Below the pieces are notes generated by a model. It was not told where the DNA came from and made no database searches. It saw only the letters and a list, made by a program, of their open reading frames with translations. From assembly GCF_017355785.1 (NCBI RefSeq), contig NZ_JAFEWE010000009.1:62001-126000 (forward strand): a stretch of 64,000 nt of DNA. Reading direction: 5' to 3'. This DNA is from Desertivirga arenae (GTDB lineage: Bacteria; Bacteroidota; Bacteroidia; Sphingobacteriales; Sphingobacteriaceae). Positions 1 to 64,000 of this stretch are shown one piece after another. The stretch's first letter is position 1. Each line of letters opens with the position of its first letter. The position numbers and the translations under genes are program-made.

Positions 1-1348
1 AAGCTTCCGTGCATTATTGCAGGAACGCTTAAACGAATCTAAAGAGAGTAATGAGTATGCTCCAAACCCAATGTTCTCAGGAGCCTGGGCTGGTTTACGT
101 CCGGGAACGGCTGAAGACTTCGAATTAAAATCGCAGACAGCTGTAACTGAGGAGGATTTACTTAAAGTTGCTGCAACCCTTACGCATCTTCCAGAAGGCA
201 AGAAATTTTTCAAGAAGATTGAGAAGTTGTTCGAAGACCGTAAGAAAATGGTTGAGAACAGGAAGTTTGATTGGGCGATGGGCGAGTTGATGGCTTATGG
301 TACTTTATTAAGCGAAGGACACCGGGTTCGCTTGAGCGGTCAGGATGTTGAACGCGGTACATTCTCTCATCGTCACGCTGTAGTGAAAATGGAGGATTCT
401 GAAGAAGAGTACATCCCATTAGCACAAATCAAGAAAGGTGATGCACAAGCCAAATTTGATATCTATAACTCGCACTTATCTGAGTATGGTGTTTTAGGTT
501 TTGAATATGGCTATGCCTTAGCAAATCCTCAATCTCTTACTATTTGGGAGGCTCAGTTTGGTGACTTCTTTAACGGTGCTCAAATTATTGTTGACCAGTA
601 TCTGGTAAGTGCTGAGACAAAGTGGCAACGTTCGAACGGTTTGGTAATGTTATTGCCACATGGTTATGAGGGACAAGGCCCAGAGCACTCCTCTGCCCGT
701 CCGGAGCGTTTCCTTGAGCTATGTGCAAATTTCAATATCCAGGTAGCGAATATCACTACACCTGGTAACTACTTCCACTTATTACGCCGTCAGTTGAAGC
801 GTGATTTCCGTAAGCCTTTGGTTGTATTTACTCCGAAGAGCTTACTACGCCACCCACTGTGTGTAAGTACTATTGATGAATTTACTCAAGGGGCGTTCCA
901 AGAAGTTATTGATGATACTTACGCTACTGCAGAAGATGTTAAACGAGTATTATTCTGTACTGGTAAGATTTACTACGATCTATTAGAGAAACAACAAGCT
1001 GATCAGCGTAAAGATGTAGCTATTGTGCGGGTTGAGCAATTGTATCCTACTCCGATCACCCAGCTTCGCGAATTGAAAAATAAATACGTGAATGCCGAGT
1101 TCTTCTGGGTACAGGAAGAGCCTGAAAATATGGGAGCATGGCCATATATCTGCCGTAAGTTCAGGAAGTCTGAGCTAAATCTTGAAGTAATTTCAAGAAA
1201 AGAGGCAAGCAGTACAGCAACAGGTTACGCTAAACAACACATTTCCCAGCAACTTTACATTGTAGGAAAAGCATTTGAAGATGTAGCTGGAAAAGAGGTT
1301 AAGAAAGCAGTTGTTAAAACAACAAAGAAAGTAGTAAACGTAGATTAA
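1..1348 (+). CDS. sucA: 2-oxoglutarate dehydrogenase E1 component, 3' part (partial at window start)
   Basis: This is the C-terminal half of the thiamine-diphosphate-dependent E1 subunit, which decarboxylates 2-oxoglutarate in the TCA cycle and hands the succinyl group to the E2 subunit. The open frame runs in from the window edge (first full codon at base 2), leaving about 448 residues; the full family length is about 900-950. Visible are the transketolase-like pyrimidine-binding region (GVLGFEYGYA, MLLPHGYEGQGPEHSSAR) and the OdhA C-terminal domain (QEEPENMGAWPY). It ends with a lysine-rich tail (KEVKKAVVKTTKKV) beyond the usual end. sucB starts 25 bases downstream on the same strand, so the two are almost certainly one operon. 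The identification is secure; the true start lies outside the window. Confidence 0.96.
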   Translation, partial: SFRALLQERLNESKESNEYAPNPMFSGAWAGLRPGTAEDFELKSQTAVTEEDLLKVAATLTHLPEGKKFFKKIEKLFEDRKKMVENRKFDWAMGELMAYGTLLSEGHRVRLSGQDVERGTFSHRHAVVKMEDSEEEYIPLAQIKKGDAQAKFDIYNSHLSEYGVLGFEYGYALANPQSLTIWEAQFGDFFNGAQIIVDQYLVSAETKWQRSNGLVMLLPHGYEGQGPEHSSARPERFLELCANFNIQVANITTPGNYFHLLRRQLKRDFRKPLVVFTPKSLLRHPLCVSTIDEFTQGAFQEVIDDTYATAEDVKRVLFCTGKIYYDLLEKQQADQRKDVAIVRVEQLYPTPITQLRELKNKYVNAEFFWVQEEPENMGAWPYICRKFRKSELNLEVISRKEASSTATGYAKQHISQQLYIVGKAFEDVAGKEVKKAVVKTTKKVVNVD

Positions 1349-1373
1349 CAGAATTTAAAGAAGATAAAAAACT

Positions 1374-2900
1374 ATGAGTTTAGAGATCAAGGTTCCGCCG
1401 GTAGGCGAATCAATTTCAGAAGTAACATTGTCCCGTTGGATTAAGAAGGATGGTGACCAGGTTGAAATGGATGAAGTTATCGCTGAACTTGAATCTGATA
1501 AAGCCACTTTTGAGCTAACAGCTGAAAAGGCAGGAACTTTAAAAACGATTGCTGCTGAAGGCGATACATTAGCAATTGGTGCCATTGTAGCATCAGTTGA
1601 AGAGAGTGGCGCTGCAGCTGCTGCGGCTCCTTCTTTGTCAGAAGAGGTAGTTGGTGGCCAGGAGCCTGTAGCTATGGAAAGCAGAGTTGTTGAAGTGAAA
1701 GTTCCGCCAGTGGGCGAATCAATCACTGAGGTTACTCTTTCAAGATGGTTAAAGGCTGAAGGTGAAGTTGTTGCAATGGATGAGCAGATTGCCGAACTGG
1801 AGTCTGACAAAGCTACATTTGAATTAACTGCAGAAGTTGCAGGTACTTTGAAGTATGTAGCTAAAGAAGGTGATACTTTAGAGATCGGTGCTATTGTTTG
1901 TCAGATTGCTTCTGGTGCTGCCGCTCCCGCTGCTAAGCCAGCAGCGAGTTCAGCTCCTGAGGCAAAAGCATCAACAGCAGCATCGTCTGCAAATTCTTAC
2001 GCTGCGGGAACTCCGTCTCCTTCTGCTGCTAAAATTTTGGCTGAAAAAGGGGTAGATGCAGCTTCTGTTAGCGGAACAGGTGTTGGTGGCCGTATCACAA
2101 AGGACGATGCAGTAAACGCACAGGCACCTAAAGTTCAGGCTGCTGCTGCACCGGCACCTAAAGCTGCTGCACCTGCTGCTCCGGCTAGTTTTGGAGGAGC
2201 AAGAAACGAGCGTCCTGAAAAGATGTCGAACTTACGTAAGACTATCGCAAAACGTTTGGTTGCAGTTAAGAATGAAACGGCTATGCTTACCACTTTTAAT
2301 GAAGTGGATATGAAGCCGATCATGGATATTCGCGCTAAGTACAAGGATAAGTTTAAAGAAACTCATGGCGTAGGCCTGGGCTTTATGTCTTTCTTTACTA
2401 AGGCAGTTTGCGAGGCAATGAAAGAGTTTCCTGCTGTTAATGCTCGCATTGACGGGGATTCGATCATTTACAGTGATTTCGTAGATGTATCCATTGCTGT
2501 ATCTGCTCCAAAAGGTCTGGTTGTTCCAATTATTCGTAATGCAGAACAATTATCTCTAGCGGGTATCGAAAAAGCAGTGATAACACTGGCTGGAAAGGCG
2601 AGAGAGAACAAGCTTACTATTGATGAAATGACAGGAGGAACATTCACTATCACCAATGGCGGAGTGTTTGGATCAATGATGTCAACCCCAATCATCAATG
2701 CTCCACAATCAGCAATTTTAGGTATGCACAATATTGTTGAGCGTCCGGTGGCAATTGGTGGGCAGGTGGTTATTCGCCCGATGATGTACGTCGCTCTTTC
2801 TTATGATCACCGTATCATTGACGGTCGCGAATCGGTAGGGTTCCTTGTTAAAGTGAAACAACTTCTTGAAGATCCAACAAGATTATTGTTAGGAGTATAA
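1374..2900 (+). CDS. sucB: Dihydrolipoyllysine succinyltransferase (2-oxoglutarate dehydrogenase E2), two lipoyl domains
   Basis: This is the core acyltransferase of the 2-oxoglutarate dehydrogenase complex, which moves the succinyl group from E1 through lipoyl-lysine to CoA. The 508 residues hold two near-identical lipoyl domains (about 2-76 and 105-179, lipoylated Lys43 and Lys146 in ESDKATF), an Ala/Pro linker, a peripheral subunit-binding domain (about 213-248), a second Ala/Pro linker and the catalytic domain (about 278-508) with His479 and Asp483 in DHRIIDG. SucB proteins commonly carry one lipoyl domain and about 400-420 residues, so the extra domain is notable; 2-3 domains are more typical of pyruvate dehydrogenase E2. 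The sucA neighbour and the succinyltransferase-like catalytic sequence support SucB over a pyruvate enzyme. A strong terminator follows. Confidence 0.95.
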
Positions 2901-2921
2901 AAAAGTTTAAATCATAAAAAA

Positions 2922-2949
2922 GTCCCGCTGGTAAACAGCGGGACTTTTT
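2922..2949 (+). terminator. Rho-independent terminator after sucAB
   Basis: A 9-bp perfect stem (GTCCCGCTG at 2922-2930 with CAGCGGGAC at 2936-2944) with a 5-base loop is followed by a run of T. An A run precedes it, so it may also stop transcription coming from the minus strand, although the next gene there ends 60 bases away. Confidence 0.9.
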
Positions 2950-3006
2950 CTTTTAAAGCCGTATGAGTTAAACCTCGCTTCAATAGTTTAGCCTCCGAAA
3001 GTTACT

Positions 3007-3582
3007 TTACAGGCTTGACGCTGTTTTGGTTTGAAGTTTTGAACTTGTTAATGTTTGTTTCTCAAGCTCTTCTTTAAGCTTATTTAATCCCATCTGATAA
3101 TCTTCCCCCACCATCTGGTCGTAGAAAAGGCTCTTCCACTTATCTAAAGTAGTCTTATTCTCTCCGCAGAATGCCCAGGTAACAATAATCCCCTTATAAG
3201 TTTTAGTAAAATACATGTAATTGAGGAAAGAGCCCTCAAAAGGTCTCTCGTAGGTTAACTTCTGATAAATTGCTTTGTAGCGTTCGTTTCCAACAAATTC
3301 GAATTTGCCGCTCCCTACTTCTTCCCCATGCCAGGAGAATGAATATCCTGCTGTGCCAGGGCTACCACTTATTTTATATCTGGCTTTGGGTTCTTTTTCG
3401 TAAAAGGGATTCCAGCTATTGAAGTGCTTATAATTAGAGGCATAATCAAATGCAGCAGTATCTGAAGCTTCAATAAAGACACTTCGTTGAATGAAGAAAT
3501 TTTTGGCAATAAAGAAACTGCCCATGAAAAAGGCGGTAATAATAAGGATGCCTCCGGTTAATACCAATTTATAATATTTCAT
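3007..3582 (-). CDS. SRPBCC-family (START-like fold) protein, membrane-anchored
   Basis: The 191-residue product starts with one hydrophobic segment (about 5-27) that looks like an uncleaved anchor. It continues with the pattern of Bacteroidetes SRPBCC/polyketide-cyclase-like proteins: a start such as IQRSVFIEASDTAAFDY, then FNSWNPFYEK, a beta-rich middle, and a final helix from about 148 (GEDYQMGLNKLKEELEK). This fold binds hydrophobic ligands in a central cavity; no ligand can be inferred. The last 20 residues are Ser/Thr/Lys-rich and probably disordered. It stands alone, convergent with sucB and divergent from the polyprenyl synthase. The family call is fairly good and the function unknown. 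Confidence 0.75.
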   Translation of the reverse strand: MKYYKLVLTGGILIITAFFMGSFFIAKNFFIQRSVFIEASDTAAFDYASNYKHFNSWNPFYEKEPKARYKISGSPGTAGYSFSWHGEEVGSGKFEFVGNERYKAIYQKLTYERPFEGSFLNYMYFTKTYKGIIVTWAFCGENKTTLDKWKSLFYDQMVGEDYQMGLNKLKEELEKQTLTSSKLQTKTASSL

Positions 3583-3804
3583 TTAGATAAGGGATCGTTG
3601 ATGTTCTTTATACGCAGGTTAAGGAAATTGTTTACAAGTTTTTAATAATAGTTTTTGAAGTTAAAAAATTGAAGAATGAAAGTAATATTTTATACCTGCA
3701 CTTGCTTGATTATGAGCATAGAACGTTCTGACTGTCCTATCATCTCAAGGATCTGTCGACCATCAGTTTTACTAAACAATAATTAAAATTCTACTTTTTT
3801 AAGC

Positions 3805-3812
3805 TATGTTTG
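3805..3812 (+). promoter_or_regulatory. Putative -7 box (TAnnTTTG) of the polyprenyl synthase-terC operon
   Basis: TATGTTTG matches the Bacteroidetes primary-sigma -7 consensus TAnnTTTG. A TTA at 3783-3785 sits 19 bases upstream where a -33 TTG would be expected. The start codon is at 3858, giving a leader of about 40 bases. Confidence 0.5.
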
Positions 3813-3857
3813 CGCGATGAGCGTATTGATGTAGCTCAATCTACAATTTAAGCTTCA

Positions 3858-4829
3858 ATGTCCAGGCTAGACGAGATCAAAAAACCGATAGAAAAGGAAC
3901 TTGATGTATTTGAAGAGAAATTTAAATCTTCAATGAAGAGTTCTGTGCCTTTGCTCGACCGTATAACCCATTATATCGTTAAGAGGAAGGGGAAGCAGAT
4001 CCGTCCAATGTTTGTGTTCTTCTCGGCCAGCTTATGCGGAACAATTGACGAGGCTACACATAGGGGAGCTGCTCTTGTGGAACTATTACATACCGCTACC
4101 CTTGTACATGATGACGTTGTTGACAATTCTTATGAGCGAAGAGGGTTCTTTTCGGTAAATGCCTTGTGGAAGAATAAAGTAGCTGTTCTGGTTGGTGACT
4201 TTTTACTTGCAAAAGGGATGCAGCTTTCGCTGGCCAATGATGACTTTGGTTTATTGAAGATCGTTAACGAAGCTGTTCAGCAGATGAGCGAAGGGGAGTT
4301 GTTACAGATGGAAAAGGCCCGGAAGCTGGATATTAATGAGAATATTTATTACGAAGTGATCAGGCAAAAGACTGCCTCTCTGATAGCGTCATGTTGTGCA
4401 GTAGGAGCCGCATCTGTTAATAAGGATGCAGTTGTGATAGAGAAAATGCGATCTTTTGGCGAGAAAGTGGGCATGGCTTTTCAAATAAAAGACGACTTGT
4501 TCGATTTTGGAACAGACGACGTAGGGAAGCCTTTAGGTATTGATATAAAAGAGAAAAAAATAACACTACCATTAATCTACGCGTTAAGTAAGTCTGGTAA
4601 GACTGAAAAACATCATATCATCAATCTTGTTAAGAATCATAATGAGAATTCGGCAAAGGTTGAAGAAGTAATTTCCTTTGTAAGAAACAGTGGGGGATTG
4701 GCCTATGCAGAAATGCAAATGCACCGCTTTCAGGATGAAGCCTTTGAGATACTAGGAAGCTTCCCGGAAAGTGAAGCAAGGACTGGCCTTGAGCAGTTAG
4801 TGCGTTTTACTACCGAACGTAAAAAGTAA
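3858..4829 (+). CDS. Trans-polyprenyl diphosphate synthase (long-chain type)
   Basis: This all-alpha prenyltransferase condenses isopentenyl diphosphate units onto an allylic primer; in Bacteroidetes the product normally becomes the menaquinone side chain. Both aspartate-rich motifs are intact: DDVVD at 85-89 and DDLFD at 212-216. The GKQIRP substrate-binding segment lies near residue 45-50. The residues four and five positions before the first motif are small (Thr81, Ala80) rather than aromatic, which by the known chain-length rule favours a product longer than C20. The 323-residue length is typical of IspB/HepT-like enzymes. The terC gene begins 5 bases after the stop, so they are probably co-transcribed. 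The exact chain length cannot be read from the sequence. Confidence 0.9.
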   Translation: MSRLDEIKKPIEKELDVFEEKFKSSMKSSVPLLDRITHYIVKRKGKQIRPMFVFFSASLCGTIDEATHRGAALVELLHTATLVHDDVVDNSYERRGFFSVNALWKNKVAVLVGDFLLAKGMQLSLANDDFGLLKIVNEAVQQMSEGELLQMEKARKLDINENIYYEVIRQKTASLIASCCAVGAASVNKDAVVIEKMRSFGEKVGMAFQIKDDLFDFGTDDVGKPLGIDIKEKKITLPLIYALSKSGKTEKHHIINLVKNHNENSAKVEEVISFVRNSGGLAYAEMQMHRFQDEAFEILGSFPESEARTGLEQLVRFTTERKK

Positions 4830-4834
4830 GATCT

Positions 4835-5902
4835 ATGTCCAATGAAGTTCTGTTTTTCGGAGGGTTCCTACTCTTCGTTGTCCTTATGTTAGCTATCGAC
4901 CTTGGTCTGTTTAACCGAAAAGAGCATGCGGTTAAGCTTCGGGAAGCTGCAATTATGAGCGCCGTCTGGGTTGCTTTTGCTGTAGGGTTTTACTTTATTC
5001 TTAAATTTGAAGGAGACCAGTTGCATGGGATCACTTCTTTCGCACAACTGGAAGCAATAACCAGGGAGAACCTTCACAATATCAAAATTAATCCCGCCGA
5101 TTATGAAGGTAGCTTAAGGATCTATAAAAATAACTTAGCTATAGAGTTTATTACAGGTTATGTAGTAGAGTATGCCTTATCCGTTGACAATATCTTTGTT
5201 ATGGTGCTGGTCTTTTCAGCTTTTGGCGTTGAAGAAAAGTACTATCATAGAGTGCTGTTTTGGGGAATTGTGGGTGCAGTGCTGATGCGGTTCCTTTTTA
5301 TTTTCCTGGGCGCTACATTAATTAGTGAGTTTGGCTGGATACTCTATTTGTTCGGAGCGTTCCTGGTTTACACCGGCATCATGATGTTCGTGAACAGGAA
5401 TGTGGAAGATAAGATCGATCCTGAGAACCACGCGGTTGTTAAGTTTGCTTCAAAATTTGTTTCTGTATATCCGGAATTTGCCGGTAAGCGTTTCTTTATT
5501 CAGCGGAATGGTAAAAGGTTCGTAACCCCTTTATTTATTGTTCTACTGATTATTGAGTTTACAGATCTGATATTTGCTGTCGACTCCATCCCCGCGATTT
5601 TTGCAGTTACCAAAGATCCCTATATTGTTTTCTTCTCAAATATCTTTGCAATTTTAGGTTTACGGTCTATGTTCTTCCTATTGGTGAACATTATCCACAA
5701 ATTCCATTATCTGAAAGTAGGACTCTCTTTTCTACTGGTGTTTATTGGATTGAAGATGCTGGCTCATCATTGGTTACAAACCTGGGGTTTCACTACTACC
5801 CACTCACTTTTTGTTATTCTGCTTATTCTTACCATCAGCGTGGTTGCGTCCTTATTATTTCCGAAAAAACTAGGTCATCCGGAGAACGAGAAGCATCTGT
5901 AG
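4835..5902 (+). CDS. TerC/Alx-family integral membrane protein
   Basis: The 355-residue polytopic protein has about nine hydrophobic segments and the family hallmarks: YALSVDNIFVMVLVF near residue 115 and EFTDLIFAVDSIPAIFAV near 240, each with conserved acidic residues inside membrane helices. TerC/Alx proteins are linked to manganese export and metal-ion handling at the membrane, and some to tellurite resistance; the substrate here is inferred only from family knowledge. There is no adjacent tellurite cluster, so a housekeeping metal role is more likely than tellurite resistance. It follows the polyprenyl synthase at 5 bases and is followed by a strong hairpin. Confidence 0.88.
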   Translation: MSNEVLFFGGFLLFVVLMLAIDLGLFNRKEHAVKLREAAIMSAVWVAFAVGFYFILKFEGDQLHGITSFAQLEAITRENLHNIKINPADYEGSLRIYKNNLAIEFITGYVVEYALSVDNIFVMVLVFSAFGVEEKYYHRVLFWGIVGAVLMRFLFIFLGATLISEFGWILYLFGAFLVYTGIMMFVNRNVEDKIDPENHAVVKFASKFVSVYPEFAGKRFFIQRNGKRFVTPLFIVLLIIEFTDLIFAVDSIPAIFAVTKDPYIVFFSNIFAILGLRSMFFLLVNIIHKFHYLKVGLSFLLVFIGLKMLAHHWLQTWGFTTTHSLFVILLILTISVVASLLFPKKLGHPENEKHL

Positions 5903-5961
5903 TAGTGTTTAAAGGAGTTGGAGGAAGGTCTTAACCAGTTGTGAGAGGAAGTCAGGTATAA

Positions 5962-6007
5962 ATCAGCTCTAAAACAACTTTGAGTATTTTTAGAGCTGAT
6001 CGGTTTT
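5962..6007. terminator. Bidirectional terminator between terC and the GH3 gene
   Basis: A 13-bp perfect inverted repeat (ATCAGCTCTAAAA at 5962-5974 with TTTTAGAGCTGAT at 5988-6000) and a 13-base loop lies between convergent genes. A short T run follows on the plus strand (about 6003-6008). Confidence 0.8.
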
Positions 6008-6009
6008 TA

Positions 6010-7539
6010 TCAATTAAAAGCAGGGGAGCCTTCCCTCATTGCGAGGATCTCCTCCACGTATTTGCGTTCGTTTGCAAGTCTTGGGACCTTATGTTGTCCT
6101 CCAAGTTTTCCTTTTGTTTTAAGCCAATTGTAGAACGTGCCCTCCTGGGCCACGTGAATCAGCGGTCTTCGAAGAGCCATATCCTTAAAACGCTTCGCGT
6201 CATAATCTGAATTGATCTCCCTGAGCGTATTATCAAGAATGTCGGTGAACCTATCTATGTCACTTGGGTGTTGCTCGAATTCTATGATCCATTCATGCCC
6301 TCCGGCTTCGTTCTCATTGAAATAGATAGGACAGGCGGTATAGTCTTTGATAATGGCTCCAGTCTCGCCGCAAGCCTTCGTTAAAGCATTTTCAGCGTTG
6401 TCTATGATCACTTCTTCACCGAACGCATTGATGAAATGCTTCGTTCGCCCGGTTATCTGAATACGATAAGGAGAGAGAGATGTGAATTTGATAGTATCTC
6501 CGATCATGTAGCGCCATAGGCCTCCATTGGTAGAAATAATCAAAGCGTAATTCTTATTAACCTCCACTTCATGAAGCCCAAGTGTTTTGGGATTCTCCTG
6601 CCCGAAAGATTCCATCGGTAAAAACTCATAGAAGATGCCATAGTCCAGCATCAGGAGCATTTCGTCGGAATCTGACTGATCCTGGATGCCAAAGAAACCT
6701 TCAGAGGCATTGTAGGTTTCCAGGTAGTACATTGTACCGGATGGTATCAATTGCCTGAATTGCTCTTTGTAAGGAGTGAATTTGACAGCACCATGGATAT
6801 ATAGCTCCAGGTTTGGCCATACTTCGAGAAGGTTTTTCTTGCCTGTGATCTCCAGTAAATGTTTCGCTAATACAACCGTCCATGTAGGAACACCTGATAT
6901 ATTAGTTACGTTCACATCCATAGTAGCTCTGGCCATTTTCTCGATCTTTTCCTCGTAATTATCCATAAGAGTGATGGACATATCGGGAGTGCGATAGAAT
7001 TCAGCCCAGATTGGAAGGTTTTTTATTAGAACTGCAGAAAGATCGCCATAGTAGATATCGCCGCTAGCCTGATTCACCTGATGACTTCCACCAAGTGCTA
7101 AAGACTTTCCGGTGAAGATCTGAGCATCCGGCCTGTTATTACAATAGATGGAAAGCATGTCTTTACCACCTTTGTAGTGGCATTCTTCCAATGATTCTTT
7201 ACTAACTGGAATAAACTTGCTCCTGTCATTTGTAGTGCCGGAAGATTTGGCAAACCATTGTATCTCTGTTCCCCAAAGAACGTTCTGCTCTCCATTGAGC
7301 ATGCGTTCTATATAAGGTTTTAATGTTTCGTACGTTTGAATAGGAACGCGTTCTTTAAACTGCTCCTGGTTATGTATGGAATTATAATCGTATAATTTAC
7401 CCCACTCGGTATTGCGAGCTCCTGATAGCAAATTTCTGAAAACTTCATCCTGAACATCATGTGGGTACTTGATGAAAAGTTCAATCTGATGCATTCGCTT
7501 CTTCATGAACCAGGTGAATATGGAGTTTACAATGGTCAT
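6010..7539 (-). CDS. GH3-family acyl-adenylating protein
   Basis: The 509-residue protein belongs to the GH3 family, named after plant auxin-responsive amino-acid conjugating enzymes of the ANL adenylating superfamily. Visible hallmarks are the ATP/phosphate-binding loop [19 protein letters not shown] (about 113-131), the middle motif [15 protein letters not shown] (about 280-295) and the C-terminal segment [17 protein letters not shown]3 proteins are known in many Bacteroidetes, but their acyl and amine substrates have not been defined to my knowledge. Its start codon overlaps the lptB stop by 4 bases, so translation is probably coupled to lptB, and recJ lies just upstream. Association with lptB hints at an envelope or lipid role, but that is inference. 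Confidence 0.9.
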
Positions 7540-8285
7540 ATCGGGTTAGTATCTGACTTTTTTTTGCGTAGTTCGAAGTGTTGACCGAGATAGAATTTAC
7601 GAGCCATTTCATTGTTCGCAATTTCGGTCGGAGTGCCGGTAAGCATTATTTTTCCTTCAGTAAGTAAGTATGCCCTATCAGTAATTGAAAGGGTTTCCTG
7701 TACATTGTGGTCGGTGATCAGGATACCAATATTGCGGTGCTTTAATTTTCCTACAATAGACTGGATCTCTTCTACAGCGATGGGGTCTACACCGGCGAAA
7801 GGTTCATCAAGCAATATAAAACTTGGATCTGCTGCTAAAGCCCGGGCGATCTCCGTTCTCCTGCGTTCTCCACCTGAAAGCAGATCTCCGCGGTTTTTCC
7901 TTACCCGGTGCAAGCTAAATTCGGTTAAGAGCTCTTCCAATTTTTCATTTTGCTGCTCTTTACTCAATTTTCGCATCTCCAGCACAGCCAGGATATTGTC
8001 TTCAACAGAAAGTTTTCTGAAAACAGAGGCTTCCTGAGCCAGGTATCCAATTCCTTTTTGCGCGCGGCGAAACATCGCATCTTCTGTTATATCTTCATCT
8101 TCAAGGAACACATGACCCTCCGTTGGTTTTATCAGTCCGACGATCATATAGAAAGATGTGGTTTTTCCTGCACCGTTCGGCCCAAGTAATCCTACAATCT
8201 CGCCTTGTTCTACGTGAAAGGAAACGTTGTTAACAACAGTCCGTTGTTTATATTTCTTAACAAGATTTTCTGCTTTTAATATCAT
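7536..8285 (-). CDS. lptB: LPS export ABC transporter ATP-binding protein
   Basis: This is the cytoplasmic ATPase that powers lipopolysaccharide extraction from the inner membrane with LptF/LptG. The 249 residues contain Walker [10 protein letters not shown] (35-43), a Q-loop (YLAQEAS), the signature LSGGERRR (136-143), Walker B FILLDEP (156-162) and switch His193. The [18 protein letters not shown] stretch and the [11 protein letters not shown] continuation are characteristic of LptB rather than other ABC ATPases. recJ ends 10 bases upstream and the GH3 gene overlaps its stop by 4 bases, giving a recJ-lptB-GH3 unit. Confidence 0.95.
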
Positions 8286-8295
8286 TCTGAATATG

Positions 8296-9996
8296 TTAAA
8301 CCACGCTTCTTATCCCCTTAACACACAGTTGGATAGAGCGTTTTTCTTTCCAGATATTTTCTTCTATAGTGTAACAAATATCAAACGGATAACCATTGTT
8401 TATAAGTGGTACATACTGGCCTAGTCCAAATCCAATGCAGTCAAAGATAGGGGACTTTCCCTGGTAAATATTCATTTTGATATGATTATTTCCAACAAAA
8501 CTAGCCTTTCCTGCTACCTTAACATTCTTTGATACGAATATTGGTGCAGGGTTTTGAGGCCCAAAAGGACCGAACTGGTTCAGTACCCGAAAAAACTTCG
8601 AATTGATCTTCTCCAGATTAAGCTCTGCATCAATACCTATTTCCTGTATTAATAATTCCTCAGGGATAGTTTGCGCTACTACTTCCTCAAAACGTTGTTG
8701 CAATGCTGGTATGTTTTCGGGCTTCAACGTAAGTCCCGCGGCATATTTATGCCCCCCAAACTGTTCCAGTAAATCGCTGCAAGAGCTTAGTGCTTCATAG
8801 AGATCAAAGCCGATAACAGAACGTGCAGAACCAGCAACATGACCGTTTGAACTAGTAAGAACGATGGTTGGACGGTAATATTTTTCCGTGAGTCGCGACG
8901 CAACAATGCCGATAACACCCTTGTGCCAGCCTTCATTATAAACCACGGTAGTTTTACGACTTTGGAGGTCTGGGTCTGAATCGATCATTGCAAGTGCCTG
9001 CTCAGTTATATTCAGATCGTGTTCTTTTCTTTCTGTATTTTTTAAATTGATCAGTAAACTTTGGTTTTTCGCAACTTCTTCATCGGAAGCGATCAACAAA
9101 CTAACTGAGTGTTTCGCATCGTCAATACGTCCGGCTGCATTTATTCTCGGGCCGATCATAAAGACAATGTCTGATATGGTGTACTGTTTTTTTCCCGAGA
9201 TCTCTATAAGAGCCGCTAGTCCGTTACATGGAGCTTCATTCAGCCTTTTCAATCCATACCAGGCCAGTACCCGGTTTTCTCCGGTTATTGGTACTATGTC
9301 TGATGCGATACTTACTGCTACCAGGTCCAGGTAACAACAAATGTCATCAAAAGCGATATCATTTTTCTGCGCATAGGCCTGAACAAGCTTGAAACCTATC
9401 CCGCAACCTGATAGTTCTTTATAGGGATAATGGCAGTCAGGTCTCTTAGGGTCAAGAACAGCAACTGCAGCAGGTAGAATGCTTCCGGGAAGGTGGTGAT
9501 CGCAAATGATAAAGTCGATACCCAAGGAATTGGCATAATCGATCTTATCAACCGACTTAATACCGCAATCAAGAGCGATGATCAGCGAATATCCGTTTTG
9601 TTTGGCATGATCAATTCCCTGTATAGAAATTCCGTACCCTTCCTTATACCTGTCGGGAATATAATAGTCGATCGATGAGTGGAGCTTCTTGAAAAAGCTG
9701 TACACTAAAGACACAGCTGTGGTACCATCAACATCATAATCGCCATAGATAAGGATACTCTCCTTTCGGGCGATGGCTATTTCAATTCTGGAAATGGCTG
9801 TCGCCATGTCCTTCATCAGAAAAGGATCGTGCAAATGGCAAAGCTCGGGACGGAAAAAACAACGAGCGTCTTCAAAGGAGGTAATGCCGCGGTTAACAAG
9901 TAACGAAGCCAGCACCTCATCGATGTTAAGTTGACTTTTTAGATCTTCTACTGCTTCAATATTAGTAACAACCTGCTCTGCCCACCTTTTTTGCAT
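8296..9996 (-). CDS. recJ: Single-stranded-DNA-specific 5'-3' exonuclease RecJ
   Basis: RecJ degrades single-stranded DNA from the 5' end in recombination, mismatch and base-excision repair. The 566-residue length is typical. The metal-binding DHH phosphoesterase motifs are present: DYDVDG (86-91), a catalytic Asp in ALDCG (near 143), DHH (166-168) and SGCGIGFKL (near 200). The DHHA1 substrate-binding motif GGHKYAAG lies near residue 408-415 and an OB-fold-like region fills the C-terminus. It is the first gene of a minus-strand unit with lptB and the GH3 gene. Confidence 0.96.
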
Positions 9997-10192
9997 ATCT
10001 TTGTTAGGTTTTATACCCGCTTTGAATTCATTGTTTTACGGGTTTAAGGGGTAAATATAACACTAAATATAGTATTTGTCCGTACCTGCTTTTGTAAGCA
10101 TTTCATTATCAGTGAACATTTTTATTAAGGTGACTGAACGATGAAGGAGCAAGTTATATTGTTAGTAAACACGCGTTAATTCAGCAAGACAC

Positions 10193-10957
10193 ATGAAGGT
10201 ATTTCCATTATACGAGGGTTCTTATTCTGTAGACATATCTAAAAAATTCATTCCCTTCGACCCGAACATTCACGATTATAAAGACAGGCCCGGTTCGCTG
10301 TTTGTTTACGTGCAGCCCTTTCTTGTCGAAACGTCCAGCCATCTTATTGTTATTGATACTGGCTTGGGTTTTAAAACAGAACGCGGAGAATTGCTTATTC
10401 ATGAGAATATAAAAAAAGCAGGCTATGATCCAAGTGATGTAGATCTTGTATTAATGTCTCATCTGCATTTTGACCATTCTGCAGGAATGGTATTTGAAGG
10501 GGATGGGAAATGGCAATTGAGCTTTCCCAATGCTGAATATGTAATTAACAGGGGTGAGTGGGAAAGTGCATACAGTAGCCCATCAAAGTCATACCGGACG
10601 GAGATCTTTGATATAGTGCAGAGAAGTGGAAGTGTTAATTTTATAGAAGGTGCCGGACGGCTAAATAACCAGGTGACCTATGAATTAACCGGAGGCCACT
10701 GCGAGTACCATCAGGTATTCTTAATCGAGGATGGGGACGAGAAAGTGTTTTTTGGAGGAGATATACTTCCAGAGCCTGAACAACTTCTAAGGAAATTTAA
10801 GGCGAAGTACGACTTCGATCCTACCAAGGCAATGGAGCTTCGTGATCACTACGGAAAATTAGCAGCTGAGAATAATTGGCTCTGCTTGTTTTATCATGCG
10901 AAAAGCCAGGCAACAGGAAGGGTAGAAATGAAGGGAGATGCCTTTAGGATCCTTTAG
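10193..10957 (+). CDS. Metallo-beta-lactamase-fold hydrolase (lactonase/glyoxalase II-like)
   Basis: The 254-residue soluble protein carries the dinuclear metal motif HLHFDH (90-95), a further His in GGHCEYH (near 183), an Asp in FFGGDILPEP (near 195) and a final His in FYHAKS (near 237). The layout resembles the N-acyl homoserine lactonase/MBL-fold branch, in which the family's catalytic tyrosine and metal residues vary. The substrate cannot be assigned, so a quorum-quenching role should not be assumed. It has no signal peptide. It is monocistronic, divergent from recJ (about 195 bases apart) and convergent with the YceI gene across a hairpin. Confidence 0.8.
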   Translation: MKVFPLYEGSYSVDISKKFIPFDPNIHDYKDRPGSLFVYVQPFLVETSSHLIVIDTGLGFKTERGELLIHENIKKAGYDPSDVDLVLMSHLHFDHSAGMVFEGDGKWQLSFPNAEYVINRGEWESAYSSPSKSYRTEIFDIVQRSGSVNFIEGAGRLNNQVTYELTGGHCEYHQVFLIEDGDEKVFFGGDILPEPEQLLRKFKAKYDFDPTKAMELRDHYGKLAAENNWLCLFYHAKSQATGRVEMKGDAFRIL

Positions 10958-10960
10958 AAA

Positions 10961-11001
10961 AAGATTTACGAAGTACGAAAGAAGTTCGCTTCGTAAATCT
11001 T
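10961..11001. terminator. 13-bp inverted repeat between convergent genes, terminator-like
   Basis: A perfect 13-bp stem (AAGATTTACGAAG at 10961-10973 with CTTCGTAAATCTT at 10989-11001) and 15-base loop start 3 bases after the hydrolase stop. The U-run is weak. The left arm and loop resemble a GATTTACGAA-type sequence seen again near 47514, so this may be a dispersed repeat used as a terminator. Confidence 0.65.
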
Positions 11002-11014
11002 AACATGTAACACT

Positions 11015-11608
11015 CTATTTCCTACAAACGAGATTAATATTAAGTATGAACTCGTCGTCTATAGCTTTATCACCGATGTCACCGAAAAAGCTTTTGGAAC
11101 GATAGCGGATATCATATTTTGTACGATCTACTTTTACATCTCTTGCCAGGGCAGTTAAGCCGTTCTTCTGCTTTTTCAAACTAGCCGGAAAGCTTATGCT
11201 GTTGGTAATTCCTTTAATGGTAAGATTGCCTGTAATAGTGGCTTTATCCGGAGCGTTTTGAGTTACCTTAGTAATTGTAAAAGATGATGCAGGGAATTTC
11301 TCAATAGCGAAGAAATCTTCACCGCGAAGGTGTCCCAATAGGTTCTGGGCTGAGCTGCCCTTCAAGTCGGTAACAGTCATTGATTTCATATCAATAGTAA
11401 AGGAACCGCCTTTTAGATTGGTATTATCCATAATTAAGGAGCCGTTGCTTAGCTTGACGAGTCCCCGGTGCTCGCCAGCTACCTTGCCTGCAATCCATTC
11501 GATGGAGCTTTTTTGCGTATCTGCTTTGAAAACATCTTCAGTTCTTCTTTTTTTAAAAGAGAAGGCAGTGATGGCCAATAACAGGATTAAAAGTGCTTTT
11601 ATTTTCAT
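11015..11608 (-). CDS. YceI-family lipocalin-like periplasmic protein
   Basis: The 197-residue protein has a signal peptide (about 1-18, KIKALLILLLAITAFS) and then a YceI domain. The pattern includes SSIEWIAGKVAGEHRG at its start, SFTIDMKSMTV, the HLRGEDFFAIEKFPASSF motif, and GNLTIKGITNSI near residue 130. YceI proteins form an extended lipocalin-like barrel that binds isoprenoid or other amphiphilic chains; a polyisoprenoid ligand is known for some members. No ligand is visible here. It stands alone on the minus strand, divergent from the trehalase. Confidence 0.9.
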   Translation of the reverse strand: MKIKALLILLLAITAFSFKKRRTEDVFKADTQKSSIEWIAGKVAGEHRGLVKLSNGSLIMDNTNLKGGSFTIDMKSMTVTDLKGSSAQNLLGHLRGEDFFAIEKFPASSFTITKVTQNAPDKATITGNLTIKGITNSISFPASLKKQKNGLTALARDVKVDRTKYDIRYRSKSFFGDIGDKAIDDEFILNINLVCRK

Positions 11609-11679
11609 CAGTGTTTTTTAGTGTAAAAGTAAGGATTAGAGCTTTTAAACTAAAAAAGGATTAAACTGTATGATAAAAT

Positions 11680-13263
11680 ATGAGAAACCTTCTTCTGCAA
11701 TCTTTTATCGTATTCTCTTTATTGGTTTCTTGTAAAGAAACACCTCACCCTCAGGTTAGGCAAGATCCACCCCGGAATGTTTTTCCAGGCTTGTTTGACA
11801 CCGTGCAACTTTCAGGGGTTTTTCCTGACAGCAAGACCTTTCCTGATTGTGTTCCTTTAAAGTCGCCACAGGAAATTATGGAAGCTTACCAAAGTAGTAA
11901 AGGTGCTGCAGCGTTTAATCTTAAAGATTTTGTTAGTCAAAACTTTCGTTTGCCAGCTGTTACTAACAAACCTTTCAAGACACTTAATAAATCAGATGTA
12001 GAAGGTCACATTAACGAGCTTTGGGAGGTATTGACGCGGAATCCCACGGAAGTGCCGGTTAATAGCTCTTTACTCCAATTACCCAAGCCGTATGTTGTTC
12101 CCGGAGGGCGTTTCAGGGAGATCTATTACTGGGATTCCTATTTCACTATGCTCGGTTTAGCTCATAGCGGCAGACATGACCTTATTGAAAATATGGTTAA
12201 TAATTTCGCATCGCTGATCAGAACTTATGGCTTTATTCCCAATGGAAACCGCACCTATTACTTAACCCGCTCTCAACCTCCATTTTTCTCATTAATGGTA
12301 CGCTTGCTGATGGAGGTAAAGAAGGAGAAAGCAGACTCTATCCTTAAAGCAAACCGGGACGCGTTGGAGAAAGAGTACAAATTCTGGATGGATGACCGGG
12401 GAATTAAAAAAGGGGCGGTTGGACATGTAGTGCATCTTCCGGATGGAAGTGTCTTGAACCGGTATTGCGATAAAGGCGACTGGCCAAGGGAGGAAGCATT
12501 TAAAGAGGATGTAAAAACTGCAAAAGAGAGCCAAAAAGTATCTGGCAAAGTTTACAGGGATTTAAGGTCGGGAGCTGAATCAGGCTGGGATTTCAGCAGC
12601 AGATGGTTCGCAGACGGAAAGAACTTGAGCACCATTCAAACTACCGATATTATTGCCGTCGATCTGAACTGTCTTCTTTATCATCTCGAACAAACCCTTG
12701 CTATGGCTTATACCAGGAAGAAAGATGATTTAAAACGGACTTACATGTTAGAGTTAGCAGAGAGACGAAAAATCGCGCTGGATCGATTCTGCTGGGACAG
12801 AGGCTTAGGTTATTTCCGAGATTATAATTGGAGAACCCTCACCCAAACACCCCAACTCTCCCTAGCCGGAATGTATCCTTTGTATTTCAAAATGGTTAAG
12901 CAAAACAGGGCAAACGCGATCGCAGTGCAATTGCAACGCACCTTCCTGCAGCCTGGCGGTTTGCTTACTACGCCAGTTAATACCGGCCAACAATGGGATG
13001 CACCCAATGGCTGGGCTCCCTTGCAATGGTTGGCTATTTCTGGCCTGAATAAGTATGGGAATAAAAAGCTGGCCATGGAAATCTCCAGAAGATGGGTAAG
13101 CTTAAATATTAAGGTGTTTAATAGATCTGGTAAGTTAATGGAAAAATATAATGTAGTAGACACTACCCAGGTGGCAGGAGGGGGAGAGTATCCAACGCAA
13201 GACGGATTCGGCTGGACCAATGGAGTTTTATTGAGCTTGTTGAAGACTGAGCTTAATGACTAA
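11680..13263 (+). CDS. Periplasmic-facing lipoprotein trehalase (GH37)
   Basis: The product hydrolyses alpha,alpha-trehalose to two glucose molecules. A lipoprotein signal peptide with lipobox LVSC (Cys18) predicts membrane anchoring outside the cytoplasm. Both trehalase signatures are visible: PGGRFREIYYWDSY (141-154) and QWDAPNGWAPLQW (438-450). By comparison with E. coli trehalase, the catalytic acid is Asp304 (ESGWDFSSRW) and the base Glu503 (GGGEYPTQDGFGW). The 527-residue length is normal. No trehalose transporter or other sugar genes lie next to it, so it appears to act as a stand-alone scavenging enzyme. Confidence 0.93.
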   Translation: MRNLLLQSFIVFSLLVSCKETPHPQVRQDPPRNVFPGLFDTVQLSGVFPDSKTFPDCVPLKSPQEIMEAYQSSKGAAAFNLKDFVSQNFRLPAVTNKPFKTLNKSDVEGHINELWEVLTRNPTEVPVNSSLLQLPKPYVVPGGRFREIYYWDSYFTMLGLAHSGRHDLIENMVNNFASLIRTYGFIPNGNRTYYLTRSQPPFFSLMVRLLMEVKKEKADSILKANRDALEKEYKFWMDDRGIKKGAVGHVVHLPDGSVLNRYCDKGDWPREEAFKEDVKTAKESQKVSGKVYRDLRSGAESGWDFSSRWFADGKNLSTIQTTDIIAVDLNCLLYHLEQTLAMAYTRKKDDLKRTYMLELAERRKIALDRFCWDRGLGYFRDYNWRTLTQTPQLSLAGMYPLYFKMVKQNRANAIAVQLQRTFLQPGGLLTTPVNTGQQWDAPNGWAPLQWLAISGLNKYGNKKLAMEISRRWVSLNIKVFNRSGKLMEKYNVVDTTQVAGGGEYPTQDGFGWTNGVLLSLLKTELND

Positions 13264-13368
13264 CAATCCTCTATCTTGTGTCCCGAATACAAGTGAAGAT
13301 TTGTTTAGCTCAGGTTAACAAAAAAGTTTGAGTAAACCACATTAATGGAAGCTTGTTGATAGTTAACC

Positions 13369-14643
13369 ATGGTAGACGAAAATATTTTAATAATTGGAGC
13401 TGGCGCATCCGGACTGATGGCAGCCAGAGAACTTGCCAGAGAGGGCAGACGGGTTACGGTGCTGGAGGCAAAAGAAAAAACCGGAGGACGTATACTTGAT
13501 ATTCCGGCATCTGGCAGCACTATTCCTTTTATGCTTGGCGCGGAATTTATACATGGGAATGCTGAACTTACCTTTGAACTTTTAAAAGAGGCTGGAATAG
13601 AGTTTAGTAATATTTCGGGCAAAAGTTACTTTTCAAGGGATGGTAAGCTTGAGGATTATGGCTCAGACCAGGAGTTCTGGCCTGAGTTTAATGAAAAGCT
13701 AGACCTCCTTACGGAAGATATCACATTGACTGAGTTTTTAGATAGATATTTCAAAGAAGAACAGCACAAAGAGTTACGAGAATCCGTCATCCGCTTTGCC
13801 GAGGGCTACGATGCTGCAGACGCTAATAGAGTTAGTGTTTTGAGTCTAAAAAAAGAGTGGGAGCAGGATGATCAGGAGCATCAGTACCGGGTTGAAGGTG
13901 GATATAGTAAATTGATCGAGCACCTGGAAAATGAGTGTCTGGACGCTGGTGTTGTAATTGTTACAGGTAAAGTTGTCTCTCATTTCAACTGGTCCCGTGG
14001 TTTCGTAGAAGCTATAACCATTGACGGAGAGCGCTACGCTGCCCGTAAAGTTATCATCACCATTCCCTTAGGTGTCCTCCAGATTAAAGACGGCAGTGCA
14101 GGTGCTGTTAACTTTACTCCGCCCTTGCCTATAAGGATGGGAGCTGTTAGGGCCATGGGCTTTGGCTCTGTGATAAAAGTTGTCCTGGAATTTGATCAAT
14201 GCTTTTGGCCAGAGGATGCAGGTTTTATTTTCTCAAATGAAATTATTCCTGTTTGGTGGACGCAAAATCCATCTCCTTCCAAAGTATTAACGGGCTGGCT
14301 TGCCGGACCTTCCGTGGAAAAGCTAAAGGATAAACCAGAAAGTGAGCTAATTGAGATAGCATTAGATGCTTTAAGTAAAATCTTCGAGTTGGATTCAAAG
14401 CTGTTAGGTGCGGGACTGAAGCATGCTCATGCCTGCAATTGGACCAATAATCCATTTTCAAGAGGGGCCTATACTTATACCACGGTAGAAGAACCTAATG
14501 CGGCAGCTGTTTTAGGGAATGCAGTTCAGGAAACGCTCTATTTTGCAGGAGAAGGAATTTATCACGGACCCCAGATTGGAACAGTGGAAGCTGCACTTAT
14601 GAGTGGGCGAGAGGCTGCAAGAAGGGTGCTGAGCGGTTATTGA
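13369..14643 (+). CDS. Flavin-containing amine oxidase-family oxidoreductase
   Basis: The 424-residue protein begins with an FAD-binding Rossmann motif (GAGASG, 10-15) ending in VLEAKEKTGGRI (about 31-42), and closes with LYFAGEGIYHGPQIGTVEAA, the second FAD-contacting motif of the amine oxidase family. Members oxidise amines, polyamines or related carbon-nitrogen bonds and release hydrogen peroxide. The active-site lysine cannot be fixed by eye and the substrate is unknown. There is no signal peptide, so it is likely cytoplasmic. lpxK starts 50 bases downstream but seems to have its own promoter. Confidence 0.85.
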   Translation: MVDENILIIGAGASGLMAARELAREGRRVTVLEAKEKTGGRILDIPASGSTIPFMLGAEFIHGNAELTFELLKEAGIEFSNISGKSYFSRDGKLEDYGSDQEFWPEFNEKLDLLTEDITLTEFLDRYFKEEQHKELRESVIRFAEGYDAADANRVSVLSLKKEWEQDDQEHQYRVEGGYSKLIEHLENECLDAGVVIVTGKVVSHFNWSRGFVEAITIDGERYAARKVIITIPLGVLQIKDGSAGAVNFTPPLPIRMGAVRAMGFGSVIKVVLEFDQCFWPEDAGFIFSNEIIPVWWTQNPSPSKVLTGWLAGPSVEKLKDKPESELIEIALDALSKIFELDSKLLGAGLKHAHACNWTNNPFSRGAYTYTTVEEPNAAAVLGNAVQETLYFAGEGIYHGPQIGTVEAALMSGREAARRVLSGY

Positions 14644-14681
14644 AATGACAGGGTGCGGAGCCTTATTCCCTCTGAATAAGC

Positions 14682-14689
14682 TATCTTTG
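14682..14689 (+). promoter_or_regulatory. -7 box close to the lpxK start codon (possible leaderless promoter)
   Basis: TATCTTTG fits TAnnTTTG exactly and ends 4 bases before the lpxK ATG (14694). If used, transcription would begin at or within a base or two of the ATG. Confidence 0.45.
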
Positions 14690-14693
14690 TCAG

Positions 14694-15740
14694 ATGCACT
14701 ATCTGCGCCTGTTTTTGTATCCTTTATCTGTTCTATACGGAGTAATCGTCTTTCTCAGGAATTTGGCTTACGATGCTGGTGTTTTTAAGTCGAAGAAATA
14801 TCCGGTTCCAGTGATTGGTATCGGTAATCTGGCTGTAGGAGGATCAGGCAAAAGTCCGATGGCCGAATATATCATCCGCTTACTAAAAGGCGAAAAAAGG
14901 GTAGCTGTTTTAAGTCGCGGTTACGGGCGAAAAACTCAAGGCTTTCGTTTTGTAGAGGTACAGGATTCACCAAAAGATGCGGGAGATGAACCTTTACAGT
15001 TCCGTAAAAAATTTAAGGATATCACCGTAGCTGTAGCAGAAAAGAGAGTGACCGGATTGGATATACTAGAGTGGGACCATGATGTAGTTATTCTGGATGA
15101 CGCTTTTCAGCACCGGGCAGTAGAGGCGGGGCTTAACCTATTATTATTTGATTATTCCCGGCTGGACGAACCTTTTATTGTGTTTCCTGCAGGTAATTTT
15201 CGGGAGCCTTTCGCCGGTAGAAAACGTGCACAGGTTATTATTGTCACAAAAACCCCTAAAACCCTTGAGCAAGAGGAACGGGAGATCATTTTGAAGCGGA
15301 TCAAACCCTTTTCTCATCAAAAAGTATTTTATTCATTTTTGGACTACGGAGATCTTATACCTGTATTCGGCGAAAATAAGCCAACAGCCCTGGCGTCACT
15401 GTCTTCGGAAACTGTCGTTTATCTTCTTTCCGGGATAGCTAATCCTGGTCCTCTGGTTGACAAGCTGGAAAGTCTTTTCAAGAATGTTAAACATCATGAA
15501 TATCCCGACCATCACCCTTTTACAATAAAAAATATTACTAAACTTGTAGATGATTTCAAGTCGGGTGCAGGATTTGAAAAAATTATTATCACTACAGAGA
15601 AAGATGCTCAGCGATTACAGGAAGCTGGCCTTAAAGAACTTTTAAACGAGTTTCCGGTTTATTACCTGCCGGTAGCAGCAAGGATACATTCACCAGATGC
15701 TGACGGGTTTGACAATTTAATTAAGGAATATGTTGGTTGA
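14694..15740 (+). CDS. lpxK: Tetraacyldisaccharide 4'-kinase
   Basis: LpxK phosphorylates the 4' position of the lipid A disaccharide at the inner membrane. The 348 residues contain an N-terminal membrane-associating helix (about 1-25), the P-loop GNLAVGGSGKSP (44-55), SRGYGRKTQGF (about 75-85), AGDEPLQF and the DDAFQHR motif (near 135), all diagnostic for LpxK. It overlaps punA by 11 bases and is followed by the porin gene, giving an lpxK-punA-porin operon. Its presence shows that the cell makes 4'-phosphorylated lipid A precursors. Confidence 0.95.
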   Translation: MHYLRLFLYPLSVLYGVIVFLRNLAYDAGVFKSKKYPVPVIGIGNLAVGGSGKSPMAEYIIRLLKGEKRVAVLSRGYGRKTQGFRFVEVQDSPKDAGDEPLQFRKKFKDITVAVAEKRVTGLDILEWDHDVVILDDAFQHRAVEAGLNLLLFDYSRLDEPFIVFPAGNFREPFAGRKRAQVIIVTKTPKTLEQEEREIILKRIKPFSHQKVFYSFLDYGDLIPVFGENKPTALASLSSETVVYLLSGIANPGPLVDKLESLFKNVKHHEYPDHHPFTIKNITKLVDDFKSGAGFEKIIITTEKDAQRLQEAGLKELLNEFPVYYLPVAARIHSPDADGFDNLIKEYVG

Positions 15741-16545
15741 TATTTATAGTACTACGGAATATATAAAAAGGCGTATTGGAGATTTCGTTCCGGAAATCGG
15801 GATCATACTGGGAACCGGCTTAGGTGGGCTGGTATCAGAAATAGAGATTCAACATAAGTTGATGTACTCCAATATCCCAAATTTCCCTATTTCTACGCTT
15901 GAATTCCATTCAGGGCGGTTGATCTTTGGAACTTTAAAGGGGAAGAATGTAGTGGCAATGCAGGGACGCCTTCACCATTATGAGGGCTATGATATGAAGC
16001 AAATAACCTTCCCGGTGAGAGTAATGAAGATGCTTGGAATTAAACATTTGTTTGTATCAAATGCCAGCGGCGCTTTAAATCCTGATATTAAGACGGGAGA
16101 TCTGATGATCATTGAGGATCATATCAATTTGCAGCACGACAATCCCTTAAGAGGAAGAAATTACGATGACCTGGGTCCTCGTTTTCCTGATATGAGTCAA
16201 CCTTACAGCAAGGAAATGATTGCAAAAGCTGCACAAGTTGCTAAAGAAAATAACATCAGGTGCCATACAGGCGTTTACGTTTCTGTTGCCGGGCCGAACC
16301 TTGAAACGAAGGCGGAGTACAGGTTTTTAAGGATCATAGGGGGAGATGCAGTTGGAATGAGTACCGTGCCCGAAGTTATCGTTGCCAAGCATATGGGGCT
16401 TCCGGTCTTTGCTATATCAGTGATAACAGATGAAGGATATCATGACGAACTGGAACCTGTATCTGTTGAACAAATTTTAAAAGTAGCCGAAGAAGCAGAG
16501 CCGAAAATGACCCTTATATTAAAAGAACTGCTGTCCTCTTTATAA
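15730..16545 (+). CDS. punA: Purine-nucleoside phosphorylase (trimeric type)
   Basis: The enzyme cleaves purine nucleosides with phosphate to the free base and ribose 1-phosphate in salvage. Its 271 residues show the trimeric-class motifs GIILGTGLGGL (about 24-34), EFHSGRL, QGRLHHYEGY, SNASGALNP (about 113-121), GVYVSVAGPNLETKAEYR and GMSTVPEVIVA. The length fits the low-molecular-mass mammalian-type class rather than hexameric DeoD. The ATG lies inside the end of lpxK (11-base overlap) and the stop codon overlaps the porin ATG by one base, so translation is probably coupled in all three genes. Confidence 0.93.
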   Translation: MLVDIYSTTEYIKRRIGDFVPEIGIILGTGLGGLVSEIEIQHKLMYSNIPNFPISTLEFHSGRLIFGTLKGKNVVAMQGRLHHYEGYDMKQITFPVRVMKMLGIKHLFVSNASGALNPDIKTGDLMIIEDHINLQHDNPLRGRNYDDLGPRFPDMSQPYSKEMIAKAAQVAKENNIRCHTGVYVSVAGPNLETKAEYRFLRIIGGDAVGMSTVPEVIVAKHMGLPVFAISVITDEGYHDELEPVSVEQILKVAEEAEPKMTLILKELLSSL

Positions 16546-18530
16546 TGAAATATTATTCGCTCCTCATAGGTTTAATTCTGACCTGCATAACCTCGGTATA
16601 TGCTCAGGTTCGTCCTGCTAATCCACCAACAGGCCGGAGTGCCGACAAGGAACTTGACTCGCTGAGAAAGCGGGAGGAAGAGAAACTGGATACGGTTATT
16701 TTTACGGCAAAGTACATTCGGTACACGACTGTGGGTTTGCTAAAAGATAGCACGCGAACTGTTTTTCTAGATACATTATTGACCCATTTCCATCATTATA
16801 ATCCGTTGATATCTCCGGAGCGACCTACTATAAATCTAGGGAATATAGGTCAGCCTGCAAGGGAAATGCTTTTTAATCCCAGGAAGACAATCGGTTTTGA
16901 CCCTGGTTTCCATTCGCTGGATTTTTACCGGTTAAACCAGGATTCTATTCGATATTATAGAGCCCGTACTCCGTTTACCTCGTTATATTACGTGAACGGA
17001 ACCTCAAGGGAACAGATCTTCAGAGTCACTCACTCTCAGAATATTAAACCAAACTGGAATTTTGGGGCAAATTATTTCAGGGTTAATAATGAAGGTTTTT
17101 ACCTGAATCAAAATACGAGCAATTTAAATGCAAGTGTTTTTACCTGGTATGAAGGGCCTAAGAAGCGGTATAATTTACTGGTGAATGGTTTGTTTAATAC
17201 GCTCAAAAATGCCGAGAACGGCTCAGTAGTGGATGAAAACATCTTTGAAGAGAAAGAGGATAATGGAATTTCATCTACCGTACGTTTGGGTGGAAACCCT
17301 CCCGTCAGGAACGTATGGAAGCAAAAGGAATACTTTATCAAGCAGTTTTACTATATAGGCAGGTTGGATACCGTTAAAACTGCTGATTCGGTGATTGCGA
17401 GTGTGCGACCTACTCAACGGTTCTCGCATCAGTTCACTTATGCTAATGATGCCTACACTTTTGATAAGCCTATAGCAGGCGCACAAAGTGTGTTTCCTTC
17501 TATGGTTGCTGATACACTTGCTTTTAAAGATTCAACTACAGTTAAAAGGATCAGTAATGAATTCAGGTATAGTTTCTATTTACGGGGACGATCTTTAAGC
17601 TTTGTGAAGAATGAGTTGAAGCTTGATGTTGGACTACAGCATGATCTGTATAAGTACCAGCAGTTACCGCTTGACAGAGAAGGTTTTCAAAACGTAACGT
17701 TGAAGGGGGATTTGGGCTATCGTTTCAGTGACAGGGTGTATGTGAATGGCTCAATTAACCAGATCACTGTTGGACGGAATGCTGGTGATTACCTTTACGA
17801 AGCACAAAGTGAGATCCAGTTAAGTAAATCAGTAGGAAGGGTGATAATAGGAGCATATATTCAAAATAAATCTCCGGAAGCTCTATATGAGAGATCAACG
17901 TATTTCTATCACAACTGGAATGAATCTTTCGATAATACAAAAATTAACAACCTGTCATTTACATACCTGAATCCAAAGTATAACTTCAGAGCGAAAGCTG
18001 AGTATTTCCTGATGTCGAAGTATCTGTACTATGAAAGATCTGATAGTAGTAGTTTGCAAATAAAGCCGATGCAGGCTGATAATCTTATCAACATGCTTAA
18101 GATCACCGGGCGTAAAGATTTCCACTTTGGTCGTTTCAATCTTGAGAGTTATCTTGTTCTCCAAAAATCAGATTTTCAAGATCTTCTGCAAACGCCTGAG
18201 ATCTATACCTTCCATAGCTTCTATTATAAAAGGAGATTTTCTCCTTCAGTTGCAGCTCATGCCGGATTTGATCTGCGCTGGAATTCTCAATATAATGCTC
18301 CCTCCTACGCTATTAACGTTAGTCAGTTCTACGTTGGAAATGATGTTCGATTTTCATCCTATCCTATTGTAGACGTGTGGGGCGAATTTGCACTGAAAAG
18401 AGCAAATATATTCTTGAGGTACGACTATGCCAATCAGGGGCTCTTGTCGAAAGGTTACTATACTGTTAATCGTTATCCAATGCCCGGATCTCTGCTGAGA
18501 TTTGGGGTACAATGGAATTTCTACGATTAG
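16545..18530 (+). CDS. Putative outer-membrane porin (Porin_10-like)
   Basis: The 661-residue product has a clear signal peptide (about 1-20, ending VYAQ). Its amphipathic beta-strand character and frequent aromatic residues end in FGVQWNFYD, a typical final strand ending in an aromatic-rich motif. It resembles the Bacteroidetes putative porin family (Porin_10). The segment after the signal is charged and Arg/Glu-rich (about 32-45). Being third in an operon with lpxK and punA suggests co-expression with envelope growth or nucleoside use, and a role in nucleoside uptake is possible but unproven. The family call is moderately firm. Confidence 0.75.
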   Translation: MKYYSLLIGLILTCITSVYAQVRPANPPTGRSADKELDSLRKREEEKLDTVIFTAKYIRYTTVGLLKDSTRTVFLDTLLTHFHHYNPLISPERPTINLGNIGQPAREMLFNPRKTIGFDPGFHSLDFYRLNQDSIRYYRARTPFTSLYYVNGTSREQIFRVTHSQNIKPNWNFGANYFRVNNEGFYLNQNTSNLNASVFTWYEGPKKRYNLLVNGLFNTLKNAENGSVVDENIFEEKEDNGISSTVRLGGNPPVRNVWKQKEYFIKQFYYIGRLDTVKTADSVIASVRPTQRFSHQFTYANDAYTFDKPIAGAQSVFPSMVADTLAFKDSTTVKRISNEFRYSFYLRGRSLSFVKNELKLDVGLQHDLYKYQQLPLDREGFQNVTLKGDLGYRFSDRVYVNGSINQITVGRNAGDYLYEAQSEIQLSKSVGRVIIGAYIQNKSPEALYERSTYFYHNWNESFDNTKINNLSFTYLNPKYNFRAKAEYFLMSKYLYYERSDSSSLQIKPMQADNLINMLKITGRKDFHFGRFNLESYLVLQKSDFQDLLQTPEIYTFHSFYYKRRFSPSVAAHAGFDLRWNSQYNAPSYAINVSQFYVGNDVRFSSYPIVDVWGEFALKRANIFLRYDYANQGLLSKGYYTVNRYPMPGSLLRFGVQWNFYD

Positions 18531-18570
18531 AAGCGGCATTTTAAATCGAATGGTTGTTTCTAATTCTGAG

Positions 18571-19827
18571 TTAGGTTTTTTGCTTCTTTTTCTTTGCTGC
18601 CGGAAACAGGACGTTGTTAAGGATTAAACGGTATCCAGGAGAATTAGGATGCAAACTCAGGTCTGTTTGGGGATCACCTACCGCATGTTGGTAATCCTCG
18701 GGATCGTGTCCACCATAAAAGGTCCATTGGCCTTTACCAAATTCCCCATGAATATAGCGGGCTTCGTTGGCCACCTTGGTTTCACCCATAACTAATACAT
18801 CTGGTTTCAGCAGATCTTTTTTAAATGCAGTGGTTTGTCCCATAAAACCTTTAACTACTTTATCATGGCTCTGTGTAAGCATTGTTGGTACAATATCCCA
18901 CTTCGCTGAAAAGTCGAACAAGGTAAAGAAGTCGTTCTGCTGGACAAGATTGCGGGTTGGAGTAGCATCTATATTCGAAAATTCATAATTGTAAGGATTC
19001 ATGTCCAGTTTGAAATTTTGGAAGGCGAAGGTCTTACTGAAGTCGAGCTTAGATTGTGCAGAAGCATCAACTCCGTCTCCATCAAACATGCTTTCACAAA
19101 TGTCTAAACCTTCAGCAGAAAGCGCTATATCAAAACTATCAGTTCCTGAACACATGGCAAAGAGAAAGCCACCGCCTGAACAAAAATCCCTGATGCTTTT
19201 GGCTACTGCTAATTTCATTTGAGATACCTTTTTAAAGCCCATTTTTCTCGCAGTAGCTTCCTGCAGTTTAACATCTTCCATGTACCAGCTGGCAGATCTG
19301 AAGGTTGACCAGAAGCGTCCATACTGGCCGGTAAAGTCTTCGTGGTGCAGGTGTAGCCAATCGTATTTCGGAAGGTTGCCTTTCAATACTTCTTCGTCAT
19401 AAACAATATCATAGGGTATCTCGGCGTAGGTTAAGACCATGGTAACTGCATCATCCCAGGGAAGCTTATTTTTGGGAGAATAAACAGCGATCTTCGGAGC
19501 TTTTTCCAACTTGACCACATCCATATTAACGGATGGATCGGCAAGTTCTGTAAGGATGCTATTTACTTTTGTATCCGTGATCACTTCGTAAGAGACTCCT
19601 CTTACCTTACATTCGTTCTCCAATGATTGCGCGTATTTGATTAGAAAACTTCCCCCACGGTAGTTGAGGAGCCAGTCGGCTTCTGCTCCACTTTTTAGTG
19701 TCCAAAATGCGATTCCATAGGCTTTAAGATGGTTTTTCTGATCTTCGTCCATTGGAATAAGTATTGAGGCCGCCCGTGACAGCATCGATACCAGTAATAA
19801 AATAAGCGTAATACCTAATTTTGGCAT
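18571..19827 (-). CDS. Secreted protein commonly labelled asparagine synthetase B, true function unknown
   Basis: I chose the ATG at 19827 (418 residues) because it gives a signal peptide (MPKLGITLILLLVSMLSRAA); an upstream extension to 19965 would run into the cyclophilin gene. Related Bacteroidetes proteins are, as I recall, often annotated asparagine synthetase B. Yet the sequence lacks the N-terminal catalytic Cys2 glutaminase and the SGGVDS pyrophosphatase motif of AsnB. Visible instead are KIAVYSP with a Rossmann-like start (about 112), DWLHLHHEDFTGQYGRF (near 155), and GGGFLFAMCSGTDSFD (near 220), which recalls class I amidotransferase-like or ThuA-like folds with a nucleophile-elbow Cys. 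The C-terminus is Lys-rich. Function should be treated as unknown. Confidence 0.6.
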   Translation of the reverse strand: MPKLGITLILLLVSMLSRAASILIPMDEDQKNHLKAYGIAFWTLKSGAEADWLLNYRGGSFLIKYAQSLENECKVRGVSYEVITDTKVNSILTELADPSVNMDVVKLEKAPKIAVYSPKNKLPWDDAVTMVLTYAEIPYDIVYDEEVLKGNLPKYDWLHLHHEDFTGQYGRFWSTFRSASWYMEDVKLQEATARKMGFKKVSQMKLAVAKSIRDFCSGGGFLFAMCSGTDSFDIALSAEGLDICESMFDGDGVDASAQSKLDFSKTFAFQNFKLDMNPYNYEFSNIDATPTRNLVQQNDFFTLFDFSAKWDIVPTMLTQSHDKVVKGFMGQTTAFKKDLLKPDVLVMGETKVANEARYIHGEFGKGQWTFYGGHDPEDYQHAVGDPQTDLSLHPNSPGYRLILNNVLFPAAKKKKQKT

Positions 19828-19883
19828 GCTTAAATAACGCAAATAATCCTGAGAAGTTATAGGGGAGGGTGGAATGAAATAAT

Positions 19884-19891
19884 TAACTTTG
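19884..19891 (+). promoter_or_regulatory. Putative -7 box of the cyclophilin gene
   Basis: TAACTTTG is an exact TAnnTTTG match 26 bases before the ATG at 19918, predicting a leader of about 20 bases. A TTA lies near 19857-19859 but the spacing is long. Confidence 0.5.
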
Positions 19892-19917
19892 CCACCTTTA
19901 ACATTAAACAGAAAGAC

Positions 19918-20364
19918 ATGAGCAAAGCGATTATAAAAACAGAGAAAGGCGACATGACCGTACAATTTTACGATAAAGATGCGCCTAATACCGTAGCTAA
20001 CTTCCTTAAATTAGCTAAAGAGGGATTTTATGACGGCGTTACTTTTCATCGTGTAATTCCTGATTTCGTTATCCAGGGTGGAGATCCAACTGGTACTGGA
20101 GCAGGTGGTTCTGGCACTCGTATTAAGTGTGAATTAACAGGTGAAAATCAATATCATGACAGGGGCGTTTTGTCAATGGCTCATGCTGGCCGCGATACAG
20201 GAAGTTCCCAATTCTTTATTTGTCATAGCCGTAAAAATACAGCTCACCTTGATCGCAACCATACCTGCTTTGGTAAAGTAGTGGAGAATGTTGATGTTGT
20301 GGATGCAATCCGTCAGGGAGACAAGATTTTAGGTATTGATATTCTGGAAGAAGACGCGAAATAA
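19918..20364 (+). CDS. Cyclophilin-type peptidyl-prolyl cis-trans isomerase
   Basis: This 148-residue single-domain cyclophilin catalyses proline isomerisation during protein folding. Motifs include FHRVIPDFVIQGGDPTGTG (about 42-60) with the catalytic Arg, and DTGSSQFFIC (about 92-101). There is no signal peptide, so it is probably cytoplasmic. A terminator lies between it and the DUF5606 gene 61 bases downstream, so they may be separate units or partly read through. Confidence 0.94.
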   Translation: MSKAIIKTEKGDMTVQFYDKDAPNTVANFLKLAKEGFYDGVTFHRVIPDFVIQGGDPTGTGAGGSGTRIKCELTGENQYHDRGVLSMAHAGRDTGSSQFFICHSRKNTAHLDRNHTCFGKVVENVDVVDAIRQGDKILGIDILEEDAK

Positions 20365-20372
20365 GAAATAAC

Positions 20373-20400
20373 AATGGGACGTTCCTGTCCCATTTTTATT
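20373..20400 (+). terminator. Terminator after the cyclophilin gene
   Basis: An 8-bp stem (AATGGGAC at 20373-20380 with GTCCCATT at 20387-20394), a 6-base loop and a T-rich tail follow the stop codon by 8 bases. Confidence 0.82.
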
Positions 20401-20425
20401 TTGGTAATCGTAAATCTAAATTAAG

Positions 20426-20914
20426 ATGAATTTAAGAGGAATAGTAGCAGTTTCCGGAAAACCGGGATTATACAAGGTGATAGGACAGAACAAGTCGGGA
20501 TTCGTGCTTGAAAGCCTGGATGCTCAGAAGTTAAAGCTAGTAGTAAATCTAAGCACGGCTAAGCTTGCGTCACTTGAAGATATTACAGTTTTTGGTGAAG
20601 ATGATGATCTGAAACTGGTAGAGATACTTGAAAAAATAAAAAATAGTGCCTCTGTGCCTGATGCCAAAGCTGACGGAAAAACATTACGTGAATTTTTCCG
20701 CGAAGTAGCGCCAACCCATGATGAGGATAGGGTGTATGGGTCAGATATGAAAAAGATCATTACCTGGTTTAATATTCTGAAAGACCTTCCTTTATTCAAT
20801 GAGGAACCAGCAGTAGGGGAAGAAGGAACTCAAGAAGATGTGGTTGAAACCGAGCCTGTAGCGCAGGAAGAAAAACCCGCTGCAAAAGCGAAAAAATCTA
20901 AAAAGGCTGAGTAA
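20426..20914 (+). CDS. DUF5606 protein
   Basis: The 162-residue protein matches the Bacteroidetes-specific DUF5606 pattern: MNLRGIVAVSGKPGLYKVI at the N-terminus (an SH3-like start), GFVLESLDAQ, and a helical second part (DGKTLREFFREVAPTHDEDRVY, then MKKIITWFNIL). The last 40 residues are acidic and then Lys/Ala-rich (KPAAKAKKSKKAE), probably disordered. The function is not established. The stop codon lies inside the loop of a terminator hairpin. Confidence 0.85.
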   Translation: MNLRGIVAVSGKPGLYKVIGQNKSGFVLESLDAQKLKLVVNLSTAKLASLEDITVFGEDDDLKLVEILEKIKNSASVPDAKADGKTLREFFREVAPTHDEDRVYGSDMKKIITWFNILKDLPLFNEEPAVGEEGTQEDVVETEPVAQEEKPAAKAKKSKKAE

Positions 20915-20928
20915 TCAGCCTTTCTTGT
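20902..20928. terminator. Terminator overlapping the DUF5606 stop codon, shared by convergent genes
   Basis: A 9-bp stem (AAAGGCTGA at 20902-20910 with TCAGCCTTT at 20915-20923) closes on a GTAA tetraloop of GNRA type that contains the stop codon, followed by CTTGTTT. On the other strand it lies just after the end of the 42-residue membrane protein gene. Confidence 0.8.
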
Positions 20929-21057
20929 TTAGAAGAAATATATTATTATAGCCAGGAATGCAATCCCGATTAAAAATGCCAACCAAAAATGGTTTTTTTC
21001 GCTTCCCGTATCAGCTCCCTTGAAGCGGTAATTACGGGGTTTGAATCCTTCAATCAT
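20929..21057 (-). CDS. 42-residue single-pass membrane protein downstream of rlmH
   Basis: A complete 42-codon frame (ATG at 21057, stop ending at 20929) encodes a charged N-terminus of about 23 residues (starting MIEGFKPRNYRFKG) and a single hydrophobic segment of about 18-19 residues (FWLAFLIGIAFLAIIIYFF). It begins 35 bases after rlmH on the same strand and ends at the shared terminator, so it fits exactly between two real genes. The N-out/N-in direction cannot be fixed; the basic N-terminal half suggests N-terminus in the cytoplasm. I do not recognise a named family. The coding call rests on frame, placement and the membrane-like composition. Confidence 0.7.
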   Translation of the reverse strand: MIEGFKPRNYRFKGADTGSEKNHFWLAFLIGIAFLAIIIYFF

Positions 21058-21092
21058 AATCTGAACGTTTATTATTAATAGTTAACGTTTTT

Positions 21093-21566
21093 CTATTCGT
21101 GGTGATATGGCTCTCCCTTCAAAATTGTGAAAGCCCTGTATAATTGCTCGACGAAAAATAACCTTACCATCTGGTGCGAGAATGTCATTTTAGAAAGAGA
21201 CAATTTATCCTTGGCCAAGGTTTGCAAGGATTGATCAAAGCCGTAAGGACCGCCTACAATAAAAACAAGGTTGTGTACGCTACTGAGCATTTTTTTATTT
21301 ATAAAACCAGCGAACTGGACCGAGGTGAATTCGTGCCCGTGTTCATCCAATAATATAACCTGATCCTGAGGACTTAAGAATTTATTTAGAAGCTCTGCTT
21401 CTTTAACCTTTTGCTGGTCTTCCGTCAGACTTTTCGTATTCTTCAATTCTGGTATTTCCTGTAGCTCAAATTTGATGTAATGCTTCAAGCGCTTGAGATA
21501 TTTTTCAATACCTTCCTTCAGATATTTATCCTCGGTTTTACCAATAACAAGTAACGTAACTTTCAT
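21093..21566 (-). CDS. rlmH: 23S rRNA (pseudouridine1915-N3)-methyltransferase
   Basis: RlmH methylates N3 of pseudouridine 1915 in helix 69 of 23S rRNA. The 157-residue SPOUT enzyme shows VILLDEHGHEFTS (about 70-82), the SAM-binding knot FIVGGPYGFD (about 102-111) and the conserved C-terminus RLFFVEQLYRAFTILKGEPYHHE, in which the final YHH(E/K) is invariant in the family. A 42-residue membrane protein follows at 35 bases. The msrB gene is divergent upstream. Confidence 0.97.
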   Translation of the reverse strand: MKVTLLVIGKTEDKYLKEGIEKYLKRLKHYIKFELQEIPELKNTKSLTEDQQKVKEAELLNKFLSPQDQVILLDEHGHEFTSVQFAGFINKKMLSSVHNLVFIVGGPYGFDQSLQTLAKDKLSLSKMTFSHQMVRLFFVEQLYRAFTILKGEPYHHE

Positions 21567-21719
21567 TAATTGTGCTTTACCTCTTTAGAAGCCTCTCTTT
21601 ATGTTCAAAGTTATGGCTATTATTGATATCTGCTGTGATAATGATAATGTAAAAAATCCACTTGCGTCAAGCTTCCGTATATTCAGGTATCTTACAATAG
21701 CGTTATCTTTAATAAATAT

Positions 21720-22190
21720 ATGAAAACCTTAGGTATTTTAGGCTGTCTTCTGTTTGTCGCACTTACTTCTTGCGGACAGGAAAAGAAACAAGCACAGTCA
21801 ACTGAAAACTCAAAGAACAAGATGGAATATAATAAATTAACACCTGAAGAAGAAAGAGTAATTGTTCACAAAGGAACGGAATATCCTGGTACGGGGAAGC
21901 TTTTGAATAATAAGGAAAAGGGCACTTACGTATGCCGCCGTTGTAATGCTCCGCTTTACCGTTCAGAAGATAAGTTTGATTCACACTGCGGCTGGCCAAG
22001 CTTTGATGATGAAATTCAGGGTGCAGTGAAACATGTACCTGATGTGGACGGCATGAGGACAGAGATAGTGTGCGCGAAATGTGGGGGACATTTAGGCCAT
22101 GTGTTTCTAGGGGAAGGCTTTACTAATAAAAATACTCGTCACTGTGTCAATTCAGTTTCAATGGCTTTTATCCCAGCTGAAAAAAAGTAG
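21720..22190 (+). CDS. msrB: Peptide-methionine (R)-S-oxide reductase, lipoprotein form
   Basis: MsrB reduces the R-epimer of methionine sulfoxide in proteins. The 156 residues open with a lipoprotein signal peptide and lipobox LTSC (Cys18), so the enzyme is anchored outside the cytoplasm. The zinc-binding CxxC pairs are visible (CRRCNAP near 69-72 and [12 protein letters not shown] near 118-121), and the catalytic Cys lies in RHCVNSVSM. The periplasmic form implies repair of oxidised envelope proteins and requires a periplasmic electron source not seen here. Confidence 0.94.
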
Positions 22191-22275
22191 CATGGTCGTA
22201 ATTAATACATAAGGGTAGGGGTGTAACTTATAGACAATCTGTCCCTAATGTATTTTGAAAGCTCCACTATGTTTA

Positions 22276-22283
22276 TATATTTG
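22276..22283 (+). promoter_or_regulatory. -7 box close to the DivIC-like start codon (possible leaderless promoter)
   Basis: TATATTTG matches TAnnTTTG and ends 5 bases before the ATG at 22289, so the transcript would start at or next to the ATG. Confidence 0.4.
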
Positions 22284-22288
22284 TGTAT

Positions 22289-22603
22289 ATGAAACGGACC
22301 GTTGGGATCATTAGTAATAAATATTTTCTTGTATCGGCATTCTTTGTTGCATGGATGCTGTTTTTTGACAGGAATGATTTATTTTCCCAATATGAGTATC
22401 GTAAGCAACTTCATAAGCTAGAGGAAGAAAGGGACTTTTATACTACTGAAACCGAAAGGGTTAAGACGGATTTAAAAGAGCTGACCACTAATCAGGAGAT
22501 GCTTGAGAAATTTGCCCGGGAAAAGTATTTGATGAAAAAAGACAACGAGGACGTATATGTGATCATCAAAGAGAAGGAGAAAGAAAAGAGCTCATTCTTC
22601 TAA
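22289..22603 (+). CDS. FtsB/DivIC-like septum formation initiator protein
   Basis: The 104-residue protein has a single transmembrane helix (about 13-30, FLVSAFFVAWMLFF), then a coiled coil (about 38-80, HKLEEERDFYTTETERVKTDLKEL) and the family ending MLEKFAREKYLMKKDNEDVYVI, which is the conserved DivIC/FtsB C-terminal motif. These proteins bridge early and late divisome parts with FtsL and FtsQ. I use the ATG at 22289; an in-frame GTG two codons upstream is less likely. In many Bacteroidetes this gene follows enolase, which is not the case here. Confidence 0.87.
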   Translation: MKRTVGIISNKYFLVSAFFVAWMLFFDRNDLFSQYEYRKQLHKLEEERDFYTTETERVKTDLKELTTNQEMLEKFAREKYLMKKDNEDVYVIIKEKEKEKSSFF

Positions 22604-22626
22604 TATATACTAATCTATAGCTGCCT

Positions 22627-23058
22627 GTGCGGAAATTATGCTTTTATAGCGTTTTGTTGTCAGTATTATTATATGCTGAATCTCCACTCGTTTTTGCCGG
22701 GCAGGAAATCCCTTTGCAAACAGACAGGATCGAGGAAAAGTTATCTTTTATTGGAGAGGTTAAAGGGCGTTCTTATATCAAGATTGAGCTTCGCCCCTTG
22801 AAAAAGGCAAACGAGTTTGTTTCAGAGAACGATACCTATTTAAGGTACCATGGCAGCTATTTCGAGTCAGTGAGCGGGAAAAAATATGTTATGACTGCCG
22901 ATTTTAGTGCAGAAGAAAGGTCATGGATCTTTAGATGTTTTAATTCTTCCAACCGCTTAGTCTATATCCTGAAAGGTAAACAGAAACAGGACGGCGATAT
23001 TGATGGCACTTGCAAAAGCAAGACAAAATCCTCTTCGTTTTATTTGCGGCCACAGTAG
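22627..23058 (+). CDS. Secreted protein of unknown function
   Basis: A GTG start gives a 143-residue protein with a convincing signal peptide (about 1-24, CFYSVLLSVLLYAESPLVFA), which supports this start although the codon is rare. The mature part is predicted mostly beta-strand and basic, with two cysteines (in FRCFNSS and GTCKSK) that could pair in the periplasm. I do not recognise a family. It follows the DivIC-like gene at 23 bases and may be co-transcribed. It ends only 4 bases from the convergent VWA gene. Confidence 0.65.
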   Translation: MRKLCFYSVLLSVLLYAESPLVFAGQEIPLQTDRIEEKLSFIGEVKGRSYIKIELRPLKKANEFVSENDTYLRYHGSYFESVSGKKYVMTADFSAEERSWIFRCFNSSNRLVYILKGKQKQDGDIDGTCKSKTKSSSFYLRPQ

Positions 23059-23062
23059 TTCA

Positions 23063-25150
23063 TCACAGCTCTCCGTTCCTTTTTCTATTTAACCATTCCA
23101 GACTTAGTAGGAAAAGAATTACAAAGAAGAGCCATTTCAAATTGATCATGTCTTCGTACCGCCGGTTTTCATAGGAGATATTCTTGACCAGCTCATTGTT
23201 TTTAATTTTCTCCTTTAGAAGTCCGATCTGCTCGGGAAACACAAGTTCGCCATTGCTCTGCTTTGCAATATTATATAGTATCTGGTGATTTGCGGTTGTT
23301 TGTCGTAACTCTGTAAGTTCCCGGGTGATCATAAAACGTCCTGTTGATTTATACTTGTTGTTACCAAGCCGGGTTGTACCAGTAAAAGTATATTCACCAA
23401 AAGGCAAAGTTCCCGCATCCAATACGTAGGAATTACCAGTTCTTGAAAATTGAAATGAAAAAGTTTTTCCTTTATTGTTCACCAGATTAAGCGAGACTTC
23501 CGGGGAATTGATCAACTCATAGGCATTATTATATAATTCGGCATTTAAGATGATATGCTCATTCTCATCAAAAGTGTTTTTTGCTGCATAGACCCTGAAC
23601 TTTCGTTTGTCTTCCTTGCTTGAGATAAATTGAACAGTTTTAGTAAGTAATTCATCTACTGCCTGATGTGAACCATTCTCTTTAAAGTCTTCCAAGCGCC
23701 AACGCCAAATTCCTTCTCCTGCAAGAACGGCCGACCGTTGTTCTCCTTCTTCCGAAAATATAAGCAATGGCCTGTCTGTTGCAACCTTACCAATTTGCTG
23801 GCTAAAAAGTGTTGTTGCATTAGTTTTAATGGTATAATTACCAAAGGGTGTAATTAATGGAGGAAAATGACTGATCTTTGTTTTTGAAGCTTCGCTTAAA
23901 ACAAAGTCGTAAAAATTAGGATTGGCTTTTGCATAGGCCTCCTGACTATTTCCCGTGCTTACGATTGTTAAAAGATCTTGAACGGATGAGAAGGCGCTGA
24001 TATTTGTTTGCTCTCCTACAATAAAAAGTGCGTTTTTACCATTGATCCACTGCTTTAAAATTGAAGGGGGAACAGCTTGTGAAGGCAGTTGATGAAGGAT
24101 AAGAAGGTTACTTTTTGCTATATCCTCCCGATCGGGGCTTCCGGCGAATTGAACCTTTACCTCGTAATTCTTATTTGTTTCAATGCTTTGTTTAATAGCT
24201 GCAATATCAGGATGAGGGGAGTTGGCCAGAATCAACACTTTTTGGCGGCCATCTATAACTTCAACAAAAAAACTGTAGGTGTTATTCTCTTTTGATAGCT
24301 CTCCCTGTACAGGACTGAGGTTAACCGTATATTTTTGAATCCCTTTTTGTTTAGCAGATAGAGTAACTGGAACGCGTTGCTTGTATTCGGCTGTAGAGAT
24401 AGGAAGAGATTTATCAAATACCTGACCTGATCTGTCAGTTATACTTATGCGAGTAGCGCTTCCTTTGCTTTGATAGGCCTCCAATTCCACCTCTATCTGA
24501 AAATCATTACCCAGGTAAACAATATTATTATAGTTTACATTAGCAATCAGGAGATCCTTTCTCGGTACGGTGTCGCCAAGCGCTATTGTATAAACGGGAG
24601 ATTTTAGACTTTGAGCCTCGTACTGTGGGTTGCTTCCCCGGTTATAAATACCGTCACTGGCCAGGATCACAGCCCCAATATTTCTATTTGCAAAACGATC
24701 ATTAATGTAACTTAAGGCCTCCCCAATATTTGTTACCTTATCAGTATAAGAAGGCTTATTGTATGGTTTTACAGCAGAACCAAAGGTCAGGGCTTTTACC
24801 TCGTAATTCTCTGATAATTCTTTGATCAATTGGCTTAAAGATCTATTATAATTATTGAGATTGAAGTTTGCCTGCTTTGAAGCTGTGATGGATGCTGAAT
24901 TATCCAGCAATAAAAAAATTAAGGGTTTTTCTACTGTTTTATCTTCAGTTCTTATAAGAGGGGCGAGCAGGAGAAAGGTGATAAGAGCTACAGCTATTGT
25001 GCGTAAGGTGAACAGTAGTCGTTTTATTGGCTCTGGTAGCTGACTTTTTTTGGTATACAGTAAGAAGGCATAAGCTAAGCCAATCATTAGGCTAAGCAGA
25101 ACCCAAATACCAGAGAGCGAAGTAAATTGTATTTGAAATAAAAATGGCAT
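23063..25150 (-). CDS. Large membrane protein with von Willebrand A-like domain
   Basis: From the ATG at 25150 (695 residues; in-frame ATGs at 25174 and 25180 are alternatives) the protein has two N-terminal transmembrane helices (about 12-32 and 46-64), then a VWA-type domain with a metal-site motif DNSAS (near 87), TFGSAV and ASDGIYNRG, then Ig-like or beta-sandwich regions, and a final transmembrane helix (about 674-690, WLFFVILFLLSLEWL). This is the layout of Bacteroidetes BatA/BatB-related or glutamine-amidotransferase-associated VWA proteins. No MoxR ATPase or other Bat genes are next to it. The function is unknown; the VWA domain probably binds partners in the periplasm. Confidence 0.8.
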   Translation of the reverse strand: MPFLFQIQFTSLSGIWVLLSLMIGLAYAFLLYTKKSQLPEPIKRLLFTLRTIAVALITFLLLAPLIRTEDKTVEKPLIFLLLDNSASITASKQANFNLNNYNRSLSQLIKELSENYEVKALTFGSAVKPYNKPSYTDKVTNIGEALSYINDRFANRNIGAVILASDGIYNRGSNPQYEAQSLKSPVYTIALGDTVPRKDLLIANVNYNNIVYLGNDFQIEVELEAYQSKGSATRISITDRSGQVFDKSLPISTAEYKQRVPVTLSAKQKGIQKYTVNLSPVQGELSKENNTYSFFVEVIDGRQKVLILANSPHPDIAAIKQSIETNKNYEVKVQFAGSPDREDIAKSNLLILHQLPSQAVPPSILKQWINGKNALFIVGEQTNISAFSSVQDLLTIVSTGNSQEAYAKANPNFYDFVLSEASKTKISHFPPLITPFGNYTIKTNATTLFSQQIGKVATDRPLLIFSEEGEQRSAVLAGEGIWRWRLEDFKENGSHQAVDELLTKTVQFISSKEDKRKFRVYAAKNTFDENEHIILNAELYNNAYELINSPEVSLNLVNNKGKTFSFQFSRTGNSYVLDAGTLPFGEYTFTGTTRLGNNKYKSTGRFMITRELTELRQTTANHQILYNIAKQSNGELVFPEQIGLLKEKIKNNELVKNISYENRRYEDMINLKWLFFVILFLLSLEWLNRKRNGEL

Positions 25151-25293
25151 ATGTACTGAAGGTAAATATGCCATTTTCATTTAATTATTTTGCTTTTTAC
25201 AGGCAAAGAAGCTATCATGGATAAAACGATTATTTATTAAATAACGTAAAATCAGCACCTGATAGTTTTATATAATTAGGAATTCCTTTGATC

Positions 25294-26037
25294 TTAAAGC
25301 ATACCGCCGTCAACGGCAATAACCTGGCCTGTGATGTAAGTTGCTAAATCAGAAGCAAGAAACACACATGCGTTTGCTACATCTTCTGTTTCTCCGGCAC
25401 GTTTTAATGGAATTCCGGCTTCCCAGCCTTCCACTACCTTCGGATCCAGAACTTCAGTCATTTCTGTTTTAATAAATCCAGGAGCAACAACGTTCGTACG
25501 AATGTTTCTTGAACCTAGTTCTTTTGCCATAGATTTAGAGAAACCAATGATACCAGCTTTAGAGGCAGCATAATTACCCTGACCGGCATTACCCTGAACA
25601 CCCACAACTGAACTCATATTGATAAAGACTCCTTTACGGTTTTTCATCATGATCTTAGAAGCAGCCTTAGTAACGTTGAAAATTGATTTCAGGTTCACCT
25701 CAAGTACTTCATCCCATTGTTGTTCCGTCATTCTAAGTAACAGACCATCTTTGGTAATTCCTGCATTATTAACAACGATATCAATAGTGCCAAAATCAGC
25801 AACAATATCAGTAATTAATTTCTCAGCTTCATCAAATTTAGATGCATCAGAACGATAGCCTTTAACTTTAGTGCCGGCAGCCTGAAGCTCTTGCTCTAAA
25901 GCCTGACCTTTTTCTACAGATGATAAATATGTAAAAGCAACATTAGCACCCTGCTCAGCAAATTTTTCAGCTATTTTACGGCCAATGCCTTTTGATGCTC
26001 CGGTAACTAAAGCGGTTTTTCCTTCAAGTAATTTCAT
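25294..26037 (-). CDS. fabG: 3-oxoacyl-[acyl-carrier-protein] reductase
   Basis: This short-chain dehydrogenase reduces 3-oxoacyl-ACP with NADPH in fatty acid elongation. The 247 residues carry the cofactor motif TGASKGIGR (12-20), NNAG (near 89-92), the catalytic Ser in NMSSVVGVQGNAGQ and the YxxxK motif in NYAASKAG. The NVVAPGFIKTEM and ITGQVIAVDGGML ending are characteristic of FabG within the large family. The length and motifs are typical. The thioesterase gene ends 79 bases upstream on the same strand and could be co-transcribed. Confidence 0.93.
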   Translation of the reverse strand: MKLLEGKTALVTGASKGIGRKIAEKFAEQGANVAFTYLSSVEKGQALEQELQAAGTKVKGYRSDASKFDEAEKLITDIVADFGTIDIVVNNAGITKDGLLLRMTEQQWDEVLEVNLKSIFNVTKAASKIMMKNRKGVFINMSSVVGVQGNAGQGNYAASKAGIIGFSKSMAKELGSRNIRTNVVAPGFIKTEMTEVLDPKVVEGWEAGIPLKRAGETEDVANACVFLASDLATYITGQVIAVDGGML

Positions 26038-26116
26038 TGTTATCTATTTGAGGTCGTGAAGTTATAGAAATTTACAGAAAGTAGAAATCGACAATATAGC
26101 ATTACATAGTAGCCAA

Positions 26117-26548
26117 TTACTGCTGTAATCCTAGTTTTTGCAAATGCTCAGTAATAGAAACAGGTTTCTTAGTAGCGGCATCAATGGCAACAAATGTTAA
26201 AACACCATGAATTGCTAAATCACGGCTTTCTTCATACATCTGCTCAATAAAAATGTCTACAGAGACCTTGACGCTTGTACGACCTACGTCTGTAACTTTC
26301 GCCACTACTTCCACGATAGTGCCTTCAGGGATAGGCTTGGTAAAGTTGATTCGATCAGAAGATACTGTAACCACAGGAAGCCTCGTGAAACGTGTTGCGG
26401 CAATGAAAGCCGTATCATCCATCAATTTCATTGCTACCCCTCCATGGAGGGTATTATAATGGTTCGTATCTGTAGCAAATACAGGTTTGAATATCTTAGT
26501 TTCTGATAAGGATTTTCGTTCTTCAAGAGTCATAGTCACCGTTTTCAA
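26117..26548 (-). CDS. Hotdog-fold acyl-CoA thioesterase (YciA/BACH-like)
   Basis: The 143-residue protein has the hotdog acyl-CoA thioesterase pattern: HYNTLHGGVAMKLMDDTAFIAATRF (about 27-51) with the catalytic Asp in LMDD, followed by VVTVSSDRINFTKPIPEG. It hydrolyses acyl-CoA to free acid and CoA; the chain length is not predictable. The first codons overlap the preceding CWC gene by 26 bases, or 11 bases if Met6 (26533) is the start. The overlap suggests translational coupling. Confidence 0.87.
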   Translation of the reverse strand: MKTVTMTLEERKSLSETKIFKPVFATDTNHYNTLHGGVAMKLMDDTAFIAATRFTRLPVVTVSSDRINFTKPIPEGTIVEVVAKVTDVGRTSVKVSVDIFIEQMYEESRDLAIHGVLTFVAIDAATKKPVSITEHLQKLGLQQ

Positions 26549-26741
26549 TCAAAGTTAAGTATTCTTGTTTCAGCTCTGTTAAACAATTCGCACAAAGACA
26601 GCCCTCAAAACGCTCACTGACAAATTGGACTTCGTTTAAATTAAGATGAATGCTGCTGCATTGGCATTGCGTGAAGTTGTTAGCCTTGCACTCTATTCTC
26701 GTACGGCATCGTTCACAACTGATTATTTCATGCTTGGTCAA
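26523..26741 (-). CDS. Cysteine-rich CWC-family zinc-finger-like protein
   Basis: The 72-residue protein has eight cysteines, arranged as CERC, a single C, CQC, then CLCANC. This matches the short cysteine-rich CWC family, where the central CWC is CQC here. Such proteins probably bind zinc; their function is not established. It overlaps the thioesterase gene and is presumably in the same transcript. No signal peptide or membrane segment is present. Confidence 0.8.
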   Translation of the reverse strand: MTKHEIISCERCRTRIECKANNFTQCQCSSIHLNLNEVQFVSERFEGCLCANCLTELKQEYLTLIENGDYDS

Positions 26742-26877
26742 AATGATTGCAAGTTTACTATTTCAACAAAAATAGCTAAATAATCTTGATCGATGGCGGA
26801 GAGGTTGTATTCGGATAGTCTATTGTTTTAGTAGGATTTGTATTCTTTTTATTTTAACGTTACTTTTGCTCCTGGTT

Positions 26878-28116
26878 ATGGAATACAATTATCTGGCTTT
26901 TGGATTACCAGCTTTCTTTCTTTTTGTGGGGCTGGAATATATAGCGGCGCTTAGAAAAAACAAGAAGCACCTTTTCAAGTACGATAGCTCCGTAGCAAAT
27001 CTGAGTATCGGAATAGCAGAACGTTTGATGAACCTATTTATTTCTGGTAGTTTTTTCGAGCTTTTCAACTATATCTATGAACATCACTCCCTGACGCATA
27101 TACCCAACGTATGGTATGTATGGGTTTTACTACTCCTGGCAACTGATTTCGTTTGGTATTGGTACCACCGGCTGGGGCATGAGATTAACTTGTTATGGGG
27201 AGCCCATATTGTACACCATCAAAGCGAAGAATTTAATTATACAGCTTCTGCCCGTATTACAACATTTCAAGCTTTAATACGAAATATTTTCTGGTGTGTA
27301 CTTCCTTTTGTTGGCTTTCACCCCAGTTTAGTAATGACAATCCTGGTTGTTCATGGAGCCTATTCATTCTTCACGCACACCCAAATAATTGGTAAGCTTG
27401 GCTGGTTTGAATACATTTTTATAAGTCCGTCTTTACATGGTGTTCACCATGCCTCCAATGAAAAGTATCTCAATAAAAATTATGGTGATCTATTCGTGTT
27501 TTGGGATAAGTTATTCGGCACTTATATGGAGGAAGATGAAAAGCCGGTCTACGGTCTTACTCATCAACTAAATAGTTATAGTTTTATGTGGCAGCATTTT
27601 CATTATTTCATGGAACTTGCTGAGGCATGCAGGAGAGTTGATGGAATTTGGAATAAATTAAAGATTGTATTTGGCAGTCCTGAAGATCTTGATCAGGATA
27701 TACGGCCAGAGTTGGAAAGACGGTTTCTTCCCAATAAAGGAACAAAAGAGCTTAGTGCCCGATTTAAGTTATATGTAAGTCTGCAAATCGTGCTCTCCAT
27801 TGCACTCTTATTTCTAATAACTCTTTTATTTAAAAACCTTAATTTAGAAGACAAGGTATTCGGTTCCCTTTTTATAATGGTTACATTGATATATGTTGGG
27901 GCTTTGCTTGAACAGCGCAAATGGATATACTACCTGGAATATGTTAGATTCCTTATCCTTGGCGGATATCTTAGTTCAGTTTTTGATACTTATGGATTCC
28001 TTACCGCAGCAGTATTCGTGCTGTTTATTCTTAATAACACCGCTCCGCTGAAGGAATTATACTTGCGCCTGATCTATCAATCTGAATACGGCAGGTTTTC
28101 TCTTAAAAAGAAATAG
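26878..28116 (+). CDS. Sterol desaturase/fatty acid hydroxylase-family membrane protein
   Basis: I start at the ATG at 26878 (412 residues); an in-frame TTG at 26866 is less likely. The protein has a membrane-bound di-iron hydroxylase domain with the histidine clusters HRLGHE (near 97-102), HIVHH (near 110-114) and HGVHH (near 188-192). It is followed by about six C-terminal hydrophobic segments that many bacterial relatives carry. Family members hydroxylate or desaturate sterols, fatty acids or carotenoids. The substrate here is unknown. It stands alone and is closed by a strong terminator. Confidence 0.88.
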   Translation: MEYNYLAFGLPAFFLFVGLEYIAALRKNKKHLFKYDSSVANLSIGIAERLMNLFISGSFFELFNYIYEHHSLTHIPNVWYVWVLLLLATDFVWYWYHRLGHEINLLWGAHIVHHQSEEFNYTASARITTFQALIRNIFWCVLPFVGFHPSLVMTILVVHGAYSFFTHTQIIGKLGWFEYIFISPSLHGVHHASNEKYLNKNYGDLFVFWDKLFGTYMEEDEKPVYGLTHQLNSYSFMWQHFHYFMELAEACRRVDGIWNKLKIVFGSPEDLDQDIRPELERRFLPNKGTKELSARFKLYVSLQIVLSIALLFLITLLFKNLNLEDKVFGSLFIMVTLIYVGALLEQRKWIYYLEYVRFLILGGYLSSVFDTYGFLTAAVFVLFILNNTAPLKELYLRLIYQSEYGRFSLKKK

Positions 28117-28129
28117 ATGATTTGCTAAG

Positions 28130-28170
28130 AGAAAGAGAGCATGTTTGGATAACCATGCTCTCTTTCTTTT
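28130..28170. terminator. Bidirectional terminator after the hydroxylase gene
   Basis: A 14-bp perfect stem (AGAAAGAGAGCATG at 28130-28143 with CATGCTCTCTTTCT at 28154-28167), a 10-base loop and a short T run lie between convergent genes. Confidence 0.85.
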
Positions 28171-28197
28171 AACAAAAATGACCCCTATAATGTGTAG

Positions 28198-28617
28198 TTA
28201 GTTCTTTTTGCGGTTCTTTGACCCTTTTCTATTGTCATAGACACCGTAATCGTCAAAATCGCGATCTCTATTCAAGTCAGGATAGTTGGGAGAATAAGAC
28301 TGCTGCATCTTCTTCCTTTGTCCCGGCGGCATTCCATGAGGATGCTTTCCTGCCCAGCCTTTTTGTCCTTGACCGTACGGGCTATTCGGGTACCTGTTAT
28401 AAACTTTAACCTGCTGGCTTCGTGTCTCATAATGACCTGGAATGGTTCTTCCGCCTACTCCGAAGATTCCGCCAACCCGTTGTTCCGGTACCCAAACTTG
28501 CTGGTCACGGGTTTCATAATGATATTCCCCTTGCTGATCCCGATATACTCCATCCTGAGCATTGGCGCTTACAAATCCGGTTGCAGCTACCAAAAGGGTT
28601 AATATTACCTTTTTCAT
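28198..28617 (-). CDS. Small secreted protein with YETR/QQV repeats, unknown function
   Basis: The 139-residue protein has a signal peptide (about 1-20, ending ANAQ). Two imperfect repeats follow: YHYETRDQQVWVPEQ and GHYETRSQQVKVYNR, related to the WVPGHYE-type repeats of some secreted bacterial proteins. The rest is rich in Gly, Tyr, Asn, Arg and Lys and ends in a basic tail (GSKNRKKN), so the mature protein is probably basic and partly disordered. I do not recognise a function. It is probably periplasmic or surface-associated. Confidence 0.7.
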   Translation of the reverse strand: MKKVILTLLVAATGFVSANAQDGVYRDQQGEYHYETRDQQVWVPEQRVGGIFGVGGRTIPGHYETRSQQVKVYNRYPNSPYGQGQKGWAGKHPHGMPPGQRKKMQQSYSPNYPDLNRDRDFDDYGVYDNRKGSKNRKKN

Positions 28618-28669
28618 TTGTGTGTGTTTAGTAATTGGAATACGAAGATGATTAAAGGTTTAGTCGGCA

Positions 28670-28677
28670 TAATTTTG
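28670..28677 (+). promoter_or_regulatory. Putative -7 box upstream of the 174-residue gene
   Basis: TAATTTTG matches TAnnTTTG and lies 49 bases before the ATG at 28727. I see no clear -33 element. Confidence 0.35.
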
Positions 28678-28726
28678 TAACTAAATTGAGCAGAGCTCGT
28701 ATATCCCATTCCATTTAAAAGATAAC

Positions 28727-29251
28727 ATGCATTTTAAATCTTTTTCAGATGACGTTAAAATTAGCGGACAAGCCATTTTAGCCTCGCTTCAAGCTTTGTC
28801 CGAATATTCTCTTTCCATTAACGAACTCCTAGCAAAATATGGATTGGAGAATATTATTGAAGGGCAGTGGTATGATTTTCAGCGCTGGTTAGACGTTTTG
28901 AAAGACGTTTCCAATAAATACGGACCAAATACAATCTTCGCACTTGGAAAAGGTGTTGCCAATAATGTTCCCGATCTAAAGCTTGATTTTAAATCTCTAC
29001 TAGCTAGTATTGACGGTGGGTACAAAATGAATCATGTTGGAGGGGACGTAGGATTTATCGAGCTCGAATCTTTTGATGAGAACGCACGATCTGCCCGTTT
29101 AAAAAATCGTACTCCTTATCCCGGAGTGTATGGAAGGGGAGTGTTAGTTGGTCTTATCAGGAAGTTCAGACCTGTACCAGGTGCTGTACCAAAAGTAGAG
29201 ATAGAGACCACAGAGGATGAGGAAGTGGTTTATTTGAATGTCTACTGGTAG
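28727..29251 (+). CDS. Protein of unknown function, possible ligand-binding domain, upstream of the hybrid sensor
   Basis: The 174-residue soluble protein has a helical N-terminal half (ILASLQALSEYSLSINELLAKYGL, then WYDFQRWLDVLKDVSNKYG) and a C-terminal half with GGDVGFIEL followed by TPYPGVYGRGVLVGLIRKF. The latter segment loosely recalls the PxPCxxxRGIIEG-type stretch of V4R/heme-NO-binding-like domains, but the cysteine is absent, so this likeness is weak. It has no signal peptide. A terminator separates it from the hybrid sensor gene 264 bases downstream. I do not recognise a family and assign no function. Confidence 0.6.
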   Translation: MHFKSFSDDVKISGQAILASLQALSEYSLSINELLAKYGLENIIEGQWYDFQRWLDVLKDVSNKYGPNTIFALGKGVANNVPDLKLDFKSLLASIDGGYKMNHVGGDVGFIELESFDENARSARLKNRTPYPGVYGRGVLVGLIRKFRPVPGAVPKVEIETTEDEEVVYLNVYW

Positions 29252-29275
29252 TTCGGCTTTCTAATAATATTCTTA

Positions 29276-29320
29276 GTAAAAAACCTGATGCACTGTTCAG
29301 ATACAGTATCAGGTTTTTTT
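29276..29320 (+). terminator. Terminator after the 174-residue gene
   Basis: A long hairpin (AAAAACCTGAT and CTG on the left, CAG and ATCAGG followed by seven T on the right) with a small internal loop follows the stop codon by about 27 bases. Confidence 0.82.
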
Positions 29321-29515
29321 GTGATTGAACACCTCGTGTTTCAAATGCCAGAAAAAGTTTGAGTGAGCTTTTATTCCCTATCGTGGGTTTTAAACTAGCT
29401 AATCTGTTTTGTAGTTTTTGGGCTTTCCCCTGCGCTGTATCGAAGCAAGCTGTAACTAAAAGCTGTACATTTAGTATAAATTTTGTAACCATTTATCAAG
29501 CCTCAAGATGTTATT

Positions 29516-32500
29516 ATGAGTAGAAAAGCTTCACTCAGTATGCATGCCTATCTATATATCCTGTTAATCCCGGCTATACTACTGGCCTATTCGGTGAAGG
29601 CTCAGGATTTCCAACGTTTGAGTAGCTTGGATGGATTGTCACAAAGTAATGTGACATCAGTTGTTCAGGATAAAAAGGGCTTCGTTTGGATAGGAACTTC
29701 TGATGGGCTTAATCAATACGACGGATATAAGTTTAAGGTATTTCGTCATGATAATACAAAGAAGGGTAGTCTAAGTAATAGCAGTATTGTTACCAGCTTT
29801 GTAGATAAAGCAGGGGTGGTTTATATAGGTACTCATGAAGGCGGATTAAATATTTATAGTTATGAAACTAATTCTTTTACTTCCTATCGTCACGATCCTA
29901 AAGTATCCTCCAGTATAAGTTCTGATCGCGTTACTGCCATATTTGAGGATCATAAGGGAGATTTGTGGGTTGGAACCGAAAGAGGCCTCGATATTTTTGA
30001 CCGAAAGAAGAAAGCTTTTATTCACTTTAAAGGCAGGGTTGTCAGCAATCTTATCAGAGCGATTACTGAAGATAAAAGTAATAACCTTTGGATTGGGACA
30101 GAGGATGGAATATCTGTTTTAAATGCAGATCGTAATACTTCGACTAATTACAAAAATATTCCAGGGGATGAAAAGAGTTTAAGTGCTAATGGAATCAGAG
30201 CCCTGTTTACGGATAGCCGTGGCAATGTATGGATAGGCACTGCATTCGGAGGACTTAATGTATTAAGAAGGAAGTCAAAGAACTTTATTCATTATAAACA
30301 CAGTAAAGACGATAGCTCGAGTTTACTAGGAGATTATGTACCAGGTATCTGTGAATCCAGAGATGGTAAGATCTGGGTGGCGACGAACTGGGGGGTTAGT
30401 GTTTTAAATGAGAACGAAAATTCTTTTGAAAATTACATCTCTGATCCATATGACAGCAAGTCGCTTATTGATAATGGATTGAATGGAATCTATTGCGATC
30501 TGGAGGGTAACATCTGGGTTAGTAGCATAGTAGGACTTTCAGTAAAAGACTTTCATCCACCCAAATTTGCACATTATAAGAACCTGCCGGGAAAAGCTAA
30601 GAGCCTTGGAAGTAAGGAAGTTTTTTGTTTTTACGAAGATTCGCAGCAAAGGATATGGATTGGACTAAGGGAAGGATTTGATCAGTTTGATCGCAAAACA
30701 AATACGTTCTCTCATCATAGGATCAAGCCAGGGGGGCAACGTGTTGGAACGGTCACATCTTTCCTGGAGGATAGCAGAAATAATTTTTGGATCGGAACTT
30801 TTGACGAAGGCTTGCAGCTTTATGATCGGGAAAAAGGGACTTACAAGTCTTTGAAAGCCTATCATTCAGTCACCAAACAGGAAATTCCGCTTCGAGATAT
30901 ATGGTATATAGTTGAGGGCACCAGAGGGGATATATACATTTCCACCTTTACCACAGGTGTATTCAAATACAATGTTAGAGACAATTGCTTTTATTCTTTA
31001 TCCTGGCCTGGAAAAACCATACCTGAAAGAGGTGTGTCGGCTTTGCATATCGATAAGAACGAAACGCTTTTCATCGGAACAAACATAAACGGCCTTTATA
31101 AAATAAATTTACAGAAAGGGATCTATCAACAGTATTCTCATAATGCCAGCCGACGTTCGACTATTAGCAGTAATAATATTATTCATCTGCACGAGGACGT
31201 AAAGGGTAGATTGTGGATAGGGACAAATAATGGTCTTAATTTAATGAAGCCTTCGGGCGAGTTCGAAGTATTCCAAGAGCCCGAAGGTTTATCTAATAAT
31301 ACGATCAATAGTATTGAAGAAGATTATCAGGGAAGTTTGTGGTTAGGAACAAACAAAGGAATCACCCGCTTCAAACCCGATACCCGGTCGTTCAAAATTT
31401 TCAGCGTTAAAGACGGGTTGCAGCACAATGATTTTCTTCCACGGTCTTCTTTCGCTCTTTACAAAGGGGAACTGGTCTTTGGAGGCTTAAACGGCTTCAA
31501 TTTATTTAATCCTGCGCGCATAAATGTTAATACGTCTGTTCCTCCTGTTTATATTACAAATTTTCAGTTATTTAATAAACCTGTCCCTTTAGGTGAAAAG
31601 GGATCGCCTTTGACAAAAAGCATGATCGAAACAAATAGGATTGTGCTTAAGTACTGGCAGTCTGTTTTCTCTTTCGAATTTGTCTCTCTGGATTTCAGTG
31701 GTATAAAGAACATACAGTACGCTTACAAGCTGGAGGGCTTTGAAAAGGACTGGAACTTTGTTGGAACAGAAAATAAAGCTTCATACACGAATTTGGATCC
31801 GGGAGAGTACACCTTTCTAGTAAAGTCTACTAATACTGATGGAGTTTGGAGTAAACATCCTACCCGACTAAGCATTGTAATTACTCCCCCTTTCTGGATG
31901 ACATGGTGGTTCAAAGCTCTGGTATTTGTTGTGATAGCCGGGGGCATATATTCTATTTATCTCTACAGGATAAATAAGATAAAGGCACAAAAAGCTGAAC
32001 TAGAAAAGCAGGTAGAGGAACGTACTGCAGAAGTGCGGCAGCAGGCGAGTGAACTTCAGAATATGAACGAGGAACTGCAGGTGCAGGCAGAAGAACTTAC
32101 CGTTCAAACCGAAGAGCTGCAGAATCAATCTGAGCATTTGCACGTTTTGAATGAAGAACTGCATCTGCAAAGAGAAAATGAGCAAAAAGCCCGTGAGGAG
32201 GCTGAGAAAGCGAATTTGGCTAAAAGTACTTTCCTTGCCACGATGAGCCATGAAATCAGGACACCAATGAATGGAGTTCTTGGAATGGCGGCCCTATTGT
32301 CTGAGACTGACTTAAACGAGGAACAGCGCGAGTACACAGATACCATAAGAAATAGCGGCGACGCTTTACTAAGTGTGATCAACGACATCCTGGACTTTTC
32401 AAAAATTGAGTCAGGAAGCCTGGAAATAGATCCTCACGATTTTTCGCTTCGCCAGTGTGTAGAAGATGTAATGGATGTCTTTTCTGCCAAGGCTGCTACG

Positions 32501-33757
32501 ATCGGTATTGACCTCGTAAGCTTTATCGATCCAGCTGTGCCGGCTCAGATAGTAGGAGATAGCATGCGATTAAGGCAGGTGCTTATTAATTTGATCGGTA
32601 ATGCCATCAAGTTTACGCAGAAAGGTGAAGTGTACCTAAGCGTTAGCCTGAAGAAACAGGTTATCGGTAATTCTTACGAGCTGCTGTTTCAGGTTAGGGA
32701 CACCGGTATAGGAATTCCAAAAGATAAGGTTAACAGACTTTTTAGAGCCTTTTCTCAGGTCGACTCGTCAACAACAAGAAAGTACGGTGGTACGGGCCTG
32801 GGTCTGGTAATAAGTCAGCGGTTGATCGAACTGATGGGCGGCGAAATCAGTGTGAGAAGCCATGAAGGCGAAGGAACAACTTTTGAGTTTTTTATAAATG
32901 TTGAAGGAAGTTCCGTTCCAATTGCTGCAGGTCCGGAGATATCTTTGGAAGAATGTGCAGGAAAAAAGGTATTGGTTATAGACGATAATCATACAAACCT
33001 CCGTATCCTGAAGCTTCAACTGGAACAGTGGAGGCTTGTTCCTGAAACCGTCGCTTCTGGTACAGAAGCCCTTCGGCTCTTGTCAGGAGACACGATATTC
33101 GATTTGGTCATCAGCGATATGCAGATGCCAGAAATGGATGGGGTAGAGTTGTGTCAGCAGATAAGGTCAAAGTTTCCAAAGGTTCCTATTATTTTACTTA
33201 GTTCGATTGGAGACGAGACAAAAAAGAAGTACCCTGATCTGTTTAATGCGATACTTACCAAGCCCATAAAGCAGCAGCAGTTAGGGAAGGTTGTTAAGGA
33301 AACACTTACCTCTGTTGTGCGGGAATCCTTATCTCAGCCCCAGGCTACTTTACTTAATTCAGATTTTGCTGGTAAACATCCCTTAAATATCCTTATAGCA
33401 GAGGATAATCTTATTAATCAAAAGCTGATAACGAGGGTACTTAATAAGCTAGGCTACGAACCCCAGCTGGTTGAGAATGGAGTGCAGGTAATAGAAAAGG
33501 CGCGGGAAATGAAACCTGATGTTATTTTCATGGATGTTCATATGCCGGAGATGGATGGACTGCAGGCAACCAGGGCAATAAGAGCAAGCTTTAAGGATCA
33601 GCCAATGATTGTAGCGATGACGGCCAATGCAATGGCAGAGGACAAAGAAGAGTGTTTGGCTTCAGGTATGGATGATTATATATCAAAACCTATAAAGATG
33701 GAGGAACTTCTGTCTATGCTGCAAAAGCTATCTTCAAAGGCATTGGATAAAAAATAA
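29516..33757 (+). CDS. Hybrid histidine kinase with periplasmic propeller and two receiver domains
   Basis: The 1413-residue sensor has a signal peptide or N-terminal anchor (about 8-29), a periplasmic two-component-regulator propeller of repeated LWIGT/VWIGT blades (about 35-640), a Y_Y_Y domain (about 700-770), a transmembrane helix (about 796-816), a long Gln/Glu-rich coiled coil (about 820-890), a HisKA domain with His912 in [11 protein letters not shown], an HATPase with DTGIGIP and GTGLGLVIS, and two receivers with phospho-Asp at 1201 ([10 protein letters not shown]) and 1340 ([10 protein letters not shown]). Both receivers keep the acidic pair (IDDN, AEDN). Classical Bacteroidetes hybrid sensors of this type end in an AraC DNA-binding domain, which is missing; the C-terminus ends shortly after the second receiver. 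Output is therefore likely by phosphorelay to another protein. Confidence 0.93.
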
Positions 33758-33775
33758 AGAGAACATTGACGAAAA

Positions 33776-33811
33776 AAAAGCTCCGCGTTTAAAACGGAGC
33801 TTTTCTTTTTA
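33776..33811. terminator. Bidirectional terminator between the hybrid sensor and recA
   Basis: A 10-bp stem (AAAAGCTCCG at 33776-33785 with CGGAGCTTTT at 33795-33804) lies between convergent genes, with A and T runs on both flanks. Confidence 0.85.
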
Positions 33812-33860
33812 GATCTTATTTAAACAGTATCCTTAAAATAAGACCTGTAGGATTTATTCC

Positions 33861-34868
33861 TTATGCTTCTTCCAGATTAGCGCCAGTAACTGCTTCTCTG
33901 ATCTTAGCTTCAAGTTCGTCCATTAAATCGGGATTATCGAGGATCAACTGTTTCACTGCATCACGTCCTTGTCCAAGTTTAGTATCATTATAGCTAAACC
34001 ATGATCCTGATTTGCGTATGATCTCATACTCAACACCTAGGTCAATAATTTCACCTGCTTTTGAAATCCCTTCGCCAAACATTATATCAAATTCAGCCAG
34101 GCGGAAAGGAGGGGCGACCTTATTTTTGACAATCTTAACTTTCACACGGTTTCCGGAAACCTCGTCGGAGTCTTTGATCTGAGAGATACGACGAACATCC
34201 AAACGTACTGAAGAGTAAAATTTCAGCGCGTTACCACCTGTCGTTGTTTCAGGATTACCAAACATAACACCTATCTTATCACGTAATTGGTTGATGAAGA
34301 TACAGCAACATCCTGTTTTTGAAATTGTACCGGTTAGCTTACGTAATGCTTGAGACATTAAGCGCGCCTGAAGACCCATTTTAGAATCTCCCATTTCTCC
34401 TTCAATTTCACCTTTTGGTACTAACGCTGCAACAGAGTCAATAACGATAATATCAATTGCACCTGAACGAATTAAGTTATCAGCAATTTCTAATGCCTGT
34501 TCTCCATTGTCTGGTTGAGAAATAAGTAAGTTTTCAATATCTACGCCAAGTTTTCTCGCGTAGAATCTGTCAAACGCATGTTCCGCATCAATAAAAGCAG
34601 CTATGCCGCCTTTCTTTTGTGCTTCAGCGATAGCGTGTATAGCTAAAGTAGTTTTACCGGAAGATTCAGGACCATAGATTTCTATTATACGACCCTTCGG
34701 CAAGCCACCGATTCCTAATGCAATGTCAAGACTGATCGATCCTGTTGAAATCGCATCAATAGGTTCTACGGCAGTATCTCCCAGCTTCATAATCGTGCCC
34801 TTACCGTATGATTTTTCTAATTTATCCAGCGTCAGCTGTAACGCTTTTAGTTTATCTGCGTTGCTCAT
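33861..34868 (-). CDS. recA: Recombinase RecA
   Basis: RecA forms the filament on single-stranded DNA that drives strand exchange and the SOS signal. The 335-residue protein has Walker [10 protein letters not shown] (about 65-73), FIDAEHAFD (near 92-100), [22 protein letters not shown] (Walker B and L1) and [21 protein letters not shown] (L2). It is slightly shorter than the E. coli protein (353) because the acidic C-terminal tail is reduced to LEEA. A -7 box candidate lies 20 bases before the ATG. It is monocistronic. Confidence 0.98.
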
Positions 34869-34888
34869 TATTTTAGTTAATGTAGTTA

Positions 34889-34896
34889 CGAAAGTA
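34889..34896 (-). promoter_or_regulatory. Putative -7 box of recA
   Basis: On the minus strand TACTTTCG (34896 down to 34889) is one base from TAnnTTTG and lies 20 bases before the recA ATG at 34868. I see no obvious LexA-type palindrome in the adjoining 90 bases. Confidence 0.4.
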
Positions 34897-34959
34897 ATGA
34901 AATAAGTTTAATTGCTAAAAATTTTATCAAAATAATTAAATCCCTTAGCGAGAATAAAA

Positions 34960-35715
34960 TTATTCTTTTACTTCGTATTTTTTAAGTGTGAGGGAAAGTT
35001 TATTTGCTTTTTTTCGTTGTTGTACTTCCCGCTCTTTTTTTCTTAGTATTACCTCTGCTTTCTTCAGCGCAGTAGCAGTTTGCTGTTGTTCGTAGTACTT
35101 ACAGAAATGAGTTATTGGACAAATATCACATTTCGGGCTCCTTGCAACACAGATATATCTACCATGTAAAATAAGCCAGTGGTGTGCATGCCTGATGGTT
35201 TCTTCTGGCAGGTATTGTACCAGTTGCTTTTCAACAGCGAGAGGGGTAGTGGCATTTCTGGTTAGGCCTAGGCGGTTTGCTACTCTAAATACATGAGTGT
35301 CAACAGCAAGTGCAGGAGCTTCAAAAACAATAGAAGTGATCACATTTGCTGTTTTTCTTCCAACACCCGGCAGTTTTTGCAGATCTTCCATAGATGAGGG
35401 GACCTCTCCGTTGAATTGTTCCACCAGGATCTTCGACATTCCTGCCAAATGCTTTGCCTTATTGTTTGGATAACTTACAGACCTAATATATTCAAAGATT
35501 TCCTCTACACTAGCTTTAGAAAGAGCAAAGGCATCGGGAAACCGTTCAAATAACTTTGGGGTAATTTGATTAATACGTTTGTCTGTACACTGCGCAGACA
35601 AACTAACCGCAACTAATAATTCGTAGGGGTTCGTATAATTAAGTTCGGTTTTAGCTTCGGGATTGTTTCTGGAGAAATAGTCCACGAATGCTTTAAAACG
35701 TTCTTTTCTAAGCAT
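34960..35715 (-). CDS. nth: Endonuclease III (DNA glycosylase/AP lyase)
   Basis: Nth removes oxidised pyrimidines and cleaves the abasic strand. The 251 residues show the helix-hairpin-helix LPGVGRKTANVI (about 113-124) with the catalytic Lys120, the catalytic Asp in AVDTHVFRVANRLGL (near 138), and the iron-sulfur cluster cysteines spaced C-x6-C-x2-C-x5-C (CVARSPKCDICPITHFC). The C-terminus is extended by about 35 Lys/Gln/Arg-rich residues beyond the usual end, which may add DNA affinity. A 61-residue gene ends 25 bases upstream. Confidence 0.96.
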   Translation of the reverse strand: MLRKERFKAFVDYFSRNNPEAKTELNYTNPYELLVAVSLSAQCTDKRINQITPKLFERFPDAFALSKASVEEIFEYIRSVSYPNNKAKHLAGMSKILVEQFNGEVPSSMEDLQKLPGVGRKTANVITSIVFEAPALAVDTHVFRVANRLGLTRNATTPLAVEKQLVQYLPEETIRHAHHWLILHGRYICVARSPKCDICPITHFCKYYEQQQTATALKKAEVILRKKEREVQQRKKANKLSLTLKKYEVKE

Positions 35716-35740
35716 GAATGATTAAAGAGCAGATATTAAG

Positions 35741-35926
35741 CTACATATTTTTTGAGTAGGCCATAATCCTTTCGATCGTAGAAGGATGTGGATCCCGGGT
35801 TTCTTTATTCAACTCTTTTTTAATGGAGTTATAAAACTTTTCGTCCTCAGGGGAAAGAGAACAGATAGGCTCCTCTAAATTCTCAAGGAGTAAATGGTAA
35901 TGGTCTTGTGTAGAAATTTGAATCAT
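35741..35926 (-). CDS. 61-residue protein of unknown function
   Basis: I use the ATG at 35926; an in-frame TTG two codons upstream is also possible. The protein is acidic in the middle (LEEPICSLSPEDEKFY) and ends in STIERIMAYSKNM. Similar short Bacteroidetes proteins with an ILxYSK-like ending exist as far as I recall, but I cannot name a family. It lies between nth and the ECF sigma gene on the same strand. Its upstream region holds an 11-bp inverted repeat whose arms flank a promoter-like box. Confidence 0.65.
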   Translation of the reverse strand: MIQISTQDHYHLLLENLEEPICSLSPEDEKFYNSIKKELNKETRDPHPSTIERIMAYSKNM

Positions 35927-35929
35927 AAG

Positions 35930-35970
35930 CAACGCCGTTTTTTAATAAATATATCAAATAAACGGCGTTG
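35930..35970. promoter_or_regulatory. Operator-like inverted repeat flanking a -7-like box
   Basis: Perfect 11-bp arms (CAACGCCGTTT at 35930-35940 and AAACGGCGTTG at 35960-35970) are separated by 19 AT-rich bases, centre-to-centre distance 30 bp. The minus-strand sequence TATATTTA (35953 down to 35946) inside the spacer resembles the -7 box, and TTTTG lies at about 35971-35975. The repeat could bind a dimeric regulator or act as a hairpin ending the sigma-factor transcript. Confidence 0.5.
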
Positions 35971-36010
35971 CAAAACCTAATATTTTACTTATTCCAAATT
36001 ATTTTTGAAA

Positions 36011-36598
36011 TCAAGTAAGTCGAAGGCTTAATTCCTTAGTCTGCAACATCTTGCGTAAGTTGTTTAAGGCATAACGCATACGGCCAAGGGCAGTATTGAT
36101 ACTAACATTAGTTACATCTGCAATTTCCTTAAAGCTCATCTCGCCATAATGACGCATAATAAGCACTTCCTTTTGTTCTGAAGGTAGCAGTTGGATCAAT
36201 GCTTTCAGATCTTTGTGTGTCTGTTCGCGCACTATTTTGTCTTCAATACTTTCATCGTAAAATCCAAGTACATCAAAGATGTCGAAACCGTCGCCGTTAG
36301 TGATTACCGGAGTACGTTTCTCCTTTCTAAAGAAATCGATTACCAGGTTGTGCGCAATACGTAAAACCCAAGGCAGAAATTTACCTTCCTCATTATACCG
36401 GCCCGATTTTAAAGTATTAATTACCTTGATGAAGGTATCCTGAAAAATATCTTCAGCAAGGAACTCGTCCTTAACGAGCATATAAATAGAAGTATAAATT
36501 TTGGTTTTATGGCGCCTGATGAGTTCTGACAGAGCGGCCTCTTTACCCGCAATGTAAAGCTCTACCAGTTCTTGATCATTTTTATTTTGAAACATCAT
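36011..36598 (-). CDS. ECF-type RNA polymerase sigma factor
   Basis: The 195-residue product has sigma region 2 (ELIRRHKTKIYTSIYMLVKDEFLAEDIFQDTFIKVI, with RIAHNLVIDFFRKEKR) and region 4 (LPSEQKEVLIMRHYGEMSFKEIADVTNVSINTALGRMRYAL), the layout of group IV sigma factors. The second Met (36595) is an equally good start. No anti-sigma factor is encoded next to it. A match to -33 TTTG and -7 TAAATTTG lies about 125 bases upstream, suggesting transcription by the primary sigma. Confidence 0.93.
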   Translation of the reverse strand: MMFQNKNDQELVELYIAGKEAALSELIRRHKTKIYTSIYMLVKDEFLAEDIFQDTFIKVINTLKSGRYNEEGKFLPWVLRIAHNLVIDFFRKEKRTPVITNGDGFDIFDVLGFYDESIEDKIVREQTHKDLKALIQLLPSEQKEVLIMRHYGEMSFKEIADVTNVSINTALGRMRYALNNLRKMLQTKELSLRLT

Positions 36599-36939
36599 AG
36601 GACTCTCTCGTTTAATTCCCTCTTAACTAATTCGTGTACAATAATTTGAGTAGAGTTTTAGCCTATAGTTTAATCTCCTTTAAAAAATAATTTATGAATG
36701 GAATGTGTGTGTGTTGCAATTCAAATTTAGCTACAAAAAAATTAATGTGCAAACATTTATCTAAAAATGTAAGCTTGATTGATAGTACTTTTGCGCTTCG
36801 TCCAAATCCATATCTAAAGTCAAAAATCAAAAAAATGGACAATCAGCGATAGTGCAGCGAGTAATTATGAAAACGTCATGCTACTTTTGCTGTTATATCG
36901 TTTACTTTACTTACGATATATAAAGCACTCCGGTTTTCA
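36599..36939. promoter_or_regulatory. Divergent promoter region between the ECF sigma gene and uvrA
   Basis: This 341-bp gene-free stretch holds promoter signals for both sides. On the minus strand TTTG (36753-36750), a 20-base spacer and TAAATTTG (36729-36722) form a near-ideal Bacteroidetes promoter for the sigma gene, leaving a leader of about 115 bases. On the plus strand two identical TACTTTTG boxes (36786-36793 and 36882-36889) precede uvrA. I see no coding frame or RNA gene. Confidence 0.6.
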
Positions 36940-39741
36940 ATGAGTACAGAAGCAGAAAAAGATCCCCAGAAGCATATAATAATTAAGGGAGCACGCGTTC
37001 ATAATCTAAAGAATATAGACGTTGCAATCCCGAAGAACAAACTGGTAGTCATTACAGGAATGTCCGGATCGGGCAAATCGTCTTTGGCTTTTGATACCTT
37101 GTATGCTGAAGGACAGCGACGTTACGTTGAAAGTCTTTCTTCCTATGCCCGTCAGTTTATGGGAAGGATGAATAAGCCGGATGTTGATTATATAAAGGGG
37201 ATAGCTCCGGCTATTGCTATTGAGCAAAAGGTAATTACAAGTAATCCCAGGTCGACCGTAGGTACTTCAACGGAGATTTACGATTACCTTAAATTGTTAT
37301 TTTCAAGGATCGGTAAGACCTATTCCCCTGTATCTGGAAAAGAGGTGAAACGGGATAATGTTACCGATGTGGTTAACTTTATCACTGCCTTACCTGAAGA
37401 CACCACCGTTACAGTATCATGCCCTTTGCATCCTCATAATAATCGTGCAGTTAAAGAGGAACTTGCTGTGCTTCTGCAGAAGGGCTTCCAACGCGTTTAT
37501 TACAAGGGACAGCTGTCCAGGATAGAATCATTACTGGAGGACAAATCGATAAAGAACGATAAGCTTGAAGATTCTGAGACACTTCGCATTGTTATAGACC
37601 GGATATCTGTAAACCAGGAGGAGGAAACTTTGAGCCGCATGGCAGATTCTGTTCAGACTGCTTTTTTTGAAGGTAAGGGCGACTGCTATGTGGAAGAGAA
37701 TGAGACGGAGCATTTCTTTTGTGATCGATTCGAGCTTGATGGAATGCGGTTTGAAGAGCCTAATCCTAATTTCTTCAGCTTCAATAATCCCTATGGTGCC
37801 TGTCGACGCTGTGAGGGATATGGGAAAGTGATCGGAATAGATGAAGATCTGGTTATTCCTGATAAAAGCAAATCGGTGTATGATGGAGCTATTGCTCCAT
37901 GGCGCGGAGAGAAGATGCGGGAGTGGTTGCACGAGTTAATTAAAAGTGCTCTGAAATTTGATTTTCCTGTTCATCGTTCTTATAATCAGTTAACCGAGGA
38001 TCAGAGAAATTTGGTTTGGACAGGGAACAAGTATTTCAGGGGCCTTGATGCATTTTTCAGGCATTTGGAAGAGCAAACCTATAAGATACAATACCGGGTA
38101 ATGTTATCACGTTATCGAGGGAAAACAACCTGTCCCGATTGTAAGGGGAGTCGACTTCGAAAAGATGCTTCTTACGTTAAAGTAGCTGGAAAGTCTATCA
38201 CAGATATTGTGCTGATGCCATTAGATGCTGCACTTGCATTTTTTCAGGCGCTGGAACTTACAGAAAGTGAAGCCAAGATATCCAAGCGGCTCTTGCTGGA
38301 AATTTCTAACCGCATCAAGTTTTTAACCGACGTGGGTTTGAGTTATCTGACACTAAATCGCCTAAGTAATACGCTGTCTGGTGGAGAATCTCAACGAATT
38401 AATCTTGCAACTTCGCTCGGTAGCTCGCTGGTTGGGTCTGTTTATGTCCTTGATGAGCCTAGTATTGGTTTGCATCCACGCGACACACACCGTCTTATAG
38501 GTGTGTTAAAATCTCTGAGGGATGTGGGTAATACTGTCCTCGTTGTGGAGCACGAGGAGGAAGTAATGAAAGCTGCCGACCATCTTATAGATATAGGGCC
38601 AGCAGCGGGAACACATGGCGGAGACCTGATCTTTACCGGAATTTATGAAGAGATTGTAAAGGATGATGCGAGTTTAACCGGTCAGTATCTGAGTGGAAAG
38701 GAAGAGATTGAAATTCCCAAAATCAGAAGAAAGTGGAATGACTTCATTGAGGTAAAGGGAGCTCGCGAGAATAATCTTAAAAATATTGATGTAAAATTCC
38801 CATTGAACGTTTTAACCTGCGTTACTGGTGTTTCGGGCTCAGGTAAGACGTCCCTTGTAAAACGGATCTTGCAACCCGCTATACAGAAAGCTATAGGAAA
38901 TTATTCCGGCGAACAAACAGGAGCGTATGATGAACTTGTTGGTGATATAGATAAGATACAGCAGGTGGAATTGGTGGATCAGAATCCGATTGGCAGGTCT
39001 TCCCGTTCTAATCCGGTTACTTATGTGAAAGCCTGGGACGATATCCGGAACCTTTATGCCTCTCAAACCTCGGCAAAAGCGGCAGGATTGAAACCCGCAG
39101 CATTTTCATTTAATGTTGAGGGAGGCCGATGTGATGTCTGTCAGGGAGAAGGAGAGGTAAAAATAGAAATGCAGTTTATGGCCGATATCTTCCTTCCTTG
39201 TGAATCATGTAACGGAAAGCGATTCAAACAACATGTACTTGATGTTACATACAAAGAAAAAAGCGTATCAGAAGTACTCGATCTGACGATTGAGGAAGCG
39301 CTTGAATTTTTTAAGGATGAAACAAAGATAGTTAATAAACTTCAACCCCTGGCTGACGTTGGTCTTGGCTACGTTCATCTTGGCCAGTCTTCCAATACCT
39401 TATCAGGAGGAGAAGCGCAGCGAATTAAGCTTGCTTCCTTTCTTATCAAAGGAAATAATAGTAGTAAAACCTTGTTTATTTTTGATGAACCGACTACCGG
39501 ACTTCATTTTCATGATATTAAAAAGTTATTGAAATCACTCAATGCGCTTCTTGACCAGGGAAACTCTATCCTTGTGATAGAACATAACATGGACGTAGTG
39601 AAGTGTGCAGACTGGGTAATTGATATTGGTCCTGAAGGGGGAGATAGAGGAGGTGATCTTGTATTCGAAGGCATTCCTGAAGAGTTAGTGAAGCATAAAG
39701 AGTCATACACTGGTACTTTTTTAAAAGATCATCTGAAATAG
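36940..39741 (+). CDS. uvrA: Excinuclease ABC subunit A
   Basis: UvrA recognises distorted DNA and loads UvrB in nucleotide excision repair. The 933-residue protein has two ABC ATPase units: Walker [10 protein letters not shown] (40-48) and GVSGSGKTS (near 630), and signatures [10 protein letters not shown] and [10 protein letters not shown] with [11 protein letters not shown] and [11 protein letters not shown]. Zinc-binding cysteines are visible ([14 protein letters not shown], and [10 protein letters not shown] with CESCNG). Length is usual for the family. It is monocistronic with promoters upstream. Confidence 0.98.
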
Positions 39742-39775
39742 TTTAAAAATAAATCTATAGATGCTATATGCTTTG

Positions 39776-39783
39776 TATTTTTG
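39776..39783 (+). promoter_or_regulatory. Putative -7 box of the TauE/SafE gene
   Basis: TATTTTTG is an exact TAnnTTTG match 27 bases before the ATG at 39811. No clear -33 element is visible. Confidence 0.4.
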
Positions 39784-39810
39784 CCCTCTTAACATAAGAT
39801 AGCATTCATT

Positions 39811-40782
39811 ATGAATAATGAAAATCCGGTTGAGGAGCCGGAAGTTTACACAGACGAGGATGTTACAGTAAATAAGAAGGAGCAATCAAAGCTTAGGATC
39901 GTTTTTAACTTTATTGGGTTATTGGTTATTTGCCTGGCTATAGGACTGCTATGGAACTATGTACCAGCCTTTAGATCAACGTTTACGGATATTTCTCCTA
40001 CGTTTTATTATTTCCTTATTGCCGGTTTCATCTTCGCAATGATAGATGGTGCAATAGGGATGTCATACGGAGTTACCTCTACAGCTTTCAGTATATCTAT
40101 GGGTATCCCTCCGGCATCTGCAAGTACAGCCGTTCACCTTTCCGAAATTTTAAGTAACGGAATAGCTGGTATAATGCATTATCGCATGGGTAATGTAAAT
40201 AAAAAGCTCTTTTGGCTGCTTGTTATTCCAGGAATTGTAGGTTCTGTAAGTGGGGCTTACATTTTATCATCGTTAGAGCATTACAGTAAATATACTAAGC
40301 CCGTTGTATCCGTTTATACGCTAATTCTTGGTATTGTAATATTACGAAAAGCGTATGCCATGATCCAGAAAAAGAAGAAAACGGCAAGCGGAGAATCAAG
40401 CCAGAACAACGGGAAAATTAAAAATATAAGAGCTCTGGGATTATTTGGAGGGTTTGTTGATGCTGTTGGTGGTGGAGGATGGGGGTCTATTGTGCTTTCA
40501 ACCCTTATAGCCGGAGGAAGGCACGCAAGGTTCTCTCTGGGAGCTGTTAAGGCCTCTCGCTTTTTCGTTGCCTTTATGAGTTCCCTTACGTTTATCACCA
40601 TGTTAGAGCATTTGCATTGGGATGCAATTGGTGGTTTGATTTTAGGAAGCGCGGTTGCTTCTCCGATAGCAGCGAAGGTTGCTAATAAGATCTCGGCTAA
40701 ATCTATCATGGTAGCAGTTGGGATTATTGTTATTTTGGTCAGCCTTAGGTCTATTTTAAAGTTTGTGCTGTCTGTAATCTAG
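39811..40782 (+). CDS. TauE/SafE-family membrane transporter
   Basis: The 323-residue protein has a charged N-terminus of about 30 residues and about eight transmembrane segments. The TauE/SafE motifs are present: GFIFAMIDGAIGMSYGVTSTAF (near 71-92) and GLFGGFVDAVGGGGWGSI (near 211-228), the duplicated G(G)xxDxxxGxGGG pattern. Relatives export sulfite, sulfoacetate or other organic sulfur compounds. The following PLP sulfhydrylase gene (71 bases away) makes a sulfur-metabolism role attractive, but this is inference. Confidence 0.87.
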   Translation: MNNENPVEEPEVYTDEDVTVNKKEQSKLRIVFNFIGLLVICLAIGLLWNYVPAFRSTFTDISPTFYYFLIAGFIFAMIDGAIGMSYGVTSTAFSISMGIPPASASTAVHLSEILSNGIAGIMHYRMGNVNKKLFWLLVIPGIVGSVSGAYILSSLEHYSKYTKPVVSVYTLILGIVILRKAYAMIQKKKKTASGESSQNNGKIKNIRALGLFGGFVDAVGGGGWGSIVLSTLIAGGRHARFSLGAVKASRFFVAFMSSLTFITMLEHLHWDAIGGLILGSAVASPIAAKVANKISAKSIMVAVGIIVILVSLRSILKFVLSVI

Positions 40783-40852
40783 GGAGAATCGTTATTTTGA
40801 TCCAATTGATATTACCACCGGGTTCTCTAATGAACCCTAATACTATATTTTA

Positions 40853-42022
40853 ATGAAAGAACAATCGAGATTAATACGTAATCAGGCAGAGCGCACCCAT
40901 AACCGCGAGCACTCTGTTCCCTTGTATCTTACCTCAAGTTTCATATTTGACGATGCCGAGCAGGGCAGGGCTATCTTTGCTGACGAAATGGAGGGAAATA
41001 TTTATTCCCGTTATTCCAACCCTAATACTACCGAGTTTATCAATAAAGTTTGTGATCTGGAAGGTGCAGAGGCAGGATTAGCGTTCTCTTCAGGTATGGC
41101 AGCTATTTTTGCTTCTTTCGCAGGCTTACTCAGAAGTGGTGATCATATTATAGCCTGTCGTTCTGTATTCGGTTCAACTCACCAGTTATTGAATCAGTTG
41201 TTCCCTCGCTGGGGAATCACCTACACCTATGTAGATGCAGGGAAACCAGAAGAATGGGAATCTGCAATCCGTTCGGAAACTAAAATGATATTCCTGGAAA
41301 CGCCTTCAAATCCAGGATTGGAGTTAGTTGACCTTGAATGGTTAGGAGAACTGAAGAAGAAATATCCGCATATTATTTTTAATATCGATAACTGCTTTGC
41401 AACTCCTTATATTCAGAAGCCACTACAGTACGGAATCGACCTGGTAGTACACTCGGCAACGAAATATATGGATGGGCAGGGGCGTGTACTAGGCGGTGTA
41501 ATTGCAGGAAAAGCCTCCATAATTAAAGAACTTATGTTCTTCATTCGGCATACTGGTCCGGCAATGTCGGCTTTTAATGCATGGTTGCTTTCTAAAAGTT
41601 TAGAAACACTTACCTTAAGGATGGACAGGCATTGTGGTAATGCACTGAAATTGGCAGAAATGTTAGAAGAGCATCCTGAAATTGAGTTAGTGCGTTATCC
41701 GCACTTACCGTCGCATCCCCAATATGCATTGGCGAAGAAGCAGATGAAGCTTGGAGGAGGTATCGTTACATTTATCGTTAAAGGCGGGTTTGAGAGAGCT
41801 AAACGGTTCCTGGACGCTTTGCAAATGATCTTATTCACATCGAACCTGGGAGATTCCCGTTCTATTGCTACCCATCCGGCATCTACAACTCATTCTAAGT
41901 TAACGGAAGAAGAGAGAGGATTATTAGGCATCCAGCCAAGTTCTATCCGTATATCTGTAGGGCTTGAAGACATCGACGATATTCTGGAAGATGTGCAACA
42001 GGCTTTGGAAAATTCTAAATAA
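40853..42022 (+). CDS. PLP-dependent trans-sulfuration enzyme, O-succinylhomoserine sulfhydrylase-like
   Basis: The 389-residue Cys/Met-metabolism PLP enzyme has YSRYSNPN, AFSSGMAAI, ETPSNP, FNIDNCFATPY and the lysine-binding motif SATKYMDGQGR with PLP-Lys204. The NCFATP and GQGRVLGG variants point to O-succinylhomoserine sulfhydrylase (MetZ), which forms homocysteine directly from sulfide, over cystathionine gamma-synthase, but the substrate is not certain. Its neighbour is a TauE/SafE transporter upstream. A 6-bp hairpin (40820-40837) sits just before the start. Confidence 0.82.
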   Translation: MKEQSRLIRNQAERTHNREHSVPLYLTSSFIFDDAEQGRAIFADEMEGNIYSRYSNPNTTEFINKVCDLEGAEAGLAFSSGMAAIFASFAGLLRSGDHIIACRSVFGSTHQLLNQLFPRWGITYTYVDAGKPEEWESAIRSETKMIFLETPSNPGLELVDLEWLGELKKKYPHIIFNIDNCFATPYIQKPLQYGIDLVVHSATKYMDGQGRVLGGVIAGKASIIKELMFFIRHTGPAMSAFNAWLLSKSLETLTLRMDRHCGNALKLAEMLEEHPEIELVRYPHLPSHPQYALAKKQMKLGGGIVTFIVKGGFERAKRFLDALQMILFTSNLGDSRSIATHPASTTHSKLTEEERGLLGIQPSSIRISVGLEDIDDILEDVQQALENSK

Positions 42023-42055
42023 TTTACAGAAGATAAAGTATAAAGCTTTTACTTT

Positions 42056-42063
42056 TAACTTTG
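42056..42063 (+). promoter_or_regulatory. Putative -7 box of the OsmC gene
   Basis: TAACTTTG is an exact TAnnTTTG match 20 bases before the ATG at 42084, predicting a leader of about 14 bases. Confidence 0.45.
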
Positions 42064-42083
42064 TGAAAGGGTAAATAAGACGT

Positions 42084-42518
42084 ATGAAAGTAGAATTAAA
42101 AAGAGTTAATGACGCTGTGCACTTTGAAGCAAGCGGCATGACTGACGTAAAAGTAAGTATAGATGGTTCCCCTGAAATTGGTGGGCAAGGTTTGGGGGCG
42201 CGCCCAATGGAGCTGGTACTGATGGCTCTTGGCTCATGTAGCTCTCTTGATCTATTATCTATACTGAAAAAACAACGTCAGGATATTCAGGACGTAAATG
42301 TTTCTATAAATGGTGAAAGAGCGGATAAGATACCTGCTGTATTCACAAAGATCCATATGAACTTTGACCTTATCGGAAATATTGATGAGGCAAAAGCAGA
42401 AAAGGCAGCTGAACTGGCGGTGAAAAAGTATTGCTCTGTCCACGATATGCTTGCTGCAGGCGGGGTTGATATCACTTATTCGGTGAATGTAAAAGCTGTA
42501 CAGGAAGCTGCAAAATAG
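42084..42518 (+). CDS. OsmC/Ohr-family protein
   Basis: The 144-residue protein fits the OsmC-like peroxidase fold: GARPMELVLMALGSCSSLD (about 39-57) holds the first redox cysteine, and KKYCSVHDML (near 112) the second. The spacing of about 60 residues matches OsmC/Ohr enzymes, which reduce hydroperoxides with dihydrolipoamide. The branch (YhfA-like versus Ohr) is not resolvable by eye. It has its own promoter and terminator. Confidence 0.88.
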   Translation: MKVELKRVNDAVHFEASGMTDVKVSIDGSPEIGGQGLGARPMELVLMALGSCSSLDLLSILKKQRQDIQDVNVSINGERADKIPAVFTKIHMNFDLIGNIDEAKAEKAAELAVKKYCSVHDMLAAGGVDITYSVNVKAVQEAAK

Positions 42519-42544
42519 TCTTAGTTAACAGAAATAATATTGAG

Positions 42545-42574
42545 AAAGGCGGATACTGGTTATTCGCCTTTTTT
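42545..42574 (+). terminator. Terminator after the OsmC gene
   Basis: A 9-bp stem including one G-T pair (AAAGGCGGA at 42545-42553 with TTCGCCTTT at 42563-42571) precedes a run of T. Confidence 0.82.
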
Positions 42575-42608
42575 GTGAAAGTCCATAATAGAGGTTTTAT
42601 TCCGCTAA

Positions 42609-43715
42609 TTAGCTATCGTTCAGCTTTGCTGTTTCTGATTTTTTAGCTCCTTTTAAATTCCATATTCGCTCTGCGCGGCTCCCAATTAACCAAAATGATA
42701 GTGCAAGGATGGAAAAGAACAAAGCCTTGTTGGTAATATCCCAAAAATATTCGAAGTACCTCGTATAGATGTTGATCAGCAAGAAGCTGATACCGAATTC
42801 GCGGGCAATAGAATCGTTCTTTTTCAAACCATAGAACATTATGCCTAGAGAGAAGAGAGCAGATAATAGTCCCCAATAAAGAAGTTCCTTTTGCTTCACT
42901 TTCAGCCAGTCTTCCATATTTCCAAAGTTTCCAAAAATGGAAAGTAGCCAAAGGGATACGAAAAGATAGAACAAGCCTATAACGTAGGTTATGTTTTTAA
43001 AGAGAGTAAAGCGTGGGATGCGCGCCATCAAAATAGCCAGAGCCGATAGAAAAACTCCGAAGAAAACAAAACGGAGCGGATAGTTCATTCTTAAAAAATA
43101 GTCCCCCCAATGCGTTTGATACCCTGTTTCTGTTCCAAACCAACTCCCAAGCGAGAACAGCGCAAAAGCCCAAATGAGTTGTGAGCTGAACCTCAGAGCT
43201 AGTATCCCATAAATGAATACCGAAAGAAGGAAAAGCAGTGAGAAATGTCCCTTACCGTTATCTATTACTTTTCCAAGGAAAGCAATAGCACTTGCAGTAA
43301 ACAGTACCCCAATAAACAAGATAGCTTCGTTGCTGAAAACTCGTTCCGGGTTAGAATTCTTACGTTTCTGTCCAATGAAATAAAAATAGGTGGCCAGAAC
43401 AGCAGAAATAATACTGATGATAATGTCAGGAGTATCTGATAGTTTTGCTATCAAGTCTAATATAGCATCGTCTATAACCAGGGAAGCGAATGCGATCAGC
43501 CCGCATGCTAAAGCTATCCAGATGCTGTATTGAGCTAATCTCCTCCAGTCAAATTGTTTGACCTCATAGGATTGCAAAAGATTATTGCTGGTTGTTTCAT
43601 CCAGCAATCCTTCTGTTTTCCAATGATGGATGGTTTGATTAAGGAAGTCGGCTTCTTGTTTATCCAGATTAAGTTTTGCCACCCTGTTGTTCTTTGGTTC
43701 CTTCCAAGATAACAA
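42609..43715 (-). CDS. DUF2157-family membrane protein
   Basis: The 368-residue protein has a soluble helical N-terminus (about 1-60, including FLNQTIHHWKTEGLLDE) and about ten transmembrane segments, the arrangement of DUF2157 membrane proteins. It ends in a polar C-terminus. The function is unknown. It starts 38 bases after the end of ribF on the same strand and may be the last gene of the ftsX-ribF operon. Confidence 0.78.
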   Translation of the reverse strand: MLSWKEPKNNRVAKLNLDKQEADFLNQTIHHWKTEGLLDETTSNNLLQSYEVKQFDWRRLAQYSIWIALACGLIAFASLVIDDAILDLIAKLSDTPDIIISIISAVLATYFYFIGQKRKNSNPERVFSNEAILFIGVLFTASAIAFLGKVIDNGKGHFSLLFLLSVFIYGILALRFSSQLIWAFALFSLGSWFGTETGYQTHWGDYFLRMNYPLRFVFFGVFLSALAILMARIPRFTLFKNITYVIGLFYLFVSLWLLSIFGNFGNMEDWLKVKQKELLYWGLLSALFSLGIMFYGLKKNDSIAREFGISFLLINIYTRYFEYFWDITNKALFFSILALSFWLIGSRAERIWNLKGAKKSETAKLNDS

Positions 43716-43752
43716 ATTAGGACTCGCTTAGTTCTGATCCATGCCGCTTGTC

Positions 43753-44739
43753 TCAGTAAAGCAACTTTAGCACGGCCTGCTTATCCTTTTCGATTTGTTT
43801 CTGAAGCTCGTCCATATTGTTAAATCGCATATCATGACGAACGAAATTCTTGAAATGAACCCTGATATATTGCCGGTAGATCTCCTTGTCGAAATCAAAT
43901 ATGTTGACTTCGATATTGCGGGTCATCCCGTTAATAGTAGGCCTGTTACCTATGTAAGCCATACCTTTTAAAATACTTGCATTTTCAGATGGCTTAGGAG
44001 TTATCAAAGGCTGGTCGAGGGGATATGCACCCTGTTTTTCCAATATCTCCACTTCAACTGCGTAAATTCCATCTGAGGGAACTAGTTTGTAGCTTTCTTC
44101 AATGAGGAGATTAGCGGTAGGAAATCCCATCTGTCTTCCAAGACGATCTCCTTTGATCACCTTACCTGTCAGAAAAAATGGATATCCAAGAAAGTCTTCA
44201 GCAGTTTCAACATCACCACAGAGCAAAGACTCTCTGATCTGTGTAGAACTCACCTTCACCTCGTGAATATCCTGTTCCGGAATTTCTTCTACCTCATACT
44301 TATATTGAGGAGCATGCTTTTGTAATTCCGCCAGGTTCCCTTTACGATCTTTGCCAAAGCGATGATCAAAGCCTATAATGATCTTTTTGGTGCCGATCTT
44401 TTCTACAAGGATTTGTTGAATATACGTTTCTGCAGAAAGATTAGAAAAATCCCTTGTGAAGGGGGTTATAATAAGGTGATCAACACCCAGCTTCTCTATA
44501 AGTTCTGCTTTTTCGTCGATTGTAGTTATCAACTTAAGCGAAGAGTTCTCTGGTTGCAGGATCATCCTGGGATGCGGAAAAAAGGTAAGGATAACACTTT
44601 CGCCGCCTGACTGGGAAGCAACCTCGGTAAGGCGATTAATTATCTTACGATGTCCAAAGTGTACACCGTCGAAAGTGCCTATTGTTACAATCGCATTACT
44701 AAGTTTTTGAAATTCGTTAATGTGTCTGTAAACTTTCAT
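43753..44739 (-). CDS. ribF: Bifunctional riboflavin kinase/FAD synthetase
   Basis: RibF converts riboflavin to FMN and FMN to FAD. The 328-residue protein has the FAD synthetase nucleotidyl-transferase motif GTFDGVHFGH (about 22-31), IIGFDHRFGKDRKG, and the C-terminal riboflavin kinase motif GDRLGRQMGFPTANL (about 194-208). It is the fifth gene of the minus-strand cluster ftsX-DUF3098-uppP-truB-ribF, a conserved order in Bacteroidetes, and starts 27 bases after truB. Confidence 0.96.
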   Translation of the reverse strand: MKVYRHINEFQKLSNAIVTIGTFDGVHFGHRKIINRLTEVASQSGGESVILTFFPHPRMILQPENSSLKLITTIDEKAELIEKLGVDHLIITPFTRDFSNLSAETYIQQILVEKIGTKKIIIGFDHRFGKDRKGNLAELQKHAPQYKYEVEEIPEQDIHEVKVSSTQIRESLLCGDVETAEDFLGYPFFLTGKVIKGDRLGRQMGFPTANLLIEESYKLVPSDGIYAVEVEILEKQGAYPLDQPLITPKPSENASILKGMAYIGNRPTINGMTRNIEVNIFDFDKEIYRQYIRVHFKNFVRHDMRFNNMDELQKQIEKDKQAVLKLLY

Positions 44740-44766
44740 CTGCGTTGTAAAAATATAAAAGATGCT

Positions 44767-45489
44767 TTATTTAAGGGCAGGTTCTTCTTTGTCTTTAAGC
44801 CCTCTGATATGGTTTACTAATTCCATCACTTCAAAGGCATCATCTACCTTAAAATCTCCGCTTCTAGTCCTTCTAAGCTTGGAAAGGTAGGCTCCAGAGT
44901 TCAACGCTTTTCCGAAGTCGAAAACCAGGGATCTGATATAAGTTCCTTTGCTGCAAACTACCCGGAAATCCACTTCAGGAAGTTCTATCCTGGTAATTTC
45001 AAACTCCGTAATGCTAACCTTACGCGATTTTAACTCAACATCTTCTCCACGGCGGGCTTTCTCGTATAACCGCTCACCGTTCACTTTAACTGCAGAGTGC
45101 GCAGGTGGAAATTGTTCAATGTCTCCAAGAAATAACTTACATGCTTCTGTAATAGTCTCATTATTCAGGTGACTAATATCAAAGGTCTGGTCAACTTCAG
45201 TCTCAAGGTCATAAGAAGGAGTAGTCGCACCAAGTACAAAAGTTCCTGTATATTCTTTTTCCTGGGCCTGAAAGTTATCAATTTGCTTAGTCATTTTGCC
45301 GGTGCAGATCACCAGTAGACCCGTGGCAAGAGGATCAAGAGTTCCTGCATGTCCCACCTTCAATTTTAGCGGCTTAAAAGAATTTCTGATTTTTACGACT
45401 ACGTCGAAGCTTGTCCAATGATAGGGTTTGTTAACTAGCAGAAGTTCTCCCTCTGCAAAATTAAACTCCCTGAATTTTGTATCTCCCAC
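44767..45489 (-). CDS. truB: tRNA pseudouridine(55) synthase
   Basis: TruB makes pseudouridine 55 in the T-loop of tRNAs. The 240 residues contain NKPYHWTSFDVV (about 20-31), the catalytic Asp in HAGTLDPLATGLL (about 48-60), PAHSAVKVNGERLYEKARRG (about 134-153) and CSKGTYIRSL. The length is typical. It lies between uppP and ribF in a compact cluster. Confidence 0.97.
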   Translation of the reverse strand: MGDTKFREFNFAEGELLLVNKPYHWTSFDVVVKIRNSFKPLKLKVGHAGTLDPLATGLLVICTGKMTKQIDNFQAQEKEYTGTFVLGATTPSYDLETEVDQTFDISHLNNETITEACKLFLGDIEQFPPAHSAVKVNGERLYEKARRGEDVELKSRKVSITEFEITRIELPEVDFRVVCSKGTYIRSLVFDFGKALNSGAYLSKLRRTRSGDFKVDDAFEVMELVNHIRGLKDKEEPALK

Positions 45490-45516
45490 AACTATATCCG
45501 TAGAATAAAAATGATC

Positions 45517-46311
45517 TTAAATGATTTCCAGGCTATGACCTGATAACAGGAAAGCCAGAATTACAAGTCCCACAACAATACGGTACCAGCCAAAGATTTG
45601 AAAGCCTCTCTTTTGAAGGAAGGTAATGAAGGATTTAATAGCTAGCATAGCTACGATAAAAGCAATTACATTGCCTATAGCTAAAAGCTTAATCTCTTCT
45701 CCGGTAATTACATATCCATCTTTATAAAAGTCATAGATCTTTTTGGCTGTTGCCCCGAACATGGTAGGAACCGCAAGAAAAAAAGAAAATTCTGCAGCGA
45801 CTGTGCGGGTCATGTTCTGCGACATTCCCCCTACAATGGTAGAAGCAGAACGGGAGGTACCAGGAATCATTGCCAGGCATTGAAAAACGCCGGTAATAAA
45901 TGCAGCCTTATAGTCAATATTCCTTGAATCACGAATACTATTGCGCTGGAAAAACTTGTCAATAAATAGAAGAATCACCCCTCCAACTACCAGTGCTATT
46001 GCAACAGTCGTTGGACTTTCCAATAGTTCGTCGATCTTATCGCTGAAAAGTAAACCTGCAATGGCTGAGGGGATAAAGGCTACTAAAAGCTTGAAGTAGA
46101 AATCAAGGGTTTGGAAAAAACGTTTCCAGTAAAGAACAAGCACTGAAAGGATCGCTCCCAATTGAATAACTACTGTATAAAGTTTTACGAAGTCGTTAGA
46201 CTGGATTCCCATCAATGATGATCCTATGATCATATGGCCGGTTGAAGAAACGGGAAGAAACTCAGTAATACCTTCGATTATCGCGAGGATAATGGCCTGG
46301 ATAATGCTCAT
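45517..46311 (-). CDS. uppP: Undecaprenyl-diphosphate phosphatase
   Basis: UppP recycles the lipid carrier for peptidoglycan and other surface polymers by dephosphorylating undecaprenyl diphosphate at the membrane. The 264 residues show EGITEFLPVSSTGHM (13-27) and PGTSRSASTI (near 149), the two diagnostic motifs, and about eight transmembrane segments. The DUF3098 gene stop shares one base with its start, so expression is coupled. Confidence 0.97.
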   Translation of the reverse strand: MSIIQAIILAIIEGITEFLPVSSTGHMIIGSSLMGIQSNDFVKLYTVVIQLGAILSVLVLYWKRFFQTLDFYFKLLVAFIPSAIAGLLFSDKIDELLESPTTVAIALVVGGVILLFIDKFFQRNSIRDSRNIDYKAAFITGVFQCLAMIPGTSRSASTIVGGMSQNMTRTVAAEFSFFLAVPTMFGATAKKIYDFYKDGYVITGEEIKLLAIGNVIAFIVAMLAIKSFITFLQKRGFQIFGWYRIVVGLVILAFLLSGHSLEII

Positions 46312-46538
46312 TAATTATCGCGTTTTTTAAGGATAGAATAAAACCCGATACCAAAACCCACCAACACTACCACTGGAGCAAGTACAGTTTTTCGAAAATC
46401 GTAAATGTCCGTTTCTCCTATCATCAGAATAAATCCTAAGACAATCACTGCTATTGCCAGCAGCATTAGCCTGTAGTTGCTTTTACCGAATACAAATTGT
46501 ACCGGTGTATTTGTAGACGAAGTTTTCTTTAATGCCAT
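46311..46538 (-). CDS. DUF3098 small membrane protein
   Basis: The 75-residue protein has two transmembrane helices (about 26-43 and 51-67) and the DUF3098 pattern FVFGKSNYRLMLL and ending FGIGFYSILKK. It is found between ftsX and uppP in many Bacteroidetes, as here; the function is not established. It overlaps its neighbours on both sides by one base, so the three genes are translationally linked. Confidence 0.85.
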   Translation of the reverse strand: MALKKTSSTNTPVQFVFGKSNYRLMLLAIAVIVLGFILMIGETDIYDFRKTVLAPVVVLVGFGIGFYSILKKRDN

Positions 46539-47416
46539 TATCTGTAAAGGTTATTAACTTTTAATCTTAAGTATTTGGTTACTGCAAAGTAGGTGCTCAA
46601 CCCAGCGATCAGGATACCTATTGCCACCACACCTGCAAATACTAATGCAAATTCGTACCAATTTTTTAATATAACTAACTCTGGAATTTGCTGCTGTGCC
46701 AGGTACAGCGCGCCCAAGAGCAAAATAATAGCTATAAGCGATCCTAATAGTCCGTGTATAATTCCATATCCGATAAAAGGAGCGCGGATAAAGTTCTTTG
46801 TAGCGCCTACCAATTGCATTGATTTGATCAGGAAACGCTGGGAGTAAATTGCAAGACGTATGGTGTTATTGATAAGAGCAATTGCGATAATTAATAAGGT
46901 ACCGGCAAAAGCCAGGATCACCAGACTTATAACTTTGATATTTTGATTCACCATATCTATCAGTGACTTCTGATAAATAACCTCTTTTACCAAAGGGTTT
47001 TTGGATAACTGACGGGTGAAATTTTCGATGCTGGCGTTATTGGCATATTCCTCCTTCATGTATACATCTATTGACGAGAGGAGGGGATTATAGCCAAGGA
47101 ATTGTACGAACTCTTCTCCCAAGTCTTTCTGCAAGTTACGTGCAGCAATTTCTTTACTAACATATTGAGATCGGAGTACATAAGGGTGCGTATCTAATTG
47201 TTTTTGAAGCGCAAGCACGTCCACCTCTTTAGCGCCATCACTTACAATAATATTTAGAACAATATTTTCTTTAACGTATTTAGAAAGATTGCGAGCATGA
47301 ACCATGATCAGTCCAAGCAGGCCAATCATTAACAAAACCAATGCAATACTAATCACAGTTGAAATATATACTGGTTTAGTTTTCTTTGCAGCGGTGCTTC
47401 CTTCAAATTCTTCCAT
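46538..47416 (-). CDS. ftsX: Cell-division permease-like protein FtsX
   Basis: FtsX is the membrane partner of FtsE, linking the divisome to peptidoglycan hydrolases. The 292 residues show one N-terminal transmembrane helix (about 20-41), an extracytoplasmic domain (about 45-165) and three C-terminal helices (about 168-195, 217-240, 258-282), the FtsX layout. The SMQLVGATKNFIRAPFIGYGI coupling stretch is typical. No ftsE is adjacent, which is common in this phylum. Confidence 0.92.
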   Translation of the reverse strand: MEEFEGSTAAKKTKPVYISTVISIALVLLMIGLLGLIMVHARNLSKYVKENIVLNIIVSDGAKEVDVLALQKQLDTHPYVLRSQYVSKEIAARNLQKDLGEEFVQFLGYNPLLSSIDVYMKEEYANNASIENFTRQLSKNPLVKEVIYQKSLIDMVNQNIKVISLVILAFAGTLLIIAIALINNTIRLAIYSQRFLIKSMQLVGATKNFIRAPFIGYGIIHGLLGSLIAIILLLGALYLAQQQIPELVILKNWYEFALVFAGVVAIGILIAGLSTYFAVTKYLRLKVNNLYR

Positions 47417-47691
47417 AGCCTGTTTAATTACGCGAAAATAACTATTTAACTAAAGTCCTTAACGTAAAATTGAATATTTAGATATTTTTAACAAAGAAAG
47501 AGGGGGGGATTTGCGATTTACGAATTACGAATTACGATTTCCGGGATGCCAATGCGATACGTTGGTGGGTGGGGGGAGGCATAATAGAGTTACAGAATGT
47601 AATGTAAATGTCAGGCTTTATTAAAGCACTAAGTTTTCGTAACCTTCTGTTTTTTAGTGCGTAATAATCATCAAATACCAAATTGAAAAAC
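47417..47691. other. Gene-free region with G-rich runs and ACGAATT repeats
   Basis: This 275-bp stretch upstream of ftsX and of the 39-codon frame has a GGGGGGG run at 47502-47508, tandem TTACGAA units (about 47513-47540), and a GGTGGGTGGGGGGAGG tract (47564-47579) that is unlike the AT-rich surroundings. I see no gene in it. The ACGAATT units resemble the GATTTACGAA sequence near 10963. Confidence 0.5.
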
Positions 47692-47811
47692 ATGAGAAAG
47701 CAAGCATCTATCCTGATTGAAGGAATATTAAATCAGATCTTTGGCTTAAAGCCGCAAGCAGTAGCAGTTTTGAAAAATGGAAGGCAAGTTGTTGTTCCGG
47801 TTCGGAGATAA
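47692..47811 (+). CDS. Possible 39-residue basic protein
   Basis: A complete 39-codon frame opens with ATG at 47692 and ends with TAA at 47811. The peptide is basic with an amphipathic start (MRKQASILIEGILNQIFGL), followed by a basic, valine-rich tail (VVVPVRR). It lies alone in a gene-poor stretch, is followed 75 bases later by a strong terminator, and codes for no longer protein. I do not recognise a family. The coding call is tentative because a short frame can occur by chance, but its composition and its terminator support expression of something here. Confidence 0.45.
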   Translation: MRKQASILIEGILNQIFGLKPQAVAVLKNGRQVVVPVRR

Positions 47812-47886
47812 CTTGGTTGCAAAATATAGTTTAGAATAAGGGTTTAGTTTTATTTAGTGTATTTTTTAGGTTAAAGGTTGATTGTT

Positions 47887-47918
47887 AAGAGGCTGTTCCA
47901 GGAAAGAACAGCCTCTTT
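47887..47918. terminator. Bidirectional terminator at 47.9 kb
   Basis: A 12-bp perfect stem (AAGAGGCTGTTC at 47887-47898 with GAACAGCCTCTT at 47906-47917) with a 7-base loop lies between the 39-codon frame and the convergent lipoprotein gene. Confidence 0.85.
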
Positions 47919-47929
47919 GTTATTAATGC

Positions 47930-48610
47930 CTATTCGAAGGACACTGTATAACTTGAGTTTAAAGCATTTTTTAATTGCTTATATAATTCGGTGTTCGAAG
48001 TAGGGCTGATTATAATCTTATTTCCAGTGGGGGTAGCCGTTGGTAGCTTAGAAAAATCCATTGCGGCAAAAAGTTTATTCACTTCCATCTTTACAACTGC
48101 AATGTAGTTATCTCGTCTGATCTTAGCCCATAGGTTTTTTACATTAATGTGCAGAGCAGCCTCGTCATTAAAGTAAAATTCAACTGGAACAACTGCTCCA
48201 GATGGAAGAGTTACCAAAGCTTTTAATGTAAGGGGAGGATGTTCTGCAGATGGTTTAAGGTACAGTATTCCATCAATTTCATCAAATTTATTGTAGGTCC
48301 TGAAAGTGATCGTAAATAAATCGTTATTATCTGCCAGCATATTCACGTTCCAAAGACCCTCCATCGCATTGCCTCCTACTACCGTTCCGCTGTTCTTCAA
48401 TTTCACATCAAAGCTTGCCAGGTTCAGCCAGGCATACGTCCATTCAACAGACGGGACAGCAGAGGTGGTGGTACCCGACGATAGTGAAGTTTCAGCTTTA
48501 AATTTAAAGTCTATCGTCTGTTCTTCCTGTTGTTCTTCTTTCTTACAGCCGGAAAATGCAACAGCGCTCATTAGCAGAGCAAAAAAGCTAAGTTTTAAAT
48601 GTTTTATCAT
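47930..48610 (-). CDS. Lipoprotein of unknown function
   Basis: The 226-residue product has a lipoprotein signal peptide with lipobox AFSGC (Cys22), followed by an acidic linker (KKEEQQEEQ). The mature part is rich in beta-strand and resembles other short Bacteroidetes lipoproteins with FDVKLKNSG- and LTLKALVTLPSGAVVPVEF-type strands, similar in style to DUF4382-like proteins, but I cannot assign a family. It stands alone, divergent from leuS. Confidence 0.7.
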   Translation of the reverse strand: MIKHLKLSFFALLMSAVAFSGCKKEEQQEEQTIDFKFKAETSLSSGTTTSAVPSVEWTYAWLNLASFDVKLKNSGTVVGGNAMEGLWNVNMLADNNDLFTITFRTYNKFDEIDGILYLKPSAEHPPLTLKALVTLPSGAVVPVEFYFNDEAALHINVKNLWAKIRRDNYIAVVKMEVNKLFAAMDFSKLPTATPTGNKIIISPTSNTELYKQLKNALNSSYTVSFE

Positions 48611-48758
48611 GGTAGTAAAAGTTTTACATTTTATTAGTTAGTCAATCGTGATACCTAAAATCAAGTGAGAAGAGCTGAGAATTGTTTCTGGAAACTTGAA
48701 AATGTTGTTTGCCTCCTATTAATCCGAACCTTAACAATTACTAATCGGTGGGAATTTG

Positions 48759-48766
48759 TATTTTCG
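48759..48766 (+). promoter_or_regulatory. Putative -7 box of leuS
   Basis: TATTTTCG is one base from TAnnTTTG and lies 19 bases before the leuS ATG at 48786. TTA at 48738-48740 lies 18 bases upstream. Confidence 0.4.
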
Positions 48767-48785
48767 CACCCCAAGTATTAGTACA

Positions 48786-51581
48786 ATGGATTACCAGTAT
48801 AAAGAGATTGAGAAAAAATGGCAGGATTTCTGGGCTGAGAACCAGACTTACAAGGTTGAAAACAACTCTGAAAAGCCAAAATATTATGTCCTTGATATGT
48901 TCCCTTATCCTTCAGGTGCAGGTTTACATGTCGGACATCCGCTGGGATATATTGCGTCAGATATTTTTGCCAGATATAAGCGATTGAAAGGGTTTAATGT
49001 ATTGCACCCAATGGGATATGATTCTTTCGGATTGCCCGCGGAACAATATGCTATCCAAACTGGGCAGCATCCTGCGCTTACTACAGAGCAGAACATATCT
49101 ACCTATCGTCGCCAATTAGACCAGATCGGTTTCTCTTTTGATTGGAGTCGTGAAGTACGGACAAGCGATCCAGAGTATTATAAATGGACTCAATGGATCT
49201 TTATGCAGCTTTTCAACTCCTGGTATAATCTGGAAGCTGAAAAAGCGGAGCCAATTGAGGCTTTAGTCAAACGTTTTGAAGTAACAGGAAGCGCTGGGAT
49301 TAAGGCTGTTTCAGATGAAGATGTACTTAGTTTTAGTGCAGAAGAATGGAATAGCTTTAGTGAAAGCCAGAAGCAGGAAGAACTGCTGAAATACCGTTTA
49401 ACCTATCTGAAGGAAAGTACGGTGAACTGGTGTGCTGCCCTGGGAACTGTTTTAGCTAATGATGAAGTTAAAGACGGTGTTTCAGAACGTGGTGGTTATC
49501 CTGTGGAACAAAAGAAAATGATGCAATGGAGCATGCGTATCACTGCTTATGCAGATCGTTTGCTCCAGGGATTGGATACTATTGACTGGCCTGAGCCTCT
49601 AAAAGAAATGCAGAGGAACTGGATAGGGAAAAGTACCGGAGCCTCCGTTGTATTCCCTCTCGAAAATGGGGGGGGAAGTATTGAGGTGTTCACCACCCGT
49701 GTCGATACTATTTTCGGAGTTAGCTTTTTAGTGATTGCTCCTGAACATGAACTGGTAACATCTCTGACTACTTCTGAGCAAAAAGAGGAGATCGAATCCT
49801 ATATCTCTCAAACTAAGAAGAAATCAGAGCTGGATAGAATGGCCGATACAAAAACAGTATCAGGTGCATTTACCGGTAGCTATGCCTTAAATCCTTTAGA
49901 CGGAACTAAAATCCCCGTTTGGATTGCCGATTATGTATTGGCTGGTTATGGAACCGGTGCTGTGATGGCCGTTCCTTCCGGCGATCAGCGCGACTTCCTG
50001 TTTGCAAAACATTTCAACCTTCCAATTATTCAGATCCTCGACGGGCAACAAGATATCGAGCATCAGGCGGATCCAACCAAAGAAGGAAAATATATTAACT
50101 CTGGTTTTATCAACGGTCTTACTCACCAGGAAGCTATCCCTGCTTTGATCTCCAAATTAGAGGAATTGAATGCAGGAAAAGCGAAGATCCAATACCGGAT
50201 GCGCGACGCTATTTTCGGACGCCAGCGTTATTGGGGAGAGCCCGTTCCCGTGTACTTCAAGGATGGACTTCCTCACCTAATCGAGGAAAGTGAACTGCCT
50301 TTGTTACTGCCGGAAGTAGATAAATATCTTCCGACTGAAACAGGAGAGCCTCCGCTGGGGCGTGCAACAGATTGGAAATATAATGGCGAAGCATCTTATG
50401 AGCTGAGCACTATGCCGGGCTGGGCTGGATCCAGTTGGTATTGGTACCGCTATATGGCTTCGGCAGAAGATCGTAAAGAAACTGCTTTCGCTCCAAAAAC
50501 TGTCATAGAGTACTGGAAAGACGTCGACCTGTATATAGGAGGTTCAGAGCATGCTACAGGCCACTTGCTATACAGTCGTTTCTGGAATAAATTCCTCAAA
50601 GACCTTGGTTATGTAGTAGAGGAAGAACCATTCAAGAAGCTGATCAACCAAGGTATGATCCAGGGTCGGTCCAACTTCGTTTATCGTGTGTTGGATGAAG
50701 AAGGAAAAGGCACAAACAGGTTTGTTTCTTACAACCTGAAGGACGAGTACAAAACCACTCCCCTTCATGTAGATGTTAATATCGTGGAGAATGATGTGCT
50801 GGATCTTGATAGGTTTAAAAAATTCAGGGCAGAATTTGAAAATGCTGAGTTCATCCTGGAGAACGGGAAATACGTTTGCGGGGTGGAGGTAGAGAAGATG
50901 TCTAAATCCAAATTCAATGTTGTTAACCCTGATGACATCATTGAACGTTACGGTGCGGATACCCTTCGCCTGTACGAAATGTTCTTAGGACCTCTGGAAC
51001 AAAGCAAGCCCTGGAATACTAATGGTATAGAAGGTGTGTTTAAGTTCCTACGTAAGTTCTGGAAGTTATTTCACAACGATAAATTCGAGCTTTCGATCTC
51101 AGACGAAGAGCCAACCAAAGCAGAGTACAAAGCTTTGCACAAAATCATCCGAAAGGTAGAAGAAGACATCGAGAGATTCTCTTTCAATACCTCGGTTTCA
51201 AGCTTTATGATCTGTGTGAACGAGCTTCAGGAACTGAAGTGTAACAAGCGCAAGATCCTTCAGGACCTTGTAATAGTACTTGCACCTTATGCTCCGCATA
51301 TCACAGAAGAGCTATGGTCACTTTTAGGAAATCGTTCAGGGGCCTTGTCGTACGCCCAGTATCCTAAATTCAATCCGGACTACCTGGTGGAAGATGAGTT
51401 TGCGTATCCTATCTCGGTGAACGGTAAGATGAGAATGAACTTAAATATTTCTTTAACCTTAGAAGCGGCCGATATTGAGAAGCTTGTTCTTAGCAATGAG
51501 GACGTTCAAAAATATCTCGACGGCAAAAATCCTAAAAAGGTAGTAGTGGTAAAAGGAAGGATTGTAAATATCGTTATTTAA
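48786..51581 (+). CDS. leuS: Leucyl-tRNA synthetase
   Basis: LeuS attaches leucine to tRNA-Leu. I start at the ATG at 48786 (931 residues); upstream codons are in the promoter. The class I motifs are intact: HVGH (48-51) in [17 protein letters not shown] and KMSKS (704-708). The CP1 editing domain lies between about 230 and 430 ([26 protein letters not shown]), and the anticodon-binding domain is C-terminal. A strong terminator follows. Confidence 0.98.
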
Positions 51582-51606
51582 TAAATTAGTAAATATCTTG
51601 ATACAG

Positions 51607-51640
51607 AAAAAGGCGGAGACGAATGTTTTCCGCCTTTTTT
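51607..51640 (+). terminator. Terminator after leuS
   Basis: An 11-bp perfect stem (AAAAAGGCGGA at 51607-51617 with TCCGCCTTTTT at 51629-51639) precedes a T-rich tail. Confidence 0.9.
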
Positions 51641-51754
51641 CGCAGTTAGCAATGGGGTTCAATCGATTTCGGTAAGAAAAAAGTGACCCGAAGTGGTCTT
51701 CTCAAGGCTTTCAAAAAATGGATTAATTTCCACAGCACCTTGTAACAAAGGATA

Positions 51755-51762
51755 TACCTTTG
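51755..51762 (+). promoter_or_regulatory. Putative -7 box of the TonB-dependent receptor
   Basis: TACCTTTG is an exact TAnnTTTG match 56 bases before the ATG at 51819. Confidence 0.45.
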
Positions 51763-51818
51763 CGACTAATTAAAAAGTCTTATTCATCCATGTTTAAGGC
51801 TCTTAACAAATATATTCA

Positions 51819-54314
51819 ATGAAACATTTATTCATAGCCTTATCAACATTCTTTCTTATTAATTCTGCTCTTGCGCAAGTGCCGGTAGGGGGGGCGACTA
51901 TAACAGGCCGTATTTCAGGAACTGTACTCGATTCGCTGACTAAAAAGCCAGTTGACTACGCGTCAGTAGGACTGGGAAGAGCCAGCTCAAACAAAAGTAC
52001 TAATGGCTCGATCACAGATTCAAAGGGCGTATTTAAAATAGATAATATTTCTCCAGGAAAGTACAAGTTAACAATAAGCTTTATCGGCTATCATACGAAG
52101 GTTATCACTGGTATTGAAACTACTCCTGGAAAGCCAGATGCCAATCTGGGAAGAATAATGCTTTCTCCTTCTGCTAATGCTCTAAAAGAGGTGACCGTAA
52201 CCGGGCAGGCTGCTATTATTGAGAACCGGGTAGATAAAGTGGTTTACAATGCAGAAAAGGACGCGACGGTTTCAGGAGGGAATGCCGGTGATGTGCTGCG
52301 TAAAGTTCCAATGGTTACAGTAGATCAGGATGGTAATGTTGCATTACGTGGAAGTCAGAATGTTAGAGTTCTGATCAATGGAAAGCCTTCAGGAGCGGTT
52401 GCAAGTAGTTTAGCAGACGCGATGAAGATGCTTCCAGCCGACCAGATTAAGAACGTGGAAGTAATTACCAGTCCTTCTGCTAAATATGATGCTGAAGGTT
52501 CAGCTGGTATCATCAACATTATTACCAAGAAAAAGGAAATGTCTGGTGTAAGTGGTTCAGTGAGCGGAGGTTTGGGTACCAGGCAGAACAATGGTAATGC
52601 AAATCTTAACATCAATAAAAACCGCTTAAGTTTTACAGGGAATTTTGGAGGAAATCTTACCTGGCCTCAAACTTCTCTTACCGATATATTTATCGCTACA
52701 AATGATTCTACTCACAGTCAAGCCGGGGAGACTCGTTTGAAGCGTTATGGCTTTTCTACTTCAGGGAACTTGAGTTATGACTTTAATGCTAATAATAGCA
52801 TTTCCTCCGGTATCAGATATAATCAGGGCGGCTTTTCTACAGACGGGGCTTCTACGAAGATCAGCAGTGCTATCGGAAGCTCATTAGCCCCAAATTCTGA
52901 AATTATCGATAATGAGAATGATAATAAGTTCCAGGGCTTTGACTGGAATGCTGACTTTACGCATAAATTTAAAAAGCCTGGTCATGAATGGAGCGTTGCA
53001 GGTCAGTGGACAGAACTGAAGTCAAATACTGATTTCGAAACTTTAAATAGCCGGATTATCAAGAATGATCAAATCGGTAAAAATACCGGGATAAATGATG
53101 AATATACAGCCCAATCCGATTATTCATTACCAGTTTCGGCTAAGGTGAAGCTGGAGCTAGGAGGTAAGGTGATTGCAAGAAGGATTGACAGTGATTACGA
53201 TTTCGATAAAAGAGAGGGAGGGGATTTTGTCAGAAATAGTGCACTATCGAATATCTACCATTACAATCAGGATGTTTATTCCGGATATTCGGTTTGGACT
53301 TTTACTCTTAAGAACAACTGGGGCCTTCAAGCTGGAGGAAGATATGAGCATACCAAGATATCAGGGCAGGTGGAAAATGACGATCAGAACTTAGATCCAC
53401 TAAACAACGATTACGATAATTTCATTCCGAGTTTATCTATATCCAAAAACATCAAGACTAATTCGTTCCGGCTAAGTTACAGTAAGCGAATTCAGCGCCC
53501 AAGCCTGCAATATCTTAATCCTTTCAGAAACACCAGTAATCCGCTAACGCACACTGTGGGAAATCCAGAACTTAGCCCGGAAGTTTCTCAAAGCGTAGAG
53601 TTTAATTTCTCTACTTTTATTAAGACTTCCGTGATCAATGCTTCGGTTTATTTCAGACATACTGATGATGTCATCGAGAATTTTGTGGAGCGTGAAGCTT
53701 ATCAGTTTTCTGATGGAGTAACCAGAGATGTTTCTGTATCTACCTTCCAAAACATAGGAAACAATAATTCATTAGGAGCTTCATTTTTCGGCCAAATTCA
53801 GCCTGTTAAAAAGCTGACTTTAAGAGGAAATGTGAATCTTTATACCTATAAGCCAACTGTGAGTAGAACCTTTGCTTCAGCTGCGTCTAACAACAATGAA
53901 ACTTATCTAATGTACAATGGATTCTTGGGGGGATCTTACACCATTGCTAAAGGATTTTTAATGGAAACGTTCGCTATTGTTAATGCACCTCGCCGTACAG
54001 CCCAGGGACGCAACCCTTCTTTCAACATGTGGCAGTTGTCTTTTAATAAGGAAATTCTGAACAAGAAAGGTAAGTTAGGCTTGAATATGGTCGATCCCTT
54101 TAATGAGCGAAAGAGTTTCAATAGCAGCTTTGTAGGTAACGGAATAACACAGCAAAGTTCTTTCTCTGTACCATTCCGTTCTATTGGGATAAACTTTAGT
54201 TATCAATTTGGTAAAATGAACTTTGCACCGCAGCAACCTAAAAAGAAACGCGGTGTGAATAATGATGATTTGAAACAAGACACTGGACAGGGAGGTCAGG
54301 GAACAGGAATGTAA
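51819..54314 (+). CDS. TonB-dependent receptor-type outer-membrane protein (OMP_b-brl_3-like)
   Basis: The 831-residue protein has a signal peptide (about 1-19, ending ALAQ), a carboxypeptidase-regulatory-like domain (about 28-110: ITGRISGTVLDSLTKKPVDYASV), a plug domain (about 123-225, with RKVPMVTVDQDGNVALRGSQNVRVLINGKP and AEGSAGIINIITKK), and a large outer-membrane barrel. It lacks an obvious TonB box and the typical SusC features, fitting the outer membrane beta-barrel family. Its substrate is unknown and no SusD partner follows. The tail is Gln/Gly-rich (DTGQGGQGTGM). A terminator closes the gene. Confidence 0.88.
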   Translation: MKHLFIALSTFFLINSALAQVPVGGATITGRISGTVLDSLTKKPVDYASVGLGRASSNKSTNGSITDSKGVFKIDNISPGKYKLTISFIGYHTKVITGIETTPGKPDANLGRIMLSPSANALKEVTVTGQAAIIENRVDKVVYNAEKDATVSGGNAGDVLRKVPMVTVDQDGNVALRGSQNVRVLINGKPSGAVASSLADAMKMLPADQIKNVEVITSPSAKYDAEGSAGIINIITKKKEMSGVSGSVSGGLGTRQNNGNANLNINKNRLSFTGNFGGNLTWPQTSLTDIFIATNDSTHSQAGETRLKRYGFSTSGNLSYDFNANNSISSGIRYNQGGFSTDGASTKISSAIGSSLAPNSEIIDNENDNKFQGFDWNADFTHKFKKPGHEWSVAGQWTELKSNTDFETLNSRIIKNDQIGKNTGINDEYTAQSDYSLPVSAKVKLELGGKVIARRIDSDYDFDKREGGDFVRNSALSNIYHYNQDVYSGYSVWTFTLKNNWGLQAGGRYEHTKISGQVENDDQNLDPLNNDYDNFIPSLSISKNIKTNSFRLSYSKRIQRPSLQYLNPFRNTSNPLTHTVGNPELSPEVSQSVEFNFSTFIKTSVINASVYFRHTDDVIENFVEREAYQFSDGVTRDVSVSTFQNIGNNNSLGASFFGQIQPVKKLTLRGNVNLYTYKPTVSRTFASAASNNNETYLMYNGFLGGSYTIAKGFLMETFAIVNAPRRTAQGRNPSFNMWQLSFNKEILNKKGKLGLNMVDPFNERKSFNSSFVGNGITQQSSFSVPFRSIGINFSYQFGKMNFAPQQPKKKRGVNNDDLKQDTGQGGQGTGM

Positions 54315-54335
54315 GTCTTTTAAAATATAAGAATG

Positions 54336-54370
54336 AAAGACCGGTAATTTTCATTGCCGGTCTTTTTTTT
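54336..54370 (+). terminator. Terminator after the TonB-dependent receptor
   Basis: A stem of about 12 bp (AAAGACCGGTAA at 54336-54347 with TTGCCGGTCTTT at 54354-54365) with one G-T pair and a long T run follows the stop codon. Confidence 0.87.
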
Positions 54371-54412
54371 GGCCCAACCGATTTATTAGGTTATTTTATT
54401 TACAATTGATAT

Positions 54413-54420
54413 TAACTTTG
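54413..54420 (+). promoter_or_regulatory. Putative promoter of the cobalamin-binding-type gene
   Basis: TAACTTTG is an exact TAnnTTTG match 17 bases before the ATG at 54438. TTA at 54391-54393 lies 19 bases upstream. Confidence 0.45.
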
Positions 54421-54437
54421 GCGCCAAAATAAAAGCA

Positions 54438-55367
54438 ATGTCCTCTAAAAAAATTGTATCGCTTCTGCCATCATCTACGGAAATCATTTATGCACTCGGC
54501 CTTGAAGAGCAGTTGGTAGGGCGATCGCACGAGTGCGATTTTCCAGAGGCGGTAAAGGCTCTGCCAGAATGTTCTTCAGCATTGATCGAAGAAGGAGGAA
54601 CCAGCCGGGAAATTGATACGATAGTGAGGCAATCTGTAGCTGATGCATTATCCGTTTACAAGGTTGACGCAGATCTTCTTAGAAAACTAAGCCCTGATGT
54701 AATCATCACTCAAGCTCAATGTGAAGTCTGTGCGGTTAGCCTGACTGATGTTGAAAAGGCTATAGGAGATGATTTAAACAGAGCAGTTGAAGTGATCTCT
54801 TTAAGTCCTGAAACCTTAGACCAGATCCTGTCCGACATTGCAACAGTTGCCCAGAAACTTGAGGTTCAGGAGAGAGGTAAAAATCTGATCGAAGAACTGG
54901 AAGAGCGACGTGATCTGATTAAACATAAGTTGAAGTTTGTAGAGAGCAAGCCTAAGGTAGCCTGTATTGAGTGGTTAGATCCACTGATGACTGCAGGAAA
55001 CTGGACGCCCGAGCTTATTGAAATAGCAGGAGGTGTGCCTGTTCTCGCTATTACTGGCTCTCATTCCCCATATATTAAACCAGAAGACCTTGTTGAAGCA
55101 AACCCTGATATTATTGTTGTAGCCGCTTGTGGGTTTTCCATTGAAAGAAGCCTCCAGGAAATTTCCCTGTTAATGCAGCTTCCCGGTTGGAATGAACTAG
55201 AGGCGGTGAAAAACAACAAGTTGTTCATCGCCGACGGAAACCATTATTTCAATCGTCCGGGTCCAAGGATCATTGATACTATTGAGATACTTGCGGAGAT
55301 CATTAATCCTAAGCAGTTTATTTTTGGTTACGAGGGCCAGGGTTGGGTAAAGTTCGACTTGCTATAG
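54438..55367 (+). CDS. BtuF-like periplasmic-binding-fold protein without signal peptide
   Basis: The 309-residue protein has the TroA/BtuF binding fold: KIVSLLPSSTEIIYALGLEEQLVGRSHECDFP at the N-terminus, a central region with AQCEVCAVSL and the C-terminal LPGWNELEAVKNNKLFIADG and NHYFNRPGPRIID. These resemble cobalamin-binding proteins of ABC uptake systems. It lacks a signal peptide, so it is probably cytoplasmic and not a classic transporter component; no permease or ATPase is adjacent. The CxxC could bind metal or form a disulfide. The assignment is therefore a fold-level one. Confidence 0.82.
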   Translation: MSSKKIVSLLPSSTEIIYALGLEEQLVGRSHECDFPEAVKALPECSSALIEEGGTSREIDTIVRQSVADALSVYKVDADLLRKLSPDVIITQAQCEVCAVSLTDVEKAIGDDLNRAVEVISLSPETLDQILSDIATVAQKLEVQERGKNLIEELEERRDLIKHKLKFVESKPKVACIEWLDPLMTAGNWTPELIEIAGGVPVLAITGSHSPYIKPEDLVEANPDIIVVAACGFSIERSLQEISLLMQLPGWNELEAVKNNKLFIADGNHYFNRPGPRIIDTIEILAEIINPKQFIFGYEGQGWVKFDLL

Positions 55368-55443
55368 TCAAATTACCTGAAAGCTGATCCATAAAAACAA
55401 AGGCTGAAGTGCTTTGTCTTTATCGCACAATAAATATCAGGTT

Positions 55444-56505
55444 ATGAGCTTGCTTTTTAGTCCCTTGAGAATTAGGGAAGTTGAATTTAAAAATCGTATT
55501 GGTGTTTCACCTATGTGCCAGTATTCCAGCGAAGATGGCTATGTAAATGATTGGCATCTTGTTCACCTGGGGAGCAGGGCGGTAGGGGGAGCAGGTCTGA
55601 TTATTATTGAGGCAGCGGCTATTGCACCAGAGGGCAGAATAACTCCAAAGGACCTGGGAATCTGGAGCGATGATCATATCAAAGGCTTAAAACAAATAGT
55701 GGATTTCATACATGGGCAGGGAAGCGTAGCTGGTATCCAGTTAGCCCATGCGGGTAGAAAGGCCAGCACAAGGGAACCCTGGAACGGAAGTGCGTCTATT
55801 CCGTTGGAGGAAGGTGGATGGCAGACATTGGCGCCTAGTGCAATTCCCTTTTCTGAAGATCACAATACACCCCGGTCATTATCTTCTGAAGATCTTGAAC
55901 AAATTAAAATAGAATTTCAGTCTGCTGCTAAAAGGGCTTTTGATGCAGGATTTAAAGTTGTTGAGATACATGCTGCGCACGGATACCTTCTTCATGAATT
56001 CCTGTCGCCACTCTCCAATAACCGCGCGGATACCTATGGCGGCTCATTTGAGAACAGGATTAAATTTCTACTGGAAGTTGTGGAAACCGTAAGGCTAGTA
56101 TGGCCGGCAGACCTGCCTTTATTTGTTAGGATATCGGCAACCGACTGGGTGCAGGGTGGTTGGACGAAGGAAGACTCGATAAGGCTTGGAGAGATCCTGA
56201 AAACAAAAGAAGTCGATCTGCTAGATTGCTCTACCGGAGGAAATGTTCCGAAAGCTGATATACCTGCAGGTCCGGGCTATCAGGTGGAGTTTTCAGAGGC
56301 AGTCAGAAAGACTGGTATTCTTACAGCAGCAGTAGGTATCATAACTTCCCCTGAACAAGCAGAATCTATTATCAGTAAAGGAAAAGCTGATCTTGTCCTG
56401 CTTGCACGTGAAATGCTTCGAGATCCTTATTTTCCATTGCATGCTGCTAAAGTATTAGGGGTAGATATCCCCTGGCCGGTACAATACGAAAGGGCGAAAC
56501 GATAA
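55444..56505 (+). CDS. Old Yellow Enzyme-family NADH:flavin oxidoreductase
   Basis: I start at the ATG at 55444 (353 residues); an upstream in-frame TTG is less likely. The FMN enzyme has GVSPMCQYSS with the YqjM-type active-site cysteine (near 23-25), QLAHAGRKAS (near 100), EIHAAHGYLLHEFLSPLSN (near 174-192, with the His pair), YGGSFENR and a C-terminal AREMLRDPYFP. It belongs to the YqjM/NamA branch, reducing activated alkenes with NAD(P)H. A terminator follows. Confidence 0.92.
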   Translation: MSLLFSPLRIREVEFKNRIGVSPMCQYSSEDGYVNDWHLVHLGSRAVGGAGLIIIEAAAIAPEGRITPKDLGIWSDDHIKGLKQIVDFIHGQGSVAGIQLAHAGRKASTREPWNGSASIPLEEGGWQTLAPSAIPFSEDHNTPRSLSSEDLEQIKIEFQSAAKRAFDAGFKVVEIHAAHGYLLHEFLSPLSNNRADTYGGSFENRIKFLLEVVETVRLVWPADLPLFVRISATDWVQGGWTKEDSIRLGEILKTKEVDLLDCSTGGNVPKADIPAGPGYQVEFSEAVRKTGILTAAVGIITSPEQAESIISKGKADLVLLAREMLRDPYFPLHAAKVLGVDIPWPVQYERAKR

Positions 56506-56512
56506 AAATAAA

Positions 56513-56545
56513 AGACCTCTGAACATTTCGTCCAGAGGTCTCCTT
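56513..56545 (+). terminator. Terminator after the Old Yellow Enzyme gene
   Basis: A 9-bp perfect stem (AGACCTCTG at 56513-56521 with CAGAGGTCT at 56533-56541), an 11-base loop and a short CCTTTT tail are visible. Confidence 0.8.
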
Positions 56546-56558
56546 TTGGTATATCTAG

Positions 56559-56588
56559 CTACTACTACTACTACTACTACTACTACTA
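56559..56588. repeat. CTA trinucleotide microsatellite (10 copies)
   Basis: Ten perfect CTA units occupy 30 bases between the terminator of the Old Yellow Enzyme gene and the end of the L,D-transpeptidase gene. On the minus strand the unit reads TAG, so every third frame holds stop codons. No other such repeat is seen in the window. Confidence 0.98.
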
Positions 56589-56645
56589 AAATTTAATTCC
56601 TTTAGGGCTAAAGATACGTTCTACAGTCACTGTTAAAGATGCAAC

Positions 56646-57473
56646 TTATAACACTGCATTTAGCTGAGTTTTATTTTTATTAAAAGTATTTACAGCTAAT
56701 CCTTCATCAAGAAAAGTTGAAGCATATGCTTTAGATGAAGGGCCATTGATAAATAAGGTGGTCCCTCCTTTTATAGCTTCAATGATAGAAGGAGTTAGCT
56801 CAACCGGAACTGCCGGGCAACCATGGCTGCGACCTAAACGACCATGTTGATTTATGAAGCTTTGGCTTACATACTCAGCACCATGTACTACCACCGCTCT
56901 GTTTAGAGCATTAGTATTATAGCCATTGTCCATACCGTTCAACTTTAAAGACAATCCATGTTTTCCAAAATACGTATTGCTTGTAATGTAAAAACCAAGG
57001 CTGCTTTGATGAGAGTTCGTAAGGTTTGAAAAACTGGTAGCAAAATTATCTCCGCTTCCTTGTCCATGTGCCACTAAAGTATTGAATAATACTTTTCTAG
57101 ATCCCAGATCAATAATCCAAAGACGTTTTTTAGTGCTGGCCCTTGTAAAATCTACAATAGATATCACTTCCTTCGAAGTAGATACCAGATTAGAGTTTTT
57201 AAAATTATAGTATCCTGTTACTGCCTTTTTGAACACATCGAAGTCAAGACCAGAATCATCTAATTGTGCAGCATCATAAATTTCAGAAATGTGTTTGTTA
57301 AAAAGCGTTGCAGCAGAAATTGTTTCTGTAGGAGCAACAGGCGACTCGATAACAGCGGTATCTTTGGCGATGGCAGCCTTAACATCAGTAGGATCGTTTA
57401 AACTCCATCCGATAGCAGGTAAACTTAATGCCAAAAGAGCTAAGCTTGCCCCGCGAAAAATCCTTTTCCTCAT
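56646..57473 (-). CDS. Secreted L,D-transpeptidase-type protein (YkuD_2 family)
   Basis: The 275-residue protein has a signal peptide (about 1-24) and a C-terminal murein L,D-transpeptidase domain of the YkuD_2 type. Key features are VVHGAEYVS (with the conserved His near 194-195) and GRSHGCPAVPV with the nucleophilic Cys near 218. In this family the Ser-His-Gly-Cys pattern replaces the usual SHGC context of canonical YkuD. It presumably acts on peptidoglycan in the periplasm. It is preceded by a near-ideal promoter on the minus strand. Confidence 0.85.
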   Translation of the reverse strand: MRKRIFRGASLALLALSLPAIGWSLNDPTDVKAAIAKDTAVIESPVAPTETISAATLFNKHISEIYDAAQLDDSGLDFDVFKKAVTGYYNFKNSNLVSTSKEVISIVDFTRASTKKRLWIIDLGSRKVLFNTLVAHGQGSGDNFATSFSNLTNSHQSSLGFYITSNTYFGKHGLSLKLNGMDNGYNTNALNRAVVVHGAEYVSQSFINQHGRLGRSHGCPAVPVELTPSIIEAIKGGTTLFINGPSSKAYASTFLDEGLAVNTFNKNKTQLNAVL

Positions 57474-57783
57474 AATCTTTCCCTCAGTAAATTAAGTAGA
57501 GTTTATACGATAGATGTTGTTTTAAGTTTCTCTGGTTTTGTGCTACAAAGGTAACACCTTTTTATGGAATGTCAATGATTGAAGAATTTATATTTGTCAT
57601 ATTAGTTTAATTAATCTCTTATTACTACCTCTCCTTTAGGTGTGAAGTTATAGCGTATAAAAATTCGCCAGGTTTACAAAGGAAGATTTGCCAAAACCAA
57701 GGTAACTATACCGAGTTCAAAAATAGAGCCTTAATCAATCAATCTTATTTAGTTAAATACTTTTCTGAAAAATCTCCAACCCT
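57474..57783. promoter_or_regulatory. Divergent promoter region of the L,D-transpeptidase and NHL lipoprotein genes
   Basis: This 310-bp gene-free stretch contains on the minus strand TTG (57575-57573), a 19-base spacer and TACCTTTG (57553-57546), an excellent match to the Bacteroidetes promoter, giving a leader of about 65 bases for the L,D-transpeptidase. I see no equally good match for the plus-strand gene, and no RNA or coding frame. Confidence 0.65.
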
Positions 57784-58962
57784 ATGAAACGACGTGTAAA
57801 CTTGCTAATTCTACTTGGTTTTTGTGTTAGCATCTCTAATTGTAAGAATCAAATGAAAGAAGGAAATGCTGTGGAAGAAGCAGTAAGTTCCGAAAGAAAG
57901 ATTTCATCTATTATGGATGAAGCCTTTGCCTGTACACCTAAACCTAAACTACATTATGTTTCAACCTATGCCGGAACGGCTCAGTCGGGTTCTCGGGATG
58001 GTCAAAGGCAAGTGGCAAGCTTTAATTACATTAAAGGTCTGGCTATAGATAAATATGGGAACTTAATTGTAGCTGATGCTCTTAATCATAAGATTCGAAA
58101 GATAAATACTTCAGGATTTGTAACAACTGTAGCTGGCAATGGAACGGAAGGAAGTATGGATGGTCCGGTTTCAATCGCGACATTTTATCAACCGGAGGGT
58201 GTTACGGTTGATCGCTATGGCAATATTTATGTTTCAGATCAAGGCAATAAGATCAGAAAGATAAGTACCACTGGCCATGTAACAACCTACGCAGGAAGTG
58301 GCAATTACGGATCGAATGATGGGCCCGCTAAGCAAGCAAGTTTTAAGTATGCAGGAGACATGGCATTTGATGCCGAAGGAAATTTATTTATAGCAGATGT
58401 TCAGGGATATAAAATCAGGAAAGTAAGCCCGGAGGGGATGGTTTCTACTTTTGCGGGAACAGGAGAACCGGGAGCGAAAGATGGCCCTGCAAACAAGGCC
58501 ACTTTTCTGGAGCCTTTGGGGATCGCCGTAGATCAGGCAGGAAATGTCTATGTATCTGATGGGAATCACAAGATTAGGAAGATCACCAGGAAAGGGCTTG
58601 TTTCGACCTATGCCGGTACCGGCAAGCCCTTTTCTGCAGATGGTTCTGCCCATAGAGCTAGTTTTTATTTGCCGGGAAGTCTGGCTTTAGATGAGTATGG
58701 GAACCTTTATGTATCAGAAGGCGGTGCCTACAAAGTCAGGAAGGTGAGTCCTGAAGGTTTTGTATTTACAATAGCCGGAAGTGGTGAACGTGGAGATAAA
58801 GATGGGGCAGGCAACAAGGCTAATTTTGATGGCCCGACTGGAATTGCCTTCGACAGGTTCGGGAATATTTTTGTTGGGGATGGGTTTAATAATAAAGTGA
58901 AACTGGTAAGTCCTAAACGCCCGGCAAATGAGAGGGAGATCTTAACAAGTATCACAAATTGA
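57784..58962 (+). CDS. NHL-repeat lipoprotein
   Basis: The 392-residue product has a lipoprotein signal peptide with Cys20 in SISNCKN, a linker of about 35 residues and six NHL-type repeats, each with the pattern LAIDKYGNLIVADALNHKIRK followed by VSTYAGTG and a Gly/Asp-rich turn. The six blades probably form a beta-propeller exposed at the cell envelope. NHL propellers usually mediate binding; no enzyme domain is present. Function unknown. A strong terminator follows. Confidence 0.88.
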   Translation: MKRRVNLLILLGFCVSISNCKNQMKEGNAVEEAVSSERKISSIMDEAFACTPKPKLHYVSTYAGTAQSGSRDGQRQVASFNYIKGLAIDKYGNLIVADALNHKIRKINTSGFVTTVAGNGTEGSMDGPVSIATFYQPEGVTVDRYGNIYVSDQGNKIRKISTTGHVTTYAGSGNYGSNDGPAKQASFKYAGDMAFDAEGNLFIADVQGYKIRKVSPEGMVSTFAGTGEPGAKDGPANKATFLEPLGIAVDQAGNVYVSDGNHKIRKITRKGLVSTYAGTGKPFSADGSAHRASFYLPGSLALDEYGNLYVSEGGAYKVRKVSPEGFVFTIAGSGERGDKDGAGNKANFDGPTGIAFDRFGNIFVGDGFNNKVKLVSPKRPANEREILTSITN

Positions 58963-59044
58963 ACATACTCTTACTTGAGTAAGAACCTTCATTGTCGCTT
59001 CTCCCCTAATAAAGAAGGCGATACAGAGTTGAAAGGTGTAAATG

Positions 59045-59074
59045 AACAAAGCCGTTCTAATGAACGGCTTTGTT
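59045..59074. terminator. Bidirectional terminator between the NHL lipoprotein and glyS
   Basis: A 13-bp perfect stem (AACAAAGCCGTTC at 59045-59057 with GAACGGCTTTGTT at 59062-59074) closes on a TAAT tetraloop between convergent genes. U-runs are short. Confidence 0.82.
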
Positions 59075-59098
59075 AGATTATGAACTGGGTTCCTGATT

Positions 59099-60559
59099 TT
59101 AACTGAGTAAATTTTTCCAGCTAACCATGTTTCCAATGATCTGATCCAATTGCTCAATAGCAACGCGTTCCTGTGCCATCGTATCGCGATGACGAATAGT
59201 AACGGTATTATCTTCCAAACTCTGGTGGTCAACGGTGATACAGAAAGGTGTTCCTATGGCATCCTGGCGACGATAACGTTTACCAATGGCATCTTTCTCC
59301 TCGTAAACTACATTATGATCAAGCTTCAGCCTGTTCATGATCTCACGGGCCTTTTCAGGCAGTCCGTCTTTTTTAGTCAGAGGGAATATCGCGGCTTTTA
59401 CCGGAGCCAGGCAAGGATGCAGCCTCAAAACAGTACGACTGTCTTTTTTGTCGCCCTCACTCAGGTCTTCTTCCTCGAAGCAATTAATTAAGGTTAGTAG
59501 GAACATCCGGTCAAGACCGATCGACGTTTCGATAACGTAAGGCACATAATTCTGATTGATTTCAGGATCGAAATACTGAAGTTTTTTACCAGAAAATTTC
59601 TGATGCTGACTCAAATCAAAATCTCCACGGCTATGGATACCTTCCACCTCTTTAAATCCAAATGGGAATTCAAACTCAATATCTACTGCGGCATTTGCGT
59701 AGTGGGCTAACTTCGTATGATCATGGAAGCGATATTTCTCAGGGTTTGTACCCAGAGCTTTATGCCATTTTAAACGGGTTTGTTTCCAGTAATCGTACCA
59801 TTCCATTTCCGTGCCAGGACGAACGAAGAATTGCAACTCCATCTGTTCAAACTCACGCATACGCATAATGAATTGGCGGGCAATTACCTCATTACGGAAA
59901 GCTTTACCTATTTGAGCAATCCCGAAAGGAATTTTCATCCTGCCGGTTTTTTGTACGTTAAGGTAGTTAACGAAAATACCTTGAGCTGTTTCCGGACGAA
60001 GATAGATCTTATCAGATTCTTCTGCGATAGCACCAATCTGTGTAGAGAACATCAGGTTGAACTGACGCACATCTGTCCAGTTGCGAGTTCCAGATACAGG
60101 GCAGGCAATCTCATGCTCCAGGATCAGATCCCGTAAAGCAGTAAGGTTATCACTTTTCAAAGCCTCGTCCATTGCCTGTTGGAGCTCTGCAGCCTTAGCA
60201 GTTTTTCCGTCTTTTTCGTAACGTGCTATCTTGTCTTCCAAAAGCTGGTCAGCACGATAACGTTTTTTGGAGTCCTTGTTATCGATCATCGGATCATTAA
60301 ATCCGTCGACGTGTCCAGAGGCTTTCCAGGTGGTTGGGTGCATGAAAATTGCAGCATCGATACCCACAATGTTCTCGTGCATTTGCACCATTGATTTCCA
60401 CCAATATGTTTTTATGTTGTTTTTTAATTCAGAACCGTTCTGTCCGTAGTCATACACGGCACTTAAGCCGTCGTAAATCTCACTGGATTGAAATACAAAG
60501 CCATACTCTTTAGCATGGGATATAACGTTTTTAAAAAGCTCGTCGTTATTTTTGCTCAT
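59099..60559 (-). CDS. glyS: Glycyl-tRNA synthetase (dimeric type)
   Basis: This class II enzyme attaches glycine to tRNA-Gly. The 486-residue length and features fit the alpha2 eukaryote/archaeal-like dimer form: YDYGQNGSELKNNI near the N-terminus, HPTTWKASGHVDGFNDPM, motif 2 region RNEVIARQFIMRMREFEQMELQFFV (about 216-240) and motif 3 YVIETSIGLDRMFL (near 352). The C-terminal anticodon-binding domain is present. It is not the two-subunit GlyQ/GlyS type. The gene symbol follows the single-subunit convention and may be glyQS elsewhere. Confidence 0.96.
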   Translation of the reverse strand: MSKNNDELFKNVISHAKEYGFVFQSSEIYDGLSAVYDYGQNGSELKNNIKTYWWKSMVQMHENIVGIDAAIFMHPTTWKASGHVDGFNDPMIDNKDSKKRYRADQLLEDKIARYEKDGKTAKAAELQQAMDEALKSDNLTALRDLILEHEIACPVSGTRNWTDVRQFNLMFSTQIGAIAEESDKIYLRPETAQGIFVNYLNVQKTGRMKIPFGIAQIGKAFRNEVIARQFIMRMREFEQMELQFFVRPGTEMEWYDYWKQTRLKWHKALGTNPEKYRFHDHTKLAHYANAAVDIEFEFPFGFKEVEGIHSRGDFDLSQHQKFSGKKLQYFDPEINQNYVPYVIETSIGLDRMFLLTLINCFEEEDLSEGDKKDSRTVLRLHPCLAPVKAAIFPLTKKDGLPEKAREIMNRLKLDHNVVYEEKDAIGKRYRRQDAIGTPFCITVDHQSLEDNTVTIRHRDTMAQERVAIEQLDQIIGNMVSWKNLLS

Positions 60560-60783
60560 GATGCTGCAAATATAAATTGATTTGTCAATTGTGAACAGGA
60601 TTTACCGAATTTGTTCAATACACAATCTTCCTTGCAGTGGTCGAGTGGATACATGTTAAATAATAACTCACTGTTTGAGCTAATTCTGCTGTATAGGACC
60701 TCCCTGTCTTCCGACTCAAACACCTTCCTTTTATAAAATCTTTTTTAGCCTTATCCTTGTATTATATTTCAACCCTTTTAACT

Positions 60784-61494
60784 ATGAGCGTAAAAGTAGA
60801 ACAGCTTACCAAAATATACGGAGAGCAAAAGGCAATTGATACTATCTCTTTTTCTGCTGAGCCTGGTAAGATCCTCGGTTTCCTAGGTCCGAATGGTGCT
60901 GGTAAGTCTACTACAATGAAGATCGTCTCATGCTTTATTCCGCCGAGCTCAGGAAAGGCAAGCCTCTGCGGATACGATGTTGCTGAAAATCCTATAGAGG
61001 TTAGGCGCAACTTAGGTTACTTGCCAGAGCATAATCCACTATACCTGGATATGTATGTTAAAGAGACCTTAACCTTTATTGCTGACATTCATGGCCTATC
61101 AAACATTAAGAGACGTATTGACGAGGTGATAGAGCTAACAGGATTGGGTTTAGAGCAGCATAAGAAGGTTGGAGCCCTGTCAAAAGGATACCGTCAACGG
61201 GTGGGCATAGCTCAGGCGATCATTCATGATCCCCAGGTTCTGATCCTGGATGAACCTACTTCCGGTTTAGATCCGAATCAGTTGATAGAGATCCGCGGTC
61301 TGATCAAGGAGTTGGGTAAGAAAAAAACCGTCATCCTATCAACCCATATTATGCAGGAGGTGGAAGCCATCTGCGACAGTGTTGTTATAATCAATAGAGG
61401 TCAAATTGTTGCAGATAGCACTTTGAGTGACCTGCGTTACAAATTCTCAAATCAGTCTTTAGAACAGGTTTTTTTACAAGTAACAAGAGGTTAA
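60784..61494 (+). CDS. gldA: Gliding motility ABC transporter ATP-binding protein GldA
   Basis: GldA is the ATPase of the GldA-GldF-GldG transporter needed for gliding in several Bacteroidetes. I start at the ATG at 60784 (236 residues); the upstream TTG lies in a promoter-like region. Motifs are GPNGAGKST (about 35-43), LSKGYRQRVGIAQ (about 133-145, the GldA-type signature) and LILDEPTSGLDP. Known GldA proteins run to about 300 residues; here the part between the ATPase core and the closing SLEQVFLQVTRG is absent, so this one is about 60 residues short. gldF and gldG follow after one intervening gene. Confidence 0.88.
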   Translation: MSVKVEQLTKIYGEQKAIDTISFSAEPGKILGFLGPNGAGKSTTMKIVSCFIPPSSGKASLCGYDVAENPIEVRRNLGYLPEHNPLYLDMYVKETLTFIADIHGLSNIKRRIDEVIELTGLGLEQHKKVGALSKGYRQRVGIAQAIIHDPQVLILDEPTSGLDPNQLIEIRGLIKELGKKKTVILSTHIMQEVEAICDSVVIINRGQIVADSTLSDLRYKFSNQSLEQVFLQVTRG

Positions 61495-61910
61495 TTTTTA
61501 ATATTGCGTAGCTCGTCAGTAACACTGATAAAAAGGGGACGTTGAATAGGTCAAAGATTACCTGATACTTTTAATTAAGGAGAAAAAGTAGGCAGCCTTG
61601 TCTATGTACTATTGTTGCCCAACCAGTATAAAACAGGGACATAACCCGGGATTAGCCCGGACTTAACCCGGTAATTTCCATGTGAAGACCAGGTTGTTTC
61701 CTGGTAGTCCTATTGTTAACTGTAAGTTAATGTTGGCGCGGGTAGGATACTATCCTCCTGCTTATAGAAACTATTTAGATGACCATTTTTTCAATATTAA
61801 ATCAGAGGATTTAGGCGGAGTATACTGTTGCTCTGTAAACTTTCTTGGCTTTTTTCTGTCTTTTTATTTTTGATGTCAAATAGTAACGTTACACTTACCC
61901 AATTACATTT
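61495..61910. other. Gene-free region with three phased CCCGG repeats
   Basis: This 416-bp stretch lies between gldA and the small barrel protein. It contains three TARCCCGG units at 61642-61649, 61653-61660 and 61664-61671 with an exact 11-bp period, and a 10-bp perfect palindrome GTAACGTTAC at 61883-61892, 18 bases before the barrel ATG. A weak GTG frame of 63 codons (61682-61873) is not convincing. I see no RNA gene. Confidence 0.55.
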
Positions 61911-62420
61911 ATGAAAAAACTACTATTATTGATAGCTATGGCTGGGACCTCATTTTCTTCATGGGCCCAAATTGAACCAATGAGAACCAGATACGGAATT
62001 GCTTTAGAAGCCGGCCTTCCTGTTGGAAAATCTGGAGATGTTTATAGTCTTGCCATTGGCGGGTCATTGTTTCTGGATTATCCTGTATCGCCAACATTTA
62101 ACGTTTCGGGTTCAGCAGGGTTTACCAATCTAACTATAAAGGAAGAAATAAGCTGGCTAGGGGATAACCCAAGTTTTATTCCACTAAAAGTGGGAGCAAA
62201 ATATTTTTTCCTTAACAATTTATTTGCTCAGGCTGAGGTTGGGGCTGCGGTTGCAGCCACTAAAGGTAGGTCTACTGCTGCTATTATTGCTCCTGGATTA
62301 GGTTTATCTTACCCTGTTTCAGGAAGAACTAATTTTGAAGCAGGCGTTCGTTATGAGAGCTGGGCAGCTGATGGAGGTTCTGTAGACCAGGTTGCCTTCA
62401 AGGCAGCGTTAAAATTCTAA
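61911..62420 (+). CDS. Small outer-membrane beta-barrel protein
   Basis: The 169-residue protein has a signal peptide (about 1-19, ending WAQ) and a mature part of alternating hydrophobic strands (FLDYPVSPTFNVSGSAGFTNL, FIPLKVGAKYFFLNNLFAQAEVGAA, FEAGVRYESW) ending in a strand with terminal Phe (VAFKAALKF), as in small outer-membrane barrels of the OmpA/OmpX-like type. It stands between gldA and gldF with its own terminator, so it may be an unrelated insertion into the gld region. Confidence 0.8.
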   Translation: MKKLLLLIAMAGTSFSSWAQIEPMRTRYGIALEAGLPVGKSGDVYSLAIGGSLFLDYPVSPTFNVSGSAGFTNLTIKEEISWLGDNPSFIPLKVGAKYFFLNNLFAQAEVGAAVAATKGRSTAAIIAPGLGLSYPVSGRTNFEAGVRYESWAADGGSVDQVAFKAALKF

Positions 62421-62477
62421 AGCTGGTATCGATCATATTATTTAATTTTCACAATAGCTCAATCAAAAAAATAAATC

Positions 62478-62505
62478 TCCCGTTAGTCTAACTAGCGGGA
62501 TTTTT
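62478..62505 (+). terminator. Terminator after the small barrel protein
   Basis: A 10-bp stem with one G-T pair (TCCCGTTAGT at 62478-62487 with ACTAGCGGGA at 62491-62500) and a CTA loop precedes TTTTT. Confidence 0.85.
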
Positions 62506-62577
62506 ATTGTAATCCTGCATGAACAAAAACTTTAGCATTATTTGTTTATGCTTTTAAAGCATTAGCTAGTACAGTTT

Positions 62578-62608
62578 TTGTTTAACGAAATATTTGTCAC
62601 TAATTTCG
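62578..62608 (+). promoter_or_regulatory. Promoter of gldFG
   Basis: TTG at 62578-62580, a 20-base spacer and TAATTTCG (62601-62608) closely match the Bacteroidetes -33/-7 consensus. The gldF ATG follows at 62619, leaving a leader of only a few bases. Confidence 0.6.
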
Positions 62609-62618
62609 GCAATCTATT

Positions 62619-63347
62619 ATGCTTTCAGTTTTCAATAAAGAGATCGGTAGTTTTTTTAGTTCCCTTGTGGCTTATATTACCATAGGTGTCTTTTTATTGG
62701 TAATGGGTTTGTTCCTTTGGGTGTTTCCTGATTCGAGTATTCTTGAATACGGATATGCTGGATTGGACAGTCTTTTTAGCACGGCACCTTATATTTTCAT
62801 GTTCCTTATACCAGCTATTACCATGCGTTCGCTGGCTGAAGAAAGGAAGGAAGGGACATTTGAACTGCTTGCAACAAGGCCCCTAACTGATTGGCAGATC
62901 GTTTTGGGAAAATACTTTGCCTGTCTCTTAATCGTACTTTTTGCCCTGCTGCCCACCCTGATCTATTATTTAACAGTTTACCAATTAGGCGTACCTAAAG
63001 GTAACATTGATACCGGAGCTGTTATTGGATCTTACATAGGTCTGTTTCTGCTTGGCGCATCGTTTGTTGCCATAGGTATTTTTGCCTCGTCACTTACAAA
63101 AAATCAGATCATAGCTTTTACTATCGCTGTTTTTTTAAGCTTCATTGCCTTCAGTGGCTTTGATTCAGTTAGCAGAATATTATCGCTGCAGTCCCTGGAG
63201 ACTTATCTAACTGCAATTGGAATTAATGAACATTACGAATCGATTAGCAGGGGTGTATTGGATACCCGCGATCTGGTATATTTTCTGAGCTTCATTGCAG
63301 TCTTTCTGGTAATAACAAAAACGATCTTAGGAGGTAGAAAATGGTAA
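62619..63347 (+). CDS. gldF: Gliding motility ABC transporter permease GldF
   Basis: GldF is the permease of the gliding-associated ABC transporter. The 242-residue protein has six transmembrane segments (about 18-40, 53-70, 100-120, 133-158, 165-185, 215-235), the ABC-2 type pattern, and the motif MRSLAEERKEGTFELLATRPLTDWQIV (about 69-95). Its stop codon lies inside the start of gldG, so the two are translationally coupled. The pair is the GldF-GldG module found near gldA in gliding Bacteroidetes. Confidence 0.93.
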   Translation: MLSVFNKEIGSFFSSLVAYITIGVFLLVMGLFLWVFPDSSILEYGYAGLDSLFSTAPYIFMFLIPAITMRSLAEERKEGTFELLATRPLTDWQIVLGKYFACLLIVLFALLPTLIYYLTVYQLGVPKGNIDTGAVIGSYIGLFLLGASFVAIGIFASSLTKNQIIAFTIAVFLSFIAFSGFDSVSRILSLQSLETYLTAIGINEHYESISRGVLDTRDLVYFLSFIAVFLVITKTILGGRKW

Positions 63348-64000
63348 ACAGAAGGAAAAAAGATTTAGGCTATCTGGCTGTATTCATTCTGGCCTTAATC
63401 TTACTGAATTTTCTGTCCTCTTTCTTTTTTACAAGGTTTGACTTTACTTTTGAAAAGAGGTATACCCTTTCCAACATTACCCGGAATGAACTTGATCATC
63501 TGGGTGATGATATCCTGGTTACGGTTTACCTGGAGGGAGACTTCCCTGCAGCGTTTAAGCGACTAAGGAATTCAACACGCGAGTTGCTCTCTGATTATAA
63601 ATCCTATTCAAATGGAAGGCTTAGGTTTGATTTTGTAAATCCCCTGACTGGAAATGAACAAGAACAGCAGAGCGCTTATCAGGATCTTATAGCGAAGGGC
63701 CTTGAACCGACGAATCTAAGTGTGAAAACAGAGGATGGTCTGACACAAAAGATAATTTTTCCATCCGCTTTAATCACCTATCAGGGGCGACAAATGCCGG
63801 TTAGTCTTTTTCAGAACAGAGAGGGCCTGCCACCAGAACAAGTACTTAATAATTCTATCCAAAATCTGGAATATGCTTTTACAAGTGCAATAAAAAAGGT
63901 GACCAGCGGAGGAAAGCCTCGCATTGGATTTACAGAAGGGCATAATGAATTAAACGATCTGCAGCTGGCTGATGCTATGAACACCTTGCAGTCAGGATAC
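63341..64000 (+). CDS. gldG: Gliding motility-associated protein GldG, 5' part (cut by window end)
   Basis: The frame starts with ATG at 63341, overlaps the gldF end by 7 bases and runs open to the window end (220 codons). It starts with a basic segment (MVNRRKKDLG), a transmembrane helix (about 11-30), then an extracytoplasmic region (TLSNITRNELDHLGDDILVTVY, and later GKPRIGFTEGHNEL) typical of GldG, which has a second transmembrane helix near its C-terminus outside this window. GldG is a required auxiliary subunit of the gliding ABC transporter. Confidence 0.93.
   Translation, partial: MVNRRKKDLGYLAVFILALILLNFLSSFFFTRFDFTFEKRYTLSNITRNELDHLGDDILVTVYLEGDFPAAFKRLRNSTRELLSDYKSYSNGRLRFDFVNPLTGNEQEQQSAYQDLIAKGLEPTNLSVKTEDGLTQKIIFPSALITYQGRQMPVSLFQNREGLPPEQVLNNSIQNLEYAFTSAIKKVTSGGKPRIGFTEGHNELNDLQLADAMNTLQSGY

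Follow-up and report, generated by a model that had tools for sequence, protein, structure and literature searches.

Does an isolated frame of 39 codons, lying in a gap of 513 bases that is bounded by an FtsX-like gene and a gene for a 226-aa protein, both on the minus strand, encode a protein, and if it does, under what control would it be expressed? The initial annotation of this DNA had described a 39-codon frame for a basic peptide, placed it in a stretch of G runs and ACGAATT repeats with no neighbour on its strand for 700 bases and with a 12-bp terminator behind it, and had read it as either a small-protein gene or the coding part of a small regulatory RNA. An ATG frame of this length is indeed present on the plus strand (Table 1), and the next plausible plus-strand gene, leuS, starts at ATG 48786, about 970 bases past its stop. 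In 2000 dinucleotide shuffles of the 513-base gap, a plus-strand ATG frame of at least 39 codons arose in 22%, and a frame of that length on either strand arose in 42%. Because its length is at chance level, the frame by itself is no evidence of a gene, and it stands out only through its homologues. It thus illustrates how a frame that is meaningless by length can be validated via distant copies. In what follows, the window is the whole 64 kb stretch of DNA that was analysed, the window copy is the 39-codon frame, and its relatives are the second own copy (54 aa), from the same genome as the window, and the congener copy (52 aa).

Table 1. Features in and around the gap that holds the window copy
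Feature	Position	Strand	Basis or remark
FtsX-like gene	46538-47416	-	145.5 bits, under the family cut-off of 255
G-run and ACGAATT 7-mer DNA, left of the promoter-like element and outside the conserved unit	47494..47638		blastn; repeat absent at the other copies
Promoter-like GTAAC-N16-CGTAA	47639..47664	+	elements and spacing kept in all three copies
5' leader, TACCA..TTGAAA.AC directly before ATG	47665..47691	+	three-copy DNA alignment
Predicted small-protein gene, 39 aa (MRKQASILIEGILNQIFGLKPQAVAVLKNGRQVVVPVRR)	47692-47811	+	ATG frame; homologues
GGTTGATTG box, 3' untranslated region	47876..47884	+	three-copy DNA alignment
Intrinsic-terminator-like hairpin, 12 pairs, weak T tail (TGTTATTAAT)	47887-47917	+	stem search
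226-aa gene	47930-48610	-	matches no NCBIfam model; lipoprotein-like by eye only

A small-protein family with three copies

Homologues in related genomes had been proposed as a check on the frame, and the search for them gave one in a congener and one more in the genome of the window itself. The congener copy was found in a 60-genome search in Pedobacter sp. SYSU D00535 (G002) at E 6.5e-5 and 42-44% identity, and the second own copy (C9:107676-107825) was found with a two-row profile at E 1.3e-12, which makes three copies in all, two of them from one genome. Smith-Waterman scores of the three pairs reach z values of 27, 16 and 9 against 2000 shuffles, and ten alignment columns are invariant across the three proteins. 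The peptide of the window copy is basic, as annotated (net charge +6), but this character is not conserved, the net charges across the copies being +6, +2 and -3.

The codon alignments (Nei-Gojobori) speak for translation. The proportion of synonymous differences exceeds that of nonsynonymous differences in all three pairs, i.e., in window versus congener copy (pS 0.78, pN 0.32), second own versus congener copy (pS 0.89, pN 0.36) and window versus second own copy (pS 0.75, pN 0.47), and third codon positions change most in each pair; with three sequences and saturated synonymous sites, no rate ratio is given. An alignment for synonymous change, which the initial annotation had called for, thus turns out in favour of coding: the excess in all three pairs points to a translated gene, or recently one in the case of the window copy. 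Judged by this pattern, the window frame is, or until recently was, a translated gene.

The family appears to be confined to a narrow group. The 60-genome search, at E up to 10, listed 15 of the 60 genomes, none below 0.05 beyond the own genome and G002. Among 399 genomes of the taxonomic family, the two-row profile at E up to 1 listed 233, mostly by chance, and the three-row profile at E up to 0.01 listed 12, of which two are real and ten are others; in the class, the three-row profile listed only the own genome among 395 sampled, both sets being even draws from larger groups. Of the ten others in the taxonomic family, five (L031, L092, L093, L094 and L096) were rejected because the conserved pattern was missing, no frame ran from start to stop or the leader did not match, and five (L030, L033, L091, L095 and L097) as partial matches inside frames of 286-787 codons. 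The third genome of the genus, G001, gave no family member with the three-row profile at E up to 0.01. In contigs of 84,980 species, scanned under the requirement of the conserved peptide pattern and possibly leaving out the own genome, the two-row query (137 stretches) gave no further member and the three-row query (18 stretches) gave the congener copy only. No credible member was found in viral contigs, plasmids or phages (the last searched with the 52-aa copy only), three Acinetobacter rows of the plasmid search at E 0.9 being taken as chance. Matches in Pfam, NCBIfam (two of the three copies), PHROGs and PADLOC were weak and none was credible, and two PDB sequence searches gave no convincing relative (eight rows with a best E of 0.015 in one, none in the other). 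On these comparisons, this is a new, lineage-specific small-protein family, known, so far as searched, from a Pedobacter-like genus alone. Its interest lies in the fact that no curated model matches it and its transcription signals are in place, in a phylum whose small proteins are poorly charted.

Signals that flank the frame

The coding sequence is embedded in a layout that is common to the three copies. The ATG lies 26-29 nt beyond the promoter-like GTAAC-N16-CGTAA in each of them, and in the 64 kb window this element has a single match, where 0.04 would be expected. The element resembles the -35 and -10 boxes of ECF sigma factors. None of the three copies has the box TAnnTTTG within the 150 bases that precede its ATG; according to the available text of PMC7366714, this box is the primary-sigma consensus of the phylum. 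The leader, with TACCA and GAAA.AC, is similar in all three copies; used as a search pattern it is not enriched, with eight matches, of which three are the family copies, as opposed to 18 for its reversal, and it yielded no new member. Downstream, the 3' box reads GGTTGATTG in the congener as well and GGATGATTG in the second own copy, in each case shortly before a hairpin.

The claimed 12-bp terminator corresponds to a terminator-like stem of 12 pairs, the only stem found in 47400-48000 (shuffle mean 0.3), and each relative has its own hairpin after the frame. At the window copy, the hairpin also lies downstream of the convergent 226-aa gene, 13 bases from its stop, and may serve that gene too. 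A possible pairing between the leader and the 3' region was looked at by eye and not retained.

The G runs and ACGAATT repeats of the initial annotation exist, but they lie upstream of the conserved unit and not in it, about 60-140 bases before the inferred promoter. The G runs, at 47502 and 47571, are not unique, the whole window containing nine G/C runs of at least six, and the repeat amounts to 3.4 copies of the 7-mer (47514-47537). Its 11-mer ACGAATTACGA was not found in the 3 kb around either of the other copies, and no G run of six lies near the gene at the second own copy or the congener copy. An 18-mer of this repeat occurs once in the own genome, yet in 58 viral-contig stretches, and DNA similar to the repeat is found in cyanobacterial plasmids, with 21 places in one Dolichospermum record (E about 0.1).

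Taken together, two homologues, a coding pattern in all pairs and a common promoter-leader-frame-terminator layout bear out the small-protein-gene reading. The three units are homologous all the way from the promoter-like element to the hairpin, although their neighbourhoods are unrelated. It is quite likely, from comparison of the sequences, that the locus is a transcription unit with a single gene, which encodes a small protein, and one of three family copies found, so far as searched, in one small Pedobacter-like genus. The gene is probably under an alternative sigma factor: an ECF-type factor would start transcription at GTAAC-N16-CGTAA, in which case the protein would be made under stress or another special condition rather than constitutively. 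The product would probably consist of a helix and then a beta hairpin and act through binding of a partner.

Shortening, movement and other readings of the locus

The first alternative concerns the window copy only, namely that the family is real and this member is a decaying, already shortened pseudogene. Indeed, the window copy ends ahead of a C-terminal block, RFCSL[ST].FL, that both of the longer copies have, and inspection by eye revealed no such block in any frame past its stop. In addition, its -10 box reads CGTAAT where those of the relatives read CGTAAA, and its pN against the second own copy is higher than that of the other pairs. However, the 39 codons are not relaxed relative to the congener copy, with a pN of 0.32 beside 0.36 for the full-length pair, and the promoter-like element, leader and hairpin are all in place. 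Decay is somewhat unlikely, and the window copy can be regarded as a variant that is shortened but still works, or else as a pseudogene at an early stage.

A second alternative is suggested by the genomic context, since the three copies lie in unrelated neighbourhoods. The second own copy adjoins a gene for a NodU-like carbamoyltransferase, and G002 has a relative of this gene (87% identity; 146 bits, below cut-off) without an adjoining small gene. In G002, an ECF sigma gene (L109 3076-3639) is divergent from this carbamoyltransferase-like gene, on the side on which the own genome carries the second copy. The congener copy lies between a response-regulator-like gene and a gene for a 151-aa protein without an NCBIfam match; this site is not comparable, because the 151-aa neighbour was found in G002 only. 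The small gene is absent from the ftsX gap of both G001 and G002, where the gap measures 183 and 308 bases, respectively, against 513 in the window. Homology with the window (blastn) ends at 47493 in G001 and at 47449 in G002 and is picked up again only within the next gene or past it, which leaves the extra DNA without a definable right edge.

Carriage of the unit, now or formerly, as cargo of a small mobile element would explain such unrelated neighbourhoods, and the three differing contexts and the lack of the gene at the ftsX locus of both congeners and at the carbamoyltransferase-like locus of G002 agree with it. The window unit is also bracketed by an inverted repeat of 14 nt that matches at 12 of 14 positions, at 47484-47497 and 47914-47927, 416 nt apart. 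Nonetheless, this repeat is not shared: at the congener copy there are just imperfect pairs unrelated to it, at the second own copy there is no pair, and some of the left arm belongs to DNA that G001 has as well. Inspection of the open reading frames by eye revealed no transposase, the searches of viral contigs, plasmids and phages gave no relatives, and an old duplication followed by loss would give an identical picture. Mobile-element cargo is therefore an unlikely account, and it is possible that either movement or duplication with loss lies behind the scattered copies.

It might further be supposed that what is conserved here is a small RNA, with the frame being incidental. A promoter-like element and a hairpin of its own would delimit a short transcript of about 250 nt, and for the window copy its fold is better than that of most shuffles (z -2.2, with five of 200 doing as well). 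The transcript of the congener copy folds unremarkably, however (z -0.9), the codon-position pattern in all three pairs speaks against an RNA, and Rfam gave no match in the window at the gathering score, the best permissive match being Yfr19 (E 0.097, 26.3 bits against a cut-off of 70). Little therefore supports the other reading of the initial annotation, a small regulatory RNA with a coding part, and an incidental frame is quite improbable.

A more specific idea concerns the function of the protein. The structure model comprises a helix and two strands at a poor pLDDT of 59.7, and that of the window copy is a shorter version (pLDDT 61.8, also poor). In a comparison chosen post hoc, before Foldseek listed Hfq, the congener copy gave a gapless alignment with the helix-strand-NG-strand beginning of Bacillus Hfq. 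An hhalign comparison of the family with Hfq covered 26 columns at 42% identity, with E 0.015 as a single comparison and a probability of 2.9%. Hfq chains took the top nine VIA rows, with Z 2.4-2.8, a common level, among 411 chains preselected by Foldseek. The best Foldseek E was 1.0, values being 1 or worse for both of these poor models, and chemokines came first for the window-copy model. With a six-row Hfq profile, the 7.1 bits of the congener copy were reached by ten of 9242 scored shuffles, whereas the score of the second own copy was reached by 7723 of 9311 and that of the window copy by 1914 of 9365; the best of 142 scored unrelated small ORFs of the window attained 7.0 bits. When the columns of the family profile were shuffled, the true mean was reached in one of 300 cases and the true maximum in none.

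In contrast to Hfq with its five-strand fold, the family is short (39-54 aa) and, by eye, has no KHAIST motif. Hfq is absent among its Pfam and PDB sequence matches, and BLASTP gave no alignment between the two. The copies were not assigned to the Hfq family: there is no significant sequence-family match, and for two of the three the score does not rise above that of shuffles. The resemblance of the congener copy is a weak lead, and a miniature RNA-binding protein derived from Hfq (a helix, two strands and a shortened end) and expressed from an alternative-sigma promoter is a very improbable reading of the family. As background, Bacteroides is reported, in the available text of PMC7366714, to have no obvious homologue of Hfq or ProQ, and no literature was found on an Hfq-like small protein in Bacteroidetes.

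Finally, a chance open frame without function, which the chance-level length of the window frame would allow, is scarcely credible given the homologues, the constraint and the common flanking signals.

A candidate promoter class of the genus

The promoter-like element can be considered beyond the family. Single short genes with their own promoter are found among small proteins controlled by ECF sigma factors, and GTAAC-N16-CGTAA resembles that promoter type, for which the Bacillus sigma-W type, TGAAAC-N16-CGTA, is an example; the searches linked the family to no named small protein by sequence. In the literature, no match was found for the promoter letters GTAAC-N16-CGTAA, and the ECF and promoter matches listed concern other phyla. 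In Bacteroides thetaiotaomicron, PM2 is a second promoter class besides that of the primary sigma factor, has -10 and -30 boxes and also stands before some small RNAs (PMC7366714, available text). The present element would be like PM2 in adding a second class to the primary-sigma one in this phylum, with boxes near -10 and -30. It is unlike PM2 in that the latter is near-palindromic according to a figure legend, a comparison made by description, given that the available text of PMC7366714 has neither the letters of PM2 nor any GTAA; the available text of PMC11697453 and PMC10994844 likewise contains no PM2 letters.

In the three genomes of the genus, GTAAC-N16-CGTAAA occurs at 8, 9 and 6 sites (23 in total; L068-L090), compared with 3, 2 and 6 (11 in total) for the reversed pattern and 4, 3 and 2 (9 in total) for a spacing of N19, a control that is small, the sites moreover not being independent (three are one repeated sequence and two are homologous). 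In G001 the excess is absent (6 sites against 6 for the reversed control). Intergenic positions account for 17 of the 23 N16 sites versus 3 of the 9 N19 sites, and a codirectional ORF of at least 90 codons lies within 250 bases at 11 of the 17 intergenic N16 sites versus 2 for N19; a stricter count, with GTG and TTG starts allowed, puts 15 of 22 in intergenic DNA. By a heuristic estimate, 12% of the window lies outside genes, and at that rate 16 of 23 would have a binomial p of 2.9e-10, a value that was computed for 16 where 17 were observed and whose significance is inflated by the AT-richness of intergenic DNA. These counts suggest that GTAAC-N16-CGTAAA is a promoter class of this genus, likely of the alternative-sigma type. 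Its value lies in exposing a likely alternative-sigma promoter, GTAAC-N16-CGTAA, at named, testable sites.

One site in the own genome (L077 1501-1626; C12:774222 onward) precedes a candidate noncoding RNA of about 90 nt, with no ATG frame of 30 codons within 200 bases, a strong terminator-like hairpin and a fold better than that of shuffles (z -2.5); as a relative of the family it was rejected, the alignment being without clear homology. Two of the 23 sites belong to the small genes, the window copy being excluded by its CGTAAT. Behind other sites lie genes for a BLUF protein, an M48 peptidase, an NlpC/P60 protein and a histidine kinase, one site precedes a tRNA-Arg, and one precedes a protein with an exosortase/archaeosortase signature (40.8 bits, cut-off 23).
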